64,000 bases of DNA from Methanobacteriota archaeon (GTDB taxonomy: Archaea > Thermoplasmatota > Poseidoniia > Poseidoniales > Thalassarchaeaceae): positions 1-64,000 of the forward strand of contig JAAZXW010000009.1 of assembly GCA_014239955.1 (NCBI GenBank), read 5' to 3'. The notes under the pieces were generated by a model, which saw nothing but the letters and a program-made list of their open reading frames with translations, did not search any database and was not told the origin of the DNA. The position numbers were made by a program, and so were the translations under genes. Below are positions 1 through 64,000 of this stretch, piece by piece; positions within the stretch are counted from its first letter, which is position 1, and every line of letters begins with the position of its first letter.

Positions 1-2
1 AA

Positions 3-662
3 GTTGGGCAAACTCAGACGATTATGTTTGGTTCAACTTCGTTGGATATTGAGATAACCGGTATTACTCAAGGAGAAGTGTCACGAACCATGTATTTCCA
101 TCGCCAAGATCTCGTTCCTGTAGTAGGAATTGAAGCGACCTCTGTTTTGATTGATTTGCCAGAGGGGGTCGTAGTCGACAGTGAATTGGGCGAAATTTCA
201 CTCGGAGTTACTCAAAAAGAGGACTTAATCAAAGCCTTTGAGTCTATATTGGAACAGCAACAAAAAATTTACAGTTCAATTCTTGCGCTTGGAATAATCA
301 TTGCAATTGTTGTTTTATTCAATACTCTAATAATGAATCTTGCAGAACGAGACGTAGAGATTGCGACACTAAGAGTGCTTGGTGCTCCAATCAACAGGAT
401 AGGCGGGATGATGCTGGGTGAACATATTGCTATTGGTTTGATAGGTGGCATTCTCGCCACCATTTTCACTATATTTGGCACTCAAGCATTAATATCTACA
501 TTTGTCCAATGGGCATTTTTTATGACTGTGAAGTTTGATTTTATGATTGCAGCACAACTTGTTGGCGTTGTTGTTTTCATCTCAGTAATCCTCACTCCAT
601 ACGGAATGTGGAGAATTAGTAGGATGGATTTAGTCGAGAAAGTCAAAGACCTCTCTCAGTGA
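3..662 (+). CDS. FtsX-like ABC transporter permease, C-terminal part (open at the 5' edge of the window)
   Basis: Frame is open upstream of the ATG at 24; three TM segments and 'IATLRVLGAPINRIGGMMLGEH' typical of FtsX/MacB permease C-terminus. Confidence 0.8.
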   Translation, partial: VGQTQTIMFGSTSLDIEITGITQGEVSRTMYFHRQDLVPVVGIEATSVLIDLPEGVVVDSELGEISLGVTQKEDLIKAFESILEQQQKIYSSILALGIIIAIVVLFNTLIMNLAERDVEIATLRVLGAPINRIGGMMLGEHIAIGLIGGILATIFTIFGTQALISTFVQWAFFMTVKFDFMIAAQLVGVVVFISVILTPYGMWRISRMDLVEKVKDLSQ

Positions 663-671
663 GCCCCCCCC

Positions 672-1454
672 GTGCGAGTCGTCACTTGGAACCTGAATGG
701 GATTCGGGCCGCTCACCGAAAGGGGCTCGTTGAGTTCATTGAGCGTATCGATGCCGACGTCATGCTCTTCCAAGAAGTCCGAGCCCTACCAGAGCAGATG
801 CCGAAGGACTGGTCCCAGCCAGAGGGGTATGAGGTAATTTGGCACCCTGCACAAAAGAAGGGGTATTCGGGCGTAATGTCATGTTCCAGAGTTGGGATGT
901 CTGAGATCGGGAGGGGGATAGACACTGATCTCGATGAGACTCGTGATCCCGAAGGCCGTGTCTTGGTGACCAAGCACAATAACTTGAGTTGCATCAACAT
1001 GTACCTGCCGAACGGGTCCTCCAGAGAAGAGCGCCAGCAGTACAAGGATCAGTGGCTCGAGGACATGCTACTGTGGAGTCAACAATTCAACGAATCATCC
1101 GACCCAGCTCTTCTCTGCGGTGATCTGAACATTGCGCATACAGAGGATGACATATGGAATCCAGAGGGGAATAAGCGCACATCAGGATTCTTGGAGCGCG
1201 AGAGGGCGTGGTTCGATAGAATGCTGGAATCAGGCTGGAACGATCTTCTGCGAACTCACCTTGGGCCAATGAAGGGCCCCTATTCATGGTGGTCAAACTT
1301 CCGCAGAGCAAGGGAGAGGGACAGGGGCTGGAGAATCGACTACATCCTAGCTAACAAAGCAGCAAGACCACTGATGAAATCAGTTGAGATCATGAGGGAA
1401 GGCGGACTAGTTGTCTCCGACCATGCTCCAGTAATCGTCGATCTGGACATCTGA
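672..1454 (+). CDS. xthA: Exodeoxyribonuclease III / AP endonuclease (GTG start)
   Basis: Motifs VVTWNLNGIRAA, LFQEVRA, GDLNIAHTEDD, RIDYILAN, SDHAPVIVDL of the ExoIII/EEP family. Confidence 0.93.
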   Translation: MRVVTWNLNGIRAAHRKGLVEFIERIDADVMLFQEVRALPEQMPKDWSQPEGYEVIWHPAQKKGYSGVMSCSRVGMSEIGRGIDTDLDETRDPEGRVLVTKHNNLSCINMYLPNGSSREERQQYKDQWLEDMLLWSQQFNESSDPALLCGDLNIAHTEDDIWNPEGNKRTSGFLERERAWFDRMLESGWNDLLRTHLGPMKGPYSWWSNFRRARERDRGWRIDYILANKAARPLMKSVEIMREGGLVVSDHAPVIVDLDI

Positions 1455-1527
1455 TCCGCAAAATGCAGAGGAAACCCGGACAAGAGGGAACGGGACCATT
1501 CAAGAGAGGGGACATTGGCGATAATAC

Positions 1528-2322
1528 GTGGCAGATGCCCTAGCAAGACGCTTGGAAACAATCCTCCCAGGGGGTAGGGGGGTTTGGGTTCCCATGGACC
1601 ACAGTGCGTCCTCATTCCCCGAAAACGGAATCATGGACAGCGATTCAGCAGTTGATGCGGCGATAGAGGGCGGGGCCGATGCAATAGTGATGCATAAGGG
1701 GGCTGTGAGTCACCATTTTGCCAGAACTTCTTGGGGTCGATTTGTCTGCCATGCATCCCTATCCACCATCCACGGCGGATCCCGATCCCAGGACAAGGTC
1801 CTGGTCTCTAACGCCTCCGAGAGCCATTCCAGAGGGGCAATAGGGATGTCAGCCCAGGTAAACCTCGGAGATCCAGCAGAGCCAGAAATGATTGGTAGAA
1901 TGTCAAGAATCACTACCGAGGCCTTCGAAGCAGATCTCCCGGTGTTGGGAATGTTCTATCCAAAGGGGGTCAATCTGTCTGTCGATCCATCAGACCCCAC
2001 TGGGGGGGTTGCACATGCTGCGAGATTAGCATGGGAATTGGGTTGCAACGCTGTCAAGGTCCCATGGACTGGTTCCGAAGAGTCTTTCAGAATCGTAACT
2101 TCATCCACCCCAATCCCAGTTCTAGTTTCCGGAGGACCAAGGGAAGGGAAATTCTCACAGGTTCTAGAGTTGGTTGAGAAATCAATCAAAGCTGGAGGTT
2201 CCGGAGTCTGTATTGGCAGGCACGTATTCGCTGCAGAAGACCCAGCATCCCACATTAGATCCCTGAGGGCGATTGTCCATGATGGGGCCAATGCAGAAGA
2301 GGCAGCAAGGCATATGAGGTGA
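1528..2322 (+). CDS. 2-amino-3,7-dideoxy-D-threo-hept-6-ulosonate synthase (archaeal shikimate entry, DhnA/FbaB-type aldolase)
   Basis: Class I aldolase-like fold motifs (VPMDHS, GADAIVMHKG, VLVSGGP, GSGVCIGRHVF) and position directly upstream of 3-dehydroquinate synthase II. Confidence 0.85.
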   Translation: MADALARRLETILPGGRGVWVPMDHSASSFPENGIMDSDSAVDAAIEGGADAIVMHKGAVSHHFARTSWGRFVCHASLSTIHGGSRSQDKVLVSNASESHSRGAIGMSAQVNLGDPAEPEMIGRMSRITTEAFEADLPVLGMFYPKGVNLSVDPSDPTGGVAHAARLAWELGCNAVKVPWTGSEESFRIVTSSTPIPVLVSGGPREGKFSQVLELVEKSIKAGGSGVCIGRHVFAAEDPASHIRSLRAIVHDGANAEEAARHMR

Positions 2323-2326
2323 ATCG

Positions 2327-3259
2327 ATGCAGATCTGGTCTGATTACGAAGGCGAAGAATATCCCAATATGGATGTAGTAAGTCGATTCTGGACAGGATT
2401 TTCGGACGATGTTTCGGAAGTACAAATAGACGACCCATCAGATCAGGAAGAAGCATTGTCTCTCATTGGACTAGTGCCATGGATTCTAGTCAGATGCTCC
2501 GACTGGACCATGGTTCCACTGGAGAATCTAGTCACAGCATCCAGGGGAACAAGTACCAGGATCGCTGCAGCAATAGACGAGGAAGTCGAACTCAACGGTG
2601 CAGCCTTTGCCATGGGAAGGGGAGTCGACGCCATCCTAGTCCCAATCCAGATGGTCGATAAGGCGATTAGAGTACTCGGAGGGAGCTGGGAGAAGGAGGA
2701 ATCACAAGAGACTGGAACCACTATCGTCGAGGCCAGGATTCTGTCAATCGATGGGGCAGGAGTGGGAGAAAGGGTGTGCGTTGACCTAACAAGGAGAATA
2801 AATGATGGGCAAGGGATTGCCACTGGATCCCTTTCAGGCAATCTTTGCATTCTCCACGGAGAGACAATTCAATCGGAATACGTCCCCACTCGTCCATTTA
2901 GAGTAAATGCGGGAGCGATCCATTCTTACATCCTAATGGCGGATGGAAAAACCAAGTACCTAAGTGAACTAATCTCTGGTGACGAAGTAGCCGTTCTGTC
3001 TTCTTCCGGTGAACAAGAGAAGGCTACAATCGGACGACTGAAAGTGGAGACCCGACCCCTGCTAATGATTAGATTCGAAGTTTCAGGTTCAGAGGGACAA
3101 ATAGTAGTTCAGCAAGCAGAGACTGTAAGATTAATCACCCCTAATGGAGGGGTAATTTCAGTAACCAAGGCAAAAGAAGGAGACAAGATTTCTGTCATCA
3201 CCGACAATAGAGCTAGACACGTTGGGATCGCCCTCAATGCGGGGGTGACCGAGAAGTGA
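2327..3259 (+). CDS. aroB': 3-dehydroquinate synthase II
   Basis: Archaeal DHQS-II signatures (RVCVDLTRRINDGQGIATGSLSGNLCILHGE, RPFRVNAGAIHSYILMADGKTKYLSEL). Confidence 0.9.
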   Translation: MQIWSDYEGEEYPNMDVVSRFWTGFSDDVSEVQIDDPSDQEEALSLIGLVPWILVRCSDWTMVPLENLVTASRGTSTRIAAAIDEEVELNGAAFAMGRGVDAILVPIQMVDKAIRVLGGSWEKEESQETGTTIVEARILSIDGAGVGERVCVDLTRRINDGQGIATGSLSGNLCILHGETIQSEYVPTRPFRVNAGAIHSYILMADGKTKYLSELISGDEVAVLSSSGEQEKATIGRLKVETRPLLMIRFEVSGSEGQIVVQQAETVRLITPNGGVISVTKAKEGDKISVITDNRARHVGIALNAGVTEK

Positions 3260-4110
3260 ATGTCATAGGGTCTGGGAGGGCCAACGGGGCAATCTCAATT
3301 CTCCATGCATTGGGGACTGGCAGGGGTTGCTCAGTGGGTATCCAACTAGCAACAGAGGTCCAGATTGTGGATACAAAGCTCGAAGCCAATAATGACAGAC
3401 ACGGACTTCTAGATGCTATAGAGTCATGCTGGAGGGAGGAGGGACTACCAATACCAGCGGAATTCGGGTGGAAGATTGAGAGTACGGTCCCAATCGGACA
3501 GGGGCTAAAGTCCAGCTCGGCTCTGTCATGTGCGGCCTTTAGGGCACTGAATTCTTGTGCATGGGCCGGCCTATCTAATTCAGAAATAGCAGACCTTGCA
3601 GCTCAGGCTCAGTTGATGTCAAATTGCGCCATCACAGGAAGCATGGATGATAATTGGGCTTCTCTAGAATCGGGTTGGAAGCTGGTCGACCCAAGCTTGG
3701 GAGCCACCGATTCAGTAATTATTCAAGGCTCAATGGATGATAGTCTGTCAGTACTAGTTTGCCTCAGAGGTAAACGTTCAAGGGGAATTTCACCGACTAG
3801 ATTCTCAGAGCAGCGGTCAATCTTCGAGAGGTCATTGGCTTCGATAATGAGCGGTTCAGCCCTAGATGCATTGTCATCAAATGGATTGGCAGTGTCCGCC
3901 GCTACTGGTGATCACGAGGCTCTGAGAATCAGCAATCTCTGCATAGCATCAGGAGCCATAGCTTCTGGAATCAGCGGGTCCGGTCCCGCAATCGCCATAG
4001 TTTGCTTCGAGGATGATACAGAAACCCTATCCCGAAAAATCTCTGGGATGGGGCTTTCCGTGATTTCAACCAGGTTTGCAAGCAGTGAGGAGCTGCTAGA
4101 GGTGGCATGA
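3256..4110 (+). CDS. aroK: Shikimate kinase, archaeal GHMP type
   Basis: GHMP motif PIGQGLKSSSALSCAAFRAL and C-terminal GISGSGPAIAIV; overlaps neighbours in the shikimate cluster. Confidence 0.9.
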   Translation: MNVIGSGRANGAISILHALGTGRGCSVGIQLATEVQIVDTKLEANNDRHGLLDAIESCWREEGLPIPAEFGWKIESTVPIGQGLKSSSALSCAAFRALNSCAWAGLSNSEIADLAAQAQLMSNCAITGSMDDNWASLESGWKLVDPSLGATDSVIIQGSMDDSLSVLVCLRGKRSRGISPTRFSEQRSIFERSLASIMSGSALDALSSNGLAVSAATGDHEALRISNLCIASGAIASGISGSGPAIAIVCFEDDTETLSRKISGMGLSVISTRFASSEELLEVA

Positions 4111-5204
4111 TGGGTATGGATCTAGGTGACCAGTTGAAGGTGACACTATTTGGAGAGAGCCACGGCAAGTGCGTTGGTGCATTGGTTGAGGGAATCCCTC
4201 CGGGGACGGAAATTGATTTGCAGGCTCTTTCTGATGATTTGTCCCAGAGAAGACCAGGCAGGAAGGGCATGTCATCACGATTGGAACCCGATGAATGCGA
4301 AATTCTCTCCGGAGTCCATGAGGGTAAGGCGACCGGCTGGCCACTTCTGATGCTAGTTAGGAATTCCGACGCAAGGTCATCAGACTACCGATTCCTCCCT
4401 GACCACCCCCGTCCCGGACACGCAGATATGGTTGAGGAAATTAGATCAAAGGGCTCCAACGATCCTCGTGGAGGGGGGTCCCAGTCAGCTAGACTCACCC
4501 TGGGACTGGTCTCAGCAGGAAGTCAGGTTAGGACAATTTTGGAAAAATCAGGATGGTCTTGCAATGCCCATCTGAGCAGAGTGGGGACGATATCAGCAAG
4601 GCCACTGATTGAATTCGATACATCAGAACCACTAGAGGAGGGGTCGGAAATGTCCAGACTCAACTGCCGTGATCCCGAAGCCGCCACAAGAATGGCCGAT
4701 GTTATCAAACAAGTCCGAAGAGAGAAGGACTCCATCGGCTCGGTCGTTGAGCTGCTGATACAGGGTCTCCCAATTGGAGTTGGAGAACCTTGGTTTGACG
4801 GCATAGAGCCCTCTCTGGCCAGAGGGCTGATGGCAATTCCCGGAGCTCGAGCCATTGAGTTCTCCAATGGCATTGAGGCTTCTCAGATTAGGGGCTCTGA
4901 GAACAATGACATGTGGATCCCTGGGCCAGACTCTCCATTATTGGAGGGTTCAGAGGACGGTGAAGCAGATGGCGCCTTGGGGGGAAGATCTACCGGCGCC
5001 CCAATCCGAGTCTTGATTCACTTCAAACCACCTAGCAGTATACCCAGGGAGCAATTCACACTCCACCTCCCAAGTAACGAGACCCAGCCTCTCAAGGTTG
5101 GAGGTAGGCATGATCCGGTCATAGGGCCACGGGCAGCCCCAGTCGTCGAGGCAGTGGCCATGCTTGTGATCAGCGACCTAGGTTTGATGGGTGGTTTCCT
5201 GTAA
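4107..5204 (+). CDS. aroC: Chorismate synthase
   Basis: LKVTLFGESHGKCVGALVEGIPPG, RPGHADMVEE, GGGSQSARLTLG, GGRHDPVIGPRAAPVVEAVAMLV. Confidence 0.95.
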   Translation: MMGMDLGDQLKVTLFGESHGKCVGALVEGIPPGTEIDLQALSDDLSQRRPGRKGMSSRLEPDECEILSGVHEGKATGWPLLMLVRNSDARSSDYRFLPDHPRPGHADMVEEIRSKGSNDPRGGGSQSARLTLGLVSAGSQVRTILEKSGWSCNAHLSRVGTISARPLIEFDTSEPLEEGSEMSRLNCRDPEAATRMADVIKQVRREKDSIGSVVELLIQGLPIGVGEPWFDGIEPSLARGLMAIPGARAIEFSNGIEASQIRGSENNDMWIPGPDSPLLEGSEDGEADGALGGRSTGAPIRVLIHFKPPSSIPREQFTLHLPSNETQPLKVGGRHDPVIGPRAAPVVEAVAMLVISDLGLMGGFL

Positions 5205-6146
5205 CTAGGATCGATTTTCTAGGTACTGTTGAATCCTCAGTGGGAGGTTGATTGCGAACATCGATGCAATTACTATGAAGACTAGGATGGTTCCAAGTGC
5301 AACTCCGTAAACGCTCGTTAGCTCCACGCTTTCCTCGAGTCTATTCGCAGCCACCGGGTCCAGAATTCGTACGAAAAGAGGGACGAAGAAATTGATGAAT
5401 AGGGTCAGCGTTGCCACCACGGCTGCAACCGCTGGGGTGTATCCCAGTGCCTTGTTGTACCTGTCAGTGATGCTCTTCACGTTCATCACGTAAACCTCAC
5501 CTGTCCTGATTGAGGTATCCAGCATCGAGAAACGAATCACTGCGCTGGATATCTCCATGTAAACAACAAGGAAAACAGCATAGAAGATAAGAAGAATTTT
5601 CTGCATCACTTCATTCTCGGGGAGGAAGCTCAAGCCAAACTCCACTTTGCTGCCCGCAAACCTGATTGTCACTAGGATCAGGGTCACATAGGAAAGCAGC
5701 ATAGCCCGTTGATCCCGCTGCCAAACCCCCCAGAAGCCAGATATCATTCCGACGAGAATCATCAGCAGATGCAGCCACAGCCCCAGGAAACCAATTCCAA
5801 TCATGTTAGTTAGTGAAAACCATGCTGTGCCTGAAACTGGAGTAAGCATGAATGTCAGGAAACCAAGCACCAAAAGGGACCCAATAGCCCCCATTTGCAG
5901 GTTCAGAACCATCTTATTCGGAGAAACGAACTCTCGATTGACCAGTACAGGCCCGCCAAAAATCGCATCTATCCAATTCGGAATGGCAACTTCTGGGACT
6001 GCATCATCAGGAATTCCAGAGTCGGCCTTCAGAGTTCCAGCAGCCTTCTTCCTGCTGGGTGCAGATGACCTCACAACCTTGCCATCATACAAGTGAGAGG
6101 TGTCAACTGGTCCCTTACTTCCTTGTTCTGCCATCTCATTCACCAC
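5205..6146 (-). CDS. Multi-pass membrane protein of the MoxR/DUF58 operon
   Basis: Several TM segments; 1-2 bp from the DUF58 gene, same strand. Confidence 0.7.
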   Translation of the reverse strand: MVNEMAEQGSKGPVDTSHLYDGKVVRSSAPSRKKAAGTLKADSGIPDDAVPEVAIPNWIDAIFGGPVLVNREFVSPNKMVLNLQMGAIGSLLVLGFLTFMLTPVSGTAWFSLTNMIGIGFLGLWLHLLMILVGMISGFWGVWQRDQRAMLLSYVTLILVTIRFAGSKVEFGLSFLPENEVMQKILLIFYAVFLVVYMEISSAVIRFSMLDTSIRTGEVYVMNVKSITDRYNKALGYTPAVAAVVATLTLFINFFVPLFVRILDPVAANRLEESVELTSVYGVALGTILVFIVIASMFAINLPLRIQQYLENRS

Positions 6147-6147
6147 C

Positions 6148-7467
6148 TTAGAATCCCCTTGCCCCGGCCAAGGCCGTGAATAGCAACATGTCGGGCTCCC
6201 AATCCATTACGTAGGCCCCCAATCCCCTGAGTTCGGTCATCAAAATGTCCCTCTCGGTTTTTAGGACCTCATATCCGGTCCTGTCTATTCTCCTAGCGTC
6301 GAATTCGAACTCTAGGCTACTTGGGGACAGTACAGTAACCTCGAAGTTCCTAGCTCTGAGGTCCCTAACCGCATCGACAATCGTTGGATCGTCCTCAAGA
6401 GGAGATAGTATGATGATCGGGCTTCCTCTATGGATGTGTGGCATTATCCTGGTAGTCACAATCTTGAGGGGGGTGTTTCCTTTCGCCATGGCTCCGGCCA
6501 ACTTCGTCAGGATGACATACAACTGCTTCTTTCCTGTGTCCCTGTCTACTGAAACAATCTCGTCACCATAGACAACTAGGCCAACTGAGTCCCTTCTAGA
6601 GAGGAAGTGCTGAGTCAGGCTAGCTGCAGCTCTAGTACTGTATACCAGAGAGTTCCTACTAACCGGTCCTGTCTCACTAACTGTCCTGCTGTCAACAATA
6701 ATGATGACGTCACTCACCGCATCCCTTTCGAACTCGTTCACCATCATCTTTCCATCCTGTCTCGCCGTGGCTTTCCAGTTAATTTTCCTCATTGGATCCC
6801 CTGGCATGTATTCTCTCAGGTTGTAGAAGTTCGACCCCTCGCCGGGGTTCCTGATGTTGACAGCCCCCGTGAAGATCTTGGGCACCCTGCTCTTAACCAT
6901 CGCATCCTTGATGTCCTCCATCTTCGGGAAAACCAAGAAGTCATCGTAGAGTTGAACCTCTTTCTCATTGTGGAAGAGGCCCAGCTCATCTTGGACTCTG
7001 ATGCATACCGGGCCTATCGTGTAGAAGCCTCTGAGAGGGGCCTCGATGGTGTAAGAAATCTCAGTCTCCCTCTTGGGCCCAATTTCCATAAGCACGTAGT
7101 TTGCACCCTTCTTGATCCTCATAACCTCTGGAACCCTGTCACGTAGTTCCAGGACCTTGGCCATGCTAGATTTGTTCTGAATTCGCAGGGTTACGTCTAT
7201 CTCTCCATCCTCAAAAACTCTGGAGGACGAAGTCTTCCTCATAGCGACGATGCTCTGAAGTTGCACACCCTCGTCCATGATTGCATCTTCCACTCTCCTT
7301 CCGGAGGAAGCGACGTCACCATGTGCGGTCCTAAGGGCCGCCCACGTGAGGAACGAAAGAAGAACCACTGCAACAGTCACTAGTTGTTGGTTTCGTAGAA
7401 CTAGGCCTAGGAGGTACATTGCTACCGAAAGCGATGCAAACATCGCTGATTTCCGGCTCCAGGCCAT
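6148..7467 (-). CDS. DUF58 domain protein (vWA-like)
   Basis: FYNLREYMPGDPMRKINWKATARQDGKMMVNEFE... DUF58 signature with adjacent MoxR ATPase. Confidence 0.9.
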   Translation of the reverse strand: MAWSRKSAMFASLSVAMYLLGLVLRNQQLVTVAVVLLSFLTWAALRTAHGDVASSGRRVEDAIMDEGVQLQSIVAMRKTSSSRVFEDGEIDVTLRIQNKSSMAKVLELRDRVPEVMRIKKGANYVLMEIGPKRETEISYTIEAPLRGFYTIGPVCIRVQDELGLFHNEKEVQLYDDFLVFPKMEDIKDAMVKSRVPKIFTGAVNIRNPGEGSNFYNLREYMPGDPMRKINWKATARQDGKMMVNEFERDAVSDVIIIVDSRTVSETGPVSRNSLVYSTRAAASLTQHFLSRRDSVGLVVYGDEIVSVDRDTGKKQLYVILTKLAGAMAKGNTPLKIVTTRIMPHIHRGSPIIILSPLEDDPTIVDAVRDLRARNFEVTVLSPSSLEFEFDARRIDRTGYEVLKTERDILMTELRGLGAYVMDWEPDMLLFTALAGARGF

Positions 7468-7486
7468 CTTTCCACCTCGCCATCAC

Positions 7487-8551
7487 TCAGACGGTCGGAA
7501 CATTCGCTGCATTCTTTCCATGTAGAATATCTCGGACGACCTCGCCGTTTTCTAGTCCCTTAATTTGATGTTCTGGCTTTAGGATGAGTCTGTGGGCAAC
7601 TGCTAGTTCTGCAACAGACTTCACGTCGTCAGGGGTAACGAAGTCCCTTCCACGCATTGCTGCAACCGCTCTGCTAGTCTTCAGAAGGGCCTGAGAACCT
7701 CTAGGGGACGAACCCACGAGAACTCTTGGGTCTTCTCTAGTTCTGGCCACAATGTCGACCATGTACTCCCTAACTGACCTGTCTACATACACTTCCTCGC
7801 AGGAATTTTGCATCTTGACTACAATGCTTGGGTCTGTGATGCTGTTGACTTCCACCTCGTCTTTCTTTCGGTTGATCCTCCTCTGCAGTATTTCGTTCTC
7901 GTCAGCCCTATCCGGGTAACCAACCATCATCTTCATCATGAATCTATCAAGTTGAGCTTCAGGGAGGGGGTATGTCCCCTCTTGCTCCACTGGGTTCTGA
8001 GTAGCCATCGTTAGGAAAGGGGCAGGCAGTTTGTGAGTGACAACCCCGATTGTAACTTGCTTCTCCTGCATGGCCTCAAGTAGGGCTGCCTGGGTCTTTG
8101 GTGGTGCCCTGTTGATCTCATCAGAAAGTAGTAGATTGCAGAAAATAGGTCCCGGCTTGAATGTGAACTCTCCTTTCTTGGCATCATATATGTTGGTTCC
8201 AGTAATGTCTGCGGGAAGCAAGTCAGGGGTGAATTGCACTCTCTTGAAGTCACATCCCAGTGCATCTGCAAAGGTATTGGTCATCAGCGTCTTTGCTAAG
8301 CCTGGGAAATCCTCAAACAGAAGATTTCCATTCGACAGAATGTCGACCATCACGTTGTCAATCACGTGCGCCTTTCCAACAATCACTTTCTGAACTTCGG
8401 TGCTAATTGCCTGCCCCATCGCTCCAGTGGCCGCCAATACCTCGTCTTTCTTACTCGATCCACGTGCATCTTGAGCCTTCTTGGCCAAAGTAGCATCGTA
8501 TCCACCCGAACTGGGTGCCTGCATCCCTTTTACTGGTTCTGTCTCACTCAT
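7487..8551 (-). CDS. MoxR-family AAA+ ATPase
   Basis: EDFPGLAKTLMTNTFADALGCDFKRVQFTPDLLPADITG, LLSDEINRAPPKTQAALLEAMQEKQVT, ATQNPVEQEGTYPLPEAQLDRF. Confidence 0.95.
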   Translation of the reverse strand: MSETEPVKGMQAPSSGGYDATLAKKAQDARGSSKKDEVLAATGAMGQAISTEVQKVIVGKAHVIDNVMVDILSNGNLLFEDFPGLAKTLMTNTFADALGCDFKRVQFTPDLLPADITGTNIYDAKKGEFTFKPGPIFCNLLLSDEINRAPPKTQAALLEAMQEKQVTIGVVTHKLPAPFLTMATQNPVEQEGTYPLPEAQLDRFMMKMMVGYPDRADENEILQRRINRKKDEVEVNSITDPSIVVKMQNSCEEVYVDRSVREYMVDIVARTREDPRVLVGSSPRGSQALLKTSRAVAAMRGRDFVTPDDVKSVAELAVAHRLILKPEHQIKGLENGEVVRDILHGKNAANVPTV

Positions 8552-8569
8552 TTTTCTTCTCTCCGTTTA

Positions 8570-10189
8570 TTAGTTATTTTTTCCCCATCGGCGAATGGTT
8601 TGCATCAACTTGCGCAACTCTTGCGGCGTGTACATCCGGCTTTGGCTATAAGCCAATTCCACCAGACGAGGGTCGCCAATCATCGCCTGAACTTCAGGAG
8701 GGGGCCTCATTGCCATTTCATCCCGAGTCAGATCATGGTGAATTCTCACTTTGGTTAGTAACGATCTCCTGACTCTATCCCTATATGTCGCAGGATCCAG
8801 TTTTTCCGGACGCTGGTTGAATTTGGTTAGATCGAAAACGTGCCTCCAGTTTTCTTTCTCGGGAACCACCATCATCGCAACAAGTAGTAACAGTGCCACG
8901 TTTAGGACTACCAACCACTTCAGGAACTGGTTGGAAGTTAAGAGGACAACCGTCCCCATCGTCTGAACGAAAGGCTCTGAGAGAACTCCTGTAACATGCC
9001 TGCTCTCATCAAAAACAACTTGGAAGTTACCGGGATCAGACCTGATTGGCGCGTTAAGATCAACATTGTCAAACTCCATCATGTCGTAAACCAGGAGTTT
9101 GAAGAATCTCTCATTCCCCCCCCAATCGTTGTTATTCAGGATTTCCTGAGTCCAGCAGTTATTCCGGGTGTATTCGCCGATAGCTGAGCAGTCTTGGCTC
9201 AGACCTTGGTCCTGTGCCATCCCTAAATCCCAAAGCAAATTCGAGAACGCCTCATCATCAGAAACGAAAACAATGCTTCCAGTCACTTCCAACTCCCCCA
9301 CTCCAGCTGAGAATGCGCCCCTGCCCTCGTCTGCTACTTTGTCTAGGACTTCGATTCCAGGGTAATCGAATCTCATCATCAGCCTCAGATCACCCGTGGC
9401 CGGATTCTCAGGATTCGTTGCATCCCCATCGCCAGCCCTGTCAATAAAGGCGGATGGTGAGGCCCTACCAAGAGTCATGACTCTCCTGTGGCCAGGGTCC
9501 TCCAGATCCTTGTCTGTAGCCTCAAACATCATCCCAGTAGGCCCCCTGTACATTACTGGAAGTCTGCAATCATTCAGGCCATCCGGGTTCTGGATTTGAA
9601 ATGAGGTGCAACCCTGCATTAGTGCGCCGGGGGACATCTCGTCTATGTCCTGATTCACCGGGGAAGCGCTCCAAACGTTACCCCAATCAATTTCTTGTAC
9701 GCCATCCTTTGTGTAGACCCAATGCTGCTTGTCGTCCTTCAGCGGCGCGTCCATGTATCTGACGCCGAATAGTATTGCCAGATTGTGCGCTTGCGTATTG
9801 TCCGCTGCAACTATTACTTTGCCACCCTTTTCTGTAACGAAGCGAAATATCTCATCCGCCTCAGTCTTATCGATTGGTTTCTCAGGCGCGATAATCGTCA
9901 GGAGAGTCCGATGGGGGTCTTTCCAATCATTGACCAGCATTGGAGTCGACATAGTGTTCGCAACATAGTAACCATCGTCCCTATTCTCGACATACTGGCC
10001 TTCGAAACTCTCCCTCATATCGGATAGTTGCCCCAAACTGCTATCATCGTAAGCCGAATAATTGGTTGACTTGCCGACTACGAAAAACATGGGCAGGACA
10101 AGGAGCATTATTGACGTAATAACCAAGGCGTACATTACGTTCCTATTGAAGCGCTCTTCAGCATCCATGTCTTCTGCCATGGTCTTCAA
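8570..10189 (-). CDS. DUF4350-type membrane protein
   Basis: N-terminal TM, 'PEKPIDKTEADEIFRFVTEKGGKVIVAADN', distal TM; position in MoxR/DUF58 operon. Confidence 0.7.
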   Translation of the reverse strand: MKTMAEDMDAEERFNRNVMYALVITSIMLLVLPMFFVVGKSTNYSAYDDSSLGQLSDMRESFEGQYVENRDDGYYVANTMSTPMLVNDWKDPHRTLLTIIAPEKPIDKTEADEIFRFVTEKGGKVIVAADNTQAHNLAILFGVRYMDAPLKDDKQHWVYTKDGVQEIDWGNVWSASPVNQDIDEMSPGALMQGCTSFQIQNPDGLNDCRLPVMYRGPTGMMFEATDKDLEDPGHRRVMTLGRASPSAFIDRAGDGDATNPENPATGDLRLMMRFDYPGIEVLDKVADEGRGAFSAGVGELEVTGSIVFVSDDEAFSNLLWDLGMAQDQGLSQDCSAIGEYTRNNCWTQEILNNNDWGGNERFFKLLVYDMMEFDNVDLNAPIRSDPGNFQVVFDESRHVTGVLSEPFVQTMGTVVLLTSNQFLKWLVVLNVALLLLVAMMVVPEKENWRHVFDLTKFNQRPEKLDPATYRDRVRRSLLTKVRIHHDLTRDEMAMRPPPEVQAMIGDPRLVELAYSQSRMYTPQELRKLMQTIRRWGKNN

Positions 10190-10310
10190 ATCCCCTCTCC
10201 TAGTCGGGCCATTGGCCCAAGCAACATCTGTCGGAAAATCAAATCACAGTTATATCTTGCTGAGTTAAGTTCGTGTTGCTGGTTTCTGTAGCATTTTCTT
10301 CCAGAATTTG

Positions 10311-11258
10311 CTACTTGACTTCTTCCCGGGGGAAGATCAGCGCCACAAGCAATCCAGACAAAGTAACAATGATCCCCGGAGCAGGTAGATTGGACTCAAC
10401 CGAATCCTCAGTACTGCTACCCCCGCCTTCCTGACTGCCGGATCCAGAATCCTCCGATGGAGGGGGCTCAACAGATACTCGCACTTCATCTTCTGCCACG
10501 GCATTTCCACCCCCTCCCATTTCCCTCTTCGAGGTCACAGTTACCGTGATGTCACAATGTCTCTTTGGATGGCTCTCAGAAGCTGTAACTCTTAGATCAG
10601 CATCCTTTTCTTTGCCAGCTTCTATATTTCCGCTGAGTAATAGGTCTAGTCCATCATCGGTCGACAACAGCGGGCAGTCATCCTTGACATCCACTTCGCC
10701 CACCCCGTCCTGTGCATTTCCGTTGTTCGTGACAGTGACGGTAAGAATTGTGTCCGAACCCGCATTCATGGGTCCGAACGGTTCAGTAATGTCGACTGTG
10801 AGGTCGAAGATTGAGGGTATCTCCAAGTCCCCTTCCCTGTTCTGAGACGATGATAGTGGATCAGGTACCCCCTGTCTAGCTGTTATCGTCGCAGTAATGG
10901 AGAATTTCTCCTTCTTTTCTGCATCATGCGTTAGTGCGTCAATTCCGCTAATCTTGAGATCGAATGACTCATTGGAGCCTGCAGATATGGTCTCACCTTC
11001 GGGCGCTTCGTGTTTTCCACTGAAAGGGATGCTGAATTCAAACTCGACAGTAATATCGGTCAATCCTGAATTTTCAACAAAGAACTCTACCTTGGCCGAG
11101 CCTTCACTGGAAAGCAAAAATGGGTTAGTTGAGTCTTCCCCAGGGTAGTTGATTCCCAACTCCCAAGATTCCAACTCTTGTGCCGTTGTGGGAGTTGTCG
11201 AGAATAGGTACAATACCAGGATCACTCCGAGCAGCATCGAGCTTACTCTCGAACTCAT
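10311..11258 (-). CDS. Secreted/membrane-anchored protein with CARDB/Ig-like regions
   Basis: Signal peptide MSSRVSSMLLGVILVLYLFSTTPTTA, repeated NSGLTDITVEFEF / TNNGNAQDGVGEV blocks, C-terminal TM; likely start at 11258 (TGATG overlap with the upstream stop codon). Confidence 0.65.
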   Translation of the reverse strand: MSSRVSSMLLGVILVLYLFSTTPTTAQELESWELGINYPGEDSTNPFLLSSEGSAKVEFFVENSGLTDITVEFEFSIPFSGKHEAPEGETISAGSNESFDLKISGIDALTHDAEKKEKFSITATITARQGVPDPLSSSQNREGDLEIPSIFDLTVDITEPFGPMNAGSDTILTVTVTNNGNAQDGVGEVDVKDDCPLLSTDDGLDLLLSGNIEAGKEKDADLRVTASESHPKRHCDITVTVTSKREMGGGGNAVAEDEVRVSVEPPPSEDSGSGSQEGGGSSTEDSVESNLPAPGIIVTLSGLLVALIFPREEVK

Positions 11259-12241
11259 CAACTCACCAGTAAATCCCTGCACGCCCTTTTCGTTAAGACC
11301 TTCACCATCTTTCTTCTATATGACGGAGAGAACCATGTGTTCTGCACTGGCTTTACCGCCTTCCTGATAGATTCGGCGAGATCTTCGATGGTCTCGGCCC
11401 CCCTCCATCTTGAGAGGGCCTCTTCCGCCTCCTCCAGATGCAGACTTGGGATCGACTCGAGACCCGTTGTCGCTACTCGGAGGTTTGCAGGACCACTACT
11501 AGAAACCCCTTTCCAAAGGACGGCAACACCTGCTTCCGGAAAGTCCCAGGAGTCTCGCTGCCTCAACTTCTGGTAGTCGCCACTCCATTCTGCGGAATCT
11601 TCTGGTATGGTGATGTGAGTAACTAATTCCCCACTTTCTAGTACATTTCTTGTCATTCCATCCAATTCAAAGAACTCGCAAAGTGGCAACGATCTAGTTC
11701 CACTGGGCGAGGCAAGATGTATTGTGGCACCAAGACACATCAGTACGGGAGCTAAATCTGCCTGATACGTCGCAACACACAATGTGTTCTGATTCGGTAT
11801 GACTCTGCAATCGGCTCCCGTCCCACAATCACACTTGTAGCACCAGTCAATGGACTCCCTCCATGTCTCAGATTGGTTCACCCAGTAGCATCTGGTGTCT
11901 AGGCAAATGTTTCCTCCTACGGTTCCAGATTTCCTAATCAGAACACTAGCAACAGAATTTGCAGCCTTGGCTAGAACTGGATGTGTGACTGCATCTTCAG
12001 CTAAGTCATTGATGCTAACCATCGCACCAATGTGATTCCCACTCAATTCCCGTAATTCAGGAATCGATGAGAGCGAAATAACATGGCTCTTTACATTGAT
12101 ATGCCATTTGTAGTTAGGCAAGAGGTCTGTTCCACCAGCAATCCAGTCGAAAGCTTCTCCAGAATCAGAAAGATCTCGTGACATATGAAGTGCTTCATCG
12201 AGGCTCTTTGGAGAGAGCACTCGGAAGGGTGGCATTTTCAT
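11258..12241 (-). CDS. Molybdenum hydroxylase FAD-binding subunit, 4-hydroxybenzoyl-CoA reductase beta-like
   Basis: FDWIAGGTDLLPNYK, GTVGGNICLDTRCYWVNQSETWRESIDWCYKCDC... Cys-rich loop; 4-bp overlap with large subunit gene. Confidence 0.85.
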   Translation of the reverse strand: MKMPPFRVLSPKSLDEALHMSRDLSDSGEAFDWIAGGTDLLPNYKWHINVKSHVISLSSIPELRELSGNHIGAMVSINDLAEDAVTHPVLAKAANSVASVLIRKSGTVGGNICLDTRCYWVNQSETWRESIDWCYKCDCGTGADCRVIPNQNTLCVATYQADLAPVLMCLGATIHLASPSGTRSLPLCEFFELDGMTRNVLESGELVTHITIPEDSAEWSGDYQKLRQRDSWDFPEAGVAVLWKGVSSSGPANLRVATTGLESIPSLHLEEAEEALSRWRGAETIEDLAESIRKAVKPVQNTWFSPSYRRKMVKVLTKRACRDLLVS

Positions 12242-15045
12242 TTTGTATCCCCCAAGTGTCTCCTCTCAGTGTGTTTCCAAGCACTTCCTGCAAGGCGTGG
12301 AGATGCGAGGTATTCTTCGTCAGGAGTAACTCTAACCTCCCATCTCGGGTCGACTTCATCCGGCGGAACTGAAGGATCTAGTCCGAACAGAGCCCCATTG
12401 TAGTAGTCATCTCTCTCTTCGTCAAGCCTTCTTTCCTTGTCTCTTAGCCTGTGTTCATCGCCTCGCTTCTCTAGGATTGATTGTAGGTCTGAGTACTCAA
12501 GAGACGGGCATTCAAGATCAGTTGGATCCGATACTCCTTCTGCCCTGCATCGCTCCTCTATCATCTTGAAAACCTTCTCTGGTGTCATGGGGAGTTCCGA
12601 GGTCCTGACTCCGACTGCATCGTAAACAGCATTGCAAACTGCCGGAAGAATAGGGAGAAGAGGGCCCTCTCCAGCTTCCTTTGCCCCAAAGGGCCCCTCT
12701 GGATCATTAGACTCCACGATAATCGGAACTACCTCTGGCATCTCATGGACGCTCGGTATTTTGTAATCAAGGAGGTCTGGGTTCATCAGATTCCCATTTC
12801 GTCCATAACGCATCTCTTCTGAGAGGACCTGGCCCATGCCCATATGGCAGGAACCGATAATTTGCCCCTTCACTGCTAATGGGTTTAGGGCCTTTCCACA
12901 GTCATGCGCCGCCCAGATTTTGTCCACTTTGGTTTGACCAGTCTCAACGTCAACAGTGACCTCTGCAACATAGGCAGAGAATGAGTATGCAGGAGCTAGT
13001 CCTGCTGCAGCCCCTTTGTGAGTTCTGCCCATGGGCGGCGTTCTGTATGCTCCCGATGATACTAATGCCCCCCTATCTTCTTGCGCCTTGTGCAGAGCCT
13101 CCAGGTATGATACGCCTACTGCTGGATCTTTTTTCAGGAAAATTCTGCGATCTCCAATTACCAAACCACTTCTGTCTGCGCCTGTAATTTCTACCGTTGC
13201 ATCAAGGAGATTATCTCTGATATGCATTGCTGCAGAGATAGCAGCATTAGCATTCATGAAGGTGACTCTGGACGAGTATGACCCTAGGTCGACCGGTGAA
13301 GTATCCGAATCTCTGGACTTGACACGAATCATATCAAGAGGTAAACCTAGTACCTCTGCAACAGATTGGGCAACAACGGTGTCGGATCCCTGACCTATGT
13401 CGGCAGCACCGGTATGTACCGTTACTCCTCCGTCCATGTCCACCTTCAGGTGGACTGTAGCATGGGGGAATTTATTCGGATCCCAGTGGATGGGTAACCC
13501 ACTCCCTGATATGAAGAATCCACATCCAATGCCAATCCCCTTGCCCAAAGGTAGATTTCTGAATTTCTTGTCCCACCCGCTCTCTCTCTTCACTCTCTCT
13601 AGGCACTCTCTCATTCCAATACTGGTTACTCTAAATCCCGTAATTGTCGCTGAGTAAGGAGGTAGAAGATTTGCAAGCCGAAGCGTAATAGGATCTACAC
13701 AGAGCTCTTCAGCCAAGTCATCTAGGCCAACTTCAACCGCACACCTAGAGTTTACCGCACCATGCCCTCTCATGGCACCACTGGCCGGTTTATTCGTCCA
13801 AACCCTGGCTCCGGTGTAGTGGAAAGCACCAATCTCGTATGGTGCTGTGTGGAGTACCCCGTTGTAGTAAGTAGTCACATGCCCGAAAGAGGCGAAGGCC
13901 CCACCGTCAATTAGTGCGTCAGTTTCAATCCCACAGATTCTTCCTTGCTTGTCAGCATGGAGATTCATTTCAATCCTAGAGGGGTGGCGGCCTCTGTTTA
14001 CCCAGTAAACCTCCTCCCTATCGAAAGTTATTCGCACGGGCCCACCGGTCTTCCTTGCGAGAATCGCTGCGCACATTTCATGAGGAAAAGGATCAGATTT
14101 TCCACCGAAACCCCCTCCAACAAACGTCCTATGGACATTGATCTGATGCATCGGGATCTCCAATACGTCAGCCAGTGCCCTGTGAAGGTAGTGGGGAACT
14201 TGTTGAGGCGTGTACAGGGTGAGTCTACCCGATGGATCCCAGTTAGCAACCACTGCGTGAGGCTCTGTGAATCCATGATTAACACCCGCAAAAAACCAAT
14301 TTTTCTTGTGGCTGACAATCGCAGATTGCGCCATCCCGGCAATGTCCCCGAACTCTTGGAAAACCCTCTTTTGTATGTTCGACTTTCCGATATGATAGTT
14401 ACCACGGTCATGAATCGGGTTCTCACTATCCTCGAGCCCCTTGCGCATGTCATGAATCGAGTCTAGAATCTCGTACTCAACCTCAATTAGCCTTTCTGCC
14501 TCTCTAGCAGTTGACTCGTCAACTGCAGCCACGCATGCCACAAGATCACCAGCATGTCGAACCTTTTCTACTGCCATCGCATGCTCATCCTTTGTCACAG
14601 GAAGAACCCCGAATCGGTTTTTCGCGTCCGCACCCGTTGCAACCGCAACCACTCCAGGCAACTCAAGGGCCTTGGAGCAGTCAATCGAGAGCACCTTCGC
14701 ATAATGATGCGGTGAACGGACAATTCTTCCAATTAACTCTCCCGGGAGTCTTACATCATCGCCATAATGGGCTTGACCAGTTACTTTCCAAGAGCTATCT
14801 ATCAGTGCAGTCGGTTTTCCGATTACTCGGCCACTTACTAATTCGTCATGCTTGTGGGGCCCCCAGGGTTGATTCAAAGAACCACCTTGTGACTCAGGGA
14901 TCATTTCTGGATCAGTCGCCTTGGAGAAACTGTCCTTCCCTCCAGAACCAGGTCTAGAGAACGGGAGTTTTCCGGGCTGTTGGCGATATCCAATGATCCC
15001 CTCATCGTTTTCTTCTTGCCCCTCACTTCCTTCTTCTTCGGTCAT
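12238..15045 (-). CDS. Molybdopterin-binding large subunit, xanthine dehydrogenase / 4-hydroxybenzoyl-CoA reductase alpha-like
   Basis: VGGGFGGKSDPFPHE, NKPASGAMRGHGAVNSRCAVE, VHTGAADIGQGSDTVVAQ, GAKEAGEGPLLPILPAV. Confidence 0.92.
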   Translation of the reverse strand: MTEEEGSEGQEENDEGIIGYRQQPGKLPFSRPGSGGKDSFSKATDPEMIPESQGGSLNQPWGPHKHDELVSGRVIGKPTALIDSSWKVTGQAHYGDDVRLPGELIGRIVRSPHHYAKVLSIDCSKALELPGVVAVATGADAKNRFGVLPVTKDEHAMAVEKVRHAGDLVACVAAVDESTAREAERLIEVEYEILDSIHDMRKGLEDSENPIHDRGNYHIGKSNIQKRVFQEFGDIAGMAQSAIVSHKKNWFFAGVNHGFTEPHAVVANWDPSGRLTLYTPQQVPHYLHRALADVLEIPMHQINVHRTFVGGGFGGKSDPFPHEMCAAILARKTGGPVRITFDREEVYWVNRGRHPSRIEMNLHADKQGRICGIETDALIDGGAFASFGHVTTYYNGVLHTAPYEIGAFHYTGARVWTNKPASGAMRGHGAVNSRCAVEVGLDDLAEELCVDPITLRLANLLPPYSATITGFRVTSIGMRECLERVKRESGWDKKFRNLPLGKGIGIGCGFFISGSGLPIHWDPNKFPHATVHLKVDMDGGVTVHTGAADIGQGSDTVVAQSVAEVLGLPLDMIRVKSRDSDTSPVDLGSYSSRVTFMNANAAISAAMHIRDNLLDATVEITGADRSGLVIGDRRIFLKKDPAVGVSYLEALHKAQEDRGALVSSGAYRTPPMGRTHKGAAAGLAPAYSFSAYVAEVTVDVETGQTKVDKIWAAHDCGKALNPLAVKGQIIGSCHMGMGQVLSEEMRYGRNGNLMNPDLLDYKIPSVHEMPEVVPIIVESNDPEGPFGAKEAGEGPLLPILPAVCNAVYDAVGVRTSELPMTPEKVFKMIEERCRAEGVSDPTDLECPSLEYSDLQSILEKRGDEHRLRDKERRLDEERDDYYNGALFGLDPSVPPDEVDPRWEVRVTPDEEYLASPRLAGSAWKHTERRHLGDTK

Positions 15046-15046
15046 G

Positions 15047-15637
15047 CTAGTTACCCCCAAATCCTGGGTGAGGGTCACTCTTGGGGATAGTCGAGTCTTC
15101 AATTACAGTTCCAGAGACTAGGATTTCAGAGGCCGCCTTCACCGAGTCAACAATCTGCTGGAAACCAGTACATCGACATAGATTTCCCTCTATTGCCCCC
15201 TTAATCTCTTCTTCATCGGGTCTGGGATTTTTCGATAGTAGTGCTGAAATTACTACTAGGAAACCCGGAGTACAGAATCCGCATTGACTTCCGCCAAATT
15301 CAGCAAAGGTCCGTTGAATAGGGTGTAAATGATGACCATCAGCCAATCCTTCCACAGTGGTAATTGTGGTTGCGTCCGCATCGATAGCTAGGGTCAGACA
15401 GGATAACCTCGGCTCACCATCAATGAGAACAGAACAGCACCCACAGGTCCCCATGTCACATCCACGTTTGGTTCCCAGACTGCCGACTCTATCCCTTAGG
15501 ACATCAAGTAGAATTGCATTACTTTCAATGAAAATAGAGGTCTCCTTGCCGTTAACGTCGGCATTCCATTCGACCTCATCTGGATGAGGGAGCATCGGTA
15601 GTCGGAACTGCACCACATTATGACCAATCGAGCTCAT
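15047..15637 (-). CDS. 2Fe-2S subunit of molybdenum hydroxylase
   Basis: GCDMGTCGCCSVLIDG and CGFCTPGFLV...CRCTGFQQIVDSV cluster motifs. Confidence 0.94.
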   Translation of the reverse strand: MSSIGHNVVQFRLPMLPHPDEVEWNADVNGKETSIFIESNAILLDVLRDRVGSLGTKRGCDMGTCGCCSVLIDGEPRLSCLTLAIDADATTITTVEGLADGHHLHPIQRTFAEFGGSQCGFCTPGFLVVISALLSKNPRPDEEEIKGAIEGNLCRCTGFQQIVDSVKAASEILVSGTVIEDSTIPKSDPHPGFGGN

Positions 15638-15666
15638 CCTTTGAGCATTCGGTTTACAACCAAAAC

Positions 15667-16311
15667 CTATGAGAAATCACTGACGGCCCTCTTAACTACC
15701 TCTGACTCGGCTCTTTTCAGATGTTCTCCGAAGGTACTTCTTGCTATCCCCATATCTTCTGCTAGTTGTTTTAGGGTGACTTCCGAACCATCGTCGTAGT
15801 AACCTCTCAGAACTGCGTGCTCTAGCACTTCTCTCTGCTTTTCCGTCAGAAAATCGTAATTGTTCGCATTACCATTCTTTACCGTATGGACGCTAATCGT
15901 GTCGGGCGGCATAACGGCTCTAACATATTCCAAGAAACTACGTATCGAACTAGAAACTCCAAATATCCTGACTTCTAATCCATTTTTCGAGTCTATACCA
16001 TACGGGGGGTGGACGTAGATGTTTGATAATTCAACTGCCGATAGTGCCAGCGGATGAGTGCACCGTATGCTGACAAGAACGCCATGCTCGTCTTCCTCAT
16101 GAGTCTCCAATACTTCGAAATTTTCCAAGTCTGAGATTTCGGAAAGGGTGTGTCCTTCGTTCATTTGCAACTCGACTAGTTGAGTCACACCGTCAAGTTC
16201 GGTTGAAAGGTGTCCGATAACCCCTAATCTCTTGCATATCCGCATCAGAGTTTCAATCTGGTCAATTCCTTCGAGAGAGGAAACCTTCCAACGCAGGAGA
16301 ACGTTTCTCAT
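15667..16311 (-). CDS. Bat-type (HTH_10) transcriptional regulator
   Basis: C-terminal LTEKQREVLEHAVLRGYYDDGSEVTLKQLAEDMGIARSTFGEHLKRAE. Confidence 0.9.
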   Translation of the reverse strand: MRNVLLRWKVSSLEGIDQIETLMRICKRLGVIGHLSTELDGVTQLVELQMNEGHTLSEISDLENFEVLETHEEDEHGVLVSIRCTHPLALSAVELSNIYVHPPYGIDSKNGLEVRIFGVSSSIRSFLEYVRAVMPPDTISVHTVKNGNANNYDFLTEKQREVLEHAVLRGYYDDGSEVTLKQLAEDMGIARSTFGEHLKRAESEVVKRAVSDFS

Positions 16312-16348
16312 AATTGTGCAAGCCCTTTTTTCTATTTAAGAGACGACC

Positions 16349-17578
16349 CTAGTTCCAGTATGCTTCTCTTATGTCCTGGTTTGACTCCATACAAATCTCG
16401 ACATCAAAGGGCCTCTGCGACATGGCATTGCTTCCATTCAGGTGTTCAATTATGGGTTTGACATTACTTTCATTCACAACCCCCCAGCCAACTTGTGTGC
16501 ACGGGGCCACAGGAGAAACGGGGGTAGTCCCAGATAGTGGGTCCCAAGTGGAAAAGGATGGATACCAAGCAGAGAGATTCATCGCATCTCGTAGGTCATC
16601 GTTAGTAATCGAGAAATCTGTGCCATTGACGATAAATCCCATTCTGCTATCCGGATCAGCTCCAGAAGATAGATCACCGAACTCAGACCTTAGATTTTCT
16701 AGAACATCAGAGAGAAGACCAGCAGTCCTTGGTGTTGCAAAAGATGTACCAGATGTCCAATGGTATCCATCGATGTCATCGTGGTTTGGTAGGAACTGGG
16801 TCCAGTCCGCAGCTATATCTGGATAAGAACCACTCATCGTCTCCTTCTGATCATCATCCTCTTCGGCATACCCGGAAATTCCAATACTCCAAGGAGGGCC
16901 AGCAGTAGAGTCTTGGATTGCCGGAGAAGGAGAGTTATCCGCAGCCCCAGTGTGGATCTTCTTCTCTTGGACCACAGCCACCTTGGTAGCATCCTCGATT
17001 CCAGGTACTGGCAGTGAAAGTATCGGTCCGAAACTAGTTGTGATTACGTCCACTAATGGCTGATTCGCAGCTGCAAGAACTGCAGCATCACTGAATCCCT
17101 CAACAAAGAAAATTACCGCCTCAGGATTTGCATTTAGTACTGCTCCGGTGACTGCGGTTCCATGCCCATCATTTGGATCATCTAGGATCGGGATTTCAGT
17201 ATCATCATCCGGAGTCGTACCAATAATTCTGGATCCCTTGAACCAGACAATGTCGCCCGATTCGATGATATCCCAGCAACTCTCTCGATCGGCCTCGTAC
17301 CTTTCGTTCCATGTTCCATTTTTGGTGATATTGCACACCATGTTAACTCCTAATTGATCAAGAAGCCATTGAGGGTAAGACTCGTTCATGGCGAAGTGAT
17401 CGTGATACACATTGATTCCCGTATCGACAGGAGCAACTACGCTGAATGCACCGAAGCCCACCTCGAGGCCAGTGCCTGTTTCCACCCCCCTAACCTCTTC
17501 TCCTAGGCAACCGACAAAGGTGGCCGTAACCACTAGCATCGCAATCAGAGCAGAGGCCGTTCTCACGGTCTCCCGCAT
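16349..17578 (-). CDS. Subtilisin-like (S8) lipoprotein peptidase
   Basis: Lipobox-like FVGCLGEE; DTGINVYHDHF, HGTAVTGAVLN, SGTSFATPRTAGLL catalytic motifs; start at internal Met chosen to avoid overlap with the upstream gene. Confidence 0.85.
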   Translation of the reverse strand: MRETVRTASALIAMLVVTATFVGCLGEEVRGVETGTGLEVGFGAFSVVAPVDTGINVYHDHFAMNESYPQWLLDQLGVNMVCNITKNGTWNERYEADRESCWDIIESGDIVWFKGSRIIGTTPDDDTEIPILDDPNDGHGTAVTGAVLNANPEAVIFFVEGFSDAAVLAAANQPLVDVITTSFGPILSLPVPGIEDATKVAVVQEKKIHTGAADNSPSPAIQDSTAGPPWSIGISGYAEEDDDQKETMSGSYPDIAADWTQFLPNHDDIDGYHWTSGTSFATPRTAGLLSDVLENLRSEFGDLSSGADPDSRMGFIVNGTDFSITNDDLRDAMNLSAWYPSFSTWDPLSGTTPVSPVAPCTQVGWGVVNESNVKPIIEHLNGSNAMSQRPFDVEICMESNQDIREAYWN

Positions 17579-17597
17579 TTGCTCAAGAATTTCATAC

Positions 17598-18455
17598 TTA
17601 GGTAGGGTTGACTGTCCTTTCCAAGGAAAGCACCTCCGCGCAAACGGCAACCGCAATTTCTTCAGGGGTATCCGCCCCGATATCCAAACCGATAGGGCAC
17701 CTTACAGCTTCTACAACCCTCTTATCAATTCCATTTTCTAATGCTGACTTTTCGAATTCTGACCACTTTTTCTTTGATCCTATTGCACCGATTCTCGGCC
17801 TTTCAATATCTCTAGAAATCCCCAGTAACCCAATCAGTAAGTCTTCATCGACCCCCCAATCATGACTCAGTAGAAGAATATCAGAGAACCTTCGCAGTGA
17901 CTCTTCATTCTCTGTGCGCAGTAACTCTTCTACGGAGCAACATATTAATCCCACAGCGTTAGGGAACCTTTCCAAATTACAGAAATCTTCTCTGACGTCA
18001 AAAACGCTGTATGACCAATTCAGGTTATCGCATACCTTTGCTATGGAGGATCCTACATGCCCACCTCCAGCGATTAGGACGTGAGGCATTGGATTTATGA
18101 CTTCCATAGACACTGTGACGCGACCTCCACACAGGCTGTCCAATGCCGTCACTTCTTTTCCCTTCCCATCTTTGTGCAACAAGAAAACCTCTACACTCCC
18201 CCCTCTTTTTCTTTGTGAAACGTCCTCTGAACGCAACATATCTTCTAGCGCCTGCCCCACTCTTAGCTCAAGTCCAGCACCGCCCACCGTCCCAAACCTA
18301 GAACCGGACGCGCTGATCGCAAGTCTCGCACCGGGCTTTCCCGGAACGCTGCCCTGAGCCTCGATTACAGATGCAATTGCAACCCGTTCGCCTGCTCTCA
18401 ATCTATCTAGAACCCAAGACAGTACGGCTATACTCACGCCTACCTGAGTAGGCAC
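17598..18455 (-). CDS. XdhC/CoxI family protein (molybdenum hydroxylase maturation)
   Basis: VIEAQGSVPGKPGARL...GTVGGAGLE, HVLIAGGGHVGSSIAKVCDNL, RCPIGLDIGADTPEEIAVAVCAEVL. Confidence 0.9.
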   Translation of the reverse strand: MPTQVGVSIAVLSWVLDRLRAGERVAIASVIEAQGSVPGKPGARLAISASGSRFGTVGGAGLELRVGQALEDMLRSEDVSQRKRGGSVEVFLLHKDGKGKEVTALDSLCGGRVTVSMEVINPMPHVLIAGGGHVGSSIAKVCDNLNWSYSVFDVREDFCNLERFPNAVGLICCSVEELLRTENEESLRRFSDILLLSHDWGVDEDLLIGLLGISRDIERPRIGAIGSKKKWSEFEKSALENGIDKRVVEAVRCPIGLDIGADTPEEIAVAVCAEVLSLERTVNPT

Positions 18456-18477
18456 TGTGCCTTTGGAGTTGCGATTC

Positions 18478-19287
18478 CTAACCCAGCGCTACATCCAGAA
18501 TCATCATTATTGTAAAACCCATCATGACTCCCATGGTGGCTATGTCACCGTTCTTACCCCTATGGGCCTCAGGGACCAACTCTTCCACTACTACGAAAAT
18601 CATAGCACCGGCAGCGAAAGCAAGTGCATAGGGGAGTATTGGGTCCATGTAGACTACGGCGGCTGCGCCCAATACGGCTGCAATTGGCTCCACCATTGCG
18701 GATAGCTGACCCCACCAGAAACTCTCTTTCTTTGTCAAGCCCTCCCTCCTTAGTGGAACCGAAACAGCAGCCCCTTCGGGGAAGTTCTGAATTCCTATTC
18801 CTATTGACAATGCAATTGCAGCCCCCATACCATCTCCAGAGGCAGCCGCCCCAAAGGCAACCCCGACTGCAAGTCCTTCGGGAACGTTATGCAGGGTGAT
18901 AGCAGAAATCAGAAGCTTACTCCTGTGCCAACTGGTTTTCATCCCCTCGGTCTCTTCCGGGGGGGCTCCTGGATGGAGATGGGGGAGGAAAGCATCGATT
19001 AACCTCATGCATACGCCTCCCATTATGAATCCAAATGCAGCTGGAAGGACCTTCGAAAGACCCTCTCCATCCGTTTGATCAATTGCTGGACCCAGAAGGC
19101 CGAAACAGCTTGCTGCAATCATTACCCCGGCAGCGAAACCCAGCATACCATCCAGAGCCTTCCTGTTTATTTCGTGAAAGAAAAATACGATTCCGGCTCC
19201 GGCCGCTGTCATGAACCAGGTGAAAATTCCCGCTATCAATGCCTGCTCAATCGGGCTAAAACCTTCTAGCAAATCTTCAGGATTCAC
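18478..19287 (-). CDS. ZIP family metal transporter
   Basis: LHNVPEGLAVGVAFG, IGIGIQNFPEGAAVSVPLRREGLTK, 7-8 TM segments. Confidence 0.92.
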   Translation of the reverse strand: MNPEDLLEGFSPIEQALIAGIFTWFMTAAGAGIVFFFHEINRKALDGMLGFAAGVMIAASCFGLLGPAIDQTDGEGLSKVLPAAFGFIMGGVCMRLIDAFLPHLHPGAPPEETEGMKTSWHRSKLLISAITLHNVPEGLAVGVAFGAAASGDGMGAAIALSIGIGIQNFPEGAAVSVPLRREGLTKKESFWWGQLSAMVEPIAAVLGAAAVVYMDPILPYALAFAAGAMIFVVVEELVPEAHRGKNGDIATMGVMMGFTIMMILDVALG

Positions 19288-19311
19288 GATCCCGGGTTGA
19301 AATTACACTTT

Positions 19312-19902
19312 TCAATTTTCTTGATTAATAGAATCTAACTTTTGCTGTAAATACTCAATGTCTGAGGGAGAGTCAATATTTAGGTGGAGGCAATTGTCAA
19401 GAACCTCGAATCTAGATGGATCAACGATATCCCTCAACGGTAAATCATCAGAACTCTCTCTGACTTTGACCACGTCTTCAGGAGATAGTAGCAGTGGGTG
19501 CCCCCCTCTTCCTTCACGCATAGGGCAGCATGTCTCGTCCGAATCGATTAGACGTTCAAGTGTGGAATCTGAGAAACCCGGTCTGTCCACTGGTACAACT
19601 AGTAATCTGTAGCTAGGGTCCATTGAGAAATCAATGCTTGAAATTCCGACCTTCAGGGAACCCGTCCTTCCTTTCCGAGGTTCAGGATTGACAACAATAT
19701 TTGATTCTGGAAGAATCGCAGAGATCTCTCTAATATTCTTCTTTCTAGCCACAATTGTGACCCCTACCCCCTTCTCTGTGATTCTTTCTGCCAACCATCT
19801 GATCAGGGTTCTGGAACCTATCCGAACTAGTGCTTTGTCCCTCCCAAGTCGACTACTGGAGCCCGCTGCAAGAATAATGCATTCCAGTCTAGGCAACCCC
19901 AC
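19312..19902 (-). CDS. MobA-like NTP transferase (probable molybdenum cofactor nucleotidyltransferase)
   Basis: LECIILAAGSSSRLGRDKALVRIGSRTLI, VVPVDRPGFSDSTLERLI, GRGGHPLLLS. Confidence 0.88.
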   Translation of the reverse strand: MGLPRLECIILAAGSSSRLGRDKALVRIGSRTLIRWLAERITEKGVGVTIVARKKNIREISAILPESNIVVNPEPRKGRTGSLKVGISSIDFSMDPSYRLLVVPVDRPGFSDSTLERLIDSDETCCPMREGRGGHPLLLSPEDVVKVRESSDDLPLRDIVDPSRFEVLDNCLHLNIDSPSDIEYLQQKLDSINQEN

Positions 19903-19932
19903 GTCTCCCCGTCAGTAGGCTTCGTAATAGTG

Positions 19933-20892
19933 CTATACTAATCCGTCTAGTAATCCACCGAGGTAAGTCATGTAGGAGAGATAGGTAAGAATCATCAATG
20001 AGCCAACAGTCTTTGAGAATTCCTTTCCCCTAAGAAACACCGTTACGACGAAACCGGATGTCGCGATTACTACAACGATGTCTCTAGTGAACTCGCTATC
20101 GATCGCAATGCCTCCTCCGAAAATGCTGGCAATGCCAATGATGCCCATGATGTTCATTACATTGGAACCGAGAACGTTTCCTACGGCCACCCCACCCTGC
20201 CCCCTTAGTCCTGCGATCACTGTAACTGCAAGCTCCGGAAGTGATGTCCCTAGTGCAACAATTGTCAAGCCAATCACTGCCTCCGAGACTCCGAACGTCT
20301 CGGCAATACTCGTCGAGCCATCCACCAGTAATCTGGCCCCTAGCCATATCATCCCCCCTCCCAATAGGCAAGCAGGAATTGCGACTGACATATTGCTTGG
20401 AAGCCACGAGTCTTCGAAATCATACTCGTCATCTCCTGCTATTGCTCTGGAATATGTGTAGTAGTAGTATGCTAGAAGGCAGGTTAGCATCACTAGTCCT
20501 CCGGCCACAGGGACCTCCCCGCTAAACACGAAAAACGCCATGAACATAGTGGCCACAATCACTGCCACGGAATCCCTCTTCACTCCTTCTCCGCTTTCAG
20601 ACTGAGCACCCATCACCGCAGCCGCCCCGAGGACAAGCATTACGTTGGCAACATTTGATCCGAGTACCCCCCCTACTGCGATATCCGGTGAATCATTACT
20701 GATCGCCTCTATTGCGACAGCCAACTCAGGAAGTGATGTGCCTACTGCTACAACGGTAAACCCAACAACAAGGGGGGAGACGCTAAGGTTCTGCGAAATC
20801 CTAGTCGCTCCCTGGACAAGGGCCTCCCCTCCGCCCATTAGAAATACGAAACCAGAAAGAACAAACAGAATGTCGACTAGAGTCCCATCCAC
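19933..20892 (-). CDS. Calcium/sodium antiporter, CaCA family
   Basis: Two internal repeats VGFTVVAVGTSLPELAVAIEA...GGVLGSNVANV and IGLTIVALGTSLPELAVTVIA...VGNVLGSNVMNI. Confidence 0.95.
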   Translation of the reverse strand: MDGTLVDILFVLSGFVFLMGGGEALVQGATRISQNLSVSPLVVGFTVVAVGTSLPELAVAIEAISNDSPDIAVGGVLGSNVANVMLVLGAAAVMGAQSESGEGVKRDSVAVIVATMFMAFFVFSGEVPVAGGLVMLTCLLAYYYYTYSRAIAGDDEYDFEDSWLPSNMSVAIPACLLGGGMIWLGARLLVDGSTSIAETFGVSEAVIGLTIVALGTSLPELAVTVIAGLRGQGGVAVGNVLGSNVMNIMGIIGIASIFGGGIAIDSEFTRDIVVVIATSGFVVTVFLRGKEFSKTVGSLMILTYLSYMTYLGGLLDGLV

Positions 20893-20951
20893 ATTCCATT
20901 CCCGCGTCTTTACACAATTTACTCTTTGCTAATCCTCTCGTGTGAAAAACC

Positions 20952-23825
20952 TCATGCACATGCTCTTTCAATATGCCTGGTTACCACTCCTACACTGGGA
21001 ATTGTGTGATCTTCTAACGTAGGTGAGAAAGGAACTGGAGTGTCCAAAGCACCAATGACTATCGGCGGCGATTCCATTCTCCAGAATGACTCTTCCACAA
21101 TTCTACTGGAAACAGTGTGACCGAAACCTCCAGTCCATTGAGATTCTTGGAGAACAATTAGGCGACCAGTTCTCAATACTGAATTAACGCAAGTCTCGGA
21201 GTCGAATGGAACAAGTGTTCTTAGATCAACTACCTCAACTTCTAATCCCCTTCTTGCTACCTCTTTTGCTGCATCTAGAGCAACATGCACCATCGCACCC
21301 CATGTGACAATGGTTACATCATTGCCACCACGAACTACTCGGGCATCTCCAATCGAATTCTTTCCTTCCTCCAGCCTCTGTTGGACCGACGTTGTGTCTA
21401 CGATTTGGTTAATCGACTTGCCCCATCCCGTCATACCTCCTCTGAGGCCGTATAGTCCAATGTGCTCAAGGTAGACAACCGGATCTGGCAGGTGATGCGA
21501 TTCAATCAGAAGATCATAGGCATCTTGGGGGTTGCTCGGGAAGACAATAACCAAGCCCGGATCATTTGTCAGCCATGATTCAATCATGTTTGCATGGAAT
21601 GGTCCACTTCGTGTCTTTGCTCCTAGGGGAATTCTCACAGTTAGGGGGACCTCTGCGCCCCATCTCCATCGAAGTTGGGCTGCATTGTTTACCAGTGGAT
21701 TCATTGCTAGCGAAGCAAAACCTCCGAATTGAATCTCTGCTAGTGGACGCATCCCCCCCAAAGCAGCTCCAGTCGCTGAATGGATGATTATAGCCTCAGA
21801 GAGTGGCATATCCAGAAGTTTTGATTGGTGCCCCTTTGCCTTCAATCCCAGGCTCATTCCGAATGCCCCTGCGACTTCCATATCCTCTCCCATGAAAATC
21901 ATCTGCTCCCCGAATTGCTCGGCCAGAGACGCCATGGCATTCTGTATCGACCTGCTGAAAGTCCACGAGTTCGGAGCATCTGAAAACTTGATTGCGTGCT
22001 CCCCCGGTTCGATAATTGCGTCCGGGATCTCACCCACCCGATCGATTCTACTAAGTTGGTGTTCATGACTCGTGGCATCAAAAAAGGAGGTTACTCCCCT
22101 TACCACCGAATTCCCTTCAGGCCAATCCATTTTCTCCAACTCCTTCCTAGCCACAGAAATATTCTCCTCCTCCTCCTCTAATATTCGATTTAGCCTCTGT
22201 TCACCAACTCCCAATTTTGTCAGTAATTCTCTATGATTTGGGAGTGGATCTTTCTCGGCCCAGTATCTAAGCAATTCACGATCGACATAACCCGGGGGGT
22301 TTCCACTTGCAGCTCCGAGGTAAAGGTCGTCATGATGGTGCGCATGCCCGCAACCTCTCATTGTTTCAACATGAATAAGCGTCGCTCCACAATCGGCTAT
22401 GGCGAACTCTCTAGCAACAGCAGAAGATGCATAGAACATTGCCGGATCAGCCCCATCAATGGTCCACGAGGGTATTCCCATAGCGTGCCCTTTGTCGCCA
22501 AAGGTTTCTGCTCCTGATTGTGCAGAGTTGAATGTGTCCAGAGCAATTTGGTTATTCTGAATCATAAAGCAAATTGGCAGGCCACGAACCCCTGCGAAAT
22601 TCATCGCTTCCCAGAACTCTCCACTACTACTGCACCCCTCTCCAACGGGGGCTAGGTGAAACCTCTTCACACCCAGATGTTTTGCTGCCAGTGCTACGCC
22701 AGTTGTAGTTGCGCTCGCTATTGGCAAGGGGGCTGTTGGGGGGAGGACCCCTTTCTCCCAGTTACCAATGTGTAGATCGCGACCACCACTGCCCTCTATT
22801 CCCCCATCCATGTACGAATCAGCCTTTCCCATTTGCGCTGCTAAGACCTCAATTGGCGTCTGCCCCATGGCCAGAGCAAGGCCCATGTCTCGAATCATCG
22901 GTGCGACGATATCCGCATTTTGTCTCTCATTATGAGGGAGGTCGACTGCTCGCTTCATTGCAGTTGCACACGCCACCACTCCCTCTTGCCAAGTTGATCT
23001 GAAGCCCTTCCCCCCGAATCTCCCCCCATCAGGAGTTGGTAAGCCAGATATGGATAGATTCCTCAGCTCTTCATCGACCAACCTTGTTCTAATCATCCTT
23101 CTTTGCCATTGCAACCTATCTTCGACAGTTACTGAATAATAGTGGGCAATCCTCCTCAGACAGAGGGTAACATCCACCAGGAACCTCGTCATTCTCCTTT
23201 CTAGGAACATCTCACCTTTCCTCCGAGGAATGATTTCAGATTCACTCAAGGATGAGAGATTTGGGCCAAGTAGACGTTCTGATAGGACGCTCTCTAACTC
23301 AGAAATCAGCAATCCAGAGAACACGTGGAAGCTACCCCCATCCAGTCTATTGGGGAAATTCAGATTCCCCCAGCAATCAGATACCGTATTCAGATGACCG
23401 TCATGCCTTTCTGCGATAAACTCCAATAACGCGCCTCTGACAATTTCAGACTCAATTCTTTGTGGGAATTCCAAGGAGAAACCAGGTTTCCATCCCGCGC
23501 CCCAGATTTTAGGCAATATAGATTGAGGATCATCATTTCCAAAGGAGTCATCCGAGGGGATTTCCTCACTTCGAGGAGCCCCGTCGTTCCTCCTTTCTAC
23601 TTCTTCTTCGAGTTTCCCCATCCCCCGACGTGAGTCTCTTTCCCAGACCTGTATACTCCTTGTCCTACCCTTTCCCGAAGAGGATCTATCCAGTGTTGTT
23701 CTAGCTCTTTTTCCGCAGCCAGAGCATTTTCTATCTAATTTATTGGCATTATGCGACCTCGTCTTCCAAATTTGATGAAGACTGCATTCAGGGCACTTCC
23801 AAATCCCTATTCTCGCTAATGCCAT
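20952..23825 (-). CDS. Fused 2-oxoacid dehydrogenase E1 (alpha+beta), TPP-dependent, with N-terminal zinc ribbon
   Basis: GEGCSSSGEFWEAMNFAGVRGLPICFMIQNNQ (E1 alpha), FMGEDMEVAGAFGMSLGL...EAIIIHSATGAALGGMRPLAEIQF (E1 beta); N-term CPECSLHQIWKTRSHNANKLDRKCSGCGKRA. Confidence 0.9.
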   Translation of the reverse strand: MALARIGIWKCPECSLHQIWKTRSHNANKLDRKCSGCGKRARTTLDRSSSGKGRTRSIQVWERDSRRGMGKLEEEVERRNDGAPRSEEIPSDDSFGNDDPQSILPKIWGAGWKPGFSLEFPQRIESEIVRGALLEFIAERHDGHLNTVSDCWGNLNFPNRLDGGSFHVFSGLLISELESVLSERLLGPNLSSLSESEIIPRRKGEMFLERRMTRFLVDVTLCLRRIAHYYSVTVEDRLQWQRRMIRTRLVDEELRNLSISGLPTPDGGRFGGKGFRSTWQEGVVACATAMKRAVDLPHNERQNADIVAPMIRDMGLALAMGQTPIEVLAAQMGKADSYMDGGIEGSGGRDLHIGNWEKGVLPPTAPLPIASATTTGVALAAKHLGVKRFHLAPVGEGCSSSGEFWEAMNFAGVRGLPICFMIQNNQIALDTFNSAQSGAETFGDKGHAMGIPSWTIDGADPAMFYASSAVAREFAIADCGATLIHVETMRGCGHAHHHDDLYLGAASGNPPGYVDRELLRYWAEKDPLPNHRELLTKLGVGEQRLNRILEEEEENISVARKELEKMDWPEGNSVVRGVTSFFDATSHEHQLSRIDRVGEIPDAIIEPGEHAIKFSDAPNSWTFSRSIQNAMASLAEQFGEQMIFMGEDMEVAGAFGMSLGLKAKGHQSKLLDMPLSEAIIIHSATGAALGGMRPLAEIQFGGFASLAMNPLVNNAAQLRWRWGAEVPLTVRIPLGAKTRSGPFHANMIESWLTNDPGLVIVFPSNPQDAYDLLIESHHLPDPVVYLEHIGLYGLRGGMTGWGKSINQIVDTTSVQQRLEEGKNSIGDARVVRGGNDVTIVTWGAMVHVALDAAKEVARRGLEVEVVDLRTLVPFDSETCVNSVLRTGRLIVLQESQWTGGFGHTVSSRIVEESFWRMESPPIVIGALDTPVPFSPTLEDHTIPSVGVVTRHIERACA

Positions 23826-23859
23826 GAATACCCGAATAGGTATAGTACAACAATATTCG

Positions 23860-24066
23860 CCATATTAATGGCTATTTTACCACAATTATTAGTTAAATGT
23901 GGTATTTTCGAGATAATAATTACTATATTTTTCAATTTAACCACATTAAAACATTGAATTAAGAGTAATTATACCACATTATCTTTAATAAAAAATCATA
24001 ATGTTATAATTAGTTATTAAATACCACATTAAAACAGTATATTATTACTAATAATACCACATTAAT
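23860..24066. repeat. AT-rich intergenic repeat region: six copies of a TACCACATTA-type motif
   Basis: Copies read directly: 23878 (+, TACCACAATT), 23895-23904 (-, TACCACATTT), 23939 (+, AACCACATTA), 23972, 24022 and 24055 (+, TACCACATTA). Confidence 0.85.
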
Positions 24067-25189
24067 ATTTAGTTATATTCGAATCTACATTATCGGACCA
24101 GGAAAGTATACCTCCAGCCAAGTTGAATACACGTCTAACATTCAAATCTGATTCTATGATAAATCTAGCTACAGCAGCGGATCTTTGGCCACTTCTGCAA
24201 TACACGACAATATCCATCTCCGAGGGTATTTCTTCTACTCTTGATGGAATCTCAAGATGCATTATTCGAGCATCCGTCCCTTCAATCGAAGCAATCACCT
24301 CCTCATGGGCCCTCCTCACATCTAGGAGGAATGGTTTCCAACCCCCTAGCCTTCTTTCAGAAAATTCCTTTGCACCAATTTCTTCGAAATCTCGTTCCGA
24401 CAACTCCCCTAGTTTGGTGACCCTCGCTCTTTCCGGATTCTTAGAGAACGAGAGCGATCGCATTTCCATCGATAAAGTATCGATAGCTAGTAGTTTCCCA
24501 CTCAGGCATTCTCCTATGCCCAAGATAACCTTGATCGCCTCGGTTGCCTGAATTGTCCCTACAATTCCAGGTAGGACCCCTAATACGCCAGCTTCCGAGC
24601 AATTTGGTGCCAATTCTGGAGGAGGGGAGGTGGGAAATAGATCACGATAATTTGGTCCATCATTGAGGTTGAATGTCGAGATCTGACCCTCGAATCTATG
24701 GATACTTCCGAAAACCCATGGCTTACCAAGGATTTCACAAGTGTCCCCAATAAGATAACGAGATTGGAAATTGTCCGTCCCATCAATAATAACATCATAA
24801 TCATCCAAAATTTCCATCGAATTCTCATCAGTCAGTCTATCATTGATCTTTACAACATCGACGTCAGGATTCAGTCCTGCAATCCATTTTGAAGCAGACT
24901 CGATCTTAGATTTGCCAATCCACTCACTATTGTGGATGACCTGCCTCTGTAAATTAGATGCACTAACTGCGTCATTATCGATTATACCAATTCTTCCCAC
25001 TCCAGCCGCTGCTAGATACATCAATGCCGGAGAGCCCAGGCCCCCGGCTCCCACTACAAGTACCGATGAATTGAGTAATTGCTCCTGCCCCTCTGGTCCC
25101 ACTCTAGGAAGTACCAGATGCCTCGCATACCTCTCTCTTTGTTCCGGACTAAGACGGCCTGTCATTGTCATCCGAGAAAAGGGGTCCAA
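24062..25189 (-). CDS. MoeB/ThiF-type adenylyltransferase with C-terminal rhodanese domain
   Basis: RYARHLVLPRVGPEGQEQLLNSSVLVVGAGGLGSPALMYLAAAGVGRIGIID, DGTDNFQSRYLI; rhodanese VYCRSGQRSAAVARFI. Confidence 0.92.
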   Translation of the reverse strand: MDPFSRMTMTGRLSPEQRERYARHLVLPRVGPEGQEQLLNSSVLVVGAGGLGSPALMYLAAAGVGRIGIIDNDAVSASNLQRQVIHNSEWIGKSKIESASKWIAGLNPDVDVVKINDRLTDENSMEILDDYDVIIDGTDNFQSRYLIGDTCEILGKPWVFGSIHRFEGQISTFNLNDGPNYRDLFPTSPPPELAPNCSEAGVLGVLPGIVGTIQATEAIKVILGIGECLSGKLLAIDTLSMEMRSLSFSKNPERARVTKLGELSERDFEEIGAKEFSERRLGGWKPFLLDVRRAHEEVIASIEGTDARIMHLEIPSRVEEIPSEMDIVVYCRSGQRSAAVARFIIESDLNVRRVFNLAGGILSWSDNVDSNITKY

Positions 25190-25207
25190 TCAAGGTACCT
25201 TCGGTCC

Positions 25208-26137
25208 TCAATTTTGCTCTTCCAGCCACTTTTCTGCATCTATTGCTGCCTGACATCCCATTCCAGCAGCTGTAATGGCTTGACGATACCTTTTGTCTAC
25301 AACATCCCCGGCAGCAAATACTCCCGGGATAGCGGTCATTGTGTTCTCTTTGTGAATGATGTATCCTTCTGTGTCAGTTTCCAACTGATCCTCGAGGAAA
25401 TTGGTAATTGGCGTGTGCCCAATTGCGATAAATGCCCCAGCGCAAACGATCTCCTCCTCAGACCCATCTCTAGGGTCTTCTAGGACAGCTCCAGTAAGGC
25501 CTTGCTCATTCGCAATCCATTTCTTCACTTGTCTGAATGTCTTGATCTCGATTTTTGGATGGGATTTGGCCCTCTCGTACATCACCTTTGAAGCCTTGAA
25601 AACATCTCTCCTGTGGATGATAGTAACCTTGCTAGCAAACCTAGTCAGGAAAGTTGCTTCCTCCATCGCTGAATCCCCACCTCCAACAACGATAATTTCC
25701 TCGTCCCGGAAGAAAGCACCGTCACAAGTGGCACATGTCGAAATTCCACGACCTTTCTGATCATCCTCTCCCTCCGCGCCAAGCCAAATTGCTTCTGCAC
25801 CGGTGCAAATAATCAGTGACTTTGCTCTGAACTCCTCTCCCTCTACCCAGACGCCGAAGGGACGCTGCGATAGATCGACCCTTTCCACATTCTTGTCTTG
25901 GACCTCCAGCCCGAACCGTTCGGCCTGTTCCCTCATATCAATCATCATCTCAGGACCTCCAATTCCATTTGGATAGCCAGGGAAGTTTTCAACATCGGAT
26001 GTGAGCATCAGCTGCCCTCCTGACATATAACCCGCGAACATCAATGGATTCAGCAACGCTCTAGCCGCGTATAGCCCCGCAGTGTAACCTGCAGGGCCCG
26101 AGCCAACAATGATCACGCTCCTTACATCCTCGCCCAT
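25208..26137 (-). CDS. trxB: Thioredoxin reductase
   Basis: GSGPAGYTAGLYAARA, CATCDGAFFRDEEIIVVGGGDSAMEEA, GVFAAGDVVDKRYRQAITAAGMGCQAA. Confidence 0.95.
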   Translation of the reverse strand: MGEDVRSVIIVGSGPAGYTAGLYAARALLNPLMFAGYMSGGQLMLTSDVENFPGYPNGIGGPEMMIDMREQAERFGLEVQDKNVERVDLSQRPFGVWVEGEEFRAKSLIICTGAEAIWLGAEGEDDQKGRGISTCATCDGAFFRDEEIIVVGGGDSAMEEATFLTRFASKVTIIHRRDVFKASKVMYERAKSHPKIEIKTFRQVKKWIANEQGLTGAVLEDPRDGSEEEIVCAGAFIAIGHTPITNFLEDQLETDTEGYIIHKENTMTAIPGVFAAGDVVDKRYRQAITAAGMGCQAAIDAEKWLEEQN

Positions 26138-26245
26138 GTAGCACCGAGGCGTCAGGCATCCCTTGAATCTTGACAGTCACCAAGCTTCCAGAATTGATGA
26201 AAAATTAGAGAAAATCGTAATATAATAACCCCCAGAGGGCAAATC

Positions 26246-26566
26246 ATGCCCAAATACATGTATTCTGGAAACTACACTAAGGAAGGTGCCGCTGGTCTGC
26301 TAAAGGACGGGGGAAAGGCGAGGAAGGAAGAAGCAGCGAGAATAGTGGAAGCTATGGGTGGGTCCCTAGAAGCCTACTATTGGTCATTTGGCGAGATGGA
26401 TTTCATGATGATTGCTGATATCCCAGAGGCTATGGCAGTGAAGTTCTCCCTTCACGTGGGCGCTTCGGGGATCTTCAATGGTAAGCTAACCCCACTGATC
26501 ACCGTCGAGGGAATGGAAGAAGCCACGTCAACGGAGTTGCCGTCAATGCGCCTTCCAGGCGAGTGA
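26246..26566 (+). CDS. GYD domain protein
   Basis: YMYSGNYTKEGAAGLLKDGGKARKEEAARIVEAMGGSLEAYYWSFGEMDFMMIADIPE. Confidence 0.88.
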   Translation: MPKYMYSGNYTKEGAAGLLKDGGKARKEEAARIVEAMGGSLEAYYWSFGEMDFMMIADIPEAMAVKFSLHVGASGIFNGKLTPLITVEGMEEATSTELPSMRLPGE

Positions 26567-26578
26567 CGAACCACTCCC

Positions 26579-26974
26579 TTACTCGGACATCGCAGCAACT
26601 GCACCGACAGCGGACCTAGCATGTGGCTCTAGCCTAGGCTCGATATGCTCAGGCGCTGCTCCCGGACCAATTATGCCTAGTCCAATGGGTTTGTTGTGCT
26701 TTATTTGCAATTCTATTACTGACATGGTCACTGAATGCCCCATTACTAGCCCATGGTCCGTCTCACCACGCTCGATAATTCCCAAAACGATAGCACCATG
26801 GATTTCTTCTCTCTGTAGCATCCTGTCCAGAGCAAGTGGGGCCTCCATAGAACCAGGTACCCAAACAATATCATGTACTAACCAATTCTTGGAAACTGCC
26901 TCATCCTTAGCGAATTCCAGCATCCTCTCCACTTCATCGCGATGAAATGAGCCACAAACAATTCCAAGATTCAT
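26579..26974 (-). CDS. ribH: 6,7-dimethyl-8-ribityllumazine synthase
   Basis: VWVPGSMEAPLALDRML...GAIVLGIIERGETDHGLVMGHSV; overlap with riboflavin synthase gene. Confidence 0.9.
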   Translation of the reverse strand: MNLGIVCGSFHRDEVERMLEFAKDEAVSKNWLVHDIVWVPGSMEAPLALDRMLQREEIHGAIVLGIIERGETDHGLVMGHSVTMSVIELQIKHNKPIGLGIIGPGAAPEHIEPRLEPHARSAVGAVAAMSE

Positions 26975-27570
26975 GATTTGCCCATCCTGAGCATTGTCTC
27001 CACAACGGCTTGCGTTCTCGAGTCTATCTCAATGTTTACCCTATCTCCGACGATCTTTCTACCTATGGTGCTAATTCTGAGCGTCTCGGGGATGATGTGC
27101 AAACTGAAACTTCTTTCATCGCATTTCCCTACAGTAAGGGACATCCCATCGATGGCGATGAACCCCTTCTCCAGAATGAAAGGGCCGCATCCATCTGGTA
27201 TTGATATCCTGAGATCTTTCCCTTCGCCAACCATTCCGAACTCCAATATTTCAGCGGTTGCCATTACGTGTCCAGAGAGGATATGACCTCCCAATTCGTC
27301 ACCAAGTCTCATCGATCTCTCCACATTTAGGAGATCCCCAGCAGATCTGTCAGCTAGGGTTGTTCTCTCCAGAGTCTCTGAAATTGCATCAAAATCCACT
27401 CTCTCCGAATCTATTCTGACTACAGTCATGCAAACGCCATCCAGAGAAACACTTGCTCCGGTTTCTAGTCCCCCATCGAATCCACTCAGGTCTAATGAGA
27501 ATGTTCGGATGGAGTCCCCTTCGACTATATCCAGAATTGGTGCAGTTCCCGCTACAATTCCAGTATACAT
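26971..27570 (-). CDS. ribE: Riboflavin synthase, bacterial-type alpha subunit (two lumazine-binding domains)
   Basis: MYTGIVAGTAPI, SVSLDGVCMTVV, LGGHILSGHVMATAEI, GFIAIDGMSLTVG. Confidence 0.92.
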   Translation of the reverse strand: MYTGIVAGTAPILDIVEGDSIRTFSLDLSGFDGGLETGASVSLDGVCMTVVRIDSERVDFDAISETLERTTLADRSAGDLLNVERSMRLGDELGGHILSGHVMATAEILEFGMVGEGKDLRISIPDGCGPFILEKGFIAIDGMSLTVGKCDERSFSLHIIPETLRISTIGRKIVGDRVNIEIDSRTQAVVETMLRMGKS

Positions 27571-27572
27571 GT

Positions 27573-28034
27573 TCAATCCTCCTCGTATGGGCCACCTTCC
27601 GTGCCAGGCCATAGGTCCAGGATTCTTGCAATTATCTTCCTAGTTCCATCTAGGTCGTCCGACAGCCCCTCGACTCGTGTAATCTCGACATCTTCGAACC
27701 CATGCATATCCAGCCCAGACCTTATCGCATCGATAGAATGCTTCTGATCATATCCCAAGGCTATCAGATTTGGGCTAACTTCCTCCAATATCTCGAAAAT
27801 CGGCACCCCCGGTGGATTTCCCACTATTGCTTTGTCGACTGGTTTCAGTCCTTCTACCATCCTCCTTCTCAGCTCTTGACCCGTGACTGGCTCATGCTTC
27901 TGCTTTCGTACAGTTTCATCATGAGCAATGACGACAATAAGTTCGTCACCAAGAGATTTTGCTTGCTCAACATAGTGCAAATGTCCTGCATGTAGAATGT
28001 CGAAGATTCCAACCGCCATTACCCTGACCATCAA
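27573..28034 (-). CDS. ribL: Archaeal FAD synthase-like cytidylyltransferase-family protein
   Basis: VGIFDILHAGHLHYVEQAKSLGDELIVVIAHD, ALGYDQKH; embedded in riboflavin gene cluster. Confidence 0.85.
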   Translation of the reverse strand: MMVRVMAVGIFDILHAGHLHYVEQAKSLGDELIVVIAHDETVRKQKHEPVTGQELRRRMVEGLKPVDKAIVGNPPGVPIFEILEEVSPNLIALGYDQKHSIDAIRSGLDMHGFEDVEITRVEGLSDDLDGTRKIIARILDLWPGTEGGPYEED

Positions 28035-28058
28035 TAGAGACCCCGTTGATATCTTCGC

Positions 28059-28790
28059 CTAATCCTTTTCATCGAAAGTAGCAGAAATTTGTTCTCCAGT
28101 AATCATCGGAATTCCATGCCTCGCTGCATATTCCCTAGCCCCTTCTAAGGACAAAGCCCCATCCCCATCTGATTCCAGCATCTCGGCACCAATAGTGCAT
28201 GGGACTAATCCAGCCAATCTGGCTATTGAAACAGCTAGTTCGGTATGCCCCTGTCTCGTCTTGAGGCCCCCAGGTGACTCCCTGCATACTGGGATATGGC
28301 CGGGAGTCCTGAATTCTCCCCCCAATTCGAAAAGTGCGGAATCGCCCTCAGCACCCTTTCGCAACAGTTCTCCGGATAATTCCCCAAACCTTCTTGTCGT
28401 AAGGGACCTATCTCTGTCGGTAATTCCAGTATACGTTTCTCTGTGGTTAAGTGAAAGAGTGAAGGCGGATCTCGAATCATACTGAAGGTCATTTGTTACT
28501 AGATGCCCCAATACCGGGTTCTCCTCAATCAGAGCATCATGGGAATGGATATCCTGAAGCCAAGGGAGTCCAAACATTTCTCCAATTTCATTCCCTATTG
28601 CTAGGAAAAGAAGACCACCACAGTCTTTTCTCAACCTCCTTATCACCTCGGGTGACGCTGCGGTTGCGGGCCATAGCAGATCCGTCTCCTTCTCTCTGAA
28701 ATCAGAGTCAAAGATCATTACTGGATTGCCAGACTCGAATGCTGAAATCGCCCAAGCAACTCCGTCATCCATGTCCAGCGGAGGGGCCAT
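28059..28790 (-). CDS. ribB: 3,4-dihydroxy-2-butanone 4-phosphate synthase
   Basis: NPVMIFDSDFREKETDLLWPA, TGITDRDRSLTTR, FRTPGHIPVCRESPGGLKTRQGHTELAVSIARLAGLVP. Confidence 0.9.
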   Translation of the reverse strand: MAPPLDMDDGVAWAISAFESGNPVMIFDSDFREKETDLLWPATAASPEVIRRLRKDCGGLLFLAIGNEIGEMFGLPWLQDIHSHDALIEENPVLGHLVTNDLQYDSRSAFTLSLNHRETYTGITDRDRSLTTRRFGELSGELLRKGAEGDSALFELGGEFRTPGHIPVCRESPGGLKTRQGHTELAVSIARLAGLVPCTIGAEMLESDGDGALSLEGAREYAARHGIPMITGEQISATFDEKD

Positions 28791-28850
28791 TGATACCCGA
28801 TACTTTCGGTCTAGAAAAAATGATGTCTTAGTGCAATCCCCACTGGCACA

Positions 28851-29723
28851 ATGGCAGGGGCGGCGAAGTCTTCGGCGCCTGTCCGGGTCGACCTTGCTGG
28901 TGGTTGGACCGATGTAGGCCCATATCCCAGCGACTTTGGCGGAGAAGTCGTAAACTTCGCAATTAATCTCAGAGTGATTGCTCGGTCCGCTTCAGTTCCA
29001 GCCAACAGAAAGACAGACTTCGAGTTCCCAGTTCCTAGGGGCTCTGGATTGGGAACCAGTTCTGCAATGAATGTGGCCTTGTCAGCGCTTATCTCCCCTG
29101 ATCAACTAGAATATCCGGAAAAACTCGCTGAGGAAGCCTTTGCCCTCGAATCCCAGGGGGGAAATTATTGCGGAAGACAAGATCAGTGGGCATCAGCCAT
29201 AGGTGGCTTCAACCATCTGCTGTTCATCGGCGACTCGGTCGAGAGAATGCCATTCGAACCAATGAAATCATCAATGAATTGGCTGAAGAAGCACCTGATA
29301 ATCTCATTCTCAGGTAAAAGTAGAAATTCCGGAGAAATGCAAGAATCAGTATGGTCGAGGTACTCAAATGGGGATGCGGAAGTAATCAGCGGTCTGCATA
29401 GGATTAGGGGTGCCGCCAGAGTGATGGCAAATGGCCTCCAGCAAGATCGTCGGGACATGGTAGTCTCTTCACTGAGGGAGGTATGCGAGGGAGTGGATTT
29501 GATCGATAAGGCAATCCATGATCCCTTTCGAGATGTTGTAGAATCCCTCATCGGAAAAGGATCCGCTGTAGCTTGGAAGGCATTGGGGGCAGGAGGAGGT
29601 GGGTGTTCGGCAATCCTGTGCTCCCCAACCGGTATGGAAGACGTTACTCGGACTATTGAGAACGCGGACTGGGAGATTATTGAGTGGGATTTTGAGGGCA
29701 AAGGCGTCCTTCTGCACGAGTGA
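28851..29723 (+). CDS. GHMP kinase (heptose-7-phosphate kinase / fucokinase-like)
   Basis: SSAPVRVDLAGGWTDVGPYPSDFGGEVVNFAI, PRGSGLGTSSAMNVAL, LGAGGGGCSAILC. Confidence 0.88.
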   Translation: MAGAAKSSAPVRVDLAGGWTDVGPYPSDFGGEVVNFAINLRVIARSASVPANRKTDFEFPVPRGSGLGTSSAMNVALSALISPDQLEYPEKLAEEAFALESQGGNYCGRQDQWASAIGGFNHLLFIGDSVERMPFEPMKSSMNWLKKHLIISFSGKSRNSGEMQESVWSRYSNGDAEVISGLHRIRGAARVMANGLQQDRRDMVVSSLREVCEGVDLIDKAIHDPFRDVVESLIGKGSAVAWKALGAGGGGCSAILCSPTGMEDVTRTIENADWEIIEWDFEGKGVLLHE

Positions 29724-29769
29724 ATACTCCAGTCCGAACTCTCAAACATGACCATTTGCCCGAGCATCC

Positions 29770-32700
29770 ATGGGCGACCGCCGTTCCATGTTTGTTCCTC
29801 TGGCACTCTTGGTCCTAATCGCACCACTAGCAGCCTCTTCAATTTCTGTTGAGACTTCGCCACAAGGCGGTTTCGATGCTAATGGCGATTGGGTCCCTAG
29901 CATAGAGTCCGACATCCACTGGAACTGGTGGTCTCATTGGAGCCGAGACAAGGATTCTAACTCCCTCGATGACAGACTGGAATGGTTGATCGAACAACCC
30001 GAACAAACTCAGAGAGACTGGTGGAAGAGGGCTCCAGAGGGAAGTGCAAGGGTTTTCGTGGACTATGACCACCACCCAACAGATGCCGATATCTCAGCCC
30101 TAGAGTCACTTGGGGTGGAAGTGACCTTCAGATACGGATATCTGGACACAGTCTCTGGGACATCCCCCATATCGAAAATAATCGACGAGGGGGGCATCAG
30201 ATCACTCAATGGTGTCGTGATGGTAGAGGACCTTGGTCTCGCCGAGACTAACATGCATGAGGCAGTTCCCAACATGGGGGTGGACACCGTATGGGAAGAC
30301 TTCGGTCTTGATGGCACCGGCTCTGTGATTGCCATTCTGGATACGGGAGTCCGTGGAGACCACGAGGGGCTCAACGACATGGACGATGACCCTCTAACAT
30401 GCATCGACGACCCCCCGGACCCATTCGATCCGGATCCCGACCCTCTTCCCTCAGATTGCGATCCAAAGATCATCGCATTCTTCGATGCCGTTCTCACAGA
30501 TGAGGAGCAAGACCCATCCACATCATACGACTCAGGCACACACGGAAGCCACGTTGCAGGAATAGCGGCAGGGACCGGCGGCGGTCAGACTGACCCGGGA
30601 ACCGGATTGAGGTACGTGGGAGCAGCTCCAGGAGCTCATCTGATCAATATCCTGGCATGCTGCGATGGGGACATCGAGGACGTGATACAAGGGGCCCAAT
30701 GGGCAATTGACAACAAGGAAAAATACGGAATCGACATAGTGACCTCTTCCCTGGGGGAGCAGCAATTCGAGGTACATTTGGACAACGATGGAAGCTCTGC
30801 ATGGAGCCGCCAGATGGACATGGTAGTTGAAGCCGGAATCATCACCACGCTCTCCGCAGGCAACGAGTTCGGTGGACTGACCGTTGCTGGATGCAACACC
30901 ATAGATAGCCCTGGAGACGCTAATCTGCCCGTAACGGTAGCCAGCTTGGACAAGGATCTAGGCCTTGCGATCTACAGCAGCAGAGGGTACACATCCGACT
31001 TGAGGGTTAAGCCGGATGTAGCCGTAATCGGATCAAGCATCATGGCCCCGGATGCAGCGACCCAAGATGGTTACATCAGCAAGTCAGGGACTAGCATGGC
31101 CACTCCTCTTATGGCTGGAATTGCGGCTCTGATGATCCAGGCAAACCCGGACCTCACACCCACCGAGTTCAAGGACATCATTTCCGCACACTCTATCGAA
31201 CGCGATGTCCAGTTGCTCGATGACCCCGGACTAAACGACTGCAGCCTATTGGAAACCAGGCCAGACAACGAATTCGGATTCGGACAGGCTGATCCAATGG
31301 CCTTCGTGGAGGCGGCAGGAAGCATTGACCGCTCCCTGAATATCTCGATGGAAGTTGCCACTATGGGGGAGGTCCTCAATGAGAGCTACATACATGGATC
31401 ATCTTCCGGAGCCGAGGTAGGATCATCAGGGCCAGGTAGCAAGACGAAGGTCGAGGTTCGAGTAGGGGGCGGAGAATGGAAGGAAGCCGTGGACGATTCT
31501 CCACTGGGTGACTGGGCCCTGTGGAGCATCCGATTGGAACCACACGTTGAGTCTGGAAACTCGACAATCTATGCCAGACTGGTGGTCGACGACGAACACA
31601 TTTCCCCAATTGACGCCCGAAGGGTAATCCTACTCGATATACCAGCAGTAGCTGACGGGTCCAACGACTCGGACGCTTCCAAAATTCTGATTATCGCGAT
31701 AGCTCTGATGTTTGCCTTGATGCTCGGGTACGTGGTCTTCCACAGGGAACGCCTGATTGAAGAGTGGTACGATGGAGAAAGCCTTACGGACAACAGACTC
31801 AGAAGAACGGCTTCTCTGTGCATTCTATACTTCGCTCAAGGCCTCCCATGGGGGTTCGCCGTAGTTGCATTCGTAGCATACCTGGCCAACAATGGCTTCA
31901 CTGCAGGAGAAACCGGGACTCTTCTGGCCACGATAGCACTTCCTTGGACCTTCAAATGGATATGGGGGCCTGTAATCGATACACTAAACATCCCGATCTA
32001 TGGAAAACGAAGGCTTTGGGTCCTTTTCTCTCAGTTTGGAATGGCATTGACCATCGGAATTATTCTCTTTGTTCCCAACTTGATAGAGCAGATCGACATT
32101 GTGATCACGCTCATGTTCATCCACAACATCTTCGCTTCCCTCCAGGACGTCAGCACTGACGCTCTAGCTGTCGACGTTTTGGAAGACAACGAGGTTTCGA
32201 AGGTGAATGGATATATGTTCGCATCAAAGAGGGCTGGGATGATAGTCGGAGGAGCCGTTCTTGGCGGTTTGGTCAGCTCCATCGGCATCAGAGGGATGCT
32301 CGCTATCCAGCTTCCCCTACTCCTTCTGATCATGGTGCTGCCCATGTTCCTATACGAGAAGCCGGGTACTAGGCTATTCCCGTGGTCTACTCGAATGTCC
32401 GAGTCCACTGGGTCAGAGAAAGACAGCCTCTCCGATGAGTCGGATGAAGTGGATGAGAAACTCTACTGGGATGATCCGGAGGAATCTAAGTGGTGGGCTG
32501 CCGTAGCAGTGGGCAAGGCGACCTTCGAAGAGAAAATCTCCATTCCAGCATTTATCACGATAATCTCGATTTTTATCTTCGTGTCCGGCCTAGTGTTCGC
32601 CATCGCCTCAGTGGATCTCACAGTGCCATTCTACTCAAAGGCCAAGATAGTCGCATTCGGAGGTTTAGTCCTCGCAACATTTGTAGCGTTTTTCAACAGA

Positions 32701-33501
32701 CTTGTTGCAGATGGTTATTTGCCCAAGGTACCCAATCCATTCTCTTTGTTGTCTAAATCCTCCACGAGAACTCTTGCTCAGACTAGTTTCAACTTAACCA
32801 AGGCATTCCATCTGAAGTCTTCCTTCCTTCTGATTTTCTGCTGCCTTCTTACCGAAATGTACTACTTCCTTGACCCTATTATCATTGACATATTAGTTGT
32901 GCAATCTGGTTGGGGGGACGCAAAGTACAGCTTGATCGTTGGAGGGGGCGGTATCCTAGCAACCATGTTTGGCCAAATCGCGGGTGGTTTCCTCGGGGAA
33001 AAATTCGGCGTAAGGAGGATGGGAATGATTGGATTCACCTGCCTCGCGATATGCAATGGCATGCTAGCCGTCCTGGAACCACTCTGGACAAACACCCCAG
33101 TCATGGTGGTGTACGTGTTAATCAAAGGCTTCGTCACAGGTGTCGCCTTCATCGCTGTAGTTGCTGTGTGCATGAAAATGACATGGAGCAAGGTGGGCGG
33201 GACACAATTCACTGCATACATGTCGATGTTCAACCTAGGAGGGGTGGTAGCACTCTCCAAGACAGGGCAGGTTCTGAAATTCTTTGACAACGATGTCATC
33301 CCAGCAATCTACTCTGGTGCGGTCCTCACGTTGTTCGCCGTGATCTTCTTGATTTTCATTGACCCCGAGGAGTGTAACAGGGTTCTGGAGAATAAATCCG
33401 AAGATGGAGAAGTCATTGATGCCGAAATCATGGATGCCGATTTGGGAGAATCCGCTTGGTGGGACGAGGAAGGAGGCGGTGACACTGTCACAGCTGCATG
33501 A
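29770..33501 (+). CDS. Fusion protein: secreted subtilisin-like protease + TM + AmpG/PAT-like MFS transporter
   Basis: One uninterrupted 1243-aa ORF; S8 motifs VIAILDTGVRGDH, SGTHGSHVAGIAAGT, SKSGTSMATPLMAGIAALM; then ILYFAQGLPWGFAVVAFVAYLANNGFTAGETG, SLQDVSTDALAVDVL, multiple TMs. Confidence 0.9.
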   Translation: MGDRRSMFVPLALLVLIAPLAASSISVETSPQGGFDANGDWVPSIESDIHWNWWSHWSRDKDSNSLDDRLEWLIEQPEQTQRDWWKRAPEGSARVFVDYDHHPTDADISALESLGVEVTFRYGYLDTVSGTSPISKIIDEGGIRSLNGVVMVEDLGLAETNMHEAVPNMGVDTVWEDFGLDGTGSVIAILDTGVRGDHEGLNDMDDDPLTCIDDPPDPFDPDPDPLPSDCDPKIIAFFDAVLTDEEQDPSTSYDSGTHGSHVAGIAAGTGGGQTDPGTGLRYVGAAPGAHLINILACCDGDIEDVIQGAQWAIDNKEKYGIDIVTSSLGEQQFEVHLDNDGSSAWSRQMDMVVEAGIITTLSAGNEFGGLTVAGCNTIDSPGDANLPVTVASLDKDLGLAIYSSRGYTSDLRVKPDVAVIGSSIMAPDAATQDGYISKSGTSMATPLMAGIAALMIQANPDLTPTEFKDIISAHSIERDVQLLDDPGLNDCSLLETRPDNEFGFGQADPMAFVEAAGSIDRSLNISMEVATMGEVLNESYIHGSSSGAEVGSSGPGSKTKVEVRVGGGEWKEAVDDSPLGDWALWSIRLEPHVESGNSTIYARLVVDDEHISPIDARRVILLDIPAVADGSNDSDASKILIIAIALMFALMLGYVVFHRERLIEEWYDGESLTDNRLRRTASLCILYFAQGLPWGFAVVAFVAYLANNGFTAGETGTLLATIALPWTFKWIWGPVIDTLNIPIYGKRRLWVLFSQFGMALTIGIILFVPNLIEQIDIVITLMFIHNIFASLQDVSTDALAVDVLEDNEVSKVNGYMFASKRAGMIVGGAVLGGLVSSIGIRGMLAIQLPLLLLIMVLPMFLYEKPGTRLFPWSTRMSESTGSEKDSLSDESDEVDEKLYWDDPEESKWWAAVAVGKATFEEKISIPAFITIISIFIFVSGLVFAIASVDLTVPFYSKAKIVAFGGLVLATFVAFFNRLVADGYLPKVPNPFSLLSKSSTRTLAQTSFNLTKAFHLKSSFLLIFCCLLTEMYYFLDPIIIDILVVQSGWGDAKYSLIVGGGGILATMFGQIAGGFLGEKFGVRRMGMIGFTCLAICNGMLAVLEPLWTNTPVMVVYVLIKGFVTGVAFIAVVAVCMKMTWSKVGGTQFTAYMSMFNLGGVVALSKTGQVLKFFDNDVIPAIYSGAVLTLFAVIFLIFIDPEECNRVLENKSEDGEVIDAEIMDADLGESAWWDEEGGGDTVTAA

Positions 33502-33751
33502 TATCATCGAGAGTGCTGATGAGGACTTCCTCGTCTTCACTCAAACGATCTGCCCATACTGCACACGGGCGTTCAGGACTCTAGATTCTAAGGGCCTCAC
33601 TTACATGGAAGTGAATCTGGACAACTTCTTGGGACTGAGGAAGGACGTGGTTATGGAGACTGGACACAGGACCGTCCCCGTGGTGTTCGACATGCGTGGA
33701 GACGTCCCGATCTTTGTTGGGGGGTCTGACCGCCTTATGGAATACCTCTAG
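33479..33751 (+). CDS. Glutaredoxin-like protein (GTG start)
   Basis: FTQTICPYCTRAFRTLDSKGLTYMEVNLD...HRTVPVVFD...FVGGSDRLMEYL. Confidence 0.88.
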   Translation: MTLSQLHDIIESADEDFLVFTQTICPYCTRAFRTLDSKGLTYMEVNLDNFLGLRKDVVMETGHRTVPVVFDMRGDVPIFVGGSDRLMEYL

Positions 33752-34734
33752 AGGCTCCATGACTGAGTGATTCCGCCAGCTATCCTCACCCTCAAGAAGG
33801 TGGAGCTACCTGTGAAGGTGGCCGTGAGGGTGTATTCCCCCGAGGGATAGGGAATCGTCCCTAGAGTACCCATCTCGCTTGCTCCGGGCCCCCAAATCCT
33901 CTCCAGTGCCGAGATTGACGTGTGGTCCCTCAGAGTCATGGAGATGGATGAGCCCGAGCCACAATCGGCATCAATGAAGTAGATCATCTCGTCCCACTCA
34001 CCATCGCTCTGGTGGTCGTTAACGAGAAACGTGTCACGAATCTCGATGTCGTTACCGGTATCTTCCCAAGTGTCGCCGAACAGGTCCCCTCCCCTCACGA
34101 AGTATACATCACCGGTGTGACCCGAACCACTATCGGAAAGCATCATCCTGAGATTCGTGACTCCCATCGGATCCTTCCATGTGAATGAGTAGAAGAAACC
34201 GGCTTCGTTGTCGAACACGTAATCCAGTCTCGAACCGTCGGAAGAGGTGGCGATAATCACCGCCGTGCTCCCTGATATGTCGGAGACGAAAGCATCCCAC
34301 TCCATGGAGAATAGCGTGAATGACCATGCATTACCCTCCTCGAGGGGGAAACTCAGAACCGTCTGCGCGACACCGTTCTCGAAGGTCCCCAATTCGGAAT
34401 GGGTAATCCTCCCTAGGAATGGGTTGTGGTTGAGCACCGCATGGCGCCTAGCCTCTGTCAGGCTGGAAATAGCAAGCATGTATGCAGTCCCATCCTCTTC
34501 ACTGGTGCTAGCAACCACCAGCCTAGCAGTGTCGTCACTGTAATCCGGGGTCGAGAAGGTGTAGAGCCACCAGTCCCCAGTCTCCCATGCAGCGACTTCG
34601 AAAACACCCGATGAAGGGCCTCCCGAGTCTGACTGGCCTCCCGAGCACCCAGCAAGGGATGACAACAGTAGTACCACTAGGATTGCAAATGCACGACTCG
34701 ACCTCACGACTCTCGCTAGAGCCGCCCCCATCAA
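33748..34734 (-). CDS. Putative lipoprotein, unknown function
   Basis: N-terminal hydrophobic stretch followed by lipobox LAGCSGG; no recognised domain. Confidence 0.7.
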   Translation of the reverse strand: MMGAALARVVRSSRAFAILVVLLLSSLAGCSGGQSDSGGPSSGVFEVAAWETGDWWLYTFSTPDYSDDTARLVVASTSEEDGTAYMLAISSLTEARRHAVLNHNPFLGRITHSELGTFENGVAQTVLSFPLEEGNAWSFTLFSMEWDAFVSDISGSTAVIIATSSDGSRLDYVFDNEAGFFYSFTWKDPMGVTNLRMMLSDSGSGHTGDVYFVRGGDLFGDTWEDTGNDIEIRDTFLVNDHQSDGEWDEMIYFIDADCGSGSSISMTLRDHTSISALERIWGPGASEMGTLGTIPYPSGEYTLTATFTGSSTFLRVRIAGGITQSWSL

Positions 34735-34758
34735 GAGCCTGACGCTTGTACGATTTCC

Positions 34759-36837
34759 CTAAAGGGACCCTAACTCACCAGTCTTGGTCAACATCCCAGC
34801 GATTACCACGCTGACGATGCTCATCAGCTTGATCAGGATATTCAGGGATGGTCCACTTGTGTCCTTGAATGGATCCCCAATCGTGTCCCCAACTACTGCG
34901 GCATTATGTGCATCGTCGCCCTTGGCGGCCCCCTCAATGTGACCTTGCTCTATGGCCTTCTTCGCGTTGTCCCATGCCCCGCCTGCGTTTGCCATGAATA
35001 GGGCCATCAGGACTCCGCTTGCAGTTGCTCCGGCAAGGGTTCCGCCCAGTGCAGCGCTACCTAGTAGTAGACCGATTATCACCGGGCTCGAAATAGCAAC
35101 AACACCTGGCATCACCATTTCGCGTAGAGCTGCCTTGGTAGAGATGTCCACGCAGGTGGCACTGTCTGGCTCCACTCCTTCACGTCCCTCCAGGAGTCCA
35201 TCGATCTCCCTGAACTGCCTCCTAATCTCTGCGATCATCTCCTCTGCTGCACGTCCAACCGACTTCATCGTCATCGCTGCAACTACGAATGGCAGTGATG
35301 CCCCGATCAGTAGTCCGATGACGACCATTGGCTCCGTCAGGCTCAGGTCTGCCGCCTCAAGCCCAGCACTGGTCTTGAAAGCGGCGAAAAGAGCGAGCGC
35401 GGTCAAAGCCGCACTGCCAATCGCGAAACCCTTCCCAATTGCTGCCGTGGTGTTCCCAATTGAGTCAAGGCCATCGGTAATCTCTCTCACATCGTCTCCT
35501 AGTCCTGACATCTCGGCAATTCCTCCAGCATTGTCTACCACTGGGCCATAAGCGTCCACAGTCATGGTCACGCCAACTGTCCCCAGCATCCCCATGGCTG
35601 CCATTGCAATGCCGTATAGGCCGAGATCCCCTTCGCCCATCACGTGATCGGCCCCGAAAATTCCTGCAGCTATCAGGAGAACTGGGAGGAAAACCGACTG
35701 CATCCCTACTGCAAGTCCCGCTATTGCGTTGGTTGCACTGCCAGTCTTACTCGCTTCCCCGATGTAGGGTATTGCCCGGACCTTGAAGAAAAACACGTCC
35801 TCTATCCCCGTGTAGTACTCAGTAACCAGTCCAATCAGTATCCCGACGAGGGAACCGATCGCGACAGCTTGGATTACCGTGGTTGGTAGCTCTAGGTAAT
35901 CTAGGGCGAAGTAGCCACCAGCAATGAACAGCCCCGCTCCAATGAATGTGGTATTCCTCAGAGCTGCTCCGGGATCCATGTTCTGCATTGCAGCGATCGA
36001 GAAGACGCCAATTATGGAAGCGATGTAACCAACTACTGCCAGTACGATCGGAATCATCACGTAGTCGGGGCCGAGAAGATCCTCGTTGGCCGCTGCAATC
36101 ACCATTGCTGCGATGATGCTCCCAACGAATGACTCGAAGATGTCTGCACCCATTCCGGCAACGTCTCCCACATTGTCGCCGACGTTATCCGCGATGACTC
36201 CGGGGTTCCGCGGGTCGTCCTCGGGAATCCCTGCCTCAACCTTGCCAACTAGATCCGCGCCCACATCTGCTGCCTTGGTGTAAATCCCCCCACCTACACG
36301 TGCGAAGAGGGCGATTGAAGATGCACCCATGCCGAATCCCGCTATGTTTTCCACCGTTAGGAACCCGGTTTCAGTAAGGTAGTACATGAGAGAAATTCCC
36401 GCTAGACCCAATCCTCCTACGGCTAGCCCCATCACTGCTCCGCCATTGTATGATGTTGTTAGAGCGGCAGATTGCCCACCATCGGCTGCAGCCTGTGCCG
36501 TCCGGCCATTCGCGCTGGTGGCTGAACGCATTCCGGAGAAACCAGCTGCAACACTGCACAGTGCACCAATGATGAATGCCACCATGGTCTCCATGCCGAG
36601 GCCATTCTCTTCCCCTCCAAGTAGAAGGGCGATCGCCACGATGACAATGAAACCTGAGAGCAACTTGTACTCGGCGTAAAGGAATGCCATCGCACCGTCC
36701 TGGATTCGCTCGGTAATCTTGGCGACAGTCTCGTTTTCAATCTTTATTGAATTCACCTTGTTGTACAGGAAGAATGCAACGACAAGCCCGAAAAGACCCG
36801 CTGCAATCCCTATAATCCCTAGTTGTTCTCCATCCAT
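34759..36837 (-). CDS. hppA: Membrane-bound ion-translocating inorganic pyrophosphatase
   Basis: [59 protein letters not shown]; start set at the Met giving [10 protein letters not shown]. Confidence 0.96.
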
Positions 36838-36914
36838 AGTTACACCATCAGTTCGGCTCGCCGAATAGAGTGCTCTATTTAATCCAAATCCATTTGCAAA
36901 ACTACCTTTGCCGA

Positions 36915-37889
36915 TTAACCAATATTTGCATGGATTGCCGAGGCAAATGAATTCAGAACGCCCGCACCGTCGTGTTCGCGTTGGAAGGCACCCATTTCTT
37001 CCTCGGAAATGTGACCCCATTCGAATGCTCTTTCCACTCTCGCCTTGGCTGCTTCGGGATGAAACTGAACCCCCCACGCAGGGAGGGCCCGACCATCTTC
37101 ACACATCACTCGAACTGCGGTCACCCTATTGTGTTCCGCTGAACCCAGTAGCAAGCAACTATCCGGTACGGTAGTCACGTGGTCTTGGTGGGAATAAAGG
37201 GCAACTGGAGCGCCACCCTTTCCGCTACCTCTGGAGTCAAACAGGTCATCCGACAAACCTTCATGGTTCAGTGAAAGTTCCCAAACTCCACTTGACATGG
37301 AATTCGCTCTCTCGACAGTAGCTCCAAGTGAATGACAGAGAAGTTGGTGGCCAAAGCATATTCCTAGTGTGGGTATCCCCATTCTGGATGAGCACCTAAG
37401 TAGCGATCCACCGCCATTCATCCATTTCTCCCACATTGTCACATTCCTCCTCGAACCGCTACAAACAACAGCATCAGGTTCGATAGATTGGATCCAAGTC
37501 TCGGTCAAACCATCAGTCCCATGTAGAGGCATGGCTACTCTCCTGAAAATCACCTCATTCCCCGACATCTCCATACTGCAATCACCCCAGAATGGGTACT
37601 CGTAATCCCAATTTGGCACGTCATTCTCAGATAGTCCGACCAAGCCTTCGTCCTGTGCCCGAACACCAATTTCTTCCGATTGCATTTGAGGGGTGACTAG
37701 CAGAACCTCCACCGCGCTCCTTTCAGCAATCGGTTGGATTACCTCTTGATTCCCACCATGCCCGAACTCCGATCTCTCGACCAAGAGGTCGATTAGGATG
37801 ACTCTGGTAACTCGCCCCACACTATCACGGAGAGGCAATTCTTTGAAAGACCCCCGCCCCTCAAGGATGATGAGCAGCATGGTCGACAA
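36915..37889 (-). CDS. Class I glutamine amidotransferase (GMP synthase GATase-like)
   Basis: [17 protein letters not shown] nucleophile and WGVQFHPEA; exact start uncertain (overlaps divergent NifU-like ORF). Confidence 0.85.
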
Positions 37890-38154
37890 ACAACTAATTC
37901 TGGATTCGGTCGGGCCTGTCCAAGCAGTTCTAGATGCTCATGACGGGGTGGTAAACGTAGTAGACACAACCGATGGAGTGATCATGATTTCCCTAGAAGG
38001 AGGGTGCACTGGGTGCAGTTCAACACCCATGACTGCTATGCAGATTTACTACTCTCTGATGAAGCTAGACCAGGTTGAGGACGTCGTGTTCGTCAATGGC
38101 GAGCTTCCCGCTTACATGCGCTCTTTCATAGATGACAAGCTAAACTCGGAGTAG
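37879..38154 (+). CDS. NifU C-terminal domain-like Fe-S scaffold protein
   Basis: AVLDAHDGVVNVVDTTDGVIMISLEGGCTGCSSTPMT with CxxC. Confidence 0.8.
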   Translation: MVDKQLILDSVGPVQAVLDAHDGVVNVVDTTDGVIMISLEGGCTGCSSTPMTAMQIYYSLMKLDQVEDVVFVNGELPAYMRSFIDDKLNSE

Positions 38155-38155
38155 G

Positions 38156-38485
38156 TCACTCCTCATCCTGGGATTTCATTATACTGTGTGGGTTTGCCTC
38201 TCCTTGGACGTCCGTACCCTTGATGTTCATGACCGATGCCAATGCCATCATTGCTGCAATCACCGCAAAGGGTCTTGCTATTTTCTTGGAACCCCAGATC
38301 TCACCTCCAGAATAGTGTAGTGAGAACAGAAGTGCAGCTGAAGTTAGGCATATGGCGGCGATTACCCTCTGTGCCATTATTTCACTCCCCGTTGTCCTCG
38401 ATAGTGACCCTATTGCCATCCAGAGGAAGGTCGCTAAGCTACACAGCCCCAATGAAGCCGCCTCAATGAACTCCAGGTATCCCAC
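38156..38485 (-). CDS. Small membrane protein, unknown
   Basis: Three hydrophobic segments, 109 aa, stop abuts convergent neighbour. Confidence 0.6.
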   Translation of the reverse strand: MGYLEFIEAASLGLCSLATFLWMAIGSLSRTTGSEIMAQRVIAAICLTSAALLFSLHYSGGEIWGSKKIARPFAVIAAMMALASVMNIKGTDVQGEANPHSIMKSQDEE

Positions 38486-38562
38486 ATCCGACCCTGAGGG
38501 GGACAGTTTGAGTATCTTCTGATAATCAATAACCCAATATATCTCCCTCTGAATGGACTCCC

Positions 38563-38958
38563 GTGGGCACTTCTCCTAGATCCAGGTGGTCCAATCGAGA
38601 CGACTCTTCATACCAAGTTAGTAAGTCCGAAGTCAAAACCAGAAAAAAGACCAGATTTAGCGAATGGACTAAGCCGAAATCCGACTCATCGGCTCCTATA
38701 CTGATTGTCGGACAGTTGACTAGCCTAGTGTCACTAATGATGTTCCATACTGGGACTGAGTCTTCAGGCCCAGGAAGCACCGAGGGCGCCTCAGTTTGGG
38801 CATTGGGTGAATCCGCTCTCATTGTTACATTAGTTTTCGGACTAATCTCATTTCTGTCCCTTTTCCGAGTATCAATTTCCCACAAGGCACCTAAGCGGAG
38901 GAGAAGAATTGCTAGAGTTTGGCTACTAGCAGTAATCCTTGCTACGCAACTGACTTGA
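38563..38958 (+). CDS. Small membrane protein, unknown
   Basis: Two hydrophobic segments (ILIVGQLTSLVSLMMF; ESALIVTLVFGLISFLSLF). Confidence 0.55.
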   Translation: MGTSPRSRWSNRDDSSYQVSKSEVKTRKKTRFSEWTKPKSDSSAPILIVGQLTSLVSLMMFHTGTESSGPGSTEGASVWALGESALIVTLVFGLISFLSLFRVSISHKAPKRRRRIARVWLLAVILATQLT

Positions 38959-38991
38959 GTGACTTTGCATTGCGACTGCTGGTAATCGTCC

Positions 38992-39855
38992 ATGCACCCC
39001 CTGGCCAGAGTGATATTTGTGATTTCAGGAACAATGACTTTTGTTGGCTTTTTTTTCATGATCACCGGAACCACGATACCTTTCTTCGATTCCCAAGAAG
39101 AAGTGGAAATAGAGTTCGCTTTTTCGGGCCAAAGTGCCACACTACACTTCGAGCAGACTGAATCGCCACCCAACAATGGCTGGGCAGTATACTCTTTTGG
39201 ACAATACTTGGACGGTGATGAGGATGGGATTTGGGATGATTGTGGAATTCTTGAGATATCCCTAACCAACGATTCAGAGGTGAACTTCTTCTATCCCAAT
39301 TGTGATAATTCGACCAAGAGAGAAGAGGTAGCAGACATGATTTACGTAGGTCAACTGTGCTTTGACCCGACCAATGAATCTTCATCTATTTGCATCGAAG
39401 GGAATTACAGTTTCGAATCAAATGTTTTCGTCAAACTCTCCCAAGAGTTCGGGCAAAATGACGACCAATCTCTATTTTCGCGTATTATCGAATGGATCGT
39501 GGATGGTTTTGCCACTGGTAGGACAATTCTTTGCGCCTCTTTTCCCTTGATGATTCTGGGGGCATTCTTAGCCGTCTTACTGTCCGATGAGGACGAGCAA
39601 ACCCCGAAAAAGACAAGTGGAGGCCCCACAGCTGAATGGCGGGCATACTCCCTCACGGGCCAGGAGAGGGGTGACGACGGCCTCCCGAAGGCATTCAGCA
39701 GGCATTCTGAGAAGAAGGATATTTACAGGAAACCAAGGAAAGGAAACGTCCGCGGGGGGGTCCACAAATCTGGGGGGCTCTACTTGGATGGCTGGACAGA
39801 TGAAGACTCCGATGCCGCGTACAAGAAAAAAGTCCAGGATCGTCGGGATAGATGA
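38992..39855 (+). CDS. Membrane protein with extracellular domain, unknown
   Basis: TM MTFVGFFFMITGTTIPF, ~150 aa soluble region, TM LCASFPLMILGAFLAVLL, basic cytoplasmic tail. Confidence 0.65.
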   Translation: MHPLARVIFVISGTMTFVGFFFMITGTTIPFFDSQEEVEIEFAFSGQSATLHFEQTESPPNNGWAVYSFGQYLDGDEDGIWDDCGILEISLTNDSEVNFFYPNCDNSTKREEVADMIYVGQLCFDPTNESSSICIEGNYSFESNVFVKLSQEFGQNDDQSLFSRIIEWIVDGFATGRTILCASFPLMILGAFLAVLLSDEDEQTPKKTSGGPTAEWRAYSLTGQERGDDGLPKAFSRHSEKKDIYRKPRKGNVRGGVHKSGGLYLDGWTDEDSDAAYKKKVQDRRDR

Positions 39856-39856
39856 G

Positions 39857-40012
39857 TCAACGCAAGATTGGCAGCAGCATCAGGAAGATTCCCACGATCA
39901 CCATCGCCACTACGACTCGACGGAGAAAATCGAAGATAGAATCCAGAACCATGCCGCTATACGAGCCACGTCCCTTGCCGACATAGATTCGAGGGGGCTC
40001 TTCCTCGTCCAT
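39857..40012 (-). CDS. 51-aa single-TM membrane micro-protein (not in supplied ORF track)
   Basis: Manual translation: MDEEEPPRIYVGKGRGSYSGMVLDSIFDFLRRVVVAMVIVGIFLMLLPILR*; ATG immediately follows the nadE TAG. Confidence 0.65.
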   Translation of the reverse strand: MDEEEPPRIYVGKGRGSYSGMVLDSIFDFLRRVVVAMVIVGIFLMLLPILR

Positions 40013-40804
40013 CTAATTCCCTCTATCATCAGAATTTAGTTTGAATACGGGGATGCGGCTCATCTTGTGCAAGTTGGTTGTATGCAACCCCATGTATATC
40101 TCTAAGACTTCCTGCTCACGTTCTGATATATCCGATTCCGATGGTTTTTCTGCCTCCTTCATCGCCCACTCAAGCTCTTCGTAAGAAGCACCGATCTGCT
40201 CCTCATCGGTCCTCCCATCACCCCACAAACCGTCCGTGGGAGGAGTTTCTCGGATTTCCTTTAGAATTTCCAATTCCTCCCCTATCGCATACACATCCGA
40301 CTTGAATAAATCAGCAATGGGGGAGATGTCCACACCTCCATCCCCGTATTTGGTGAAGAACCCGACTCCGAAGTCCTCTACTTTGTTACCCGTTCCAACT
40401 ACAATGCCGTTGTTAGACCCAGCAATGGCATACAAGGTTGTCATCCGTAACCTAGCACGGGAGTTAGCAAGGGATAATTCGGAAATCCCATCTTCCCTCA
40501 ATTCTGAGCAAAACTTGTCGTAGGTCGAAGATAGATCGAAATCCCTACTCTCGACATTCCCCCACTTCGACTTCATCCATTCAATGTGGCTATTCGAGAG
40601 TTCATACTGCAACGGGTCCTGGTGGATTGGCATATTCAGAACAACGGTTTCCATCCCTGTCATTGCCGAGAGGGTGGAGGTCACTGCCGAATCTATTCCT
40701 CCCGAAACTCCAACTACTAGAGTCTCGATGCCATTACCTTCGGCGTAATCCTTGATCCAAATGGAGATTTCCTCAGCTATTTTTCCCCAGTCTTTCACAC
40801 TCAC
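40013..40804 (-). CDS. nadE: NAD+ synthase
   Basis: LVVGVSGGIDSAVTSTL, VVGTGNKVEDFGVGFFTKYGDGGVDISPIADLFKSDVYAIG. Confidence 0.95.
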   Translation of the reverse strand: MSVKDWGKIAEEISIWIKDYAEGNGIETLVVGVSGGIDSAVTSTLSAMTGMETVVLNMPIHQDPLQYELSNSHIEWMKSKWGNVESRDFDLSSTYDKFCSELREDGISELSLANSRARLRMTTLYAIAGSNNGIVVGTGNKVEDFGVGFFTKYGDGGVDISPIADLFKSDVYAIGEELEILKEIRETPPTDGLWGDGRTDEEQIGASYEELEWAMKEAEKPSESDISEREQEVLEIYMGLHTTNLHKMSRIPVFKLNSDDRGN

Positions 40805-40811
40805 ACTCTCC

Positions 40812-41474
40812 CTAGTGGCAAGCCATGCCGTATTTCTTCAGACGCCAGTAATTGTAAGGCCATGGGGTAAGGAAGCCAACAAACAGCATCAACGGCACTG
40901 CAGCATAATTCAGACCCAATTCTCCTTTTGTGAACAGGAGGTCAGTAAACTCCATCGAGATTTCCATCATTAGCATCGAGATGAAAGACATTCCCAGTGC
41001 GGTAGACAATGCGGTGCGAAAATCCATCTGACCTCGAATAAGGAGGAACGTCTCAAGCATCACACTCGTTGCTAGACCATTGATTAGTGGGAGAATTGCA
41101 AAGAAGTACCATTTGCTAGAATATAACTCCAAATCTGCAGTTATCCCGGAGTAGGAGTAGTATGCTAGAGTCCCGAATTCTCCTGCTGCACATCCAACCA
41201 GACACCACTTGGTATTGTTTGCAGATCTCCTCCAAACGCTCCTATCCCCCCAGTGGAAATCCTCTGCCTCTCCATCTACGGAGTAACCAATTGACCTGAT
41301 CGCCCCACTTAGGAGGTCTTTGGAAACGTCCTCGTGATGGATGATCGCCGATCCATCGAGATGGCTGACTTCTGCCGAAGAAACCCCCCTTACCCCTTCT
41401 AGAACATTTCTAACTCGATTGGAGCACCCATCGCAAGTCATTCCTCCAACGTCAAGGCGAATCGTCTCTGTCAC
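40812..41474 (-). CDS. Heavy-metal-associated domain fused to DUF4396-like membrane domain
   Basis: LDVGGMTCDGCSNRVRNVLEGVRGV HMA motif; multi-TM ALSTALGMSFISMLMMEISMEFTD...TPWPYNYWRLKKYG. Confidence 0.8.
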   Translation of the reverse strand: MTETIRLDVGGMTCDGCSNRVRNVLEGVRGVSSAEVSHLDGSAIIHHEDVSKDLLSGAIRSIGYSVDGEAEDFHWGDRSVWRRSANNTKWCLVGCAAGEFGTLAYYSYSGITADLELYSSKWYFFAILPLINGLATSVMLETFLLIRGQMDFRTALSTALGMSFISMLMMEISMEFTDLLFTKGELGLNYAAVPLMLFVGFLTPWPYNYWRLKKYGMACH

Positions 41475-41578
41475 GCTCCCAACTAACGCTTAGGGCATTT
41501 GAAGTCTTGCAAATTTGTAATTTTCATCCCTATTTCTTCCCCCTCAAGTTCAAGACGAACTCATCTGTCGCTTGACCG

Positions 41579-44500
41579 ATGGTTGTGCCCAACTCACCTG
41601 GTAATCTAGACCCTGTGTCTTTGGAGAACTCTCTAATGGAGTCGTGGGGGGAAGAATCAACATTCTCGGAATCAATCGAATCAAGGAGGGACCTAGAGTC
41701 ACCTTTCACCTTCCTCGAGGGCCCTCCAACGGCTAACGGCCGTCCCGGTATTCACCACGTCCTCTCTAGGCTGTTCAAGGACATGGTTTGCCGATGGAAG
41801 ACAATGGAGGGGCATGTTGTCGAGAGAAAGGGTGGCTGGGACACTCACGGTCTTCCCGTTGAGATAGAGGTTCAGAAACAACTTGACCTAATGTCGAATG
41901 AGGCAATTGAGAATTACGGAATGGAGGCCTTCAACCAGAAATGTAAGGAAAGCGTTTGGACATACGAGGAGGCCTGGAGGGAGATGACCGAGAGAATGGG
42001 ATTCTGGGTCGACATGGAAGATCCATACGTCACTCTTAACGATGAGTACATCGAGTCTGCATGGTGGTCCCTGAGGCAGATGTTCGATAAAGGACTTCTT
42101 TTCAGAGGTCACAAGGTTCTCCCCTACTGCCCTCAGACCGGAACTAGCTATTCCACCCACGAAGTCTCACTTGGGTACAAGGAGGTGTCCGAACCCGCAG
42201 TTTTTGTCAAGTTCAAACTGGAATCCGACGAAGCCTCGATTCTTGCGTGGACCACTACTCCCTGGACACTTCCCGGCAATGTCGGTCTTGCTGTAGGGCC
42301 CGAGGTAACTTACTGCAGGGTGAGAATCACCGAGCCTCCCTCGGAATCATGGGAAGGCCGAGGTGGGGCCGAGGTCGGAGAGGAGATCATCCTCGCGAAG
42401 GATTTGATCGGCAGCGTCCTCAGAAACCATGCCGACGTGATAGCGGAGTTCCCCGGTTCCGAATTAGTTGGAAGGGCTTACTCTCCGCTTTTCCCCGGAG
42501 CCATCGATCGCGGAGAATCGAAGGCCGCCTGGACAGTAGTTGCTGCCGATTTCGTAACGACAACCGATGGAACTGGAGTTGTCCATACTGCAGTGATGTA
42601 CGGCGAGGACGACTACAGACTAGGAATGGAAAAGGGATTCCCCGCACAACACACCGTTGGAATGGACGGAGCTTTCGTCAAAGGGACTCACGAAAAACTC
42701 GATGGCCGCTATGTCAAGGAATGCGATGACGACATCATCAATCTTCTAGTGGATAATGGGTTACTGTACAGGGAGCACACCTACACACACGACTATCCCC
42801 ATTGTTGGAGAACCGACCATCCGCTTCTGTACTATGCAATGGACAGTTGGTTTGTCAGAATGACTGCTGTGCGGGAGCAGATACTCGCTCACAATGAAAG
42901 TGTGGAGTGGGCTCCAGAGTGGACTGGGACGAAGAGGATGGGGGAGTGGCTATCCAACATCAAGGACTGGGCGATAAGCAGGGAGAGATTCTGGGGGACA
43001 CCGTTACCAGTTTGGATTTGTCCTGATTGCAGTTTCGAGCACTGTATTGGGAGCATCGAGGAGATGACCTCCATGAAAACAGCGTCTTCTCCACAACCCC
43101 CTGAGTTGCATCGTCCATACGTGGACGACGTCAGACTTGTCTGCCCATCGGAAGAATGCCAAGGGGAAATGGTCAGGGAGCCGTATGTGATGGATTGTTG
43201 GTTCGACTCCGGTTGCGCTTCTTTCGCCCAGTGGCATTACCCTTTCGAGAATGATGAGAAATTCTCCGGCTCATTCCCAGTGGACTATATCTGCGAGGCT
43301 GTAGACCAGACCAGAGGTTGGTTCTACTCTCTTCTGGCCGTAGCGACAACCGTGTTTGACGAGCCCTGTTACAGGCGCTGCCTTTCTCTTGGCCACATCC
43401 TCGACAAGGAAGGCAAGAAAATGAGCAAGTCCAAGGGCAATGTTGTCAATCCTTGGGACCACTTCAACAAGGAGGGAGCCGATTCTATCAGGTGGTACAT
43501 GACTACCCAGAGTGCCCCATGGTCACCGACAAATTTCGATCCTAATGGAGTAAGGGAGTCATACGCAAAGATGTTCCTCACTCTCTGGAATGTCTATAGA
43601 TTCCATGCCGACTACGCTTCACTCGATGGCTTTGACCCAGAAGACCAGTCTGGATTTGTTCCTCCAGCTGACCGGAGCCCGCTAGATAGGTGGATTCTCT
43701 CTAAGGTCACGGAAATGGCAGACGGATTCCACCAAAACTTCGTCTCATGGGACTTCCACAAGGCTGGGAGAGGCTTGGAGGACTTCGTCGTCAATGACCT
43801 TTCAAACTGGTATGTGAGAAGATCCAGGAGAAGACTCTGGGAAGAGTCAGACAGCAATGACAAGAGGGCTTGCCAACACACCTTGCACGAAGTCCTCTTG
43901 ATTGTATGCAGGCTAATGGCCCCAGTCTCGCCATTCATGCCAGATGCCATCCACAGAGGCCTAACGGGAAACTCAGTCCACTTGGCAGACTGGCCAATTG
44001 GCTCAGACCTTGTGGACCGCTCGCTACCCACTCGTGACTTCGGGATAGAGCAGGAAATGTCGCTGGTTCGCTCCCTTGCGGAGGCCGGGAGGAGGATTCG
44101 GGTCGAATCCAACAGGAGACAGAGGCTACCCTGCCAAACAGGATGGATAGTCGGTGGCCCCGACGTCTCGAGATTCAATGACATTCTAGCAGAGGAGCTG
44201 AACGTCGAGGTACTAACTACCGAGGTCGACCTAGATGCCTTCCAGAAGATAGTCCTCGAACCGAATAGGAAGGTCCTAGGTGCGAAGTGCCGCTCCGACC
44301 TGCCTTCCGTACTGGCCCAACTGGATCTGTCCGACCCAGAGGAACTCCTGCTGGAGATAGAGGCAGGAATAGCCGCTCTAGGCGGTTATGAGATAACGAT
44401 GGATGACATAGAGGTAAGGAGGGCGGAGAAAGAAGGCTTCGCCGCTCAAACGCTCTCCTTCGATGAGGGCGATGTCTCAATCGTGCTCGACATGCACACC

Positions 44501-44761
44501 GATTCTTCTCTCTTGTCCAAGGGCATGGCCAGGGACATCACACGCCGGATCCAAGCCAAGCGTAAGGAAATGGATCTCCAAGTTGAGTCCTCGATCAGTC
44601 TCTCGGTATGGGTTGAGGGACTGACATTGGAAAACAGTGATTGGGAGCACGTGACCACAGAGACGAGGGCAGGGGAGCACTCGCTGAACCAGGGAAAAAA
44701 ACCCAGTGATGCTGATACCTTCGAGGTCGACGGGACCACTGTGTCATTCCAGATTCAGTGA
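41579..44761 (+). CDS. ileS: Isoleucyl-tRNA synthetase
   Basis: GPPTANGRPGIHHVLSR (HIGH-like), KKMSKSKGNVVNPW (KMSKS), 1060 aa class I architecture. Confidence 0.96.
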   Translation: MVVPNSPGNLDPVSLENSLMESWGEESTFSESIESRRDLESPFTFLEGPPTANGRPGIHHVLSRLFKDMVCRWKTMEGHVVERKGGWDTHGLPVEIEVQKQLDLMSNEAIENYGMEAFNQKCKESVWTYEEAWREMTERMGFWVDMEDPYVTLNDEYIESAWWSLRQMFDKGLLFRGHKVLPYCPQTGTSYSTHEVSLGYKEVSEPAVFVKFKLESDEASILAWTTTPWTLPGNVGLAVGPEVTYCRVRITEPPSESWEGRGGAEVGEEIILAKDLIGSVLRNHADVIAEFPGSELVGRAYSPLFPGAIDRGESKAAWTVVAADFVTTTDGTGVVHTAVMYGEDDYRLGMEKGFPAQHTVGMDGAFVKGTHEKLDGRYVKECDDDIINLLVDNGLLYREHTYTHDYPHCWRTDHPLLYYAMDSWFVRMTAVREQILAHNESVEWAPEWTGTKRMGEWLSNIKDWAISRERFWGTPLPVWICPDCSFEHCIGSIEEMTSMKTASSPQPPELHRPYVDDVRLVCPSEECQGEMVREPYVMDCWFDSGCASFAQWHYPFENDEKFSGSFPVDYICEAVDQTRGWFYSLLAVATTVFDEPCYRRCLSLGHILDKEGKKMSKSKGNVVNPWDHFNKEGADSIRWYMTTQSAPWSPTNFDPNGVRESYAKMFLTLWNVYRFHADYASLDGFDPEDQSGFVPPADRSPLDRWILSKVTEMADGFHQNFVSWDFHKAGRGLEDFVVNDLSNWYVRRSRRRLWEESDSNDKRACQHTLHEVLLIVCRLMAPVSPFMPDAIHRGLTGNSVHLADWPIGSDLVDRSLPTRDFGIEQEMSLVRSLAEAGRRIRVESNRRQRLPCQTGWIVGGPDVSRFNDILAEELNVEVLTTEVDLDAFQKIVLEPNRKVLGAKCRSDLPSVLAQLDLSDPEELLLEIEAGIAALGGYEITMDDIEVRRAEKEGFAAQTLSFDEGDVSIVLDMHTDSSLLSKGMARDITRRIQAKRKEMDLQVESSISLSVWVEGLTLENSDWEHVTTETRAGEHSLNQGKKPSDADTFEVDGTTVSFQIQ

Positions 44762-44774
44762 CTAGTGACTGTGG

Positions 44775-46199
44775 CTATTCCAAGAGGTATGCCACAGGAA
44801 GCACCATCTCGACCCCGAAGAGAGGGTCTGGGTCGGTTGAGTCATGGTATGCGATGAACGACCCCCCATCAGGTAGAATCCCCATGCTCGCAAAGTCAAA
44901 TCTGATGTCATTACCCGCCCCCGAGGTCGAATCCAGGTCCCCTTGCCCTAGATACGTGAGCATGTCCGGTTCCATGCTATGCGAGAATCCACGGACGTGG
45001 TAGGCGACATCGACATCGGGCCCATCCGCGCTCTGGAACCTCACGTTCAGCACGAAAAGGTCGTGAACTCCGCTGGAGTGAAACTCCCACTCCTCGATCT
45101 CCGTGGCCTTCTCGGACAAGTTGTATGTCCGGTTCTCCCATGTCTCGCCCCCGTCCCACGACATCATGTGAACCAGGGAGGTCTGTCCCGCGATGACGCA
45201 ATGGAGGGCAGTAGAAGAGTCGAAGGAGCAGTACTGCGAGGGCAGTGAGGATCCATTTCGGGTGACTCCGGTCCACCAGTTCAGGGACGTGTCTAGGTAG
45301 GCATCGCTACCATCGATGAAGTAGCTCGGGAAGTACAGGCCGCCCGATGGGACGGGAAAGGCCCTCATCTCCTTATGCGGCTTGGTGAAGTCCCACTCAT
45401 TGCCGAGGTTGTCAGGGTTTAGATCGACCTCCATCACGTCGAGGTTTTCGTCCCTGTCCGGGAAGCCGAAGTAGTCGTAGTTCAACCCGTCAGTTGAGAT
45501 CTGCCCACCTACATTCTGGACCTGATGCCAGAAGTTGGAAATGACCAGACTGGCCCATGGTCCGTTGCCGTACAGCCCCCCGTTGATGGGACCAACCACC
45601 TCAACCTGCCAAGAGCGATCGTAGAAAGGCTCGGGAGTCCTGTTGAAGCACCAGCTCCACTCCGCGTCCTCCGCGTCATAGAAGAAAGCGTAGAACTGAT
45701 CCGCACCGCTTGAACTAGGGTATGGGAACCAGCCCATGGAGATCAGGTCACCGTTCGTCGCCTGCACGATGCTACCTTCGCCCAATCCCTCTTGACCTGG
45801 GACCGTTGGCTTTGGCTCCATGCATCCTATCTGCGAGAAAATTGAGGGCTGGTACTCCTGCCAAGTCAAACCCCTGTCCTCCGACCATGTGGGATACTCT
45901 CCCCCGAAGTTGAGGATCCAACCCTCTTTAGTCGCTGCCAGGTAGTGCTCGCAGCAGTTCCCCCCGTGCGCGTTTCCGAAGACCGACCAAGTCGCGTTGC
46001 CCCATGTCTGATTCTCCACCGGGTCAGCCACAACGAAGTCCCGGGGGTCCTCTTGGCCACTCGGGTCAATCAAGTAGTAGTCCCGATCCCAGTCGACTCC
46101 CTCTTCCTTAGATGTCATTTCCTCCAGACATCCCGGCATTACGATCATCAGTGCCATAGCGAGGGAGGCTATGTTACGTCTCGTACTCGGTGAGGTCAC
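44775..46199 (-). CDS. Lipoprotein with BNR/sialidase-like repeats
   Basis: Lipobox MPGCLEE; WSEDRGLTWQEY and SWDGGETWENRTY Asp-box-like motifs. Confidence 0.65.
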   Translation of the reverse strand: MTSPSTRRNIASLAMALMIVMPGCLEEMTSKEEGVDWDRDYYLIDPSGQEDPRDFVVADPVENQTWGNATWSVFGNAHGGNCCEHYLAATKEGWILNFGGEYPTWSEDRGLTWQEYQPSIFSQIGCMEPKPTVPGQEGLGEGSIVQATNGDLISMGWFPYPSSSGADQFYAFFYDAEDAEWSWCFNRTPEPFYDRSWQVEVVGPINGGLYGNGPWASLVISNFWHQVQNVGGQISTDGLNYDYFGFPDRDENLDVMEVDLNPDNLGNEWDFTKPHKEMRAFPVPSGGLYFPSYFIDGSDAYLDTSLNWWTGVTRNGSSLPSQYCSFDSSTALHCVIAGQTSLVHMMSWDGGETWENRTYNLSEKATEIEEWEFHSSGVHDLFVLNVRFQSADGPDVDVAYHVRGFSHSMEPDMLTYLGQGDLDSTSGAGNDIRFDFASMGILPDGGSFIAYHDSTDPDPLFGVEMVLPVAYLLE

Positions 46200-46247
46200 G
46201 AACTGCCGTAATGATGGTATTATATCGCACTTTCACAGAATTGATGA

Positions 46248-47681
46248 CTACTCAATCCTCCATGCCACCCCGTTCGGACCATCCTCGACGATAACCCCCA
46301 TGCCTGCTAGCTCGTCTCGTATTTCGTCAGCCCGCCCCCAGTCCTTGGCTTTCCTTGCACCCTCCCTCTCAGCAAGCAGACTCACGACCTTGGGGGCAAC
46401 TCGGTCCTTCACGCTCTCGTGGCTTTCCATTCTAGCTAGGACTTTCTCATTGGTTGGGAGAAGTCCGAGTACATCCCCAGCGAATTCAGAGATCCAACCG
46501 ACAGCACCTGCAATCTCCTCTCCTCTTCCCGATGAGTTGAGAATTCCTCGTAGCCACTTGGCCACTGCTTGGACCTCGACTAGAGCAATTCTGGTGTTGA
46601 AGTCGTCATTCATTCCCTCCTCAAACCTCTTCGCTGCATCTACTAATTCAGGGAAATCGCCCCACTCCCCGCTCCCATGTTTCGACAACCCTTCCCCATA
46701 GCAAGTGACAAGTCGATTGTGATGGGCCTCGGAGTCATCAATCATTACTTGGTTGAAATCGACAGGCTGCCGGTATGGCGCGTTAATCAGAGTGTACCTG
46801 AGTACAAGTGGGTCAACATTCTCCAATGCATCTGAGATGGTCCAGAAATTGCCCAGGGACTTGCTCATCTTCTCCCCATCGATGTTGATCATTCCATTGT
46901 GGACCCAATACTGGACGACTGGTTCGTGCCCCAGACAGCACTCGGACTGGAAAATCTCCGCCTCATGATGTGGGAATAATAGGTCAGTGCCTCCGCCATG
47001 GATATCGAATCTCTCACCGAGATGCTTGAGTGACATTGCAGAGCACTCAATGTGCCATCCGGGCCTCCCCTCCCCCCATGGGCTTTCCCAGAAAGGCTCA
47101 CCCGGTTTGGCCATCTTCCACAAAGCGAAGTCTCGGTGGTCCCTCTTGCCAGAACCGGTTTTGGCCACCCTCCCGCCGGCTCCGGATCTCACCATCTCCA
47201 GGGTTTGGCCTGTTAGTTGCCCGTACTTCTCCGGTGAAGTGTCTATTTCGAAGTAAACCCCATCCTCAGCCAGATATGCATGCCCCTTCTCGATCAGGGT
47301 CTCGACCATCCCGATGATTTCCGGGATGGTCTCTGTGACTCTGGGGTAAGCATCTGCCCTGATTACGTTCAGGGCATCCATCGACTCGAAATAATCGGAG
47401 ATATTCCTATTCGCGACTTCCAGGAAGTCAACCCCCTCTTCATTGGCGGCAGCGATAATTTTGTCATCGACATCAGTGAAGTTGGTGATGTAGCTAACTT
47501 CGAATCCACTCTTTCGGAGCCATCTCACTATTATGTCGAAGGAGATTGCTTGCCTAGCATGTCCAATATGGCTCGGCGAATAGGGGGTTATCCCACACGC
47601 GTAAAGGCCAACCTTGCCATCCTCGATGGTCTCCAATTCCCTCTTTGTCCGAGATCGAGTGTCGAAAACCCTCACTGCCAC
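46248..47681 (-). CDS. cysS: Cysteinyl-tRNA synthetase
   Basis: YACGITPYSPSHIGHARQAISFDII, GWHIECSAM, KMSKSLGNF. Confidence 0.96.
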   Translation of the reverse strand: MAVRVFDTRSRTKRELETIEDGKVGLYACGITPYSPSHIGHARQAISFDIIVRWLRKSGFEVSYITNFTDVDDKIIAAANEEGVDFLEVANRNISDYFESMDALNVIRADAYPRVTETIPEIIGMVETLIEKGHAYLAEDGVYFEIDTSPEKYGQLTGQTLEMVRSGAGGRVAKTGSGKRDHRDFALWKMAKPGEPFWESPWGEGRPGWHIECSAMSLKHLGERFDIHGGGTDLLFPHHEAEIFQSECCLGHEPVVQYWVHNGMINIDGEKMSKSLGNFWTISDALENVDPLVLRYTLINAPYRQPVDFNQVMIDDSEAHHNRLVTCYGEGLSKHGSGEWGDFPELVDAAKRFEEGMNDDFNTRIALVEVQAVAKWLRGILNSSGRGEEIAGAVGWISEFAGDVLGLLPTNEKVLARMESHESVKDRVAPKVVSLLAEREGARKAKDWGRADEIRDELAGMGVIVEDGPNGVAWRIE

Positions 47682-47707
47682 TGCCTATTGACGTGGCACT
47701 TCTGACA

Positions 47708-48397
47708 TCAACCTCTCGCTGCTTCCACAAGGGCAGAGAACAGTAAGCCATGCCCTTTGCGCTCGGGGTGCCACTGAACTCCGATGCAGAAACGCTTGTC
47801 GTCCCTTTCCACCCCTTCAATCAGTCCATCGTGCTCGGCCCTGGCCGAAACGGTCAGGCTCCCGGGGTCTGATACTCCTTGGTGATGTAGGGAGTTCACG
47901 GTGAATGAATTGCCCATTAGGCTGGCTAGCAGCGAATTCTCCTCGACAATGACTCCGTGTTCAGTAGATTCTCCAGCGAAGCCACCATGACCCTCGTGCC
48001 CCGGCGTCGTGTCGAGATGCTGGTGCATCTTCCCTCCATGGGCAACGCTGAGGATCTGCATGCCCCTGCAAATCCCGAGAAGGGGCATGTCCCTGTCCAG
48101 TGCTTCCTTGATTAGCCCCATTTCTGAATAATCCTGCTCCGGGTAGAACTCAGTAGTCATGGCCCCTGGCTCCTCGTTGTAGTTCGCAGGGGAGATGTCA
48201 GGGCCCCCCGAAACTATCAGGCCATCAATCGACCCCAGAAGAACCGTCATGTCACCGGCTGGCGGGATGATTAGGGGAACCCCCCCGGCTTTGCTGACCA
48301 TTGAGATGTAGGCAGAGGGTAAGATTGCAGCATTTCTCTTCCAGTTCCCGTAGGATGTATCCTTGATGAAGCAGGTGATGCCAATCACAGGATTCAT
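47708..48397 (-). CDS. Peptidase C26 / gamma-glutamyl-GABA hydrolase-like GATase
   Basis: PVIGITCF, LPLLGICRGMQILSVAHGGKMHQHL-type motif, VNSLHHQGV, GVQWHPE; internal start Met at 48397. Confidence 0.9.
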   Translation of the reverse strand: MNPVIGITCFIKDTSYGNWKRNAAILPSAYISMVSKAGGVPLIIPPAGDMTVLLGSIDGLIVSGGPDISPANYNEEPGAMTTEFYPEQDYSEMGLIKEALDRDMPLLGICRGMQILSVAHGGKMHQHLDTTPGHEGHGGFAGESTEHGVIVEENSLLASLMGNSFTVNSLHHQGVSDPGSLTVSARAEHDGLIEGVERDDKRFCIGVQWHPERKGHGLLFSALVEAARG

Positions 48398-48798
48398 TCG
48401 ATCACCGATGATTCTCGTTGTAGTCGAGCATACCTGAATGACCTGACTCCCACTACCGTGAACGAGATTCCAATCTGAAGTAGCAGAAGGTGTGAGACAA
48501 TAGTCAGCCATGTCATCCCTCCGAATCCAGTTATTACCCTCGCTCCCCCTAATACCATGGCCAGTGCCACTATCATGCATGCATGCATGTAGTGGTGTCT
48601 GTTGGGGGGGTTACTCTCGGAGAGAAGTCCAAGTAGCAGCATTGGCATTCCCATGAATGCTGGAATTAGAGCAGTAATCGATGGGGGTTCCGAGCTTTGG
48701 ATAAAGTAGGCAATCACCCCCCATGCACATAGCACTGCGCCATTCAGGATAGCAATCCGGGGGATGGTCATGCCGAATACTCTGAATTCTTCGCTCAT
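48394..48798 (-). CDS. Small membrane protein (about 4 TM), unknown
   Basis: Hydrophobic segments; overlap with downstream peptidase C26 start. Confidence 0.65.
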   Translation of the reverse strand: MSEEFRVFGMTIPRIAILNGAVLCAWGVIAYFIQSSEPPSITALIPAFMGMPMLLLGLLSESNPPNRHHYMHACMIVALAMVLGGARVITGFGGMTWLTIVSHLLLLQIGISFTVVGVRSFRYARLQRESSVIE

Positions 48799-48866
48799 AG
48801 ACTATCCTGGAATAGGCATCTAATGAATTTCTCCCTTAGTGATTCTAACTAAGGATTTTGATTGTC

Positions 48867-50873
48867 TCAATTGACGTTCGCGACCCTTTCTTGAATCTCA
48901 TTGTCCTTAGCAACTATCTGCTCCCAGAGAATCTCCGCCACGTCCTTGACATCCATGTCCGAACCTACTGCATCTAAGCCGTCTTTCACCATGATCGAAC
49001 AGAATGGGCAACCCACTGCAACAGTGTCGCAACCCGTCTCGGCCAACTCCTTGGCCCTAATCTCACTCACACGCTTGTCAGAATCCTCTTCCATCCACAT
49101 CTGAGCACCCCCGGCCCCACAGCAGAATGAATCGCGACCACTTCTCTCAGCCTCAACATCAACCCCTCCGATTACATCCCTCGGCTCATCTATGATGCCC
49201 CCTATCCTCCCCAGGTAGCAGGGGTCATGGAAGGTAATGCTCTGGCCATTCTTCTCCACCCGAGGCAAACTACCCTCCTCTTGCAATTTGGCCAATATCT
49301 CCGTATGGTGGAATACCTCCAACTCTTCGCCCCCATAATCGGCGTATTCCTTCCCCAGGGTGTGGAAGCAGTGTGGGCATGAGGCGATAATCCTCTTCAC
49401 CCCCAACTCCTGGAATGTCATCATGTTAGTCTCAGCTAGCATCTGGAACAGGTACTCGTTCCCCGCCCTACGCGCAGGATCTCCCGAGCATCCCTCTTGC
49501 ATCCCTAGGATCCCCACATCCAATCCAGCCTCCTTCAGGAGTGATATGGTCGACCTTGCAACCTTCTGATTTCGTTCATCGAAGCTAGCCGCACATCCAA
49601 CGAAGTAGATGTATTCCGCCGGTTCACCGATCTTGACATCTAGATCGGCAGCCCAGTCTGCCCTCTCGTGCTCGCCATACCCGTATGGGTTAGAGGCAGA
49701 CTCAATGTTCCCCATGGCAGTATTGAGAACATCGGGGTACTCCATTGTCTCCATCATGGCATTCCTTCGCAGATCCGTTAGCTTCGGCACGTGCTCTATG
49801 TAGAGGGGGCAGACGTCTACGCAAGCGTTGCATGTCGTGCATGCCCATACTGCTTCTTCGGTTATTCGCTGCATCATCGTCTCCTCTGGCGTTTCACCAG
49901 ACAGCAGAAGTGGGGCGTGCTCGTTTGCATAGTCCCTAACATCGTGAATAACTTGCATAGGGTTGAGCCCCTTGCCAGATGCATAGGCCGGGCAAACATC
50001 CTGGCACCTTGCACAGGATGTACAGGACCACCCATCGATTAGCTGCCTCCAGGTGTACTGGGTGTAACTACTAACGCCGAAGGAGTCGATGTCCAAGTCT
50101 TCGAGCGGAATTGCCCTCCCATCCTCTCCCATTGCAAGGGGTCGCATCTTGGCCACTGGTCCGGTGTCGTGGAAGAACACATTCGGAACGGCCATCACCA
50201 AGTGCATGTGCTTTGAAAGAGGGATTAGGAATAGGAAGGCTGAGATTGCCAGCATGTGTATCCAATAGGCCACTACAACCGTGCCGTCCGATAGCCCATA
50301 CTGGTTGAATTGGTGCCCTATCGGCTCCCATAATGCACTTGGTTCTTCTTTGGACTCAATCATGAATGATGTCGTCGTAATGGTGAAAATTAGTAATAAG
50401 ATTGCATTTCCTTCTAGTTGCGATTTCCCCTTGAGCTTCTCAGGGGTAAAAACGACTCGGCGAACGAGGGCTGAGACACATCCGATCAGTGCCATAGTGT
50501 AACCAAGCTCAACCATGCCGTTCCATGGGCCAACAATGAATCCCGGCAGCAACTCGCCAGAGAAGTAATTCGCCGTAGCAAGATCGAACATATCGGATGC
50601 GAGCATCAAGAACCCCCAGAACATCAGGACATGCATTGTCCCAGCGACCCTATCTCTGAGCACTTTCTTCTGTCCCAGCCACCCGACTATGAACTCCCTA
50701 ATCCTTGGGATCCAAGAGTCGAACCTAGAATCCGGTGAACCAATCAGAACCAGGCGCATGGCCTTCTGGACTTGGTAAGCGAAGAAGCCTATGGAAATGA
50801 TGGCTATAATCAGGAGAATCATCCAACCATCCAAGGGCCCGTAAGTTTGGAGAAGGGGGTGGATCATTGGCAC
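48867..50873 (-). CDS. Heterodisulfide reductase-like Fe-S protein: NarI-like membrane domain + 4Fe-4S ferredoxin + two CCG domains
   Basis: CTSCARCQDVCPAY, CTTCNACVDVCPLY; CCG motifs GCSGDPARRAGNE, CPHCFHTL, FCCGAGGAQMW; N-terminal TM bundle. Confidence 0.9.
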   Translation of the reverse strand: MPMIHPLLQTYGPLDGWMILLIIAIISIGFFAYQVQKAMRLVLIGSPDSRFDSWIPRIREFIVGWLGQKKVLRDRVAGTMHVLMFWGFLMLASDMFDLATANYFSGELLPGFIVGPWNGMVELGYTMALIGCVSALVRRVVFTPEKLKGKSQLEGNAILLLIFTITTTSFMIESKEEPSALWEPIGHQFNQYGLSDGTVVVAYWIHMLAISAFLFLIPLSKHMHLVMAVPNVFFHDTGPVAKMRPLAMGEDGRAIPLEDLDIDSFGVSSYTQYTWRQLIDGWSCTSCARCQDVCPAYASGKGLNPMQVIHDVRDYANEHAPLLLSGETPEETMMQRITEEAVWACTTCNACVDVCPLYIEHVPKLTDLRRNAMMETMEYPDVLNTAMGNIESASNPYGYGEHERADWAADLDVKIGEPAEYIYFVGCAASFDERNQKVARSTISLLKEAGLDVGILGMQEGCSGDPARRAGNEYLFQMLAETNMMTFQELGVKRIIASCPHCFHTLGKEYADYGGEELEVFHHTEILAKLQEEGSLPRVEKNGQSITFHDPCYLGRIGGIIDEPRDVIGGVDVEAERSGRDSFCCGAGGAQMWMEEDSDKRVSEIRAKELAETGCDTVAVGCPFCSIMVKDGLDAVGSDMDVKDVAEILWEQIVAKDNEIQERVANVN

Positions 50874-50971
50874 TCACCGGGGTATACCCCGGATACCTCG
50901 CCCACAAACAAGACCTTGAAACAACCGCTATTCAGGCCAACACTCATGTCCTAATGTTCCAGCCAACACTC

Positions 50972-51943
50972 ATGCCGAGTGCCTTTGCCCCGGGGAAATG
51001 TATTCTTTTTGGAGAGCATGCTGTGGTATTCGGGCATCCCGCCGTGGCTGTCGCAATCGACCAAGGGGTCAGGGTCAGTGTCGAAGAGTCCGACAAGTGG
51101 AAACTCGAAGGATCATCATTCGAGCCATCAAGGCACCCTCATATTTCCCACATAATACAGAATATCTTCCAGTATACGGGCCCACCACTTGATATTGATG
51201 TTGACAGCTCTCTATTCTCAGCCGCTGGAATGGGCTCATCCGCGGCTCTATCGAATGCTTTCGGGGCAGCAATGTACGCCTATCTGAATCCAGGTGAGAA
51301 ACTCGATGCCGTGAGGTTGGCAAAAATTGCCCATTCGGCCGAAGCAACCGCTCAGAAGGGACGGGCTAGTCCAACAGACACTGCAACCAGTGCTCTCGGA
51401 GGGTGCGTTGTGGTTTCCGGAAGAGCAGTACCGGGAACGAGACACGTTTTCGATACCAGTTTGGAAACTCCCGAGGGCTCCAGGGAGTGGGCAATCAATG
51501 TCGTTGACATCCCTCCTGGGTTCGGTGATGCATGGCTCGTAATTGGATACTCGGGAATTGGCTCTCCAACGGGGAGGATGGTTGCCAAGGTTGCTAAGCT
51601 AATTTCTGAGGTTCCGGATATGATGGCGGAAATGGAAGCAATTGCCAATATAACAAGGGCTGGTTTAGTCGCCCTATCCGCTGGCAACCTAGAGGGCCTG
51701 GGGATGGCCATGGATGCTTGTCACGATAGTCTAAGGAAATTGAAAGTCAGTAGCAAAAAGCTCGATCGAATGGTCAGCGCAGCAAGACCCCATTCACTAG
51801 GTGCAAAACTGACTGGGGCTGGCGGCGGCGGTTGTATGGTTGCCCTCACGCATGAACCAACTAGGGTGTCTGAGGCGATTGAAGTGGCCGGAGGGGTGCC
51901 ACTATCGACTAGACTGGGCGCAGAAGGAGTCAGATTTCTATGA
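50972..51943 (+). CDS. mvk: Mevalonate kinase (alternative upstream starts at 50954 / 50867)
   Basis: FAPGKCILFGEHAVVFGHPAVAVAIDQGV, AAGMGSSAALSNAFGAAM, KLTGAGGGGCMVAL. Confidence 0.93.
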   Translation: MPSAFAPGKCILFGEHAVVFGHPAVAVAIDQGVRVSVEESDKWKLEGSSFEPSRHPHISHIIQNIFQYTGPPLDIDVDSSLFSAAGMGSSAALSNAFGAAMYAYLNPGEKLDAVRLAKIAHSAEATAQKGRASPTDTATSALGGCVVVSGRAVPGTRHVFDTSLETPEGSREWAINVVDIPPGFGDAWLVIGYSGIGSPTGRMVAKVAKLISEVPDMMAEMEAIANITRAGLVALSAGNLEGLGMAMDACHDSLRKLKVSSKKLDRMVSAARPHSLGAKLTGAGGGGCMVALTHEPTRVSEAIEVAGGVPLSTRLGAEGVRFL

Positions 51944-52023
51944 CTCATCCTTCAGAAAATAGGACGTAGGAAGACCTCTTTGTTTATATTATCATTTATA
52001 AGAGGGTAGACAGCCGACAACCT

Positions 52024-52737
52024 ATGCTCAGCGACGAAGAAAGACTCACCGTAGTCAATGTAGTAGCCTCTACCAGAGTAGCGGAGGAACTGGACCTCCC
52101 GGACATAGCCATCCAGTTGAACTGTGAATATGAACCAGAACAGTTCCCGGGAGTGGTCTATAGGGTCGTGGAGCCAAAACTAGCCATCCTGATGTTCAGG
52201 TCCGGTAGGGCTGTTTGCACTGGGGGTAAGAACGAGGACAATATCCAGACAGGAATCGAGAGAATGATTGGTGATCTCAGAAATGCGGGCATTGAAACAT
52301 GGGAATTGGATGACGTTGAGATAGAAGTCCAGAACATGGTTGCAACCTACTCACTTTTCTATCCCGAGGACTATGGCGCAGTCGCGAGAATGGATGATAT
52401 CAATACCAAGGTCATAGATGAAGATGGGGGGATCAGGGCAGCCACTGACGAGGAAGTAGAGAATGAGGACTCACGAATTAGGGGAATCCTAGAGGGAGAG
52501 CCACTAGCAGCACTGCCAAGGAAACTCAATCTGAACAACCTGACCTTCCACCTGCCCTTCGACAAGGTCGAATACGAGCCCGAGCAGTTTCCGGGGCTGA
52601 TTTACAGGCTCGATTACCCAAAAGTGGTCTGCTTGATCTTCGGTAGCGGCAAGATGGTGATTACCGGTGCGAGACACAAGGACGAGATTCTCGAGGCCGT
52701 CGAGCAGATTAAAGACGAACTAGCCGACTTACTATAG
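52024..52737 (+). CDS. tbp: TATA-box binding protein with internal insertion
   Basis: Two TBP repeats: VNVVASTRVAEELDL...YEPEQFPGVVYRV and VQNMVATYSL...YEPEQFPGLIYRLDYPKVVCLIFGSGKMVITGARH. Confidence 0.94.
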   Translation: MLSDEERLTVVNVVASTRVAEELDLPDIAIQLNCEYEPEQFPGVVYRVVEPKLAILMFRSGRAVCTGGKNEDNIQTGIERMIGDLRNAGIETWELDDVEIEVQNMVATYSLFYPEDYGAVARMDDINTKVIDEDGGIRAATDEEVENEDSRIRGILEGEPLAALPRKLNLNNLTFHLPFDKVEYEPEQFPGLIYRLDYPKVVCLIFGSGKMVITGARHKDEILEAVEQIKDELADLL

Positions 52738-52779
52738 TCTTTGAACCAACGTTATTGAGCAGACCGGCATGCGAATGCC

Positions 52780-55700
52780 ATGCGCCCGGCCTCCTATGCC
52801 ATGCTGATGGTAGCTGCTCTGGCGTTTGCTCCAATTGCTTGTTCTCTGACCGTGGCCGATCTTTCCTACCATCATCCTGATTCAGGAGATGTATCGGTGC
52901 AGACCAGGACTACGGGTACTGCCGATGTTCCAGACTGGCGAGTTAATGACAACTGGATGTATGACGGATATCTCGATGTGGCGGATTTCGTAGCGGATTC
53001 CGGCGTCTCTACGAACGTTGAGACTCTGGAGGGATCCCTTGACAGAACCGTTTCTGACATCTACCTGTCCGACATTGATGGGGATGAAACCCTTGTCTAC
53101 GAAGTTGAATCAGTCGGTGCTTACGAGTCAGACGGTGCAATTGAGATCGATGGGACCGATGGATGCCTCTACGTTGATATGCAGACAACAGAGATAATCA
53201 GAGTTTCAGACTTGGCTACTTACTCCCAGGATGTCACGATTGACGTATACTTCGACCCGCTATTCTTCACAAGTTGTTCCTCTTGGCTTAGGCAGGATAT
53301 CGGTGTACTGAGTGTGGAGAACACATTCGAACCCCCTCTGGAGAACTACGATTTCCCCCTCTCGGTCGGGGAGACATGGGGTATGGACTACGACCAGGAT
53401 ACGGAATACAGCGGTTCTAGTAATTACGTTGACATCCCGGACGACACGAGCGATTCCAACTCAACCAGCTGGGCAGTAGTGAGCCAAGGAAACTCCGGAG
53501 TCGCGTATCCCGGTTGCTACCAGTCATTCAACGTGACAGCCTATGACTCGGATGGGGACGAGATGGGATACAACTGGTACTGCCCATCCATCCGTGGCGA
53601 AGTGAAGAGCTCAATCGAACAGGCATTCGGTTTCTTAGCAGTACACGAGCTAGTTAGCTACCAACCAGTCTCGAGAGGGAAGGAGATTTCGATAGACGTC
53701 GAATACCCACTCTCTCCCACTGACATAGAGATATCCGCATGGATCAACGTCACAGATCAAGGCCAAGGGGTGGCGGAACAGGATCTTCAGTTCCGATACG
53801 AGTCCGAGCAGCAAACCCAGAATTTCACTACCGATGAAAACGGCTCCTACCACCTGGTCTTCAACTCGGGAGGTAATCCCGATGACACCTACGGTGCCGG
53901 AGAGCTAGGTAGTCACGGACTGATAGCATGGACGCATCTGGGGGGCAAGATCCTCGGAACAAAGTCACTAGTGATCGACACCGAAGTCCACGAGATTGAT
54001 CTGGTCACCAGATCATCAGCAGTAACGGTTCAGAGGCTCAGGCCATCCACCGGGAACGAAGTTACTCTCCACTCATCCATCGGATTCACGGCCATATCGG
54101 GAGACATTCTGAGTTTCTCTATCCCAGTATTGAACCGAGGCCTAATCCAATCTCCATACTCCACCATTGTCGTCACCGCTCCCGATGGATCAGAGGTATC
54201 AGGCACTGTCCCTCCACTCGACAGCCTCCAGGAGTCCAGGGTAGCCGTGAACTGGACCGTACCCGAATCACAACCATATGGCAATGTCTACTTGTTCTTC
54301 GAGGTAGATCCTCAGGAGGAGATCCCCCAGGATGGGAACCGTTCTAACAACCAGGGCTCTTTCGTCCTCTACGTCGGGGGCCTCCCAATCGCCGACCTCT
54401 CAATCTCCAACGAGGTCCTCACTCACGAAACCGTGACTCTGGACGCCAGCTCTTCTCACGACTCAGATGGTGGTGACGTGGGCTGCGAGTTCAACATCGA
54501 AAAGGTCGATGGAACCACTGTAGCGGTCATCGATGATGACTGCATTGTCAATTGGTCATGGGCTGATGATGGGGTCTTCACGGTCACAGTCCTCGTTACA
54601 GACGGTGAGAGCGACGAATCCTCGACATATTCAACGGTGTCCGTGCAGAACCGCCCTCCGGTGGTGACTCTTGGTTCAGACGAGGGAGAGGTAGTGGTCA
54701 CCAACCCCATAACGTTCGCTGTGATAGATAGCAGTGACAATGATACTAGGAATCCATCCTCACCAGTGGAAATACTCTGGGGTGCAGAGTGCTCCGAGGG
54801 TCAGGTCGGCCAGTCGTGCACTGTAATACCCATGGTAGAGGGAAACCTGACCATTGGCGTCCTGGCAACGGACGATGACGGTGCCACTACCTATGTCCAA
54901 CACTCTGTGCAAGTCACAAATATCGCACCTTCCAATCCTGTTGCAGAACTATATCTCGGCGAGGAGAGGCTCTTCCCCGACAGCCGAGGAGTATTCACTG
55001 TCAACGAGGGCGACGAGATTACATTCTGGGGTCAGGCAGATGACTCGTCAAACGACATCGATACGCTGGTTCACGTATGGAAACCCGATGCCGAGCACTA
55101 CCCAGAGAGAAACTCAACCAGTACAGGTGGTAGGAGCACACTTTCGGGAGTCTCATACAACTCATCCGGAATGCACCTTGCGACTCTGCAGGTCTTCGAC
55201 GACGATGGAGAGGAAACTGAAATCCTGATCGTACCAATCCAAGTAGTCAACGTTATTCCGGAGATTTATCCTATGTCGACCATCCTCGGCGATCTTGAGG
55301 AGGACGAAGAGTTCGCAATCACTCCAGTGGTATCGGACACTGGTAATGACTCCGAAACCCTCGTCCACTGCTTCGACCTCGATCCCTCTGCCGACACTGA
55401 CTCGGACGGGGTCGTGGGAAATGACTGCGACGTTCAGTCCAGTGCCCTCGTCCACTCGTGGCCCGACTCGTCTTCAGCCCCAGACTCGATAATATTCCAC
55501 GTCACAGATGATGACGGAGCAACGGACTCGATATCGTTCTCTTTCGTCGTCGTCAACTCCCCTCCAGAGGCCTTTGCCTCGGCCAGCATTTCCAACCCTA
55601 CAGAAGGAGACACGATCACCCTCTCAGCCAACGGGACGATCGACTCACAGGCTGATATGGATTCCCTGGAATTCCACTGGGACATCGATATCACCGTCGA

Positions 55701-56247
55701 CTCAAACGGGGACGGCAACCCTGCCAACGATGTCGATTACACTGGTAGGTGGATCGAGTTCTCCTATGACTCCGGGGGATCGAAGAAGGCACAGCTAACT
55801 GTACTGGATGATAGCTCCAGCCACTCATTTACCATGAATCTGGAGGTGGCCGAGAAACCAGCCACCATCTCTGGATCCATCCAATCCAATCTGTGGGTCA
55901 TCATTTTCGCTCTAGCAGCAATCTTGTTGGTCGCATGGTCCGTCATGAGAGCCACTGGGAACGAGTCTAGCAAGACGCCAAAGGGGCCAGAGGCGATGGA
56001 CATTGATGCGGCATTCGACGATCCCGGAGAATCATTGGAATGGACTAGTCCTTTCGAAGCAAATCCCGAGACAACACGCCATCGAGAGGATGCCATGATG
56101 TTGGAAGGATTGGACGAGGTTCTCGATGAACTCACTGGTAACAAGCCAGAAACGACCCCATCACCTGAGTTGCCTCCGGCACCGAGCATTGACGAATCAA
56201 TAGCCACTCTGAACCCCGAAGACATCGAAGCACTCTTTGAGGAGTAG
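52780..56247 (+). CDS. Large surface protein with PKD-like repeats, C-terminal TM and acidic cytoplasmic tail
   Basis: Signal peptide; PKD-like 'LDASSSHDSDGGDVGCEFN...WSWADDGVFTVTVLVTDGES'; TM LWVIIFALAAILLVAWSVM. Confidence 0.85.
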   Translation: MRPASYAMLMVAALAFAPIACSLTVADLSYHHPDSGDVSVQTRTTGTADVPDWRVNDNWMYDGYLDVADFVADSGVSTNVETLEGSLDRTVSDIYLSDIDGDETLVYEVESVGAYESDGAIEIDGTDGCLYVDMQTTEIIRVSDLATYSQDVTIDVYFDPLFFTSCSSWLRQDIGVLSVENTFEPPLENYDFPLSVGETWGMDYDQDTEYSGSSNYVDIPDDTSDSNSTSWAVVSQGNSGVAYPGCYQSFNVTAYDSDGDEMGYNWYCPSIRGEVKSSIEQAFGFLAVHELVSYQPVSRGKEISIDVEYPLSPTDIEISAWINVTDQGQGVAEQDLQFRYESEQQTQNFTTDENGSYHLVFNSGGNPDDTYGAGELGSHGLIAWTHLGGKILGTKSLVIDTEVHEIDLVTRSSAVTVQRLRPSTGNEVTLHSSIGFTAISGDILSFSIPVLNRGLIQSPYSTIVVTAPDGSEVSGTVPPLDSLQESRVAVNWTVPESQPYGNVYLFFEVDPQEEIPQDGNRSNNQGSFVLYVGGLPIADLSISNEVLTHETVTLDASSSHDSDGGDVGCEFNIEKVDGTTVAVIDDDCIVNWSWADDGVFTVTVLVTDGESDESSTYSTVSVQNRPPVVTLGSDEGEVVVTNPITFAVIDSSDNDTRNPSSPVEILWGAECSEGQVGQSCTVIPMVEGNLTIGVLATDDDGATTYVQHSVQVTNIAPSNPVAELYLGEERLFPDSRGVFTVNEGDEITFWGQADDSSNDIDTLVHVWKPDAEHYPERNSTSTGGRSTLSGVSYNSSGMHLATLQVFDDDGEETEILIVPIQVVNVIPEIYPMSTILGDLEEDEEFAITPVVSDTGNDSETLVHCFDLDPSADTDSDGVVGNDCDVQSSALVHSWPDSSSAPDSIIFHVTDDDGATDSISFSFVVVNSPPEAFASASISNPTEGDTITLSANGTIDSQADMDSLEFHWDIDITVDSNGDGNPANDVDYTGRWIEFSYDSGGSKKAQLTVLDDSSSHSFTMNLEVAEKPATISGSIQSNLWVIIFALAAILLVAWSVMRATGNESSKTPKGPEAMDIDAAFDDPGESLEWTSPFEANPETTRHREDAMMLEGLDEVLDELTGNKPETTPSPELPPAPSIDESIATLNPEDIEALFEE

Positions 56248-56261
56248 TTCTCGGGCCGCCC

Positions 56262-56732
56262 GTGGTCAATCTCTTCCGGCTTCTCGGACTCCCCAATCCA
56301 AACACGACTCCAAAGGTCAGGCCAGGGGTGGGGGTTGGTACGACTGAACCAGGGCCCAATGCCGGTAACCGGTTCCATGACCTCGGCGAGTCCAGGTGGT
56401 CGGAAAGGACGGAGAGGGTCACAGAGAGGCCATCCCGGAGGGTGATTTACATGGAACCAGATGGACTCCACAGACTCCAGTTGGATGGAATTGAGGGGAA
56501 CCTCTCCATGGGGGACATGGTGATTATCGATCTCAAATCACTCAATCACATGCCTAGCCAGCAATCCGTATGCTCTAGGAGGACCCAGAACCTAGGGGAT
56601 CAGACAAATCTCCCTGTTTTCGCCCTCAACGAGGATGACTCGCTCCTGATGATCGCAGGTGCAAAGATGAGGGTCGACACTCACAAGCATAGACTCGGCT
56701 CGCCCGCATTAGACCGCGCTATCGACAACTAA
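56262..56732 (+). CDS. Hypothetical protein (start uncertain; core from about 56451)
   Basis: ORF after the surface protein; C-terminal half looks protein-like (GLHRLQLDGIEGNLSMGDMVIIDLKSLNH). Confidence 0.5.
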   Translation: MVNLFRLLGLPNPNTTPKVRPGVGVGTTEPGPNAGNRFHDLGESRWSERTERVTERPSRRVIYMEPDGLHRLQLDGIEGNLSMGDMVIIDLKSLNHMPSQQSVCSRRTQNLGDQTNLPVFALNEDDSLLMIAGAKMRVDTHKHRLGSPALDRAIDN

Positions 56733-56747
56733 TTCCTAAATCAGGAT

Positions 56748-56960
56748 TCATTCCTCTTCCAACCAAGAATCAAGGTCGCCATTGGAGACCTCCATTACTG
56801 AATGCTCAGTGAAATCCCGGTATGCGACCCATCTGGATATTTCTTCTTCCCCTTCCCCTCTGTCTCTCTTCCTGCCAATCGAGTCATTCGCGTATCTGAC
56901 GCATTGCTTGAGGAATGAAGCAACCAGATTTCGTCGCTCTTCTATGCTCATATCATCCAA
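56748..56960 (-). CDS. Small acidic hypothetical protein (70 aa)
   Basis: MDDMSIEERRNLVASFLKQCVRYANDSIGRKRD...; stop of bcp overlaps its start region, same strand. Confidence 0.6.
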   Translation of the reverse strand: MDDMSIEERRNLVASFLKQCVRYANDSIGRKRDRGEGEEEISRWVAYRDFTEHSVMEVSNGDLDSWLEEE

Positions 56961-57432
56961 CCTTCAGAGCCTCAACCAGCGAGTCCACGTGACCCTTCGC
57001 CTTAACACCGTATCCAGCCCAGGATATCTTTCCGTCCGACTCGATTGCGAACGTCGATCTGAGAGTCCCCATGTACGTCTTGCCGTACATGTTCTTCTCT
57101 CTCCAAGTGCCATATGACTCGTGAAGCGCAGCTTCCTCGTCAATGATTAGGTCAAATGGCAACTCGTGCTTGTCAATGAACTTCTGATGGGACTTGGCAC
57201 CGTCTGTAGAGACTCCGACGACCTTCCAACCGCTCCCTTCGAACCTGCTGAAGCTATCCCTGAAGTCACAGGCTTGTGTGGTACATCCAGGGGTGTTGTC
57301 TCTGGGGTAGAAGTACAGAATAACCCCCTTCCCAGAGGAGAGAATCTCAGAAAGTGAGATCTTCGACCCATCAGTAATCTCGGCCTCGAAGTCAGGTGCC
57401 TTGTCTCCAACTGCTAGTTCTACTGTTGACAT
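56953..57432 (-). CDS. bcp: Peroxiredoxin, Bcp/PrxQ type
   Basis: GVILYFYPRDNTPGCTTQACDFRDSF. Confidence 0.95.
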   Translation of the reverse strand: MSTVELAVGDKAPDFEAEITDGSKISLSEILSSGKGVILYFYPRDNTPGCTTQACDFRDSFSRFEGSGWKVVGVSTDGAKSHQKFIDKHELPFDLIIDEEAALHESYGTWREKNMYGKTYMGTLRSTFAIESDGKISWAGYGVKAKGHVDSLVEALKVG

Positions 57433-57578
57433 GTAATCGCGTGTCGAACCAGACTCATGAAGGCTGCCATCACTCGATATAAGATTTCAGAGTGACCGAT
57501 GCGGGTATTGATGGGGGTTCGCTGAAACCGAAGCAGGATTTGGCCTCAAATCCTCTCTTTTCACCCAGATCATCCCCT

Positions 57579-58226
57579 TCAACCACTCATCTCCTCCCTA
57601 ATCCTCTTCTTTGTTGCGGCCCACGAGCATATCGGACAACTTCTCAGGTCGTGCCTTAGTGCGGGACAGTGCTCTCTCCCGAAGTAGATAATCTGCAGGT
57701 GTCTCCTGTTCCAGGTATCCTCGGGGAAGACGGCTTTCAGGTCCCTCTCGGTCTTGGTTACGTTCCTGCCATCCGATAGCCCCCACCTAGCTGCCAATCT
57801 GTGTATGTGGGTATCAACGGGGAACGCTGGAACTCCGAACGCTTGACTCATTACCACGCTCGCGGTCTTATGGCCAACACCGGCCAAACCCTCCAGGAAA
57901 TCCCAGTCAGGCCTCACCCCCCTTCCGTCTTCTAGAATCTGCTCCGCCATCTTTCGGAGATTTTTCGCTTTGGTCGGGGCTAATCCAATTTCACGGATGA
58001 TGCTGTGAATTTCTTCTACTTCGAGCAAGGCCATTTCCTCGGGCCTTCCCGCAGCCTCGAACAACCCCGGAGTAACTTCGTTCACCTTCTTGTCTGTTGT
58101 CTGGGCAGACAGCATTACTGCTACCAGCAGGGTGTATGGGTCGACATGGTCCAGCGGAATGGGGGTCTCCGAGTACATCTCATCGAGTTTGTCGCCAATT
58201 ATGCCGGCCTTCTCTGCACGGCGCAA
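57579..58226 (-). CDS. nth: Endonuclease III-like HhH-GPD DNA glycosylase/AP lyase
   Basis: LSAQTTDKKVNEVTPGLF, LEGLAGVGHKTASVVMSQAFGVPAFPVDTHIHRLAARWGL. Confidence 0.93.
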   Translation of the reverse strand: MRRAEKAGIIGDKLDEMYSETPIPLDHVDPYTLLVAVMLSAQTTDKKVNEVTPGLFEAAGRPEEMALLEVEEIHSIIREIGLAPTKAKNLRKMAEQILEDGRGVRPDWDFLEGLAGVGHKTASVVMSQAFGVPAFPVDTHIHRLAARWGLSDGRNVTKTERDLKAVFPEDTWNRRHLQIIYFGREHCPALRHDLRSCPICSWAATKKRIREEMSG

Positions 58227-58228
58227 AA

Positions 58229-58435
58229 TCAGACCTCCAGATCCGGGCTCCTTTCATCCCTCCAACCAATTATCACACCAGCAGCAACACATCCAAAAAA
58301 TGGGGCATAGCATGACAACCAGAGCTTGGTACTCCACTCCTCAGGACTCCCGCTCAAGATCCACCCAAATAGGGATAGAAGGGCCCCTGGGATAATGGCA
58401 AGAGTTCCGAACAACACGGCCCTGCCAAGTCCCAT
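58229..58435 (-). CDS. Small membrane protein (68 aa)
   Basis: Two hydrophobic stretches; directly upstream of nth on the same strand. Confidence 0.5.
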   Translation of the reverse strand: MGLGRAVLFGTLAIIPGALLSLFGWILSGSPEEWSTKLWLSCYAPFFGCVAAGVIIGWRDERSPDLEV

Positions 58436-58465
58436 GGTACCAACGGAGCACTACCAGACTTGACT

Positions 58466-60097
58466 CTAACGGGGGTTCTCCTTCACTACCCATTTCGCCA
58501 TTATGCCCGTTTGGACTAGAGAAAGCAATGCCGCCCACCAAATCCATTTCGGCAGACCTAGTGCCCATGTCTCACTATCATTCCACCACCAGAAGTCCTG
58601 AGCGAGAACGAAAACGACTACTAGTCCGATCATGGGGGCCATTTCCCCAGAACCAATTTCACCCAGCCACGCGAATCCGATTTTCCTCTTGCACGCATAC
58701 TGCACAGAGGTCAAACCAATAATGGCGGCCACCAGGGATGGAATTACTGCTGTGGGGACCGCTCCCTTCACTGGTTCCACCCACCACCCATCGAATGACT
58801 CCGGAGAGAAAACCGCTAGTAACACGACTGACTCCCCTGCAGCGATAGATGCAATCACGGCTCTCCCATCGACATCGTCGAAATGTGATGCCGCGAAAAC
58901 AGAGGGGAACATCACGGCGTACATTGAGAAGGCGAGGAGGCCCAAATCGAGAATTGACAAATCAGACCAGAGTGAAAGAAACAGACCTAGCACAGCAAGG
59001 GCTATGATCACCGATTCTCTCAATCTACTTCCATGGGCCCCCTTGGGAACTAGATCCCTTGTAACTAGTGATCCTGTGGCGAGAAGCTGTGAGTCCATCG
59101 TGGACATTAGTGCTGCAAGGCCAGCTACCAGCACCAGCCCTCCGAGCCATTCCCCACCGACTTCCATGATCATGGTTGGCAGGATGTTGTCAGATCCGAC
59201 TCTATCAAGGCCAGGGTTGTCCAGATGCCCCAATGTGCCAATTAAAATGGGAGGGAGGAAGGCTAACCATGCTACAGCCGGATAAAGAGTAGCCATCCTC
59301 CCTATCGCGAAGTCACTTTCCGCGGCACAAAGCCTCTGATACAGCTGAGGGAACATCGGATCAGCGAAAAGCCACAGAATCATGGTGCTAGTCCAGATCA
59401 GGAGGGTGTAGTTCCCTTCTCTACCTAGCAATCCAGCGGAATCTTCGGACGATGAGATTGCATCCATTGCCACTCCAAGTCCCCCTGCATCGCTGATTAC
59501 CATGGCTAGTCCAAGCCAAAGAAGCCCTAGTGCTATTGCACCCTGAACAGCATCAGTCCTAACGACTGCTTTCAGGCCGCCAGTGAGGGTGTAAGCTACT
59601 ACGAGGACAGTGACTAGAACGGCCCCAACCCACTCTGGCCCCCCGAAGAGGGATGAGACAACGATTCCCGCGGCCCGAGGTTGTAGAGCGAGGTATGGGA
59701 TTGTAGCCATTACGAGGACCAAGGCCATGGTGAGCTGCGCATTACGGGACCCTGTCTGCCCCATCACCATCTCGGGAGCGGTAATTGCCCCGTGCTCCAA
59801 TGATCTGGCTCTGACCTTCCTCCCAAGCAAGTACATCGAAACCGCCATGAATCCGGTTCCGAAGGCCATTATCGGTAGGAAGGATAGGCCGATTCTGTAG
59901 GACGCCCCACTCGAACCGTACACAGTGAAGGCACTGAAGTTGGTTGCCGCCATGGTAATTAGGAGAATTGGCCCAGAGAGGCCCCTCCCAGCTAGGTAGT
60001 ACGACTCGTCCCCTTCCCCTAGATCACGTCGCGCCCAAACCGCAAATGCCACCATGGCAATTGCATACCCGCCGACTATCAGCCAAGCAGAAGACAC
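58466..60097 (-). CDS. Sodium:solute symporter (SSF) family transporter
   Basis: SYYLAGRGLSGPILLITMAATNFSAFTVYGSSGASYRIG, TLTGGLKAVVRTDAVQGAIAL, 12-13 TM. Confidence 0.92.
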   Translation of the reverse strand: MSSAWLIVGGYAIAMVAFAVWARRDLGEGDESYYLAGRGLSGPILLITMAATNFSAFTVYGSSGASYRIGLSFLPIMAFGTGFMAVSMYLLGRKVRARSLEHGAITAPEMVMGQTGSRNAQLTMALVLVMATIPYLALQPRAAGIVVSSLFGGPEWVGAVLVTVLVVAYTLTGGLKAVVRTDAVQGAIALGLLWLGLAMVISDAGGLGVAMDAISSSEDSAGLLGREGNYTLLIWTSTMILWLFADPMFPQLYQRLCAAESDFAIGRMATLYPAVAWLAFLPPILIGTLGHLDNPGLDRVGSDNILPTMIMEVGGEWLGGLVLVAGLAALMSTMDSQLLATGSLVTRDLVPKGAHGSRLRESVIIALAVLGLFLSLWSDLSILDLGLLAFSMYAVMFPSVFAASHFDDVDGRAVIASIAAGESVVLLAVFSPESFDGWWVEPVKGAVPTAVIPSLVAAIIGLTSVQYACKRKIGFAWLGEIGSGEMAPMIGLVVVFVLAQDFWWWNDSETWALGLPKWIWWAALLSLVQTGIMAKWVVKENPR

Positions 60098-60147
60098 GTC
60101 AATGCCATGAGGCCTCCAACATTATCTTGACTGTCTCAGGCGTTTCA

Positions 60148-60699
60148 TCACCATGGGAACTTGTATACCCAAATAACGAAGTCATTCAGAATGCATTGTA
60201 TCGCCAGCATGATGGCACCAATGATCATCAGGAAGGAACCATCCACCCCATCTTGGTAGGCACCGAAAGCAAGTATTCCCAGCATCACGTTCCCAATTGA
60301 AGTGACCAACAAGGCCCCAATCACTAGATATTGCGTCCACGCAAAGTCATTTTCGATGTGCAGAATAGTACTCTCAATCCATAGTGCGGAGGGAATCAGG
60401 AATATTGTGTATGCCAGTAGGAGCCTCGTTGCCCCATTGCCATCAGACTTCCCCCACGGCCATCGAAGGGAATTCAAGGCCGATTCGTCAAACTGGAAGA
60501 AAACGATGTACCAGTACATCAGGAAACCGAGTGCTGCTACGAACATGAACGGGACGATGTATACCCTCCATGCTTCGGGGACTCCCCCCCATAGATCATG
60601 GGGTCTCTCAGCATGAGACAAACCGTAAACGTAGGATGCCAGTACCAAGGGTCCGAAAACGAAGGTGAATGCTAGAACCACTTGGCGAGTAATTTCCAT
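60148..60699 (-). CDS. Membrane protein, unknown
   Basis: Five hydrophobic segments; downstream of divergent promoter region. Confidence 0.65.
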   Translation of the reverse strand: MEITRQVVLAFTFVFGPLVLASYVYGLSHAERPHDLWGGVPEAWRVYIVPFMFVAALGFLMYWYIVFFQFDESALNSLRWPWGKSDGNGATRLLLAYTIFLIPSALWIESTILHIENDFAWTQYLVIGALLVTSIGNVMLGILAFGAYQDGVDGSFLMIIGAIMLAIQCILNDFVIWVYKFPW

Positions 60700-60745
60700 G
60701 CCCCCACCAAGTAGCATCCCGTCATAAAATCAAAGCAATACACCC

Positions 60746-60776
60746 ATTCGTGGAATCTTATTCGTGGAATATAAGA
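60746..60776. promoter_or_regulatory. Direct repeat ATTCGTGGAAT x2 abutting a TATA-like element (aatataag)
   Basis: Perfect 11-bp copies at 60746-60756 and 60760-60770; TATA-like sequence overlapping the second copy. Confidence 0.5.
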
Positions 60777-60833
60777 ATCCAGGGTACGAAGTAATACCGA
60801 AAGCAGATTAATCCAGAACCGAACCAGCGGTCC

Positions 60834-61550
60834 GTGCAGCGATGTGGAGTGGCCGAGGTATCCGATGCCCTAGACTCCGAGGAAGTCACGCTCATCCTCT
60901 TCCTCAGGGATTCACGGGACCCCGAAGCCGACAGACTACGGAAACTGGCCGAGGAGAAGGGAATCACTGTGCGCGAGTCCTCCAATAGCGACATGTGGAG
61001 GATGGCCCGAATCAACGATGGAGAACAACCTCCCTCGATTCTTGCCCTCGTGGGAAGACGACCCGATGCAAGCGTCGAAGAAGTCCTATCCTCGGGAGGG
61101 CTGTGCTGGCTTCTGGACGGGGCAAGATACCCAGTCAACATTGGTTTCACCATCAGAACGGCAGAGGTCAGTGGCGCCCAGGCCGTATTCGTCGATGGCC
61201 CACTGAATCACACCGAGAAGAAGGCAGCAAGACGGGCATCAATGAAGGCTCACAGATTTATGCCAGTTCATTGGATTGATGGAACTACATTGGTCAAGAT
61301 GGCCAAGGAAGCCGGATTCAGAGTGATTTCCATTGAGGACACCGGCGATCTTGGGCCATGGGACGAGGATCTGACGGGCGACATCCTCCTCGTGGTCGGA
61401 GGTGAGCACGACGGCATCTCCCAATCAGTTCTAGAGGGTTCAGACTCGGTAATCAGAGTGCCTATGTCCGGATTCGTTCCTTCATACAACCTTCAAGCCC
61501 CGATGGCAGTGGTTGCTGCAGAGTCCTTGAGGCAAAGAGGCAGTGACTAG
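60834..61550 (+). CDS. SpoU/TrmH-family RNA 2'-O-methyltransferase
   Basis: WLLDGARYPVNIGFTIRTAEVSGAQAVFVDG, LLVVGGEHDGIS, IRVPMSGFVPSYNLQAPMAVVAAE. Confidence 0.93.
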   Translation: MQRCGVAEVSDALDSEEVTLILFLRDSRDPEADRLRKLAEEKGITVRESSNSDMWRMARINDGEQPPSILALVGRRPDASVEEVLSSGGLCWLLDGARYPVNIGFTIRTAEVSGAQAVFVDGPLNHTEKKAARRASMKAHRFMPVHWIDGTTLVKMAKEAGFRVISIEDTGDLGPWDEDLTGDILLVVGGEHDGISQSVLEGSDSVIRVPMSGFVPSYNLQAPMAVVAAESLRQRGSD

Positions 61551-62692
61551 AATATCGAATCTAACTCTCGACCAATAATCAATCTCTGAATCTGGCTGGT
61601 CCCCTCGAAAATCTGGTAGATCTTGCTACCCCTCATTCTCCTAGCCACTGGGTATTCCTCCGAGTATCCATATCCCCCCAATACCTGAACCGCATCTGTG
61701 GTCACTTCCATGCCTATGTCCGCAGCAAACCTCTTTGCGTGAGCAGATTTGAGAGTCGCTCTTTCCCCATTGTCAATTGCGCTCGCAGCGCTGTATGTAA
61801 GTAGCCTCGCAGCCTCGATCTTCGTTGCCATGTCAGCGAGCATGAACGATATCGACTGGTGCTGGGAAATCGGCTTTCCGAAGGTCTTCCTCTCCTTGGC
61901 GTATGCCCATGCTTCTTCCATTGCCCCACGGGCGTTTCCTAAAGCCGCAGCAGCAACTGCGGGTCTTGAGTGGTCGAAAGCCTTCATCGCATTCATCCAG
62001 CCACCATTCTCAACACCCCCAATCAGGTTTGCCACCGGGACCCTCACATCAGTGAAACTCACCCCTCTGGTGTCGGAACACCTCTGCCCCATGTTGACTT
62101 CCTTCTTCCCGAGTTTTATCCCCGGAGAGTCAGCGTCAACGATGAACCCACTCAAGCCCCCGTATCCAGCGGTTTTGTCCGTGTATGCTAGGACGAAGAA
62201 CCAATCCGCGTAACCAGCCCCTGAAATCCAGGCCTTGCTTCCGTTGATGACATACTCATCTCCATCCTTGATAGCCTCTGTTTTCAGAGATTGTACATCA
62301 GATCCTGCATCTGGTTCAGTAACGCAGTATGCTGCTAGCTTGCCTGCAACCACTCTGCCAAAGTATTCCTGCTTCTGCTCCTCTGTGCCACCTGTCAATA
62401 GCGGCAATGATGCAAGCATCGTATGATATGCTGCAGTGCCGAAACCCGGATCCCCGCGCGCTACCTCTTCGCAGATGATTATCTCATCCAATGCAGACAT
62501 CCCTTGTCCGCCATACTTCTCTGGAATTGTGACGTTTAGAAGCCCCAAATCGTGAGCCTTGTTTATTGCTTCTAACGGATAGGTTCCTTCTCTATCCCAC
62601 TCCTCAGCAAATGGGACTACTTCTTTATCACAGAATTCCCTAGACATATCGCGTATCATTTCCTGTTCTTCACTGAGTCTAAAGTCCACCAT
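61547..62692 (-). CDS. Acyl-CoA dehydrogenase
   Basis: AYCVTEPDAGSDVQSLKTEA, GYGYSEEYPVARRMRGSKIYQIFEGTSQIQRLIIGREL. Confidence 0.95.
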   Translation of the reverse strand: MVDFRLSEEQEMIRDMSREFCDKEVVPFAEEWDREGTYPLEAINKAHDLGLLNVTIPEKYGGQGMSALDEIIICEEVARGDPGFGTAAYHTMLASLPLLTGGTEEQKQEYFGRVVAGKLAAYCVTEPDAGSDVQSLKTEAIKDGDEYVINGSKAWISGAGYADWFFVLAYTDKTAGYGGLSGFIVDADSPGIKLGKKEVNMGQRCSDTRGVSFTDVRVPVANLIGGVENGGWMNAMKAFDHSRPAVAAAALGNARGAMEEAWAYAKERKTFGKPISQHQSISFMLADMATKIEAARLLTYSAASAIDNGERATLKSAHAKRFAADIGMEVTTDAVQVLGGYGYSEEYPVARRMRGSKIYQIFEGTSQIQRLIIGRELDSIF

Positions 62693-62789
62693 GAACCAGC
62701 CGATGAATAGCACTATTTGAGTGATTTCTGTATATGCTCTTTTTGCATTAAGTGTTTTTTTCATACCATTTCTAGTACAGTCAAACCAT

Positions 62790-63323
62790 ATGATTCTTCT
62801 AATGGGGCCCTGTGGCTATTTCGTGCCCATAGATGACGAAAGGCTTGCTTCTGAAATAAAGAAGATCAAGTCTCCGCTCAGATTCCTCCTATGGACCTTC
62901 AGAAAATTCCCAGCTTCTCGGTTCTCCGGACTCAAGTTGGACAAACTCGACGATGATTCCTGTGTAGTCTCAATTCCCGGGGGGTGGAGGTCGCAGAACC
63001 CTTTCAATAGCATGTATTGGGCCGTCCAGGGAATGGGGGCAGAGCTATCCACTGCTGGATTTCCTCTGGCACTGGTAAAATCCATGGGAGGGAGGACTCG
63101 GACGCTTGTTGCCAGTCAGGAGTCGAAATTCACTAAGAAAGCTAAGGGACGAATCATATTCACCTGCGAGGATGGGCACCTAGCTAGATCAGCGATCGAG
63201 GAAAGTATCGAGACAGGCAAGCCAGTTAACGTGGAACTCACATCCGTGGGCACAGACTCCTCTGGTGACGTGGTTTCAGAGTGGGCTTTCAAGTGGAACT
63301 TCCTCGTGATAGAGGGGGGTTGA
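62790..63323 (+). CDS. DUF4442 / hotdog-fold thioesterase-like protein
   Basis: SIPGGWRSQNPFNSMYWAVQGMGAELSTAGFPLALV; ORF extends to 62721 but internal Met start preferred. Confidence 0.7.
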   Translation: MILLMGPCGYFVPIDDERLASEIKKIKSPLRFLLWTFRKFPASRFSGLKLDKLDDDSCVVSIPGGWRSQNPFNSMYWAVQGMGAELSTAGFPLALVKSMGGRTRTLVASQESKFTKKAKGRIIFTCEDGHLARSAIEESIETGKPVNVELTSVGTDSSGDVVSEWAFKWNFLVIEGG

Positions 63324-63327
63324 ATTC

Positions 63328-64000
63328 GTGGTAAATTCGAAACTGACAGAGCATGCCGGAGTTGACTACCCAATTATCTGTGGGGCAATGTACCCTTGCT
63401 CCAATCCCGATCTGGTTGCAGCAGCAGCTAATGGAGGGGGGATGGCGATTATCCAACCCGTCTCTCTGACTGTGGTCCACGGATTTGACGAACCAGATCT
63501 TAATCAAGGTCTGATAGAGGGAATACGTTACATCAGGTCAAAAACCGACAGGCCCATAGGCTTCAATGCCCTTATTGAGAAGGGTAGTGACAAGTACTTG
63601 CAAAGAATGTCTGAGTGGATAGACATAGCACTGGACGAGGGAATCAGGTTCTTTGTGACATCCTTAGGTAAGCCAGACTGGGTTTGCGAGAGAGTGCACT
63701 CCAAGGGCGGCTTCGTCTATCACGATGTAACAACCCGATTACATGCAGAGAAGGGTGTAGAGTGCGGTGTCGACGGCCTGATTTGTGTTAATGACAGGGC
63801 GGGAGGCCATCTCGGAACTGATAGCATGGAGAAGATGCATGAATCCCTCTCTGATCTAGGCCTGCCTCTGATTTGCGCTGGCGGGATAGGCAGTGAGAAG
63901 GAATTGAAGGAGGCACTCAATATCGGTTACGACGGAGTCCAGATGGGTACCAGATTCATCGCAACCGAAGAGTGCTCAATGCCGGATGGGTACAAGCATG
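63328..64000 (+). CDS. Nitronate monooxygenase / 2-nitropropane dioxygenase-like FMN protein (truncated at window edge, GTG start)
   Basis: Manual translation: VVNSKLTEHAGVDYPIICGAMYPCSNPDLVAAAANGGGMAIIQP...LICAGGIGSEKELKEALNIGYDGVQMGTRFIATEEC. Confidence 0.88.
   Translation, partial: MVNSKLTEHAGVDYPIICGAMYPCSNPDLVAAAANGGGMAIIQPVSLTVVHGFDEPDLNQGLIEGIRYIRSKTDRPIGFNALIEKGSDKYLQRMSEWIDIALDEGIRFFVTSLGKPDWVCERVHSKGGFVYHDVTTRLHAEKGVECGVDGLICVNDRAGGHLGTDSMEKMHESLSDLGLPLICAGGIGSEKELKEALNIGYDGVQMGTRFIATEECSMPDGYKH

Follow-up and report, generated by a model that had tools for sequence, protein, structure and literature searches.

The window, by which we mean the whole stretch of 64,000 nucleotides that was analyzed, is part of a genome bin of 22 contigs from family f1, Candidatus Thalassarchaeaceae (MGIIb), the sister family of Candidatus Poseidoniaceae (MGIIa). 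The frame examined here is one open reading frame coding for 1243 amino acids without internal stop codons, preceded by a GHMP-kinase-like gene and overlapping at its end the start of a glutaredoxin gene (Table 1). The original prediction had described this frame as one continuous polypeptide with a signal peptide, an intact S8 triad, a transmembrane helix between protease and transporter and an MFS domain with an AmpG/PAT-type motif, and each of these parts is present. In the Pfam scan the frame gives a match to Peptidase_S8 (PF00082) with 147.9 bits against a cut-off of 21.8 and a match to MFS_1 (PF07690) at residues 683–1025 (E 1.6e-27, 96.8 bits, cut-off 33.4), while BT1 and Acatn are weaker matches on the transporter part. 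Besides the hydrophobic segment of the signal peptide there is a second one between the two domains, here named TM0, which is followed by the helices of the MFS part.

Table 1. Features of the fusion gene and its flanks (positions in the window)
Feature	Position	Strand	Basis or remark
GHMP-kinase-like gene upstream of fusion gene	28851..29723	+	Flank helping to define the conserved slot
Fusion gene S8 subtilase–TM0–AmpG/PAT-like MFS transporter	29770..33501 (ATG to stop)	+	Single frame kept in dozens of genomes
Signal peptide, residues 1–25 approx.	29770..29844	+	Hydrophobic segment 7–25; predicted
Probable subtilase propeptide region, residues ~92–153	30043..30228	+	Inferred from strand/helix alternation (model) and weak alignment to Tk-SP 3afg propeptide
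Peptidase S8 catalytic domain, residues 182–505	30313..31284	+	Pfam PF00082, E 5e-43; residue conservation
S8 active-site codons	Asp191 30340, His258 30541, Asn365 30862, Ser442 31093	+	Residue conservation
Beta-rich domain C-terminal to protease, residues ~524–625	31339..31644	+	AlphaFold strands, pLDDT ~70–84; no Pfam match
TM0 anchor helix, residues 639–657	31684..31740	+	Hydrophobic segment; TM0 also in 97 homologues
MFS transporter domain, residues 683–1203	31816..33378	+	Pfam MFS_1/BT1/Acatn; MFS-core alignment A1; AmpG best fold match
Additional two-helix segment inside MFS domain	~32524–32709	+	Present in most family f1 members
Glutaredoxin gene, start overlapping fusion-gene end	33479..33751	+	Pfam PF00462, E 3e-12; start codon choice uncertain

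The S8–MFS fusion is real and not an artifact of assembly. In the nearest set about 20 genomes have full-length fused frames of about 1230–1340 amino acids, and with the many further f1 genera that have them the total comes to dozens of genomes. Two of the frames come from single-cell genomes, AG-422-I22 (L205) and AG-422-I18 (L214), and one lies on a contig of 533 kb in the MAG PACB-20200310-m80 (L234), whose label apparently stands for PacBio. The fusion is also found in another order of the same class (family f3), where both domains were confirmed by Pfam and the S8 part is 53–55% identical to that of the window; a restriction of the fusion to this genus is therefore rejected. In a few genomes S8 and MFS are separate, as would be expected if assembly or gene calling had merged two genes, but with the identical frame in all these independent genomes and in another order the probability of such a merger is negligible. 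A break between about 31660 and 31800, or homologues that are always split, had been named as findings that would speak against a fusion. There is no such break, and fused homologues occur in dozens of genomes, although some genomes do have stand-alone S8 orthologues. The observation itself is confirmed.

In the protease domain Asp191, His258, the oxyanion Asn365 and Ser442 are all there in the expected order. Judged by the PF00082 match together with the triad and the oxyanion Asn, the window protein is a member of peptidase family S8. The catalytic residues are kept in all 48 S8-bearing transporter proteins which we aligned, nine of them being cut before the Asp where the available stretch ends, and they are intact in eight of eight stand-alone orthologues. 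This conservation argues for selection acting on the protease as an enzyme. The nearest solved protease by sequence is Tk-SP of Thermococcus kodakarensis (3afg, E 3e-35).

TM0 was found in all of the 97 ectodomain-bearing proteins checked, in every ectodomain class, 47–104 amino acids ahead of the MFS domain. Its sequence is family-specific and common to different ectodomain classes, which places the exchange point of the ectodomains just outside TM0. Among 95 homologues the 12 residues N-terminal of TM0 contain on average 0.2 Lys/Arg and those C-terminal of it 2.4, and the excess after TM0 is seen in 90 of the 95. This balance predicts that the ectodomain lies outside and the N-terminus of the MFS domain inside, a topology in line with the original prediction. 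The full-length AlphaFold model shows TM0 and about 14 further membrane helices; its overall mean pLDDT is 63 and its pTM 0.47, and the S8 part is too poorly modeled to show where the active site lies with respect to the mouth of the transporter.

With the PF07690 match and the multi-helix fold the transporter belongs to the major facilitator superfamily. The motif SLQDVSTDALAVDVL is found in it, and a 15-sequence family alignment shows no variation in the majority of the motif residues (LQDV..DALAV..L). The best Foldseek matches are the AmpG cryo-EM structures 9j9z, 8zgz and 9c3f (E 8e-14), with target TM-scores of 0.5–0.8 for a query that is a predicted model of moderate quality. SLC33A1 (9mun) and PepT structures, among them PepTSt, rank after AmpG as more general MFS fold matches. 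The AmpG model TIGR00901 is also the top-scoring NCBIfam transporter model, but its 105.1 bits are far below the curated cut-off of 350, and identity with AmpG itself is rejected. The Acatn profile (PF13000) scores 30.9 bits against a cut-off of 23.7, yet the match covers only positions 5–87 of 546. No match to PTR2 (POT family) was found on the frame in the Pfam scan with E up to 1. The transporter is therefore an AmpG/PAT-like MFS protein, yet by the curated test it is not AmpG.

AmpG is an importer of muropeptides, which these archaea are not expected to recycle. The direction of transport bears on an explanation modeled on TagC, in which the transporter would export a compound or precursor for the ectodomain to process, or in which transport would serve to present the protease. 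The Tag proteins, which take part in producing signal peptides, are the sole characterized S8–transporter fusions known to us, and presentation of the TagC protease requires the activity of its transporter (PMC3743828). The Tag proteins are, however, ABC transporters and not MFS proteins, no ABC family (ATPase or membrane domain) was matched on our frame in the Pfam scan, and the nearest fold is that of an importer. We regard an export or maturation unit as unlikely.

Of the 293 genomes of the order, 191 contain the core according to a profile built from the MFS-core alignment A1, which also detects it in a few f3 genomes of the same class. Outside the class but within the phylum just ordinary MFS proteins of 400 amino acids with far weaker profile scores were found. 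MFS and TM0 form a class-wide conserved core that is preceded by different domains. The S8 ectodomain is present in most f1 genera and in f3. A peptidase of family M28, with the metal-site motifs GxHHD, AYDDGTG, DYEE and SDH[YF] intact, takes this position in the f1 genus g3 and in the f2 genera g14 and g16. In f1 genus g7 and f2 genus g14 the ectodomain is a cupredoxin of the plastocyanin/azurin type, with the AHNA motif in five of five sequences and the copper motif YEYVCEPHE..GM exact in two of them. Two further classes are uncharacterized and have no Pfam match, namely the beta-rich WG domain, named for its MYFWG motif (f1 g1, g4 and g18; f2 g11 and g13), and the lipoprotein-like LP domain (f2 g11, g12, g13, g15 and g19). 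The ectodomain of L247 may be a further class; profile comparison detected no relation of LP or L247 to WG. AlphaFold predicts a beta sandwich for the WG domain (pLDDT 67). Some of its fold matches are to jelly-roll or carbohydrate-binding folds, but with TM-scores mostly of 0.2–0.4 such an identity was not accepted and the domain is left unassigned by fold. A paralogue of the transporter of 440 amino acids has no ectodomain.

Bacterial homologues were found in planctomycete MAGs. They are without a large ectodomain, and the transporter is rare within that planctomycete class (4 of 150 genomes). In this small sample an asparaginase-2 gene lies near two of the homologues and an alpha/beta hydrolase gene adjoins two from Rhodopirellula, a hint toward peptides or amides.

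We compared the surroundings of the transporter gene. In f1 it is flanked on one side by riboflavin genes, often with the GHMP kinase, and on the other side by genes for glutaredoxin, a lipoprotein, pyrophosphatase, GATase and NifU, and this neighborhood is shared by the S8 and WG versions. The M28 versions of g3 have the downstream flank in common with this slot, and the M28 version of the f2 genome G049 both flanks. S8, M28 and WG versions fill the same chromosomal slot, with glutaredoxin and pyrophosphatase downstream of it. Neighbors of the f1 type were not seen at the other f2 loci and in f3, where many stretches are short.

The glutaredoxin gene adjoins the transporter gene in nearly all f1 genomes, whatever the ectodomain, and in G049. 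Together with the gene overlap in the window this could mean that the transporter takes up disulfide peptides similar to glutathione, or some other thiol compound, for reduction by the adjacent glutaredoxin, and SLC33A1, of the same fold group, exports oxidized glutathione, GSSG (PMC12889552). We consider such a thiol import very unlikely. The adjacency is a weak argument because the entire neighborhood is conserved, glutaredoxin is not adjacent at the other f2 loci or in f3 (many flanks being short), and the need for a subtilase would be hard to explain.

The distribution of S8 and WG over the MFS tree requires several changes, and with every ectodomain class included the number of changes on the 99-row tree is 13. 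Not one of 200 bootstrap trees unites the WG versions in a single clade. The AU test rejected a tree with the WG rows of f1 forced together (p 7e-29), and with it a single origin of the WG ectodomain within f1; forcing all S8 rows together was rejected as well (p 1e-113), the groups having been named after the first tree in both tests. Tree and gene order indicate repeated exchanges of the ectodomain, some of them in place within a single locus. In genomes with a WG transporter a stand-alone S8 orthologue is encoded elsewhere in five of eight g4 and three of eight g18 genomes (8 of 16); many of these genomes are incomplete, so that absence means little. These orthologues are 64–76% identical, have a C-terminal transmembrane helix of their own and sit in at least two places inside the fused S8 clade, a placement that fits fission after the exchange. 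Since the stand-alone S8 persists beside the WG transporter, both functions are kept in those genomes.

The best explanation for the S8 form is in our opinion an uptake unit of the cell surface in which a peptidase is tethered to an importer of its own, although our confidence in it is slightly less than even. By sequence, a secreted subtilase is anchored outside the cell by TM0 in the same chain as the MFS transporter; it would cut proteins or large peptides outside the cell, at the transporter mouth. The transporter would import the small products, short peptides or peptide-like molecules, which through the cutting at this site could be captured before diffusing away. We count in favor that two unrelated peptidase families, S8 and M28, stand at the same position of the same transporter and that the fold group carries peptide-bearing substrates (the muropeptides of AmpG, the GSSG of SLC33A1). 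The conserved active site, the outward position of the ectodomain, the stand-alone S8 retained beside WG transporters and the precedents of PepT1/PepT2 and MFSD1–GLMP count for it as well. MGII (Marine Group II) archaea are also seen as degrading proteins by means of extracellular peptidases of families S8 and M28 (PMC6864105, PMC6336850). Against this reading stand the non-peptidases (cupredoxin, WG and LP) on the same MFS core, the lack of a POT/PTR2 match in the Pfam scan and the AmpG cut-off being widely missed, and a neighborhood of riboflavin synthesis, GHMP kinase, glutaredoxin and pyrophosphatase genes without a context of peptide uptake. The original prediction of one dedicated degrade-and-import machine is thus incomplete: the M28 versions fit it, but for the cupredoxin and the domains that Pfam does not match, of which the same transporter carries at least two, the fit is not obvious.

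The cupredoxin and the non-enzymatic variants argue for a broader reading as a transporter plus exchangeable ectodomain. The main rival to the tethered importer is accordingly a general platform, in which MFS and TM0 have a transport task unrelated to peptides and the fused ectodomain is merely displayed, stabilized or localized, in the manner of GLMP or as an anchor. In its favor, beyond the variety of ectodomains, are the planctomycete homologues without a large ectodomain and the finding that ectodomains of PepT can be removed with transport retained (PMC4597091). Subtilase paralogues in the same genomes already own a C-terminal transmembrane anchor, which we also count for the platform. 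Against it, two catalytic peptidase families recurring with intact sites go beyond the needs of display, and the fusion has been retained over a large divergence, as between the orders. We regard the platform as possible but rather doubtful. With tentative confidence, well short of even, we propose one class-wide MFS-importer family with an interchangeable front end, in which extracellular modules are swapped, often in place, on the AmpG-like core with TM0 and each lineage would capture the products of a different extracellular reaction. The data suggest an uptake device whose front end was repeatedly exchanged in evolution.

A single chain for cutting and transport would, if true, be a direct answer to the loss of products by diffusion, and it bears on the question by which route planktonic archaea that lack cultured relatives acquire what their own extracellular enzymes produce. 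Some of the S8 and M28 peptidases that are listed for MGII as free extracellular enzymes may, as our results suggest, be bound to a transporter. The natural ectodomain swaps on one transporter are a ready-made set of variants: whether the transport substrate tracks the ectodomain or stays constant would separate the two main explanations.

In the open-access literature we found neither an S8–MFS nor an M28–MFS fusion described, and likewise no transporter core on which enzymes and other domains replace one another in place as the ectodomain. The available portions of a 2024 survey of archaeal fusions (PMC11237513) do not mention an S8–MFS fusion, and in those of two genome papers on MGII extracellular peptidases are listed but the fusion is not mentioned. 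Protease–transporter fusions (the Tag proteins) and MFS proteins with ectodomains are already known, and the surprising part is the series of ectodomain swaps more than the single fusion. The statement that no characterized protein has this architecture holds, to our knowledge, for S8–MFS, but S8–ABC fusions such as TagC of Dictyostelium have been characterized.

Among known systems Tk-SP resembles the window protein in its subtilase sequence and differs in having no attached transporter. AmpG is the nearest fold and best NCBIfam transporter score; the window protein differs from it by the N-terminal ectodomain and TM0 and by scoring far below the family cut-off. SLC33A1, the acetyl-CoA transporter, shares the Acatn match above the gathering score and the fold match, but over part of the profile only, and we know of no SLC33A1 with an ectodomain fusion. 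TagA/B/C of Dictyostelium also combine a serine protease on the cell surface and a transporter in one chain, but there the transporter is an ABC exporter in a eukaryote, and TagC serves developmental signaling, not feeding (PMC3743828). MFSD1, an MFS dipeptide transporter, depends on GLMP, a partner with an ectodomain and a single transmembrane helix (PMC11252000); in that case two chains are involved, the ectodomain is non-enzymatic and the system is lysosomal. The closest functional parallel, by analogy, would be PepT1/PepT2, MFS proteins of the POT family and not AmpG-like. Their protease is recruited and not fused, and their extracellular domain is Ig-like and inserted within the MFS fold, but this domain binds trypsin, which according to a published proposal raises the peptide concentration near the transporter (PMC4597091).

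The trees of the MFS transporter conflict with the genus labels of the genomes: G004 and G023, for example, which carry the label of genus g1, cluster with genus g9, and G060 (genus g4) clusters with g1. This disagreement suggests that the transporter locus has been exchanged between Thalassarchaeaceae genera. The fused transporter is found twice in each of the genome bins G173 and G237, with the copies on separate contigs, reflecting either a duplication or mixed strains.

Adjoining the transporter and the glutaredoxin gene is a lipoprotein-like gene, which is kept across the Thalassarchaeaceae and gave no match in Pfam. Elsewhere in the window the alpha and beta parts of E1 are fused in one protein, and the PKD/CARDB protein is probably a surface protein.

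Additional genes of the window
Feature	Length (aa)	Position	Strand
Single-chain protein combining a dehydrogenase E1 domain with transketolase pyrimidine-binding and C-terminal domains	957	20952-23825	-
Lipoprotein-like gene		33748-34734	-
Protein with PKD and CARDB domains	1155	52780-56247	+

The loci L247 (5203-5991) and L236 encode a transporter like that of f3, another family of the class, with an N-terminal ectodomain (MWAYGTMQN...) which differs from the other classes, has no Pfam match and showed no similarity to the beta-rich WG ectodomain in a profile comparison; possibly it constitutes a sixth class. The homologous transporters of Rhodopirellula and Phycisphaerae MAGs (L248, L252, L254, L261 and L265) lack a large ectodomain, L265 having a lipoprotein-like start and a helix resembling the anchor helix TM0, and asparaginase-2 or alpha/beta-hydrolase genes are among the neighbours of these bacterial homologues.
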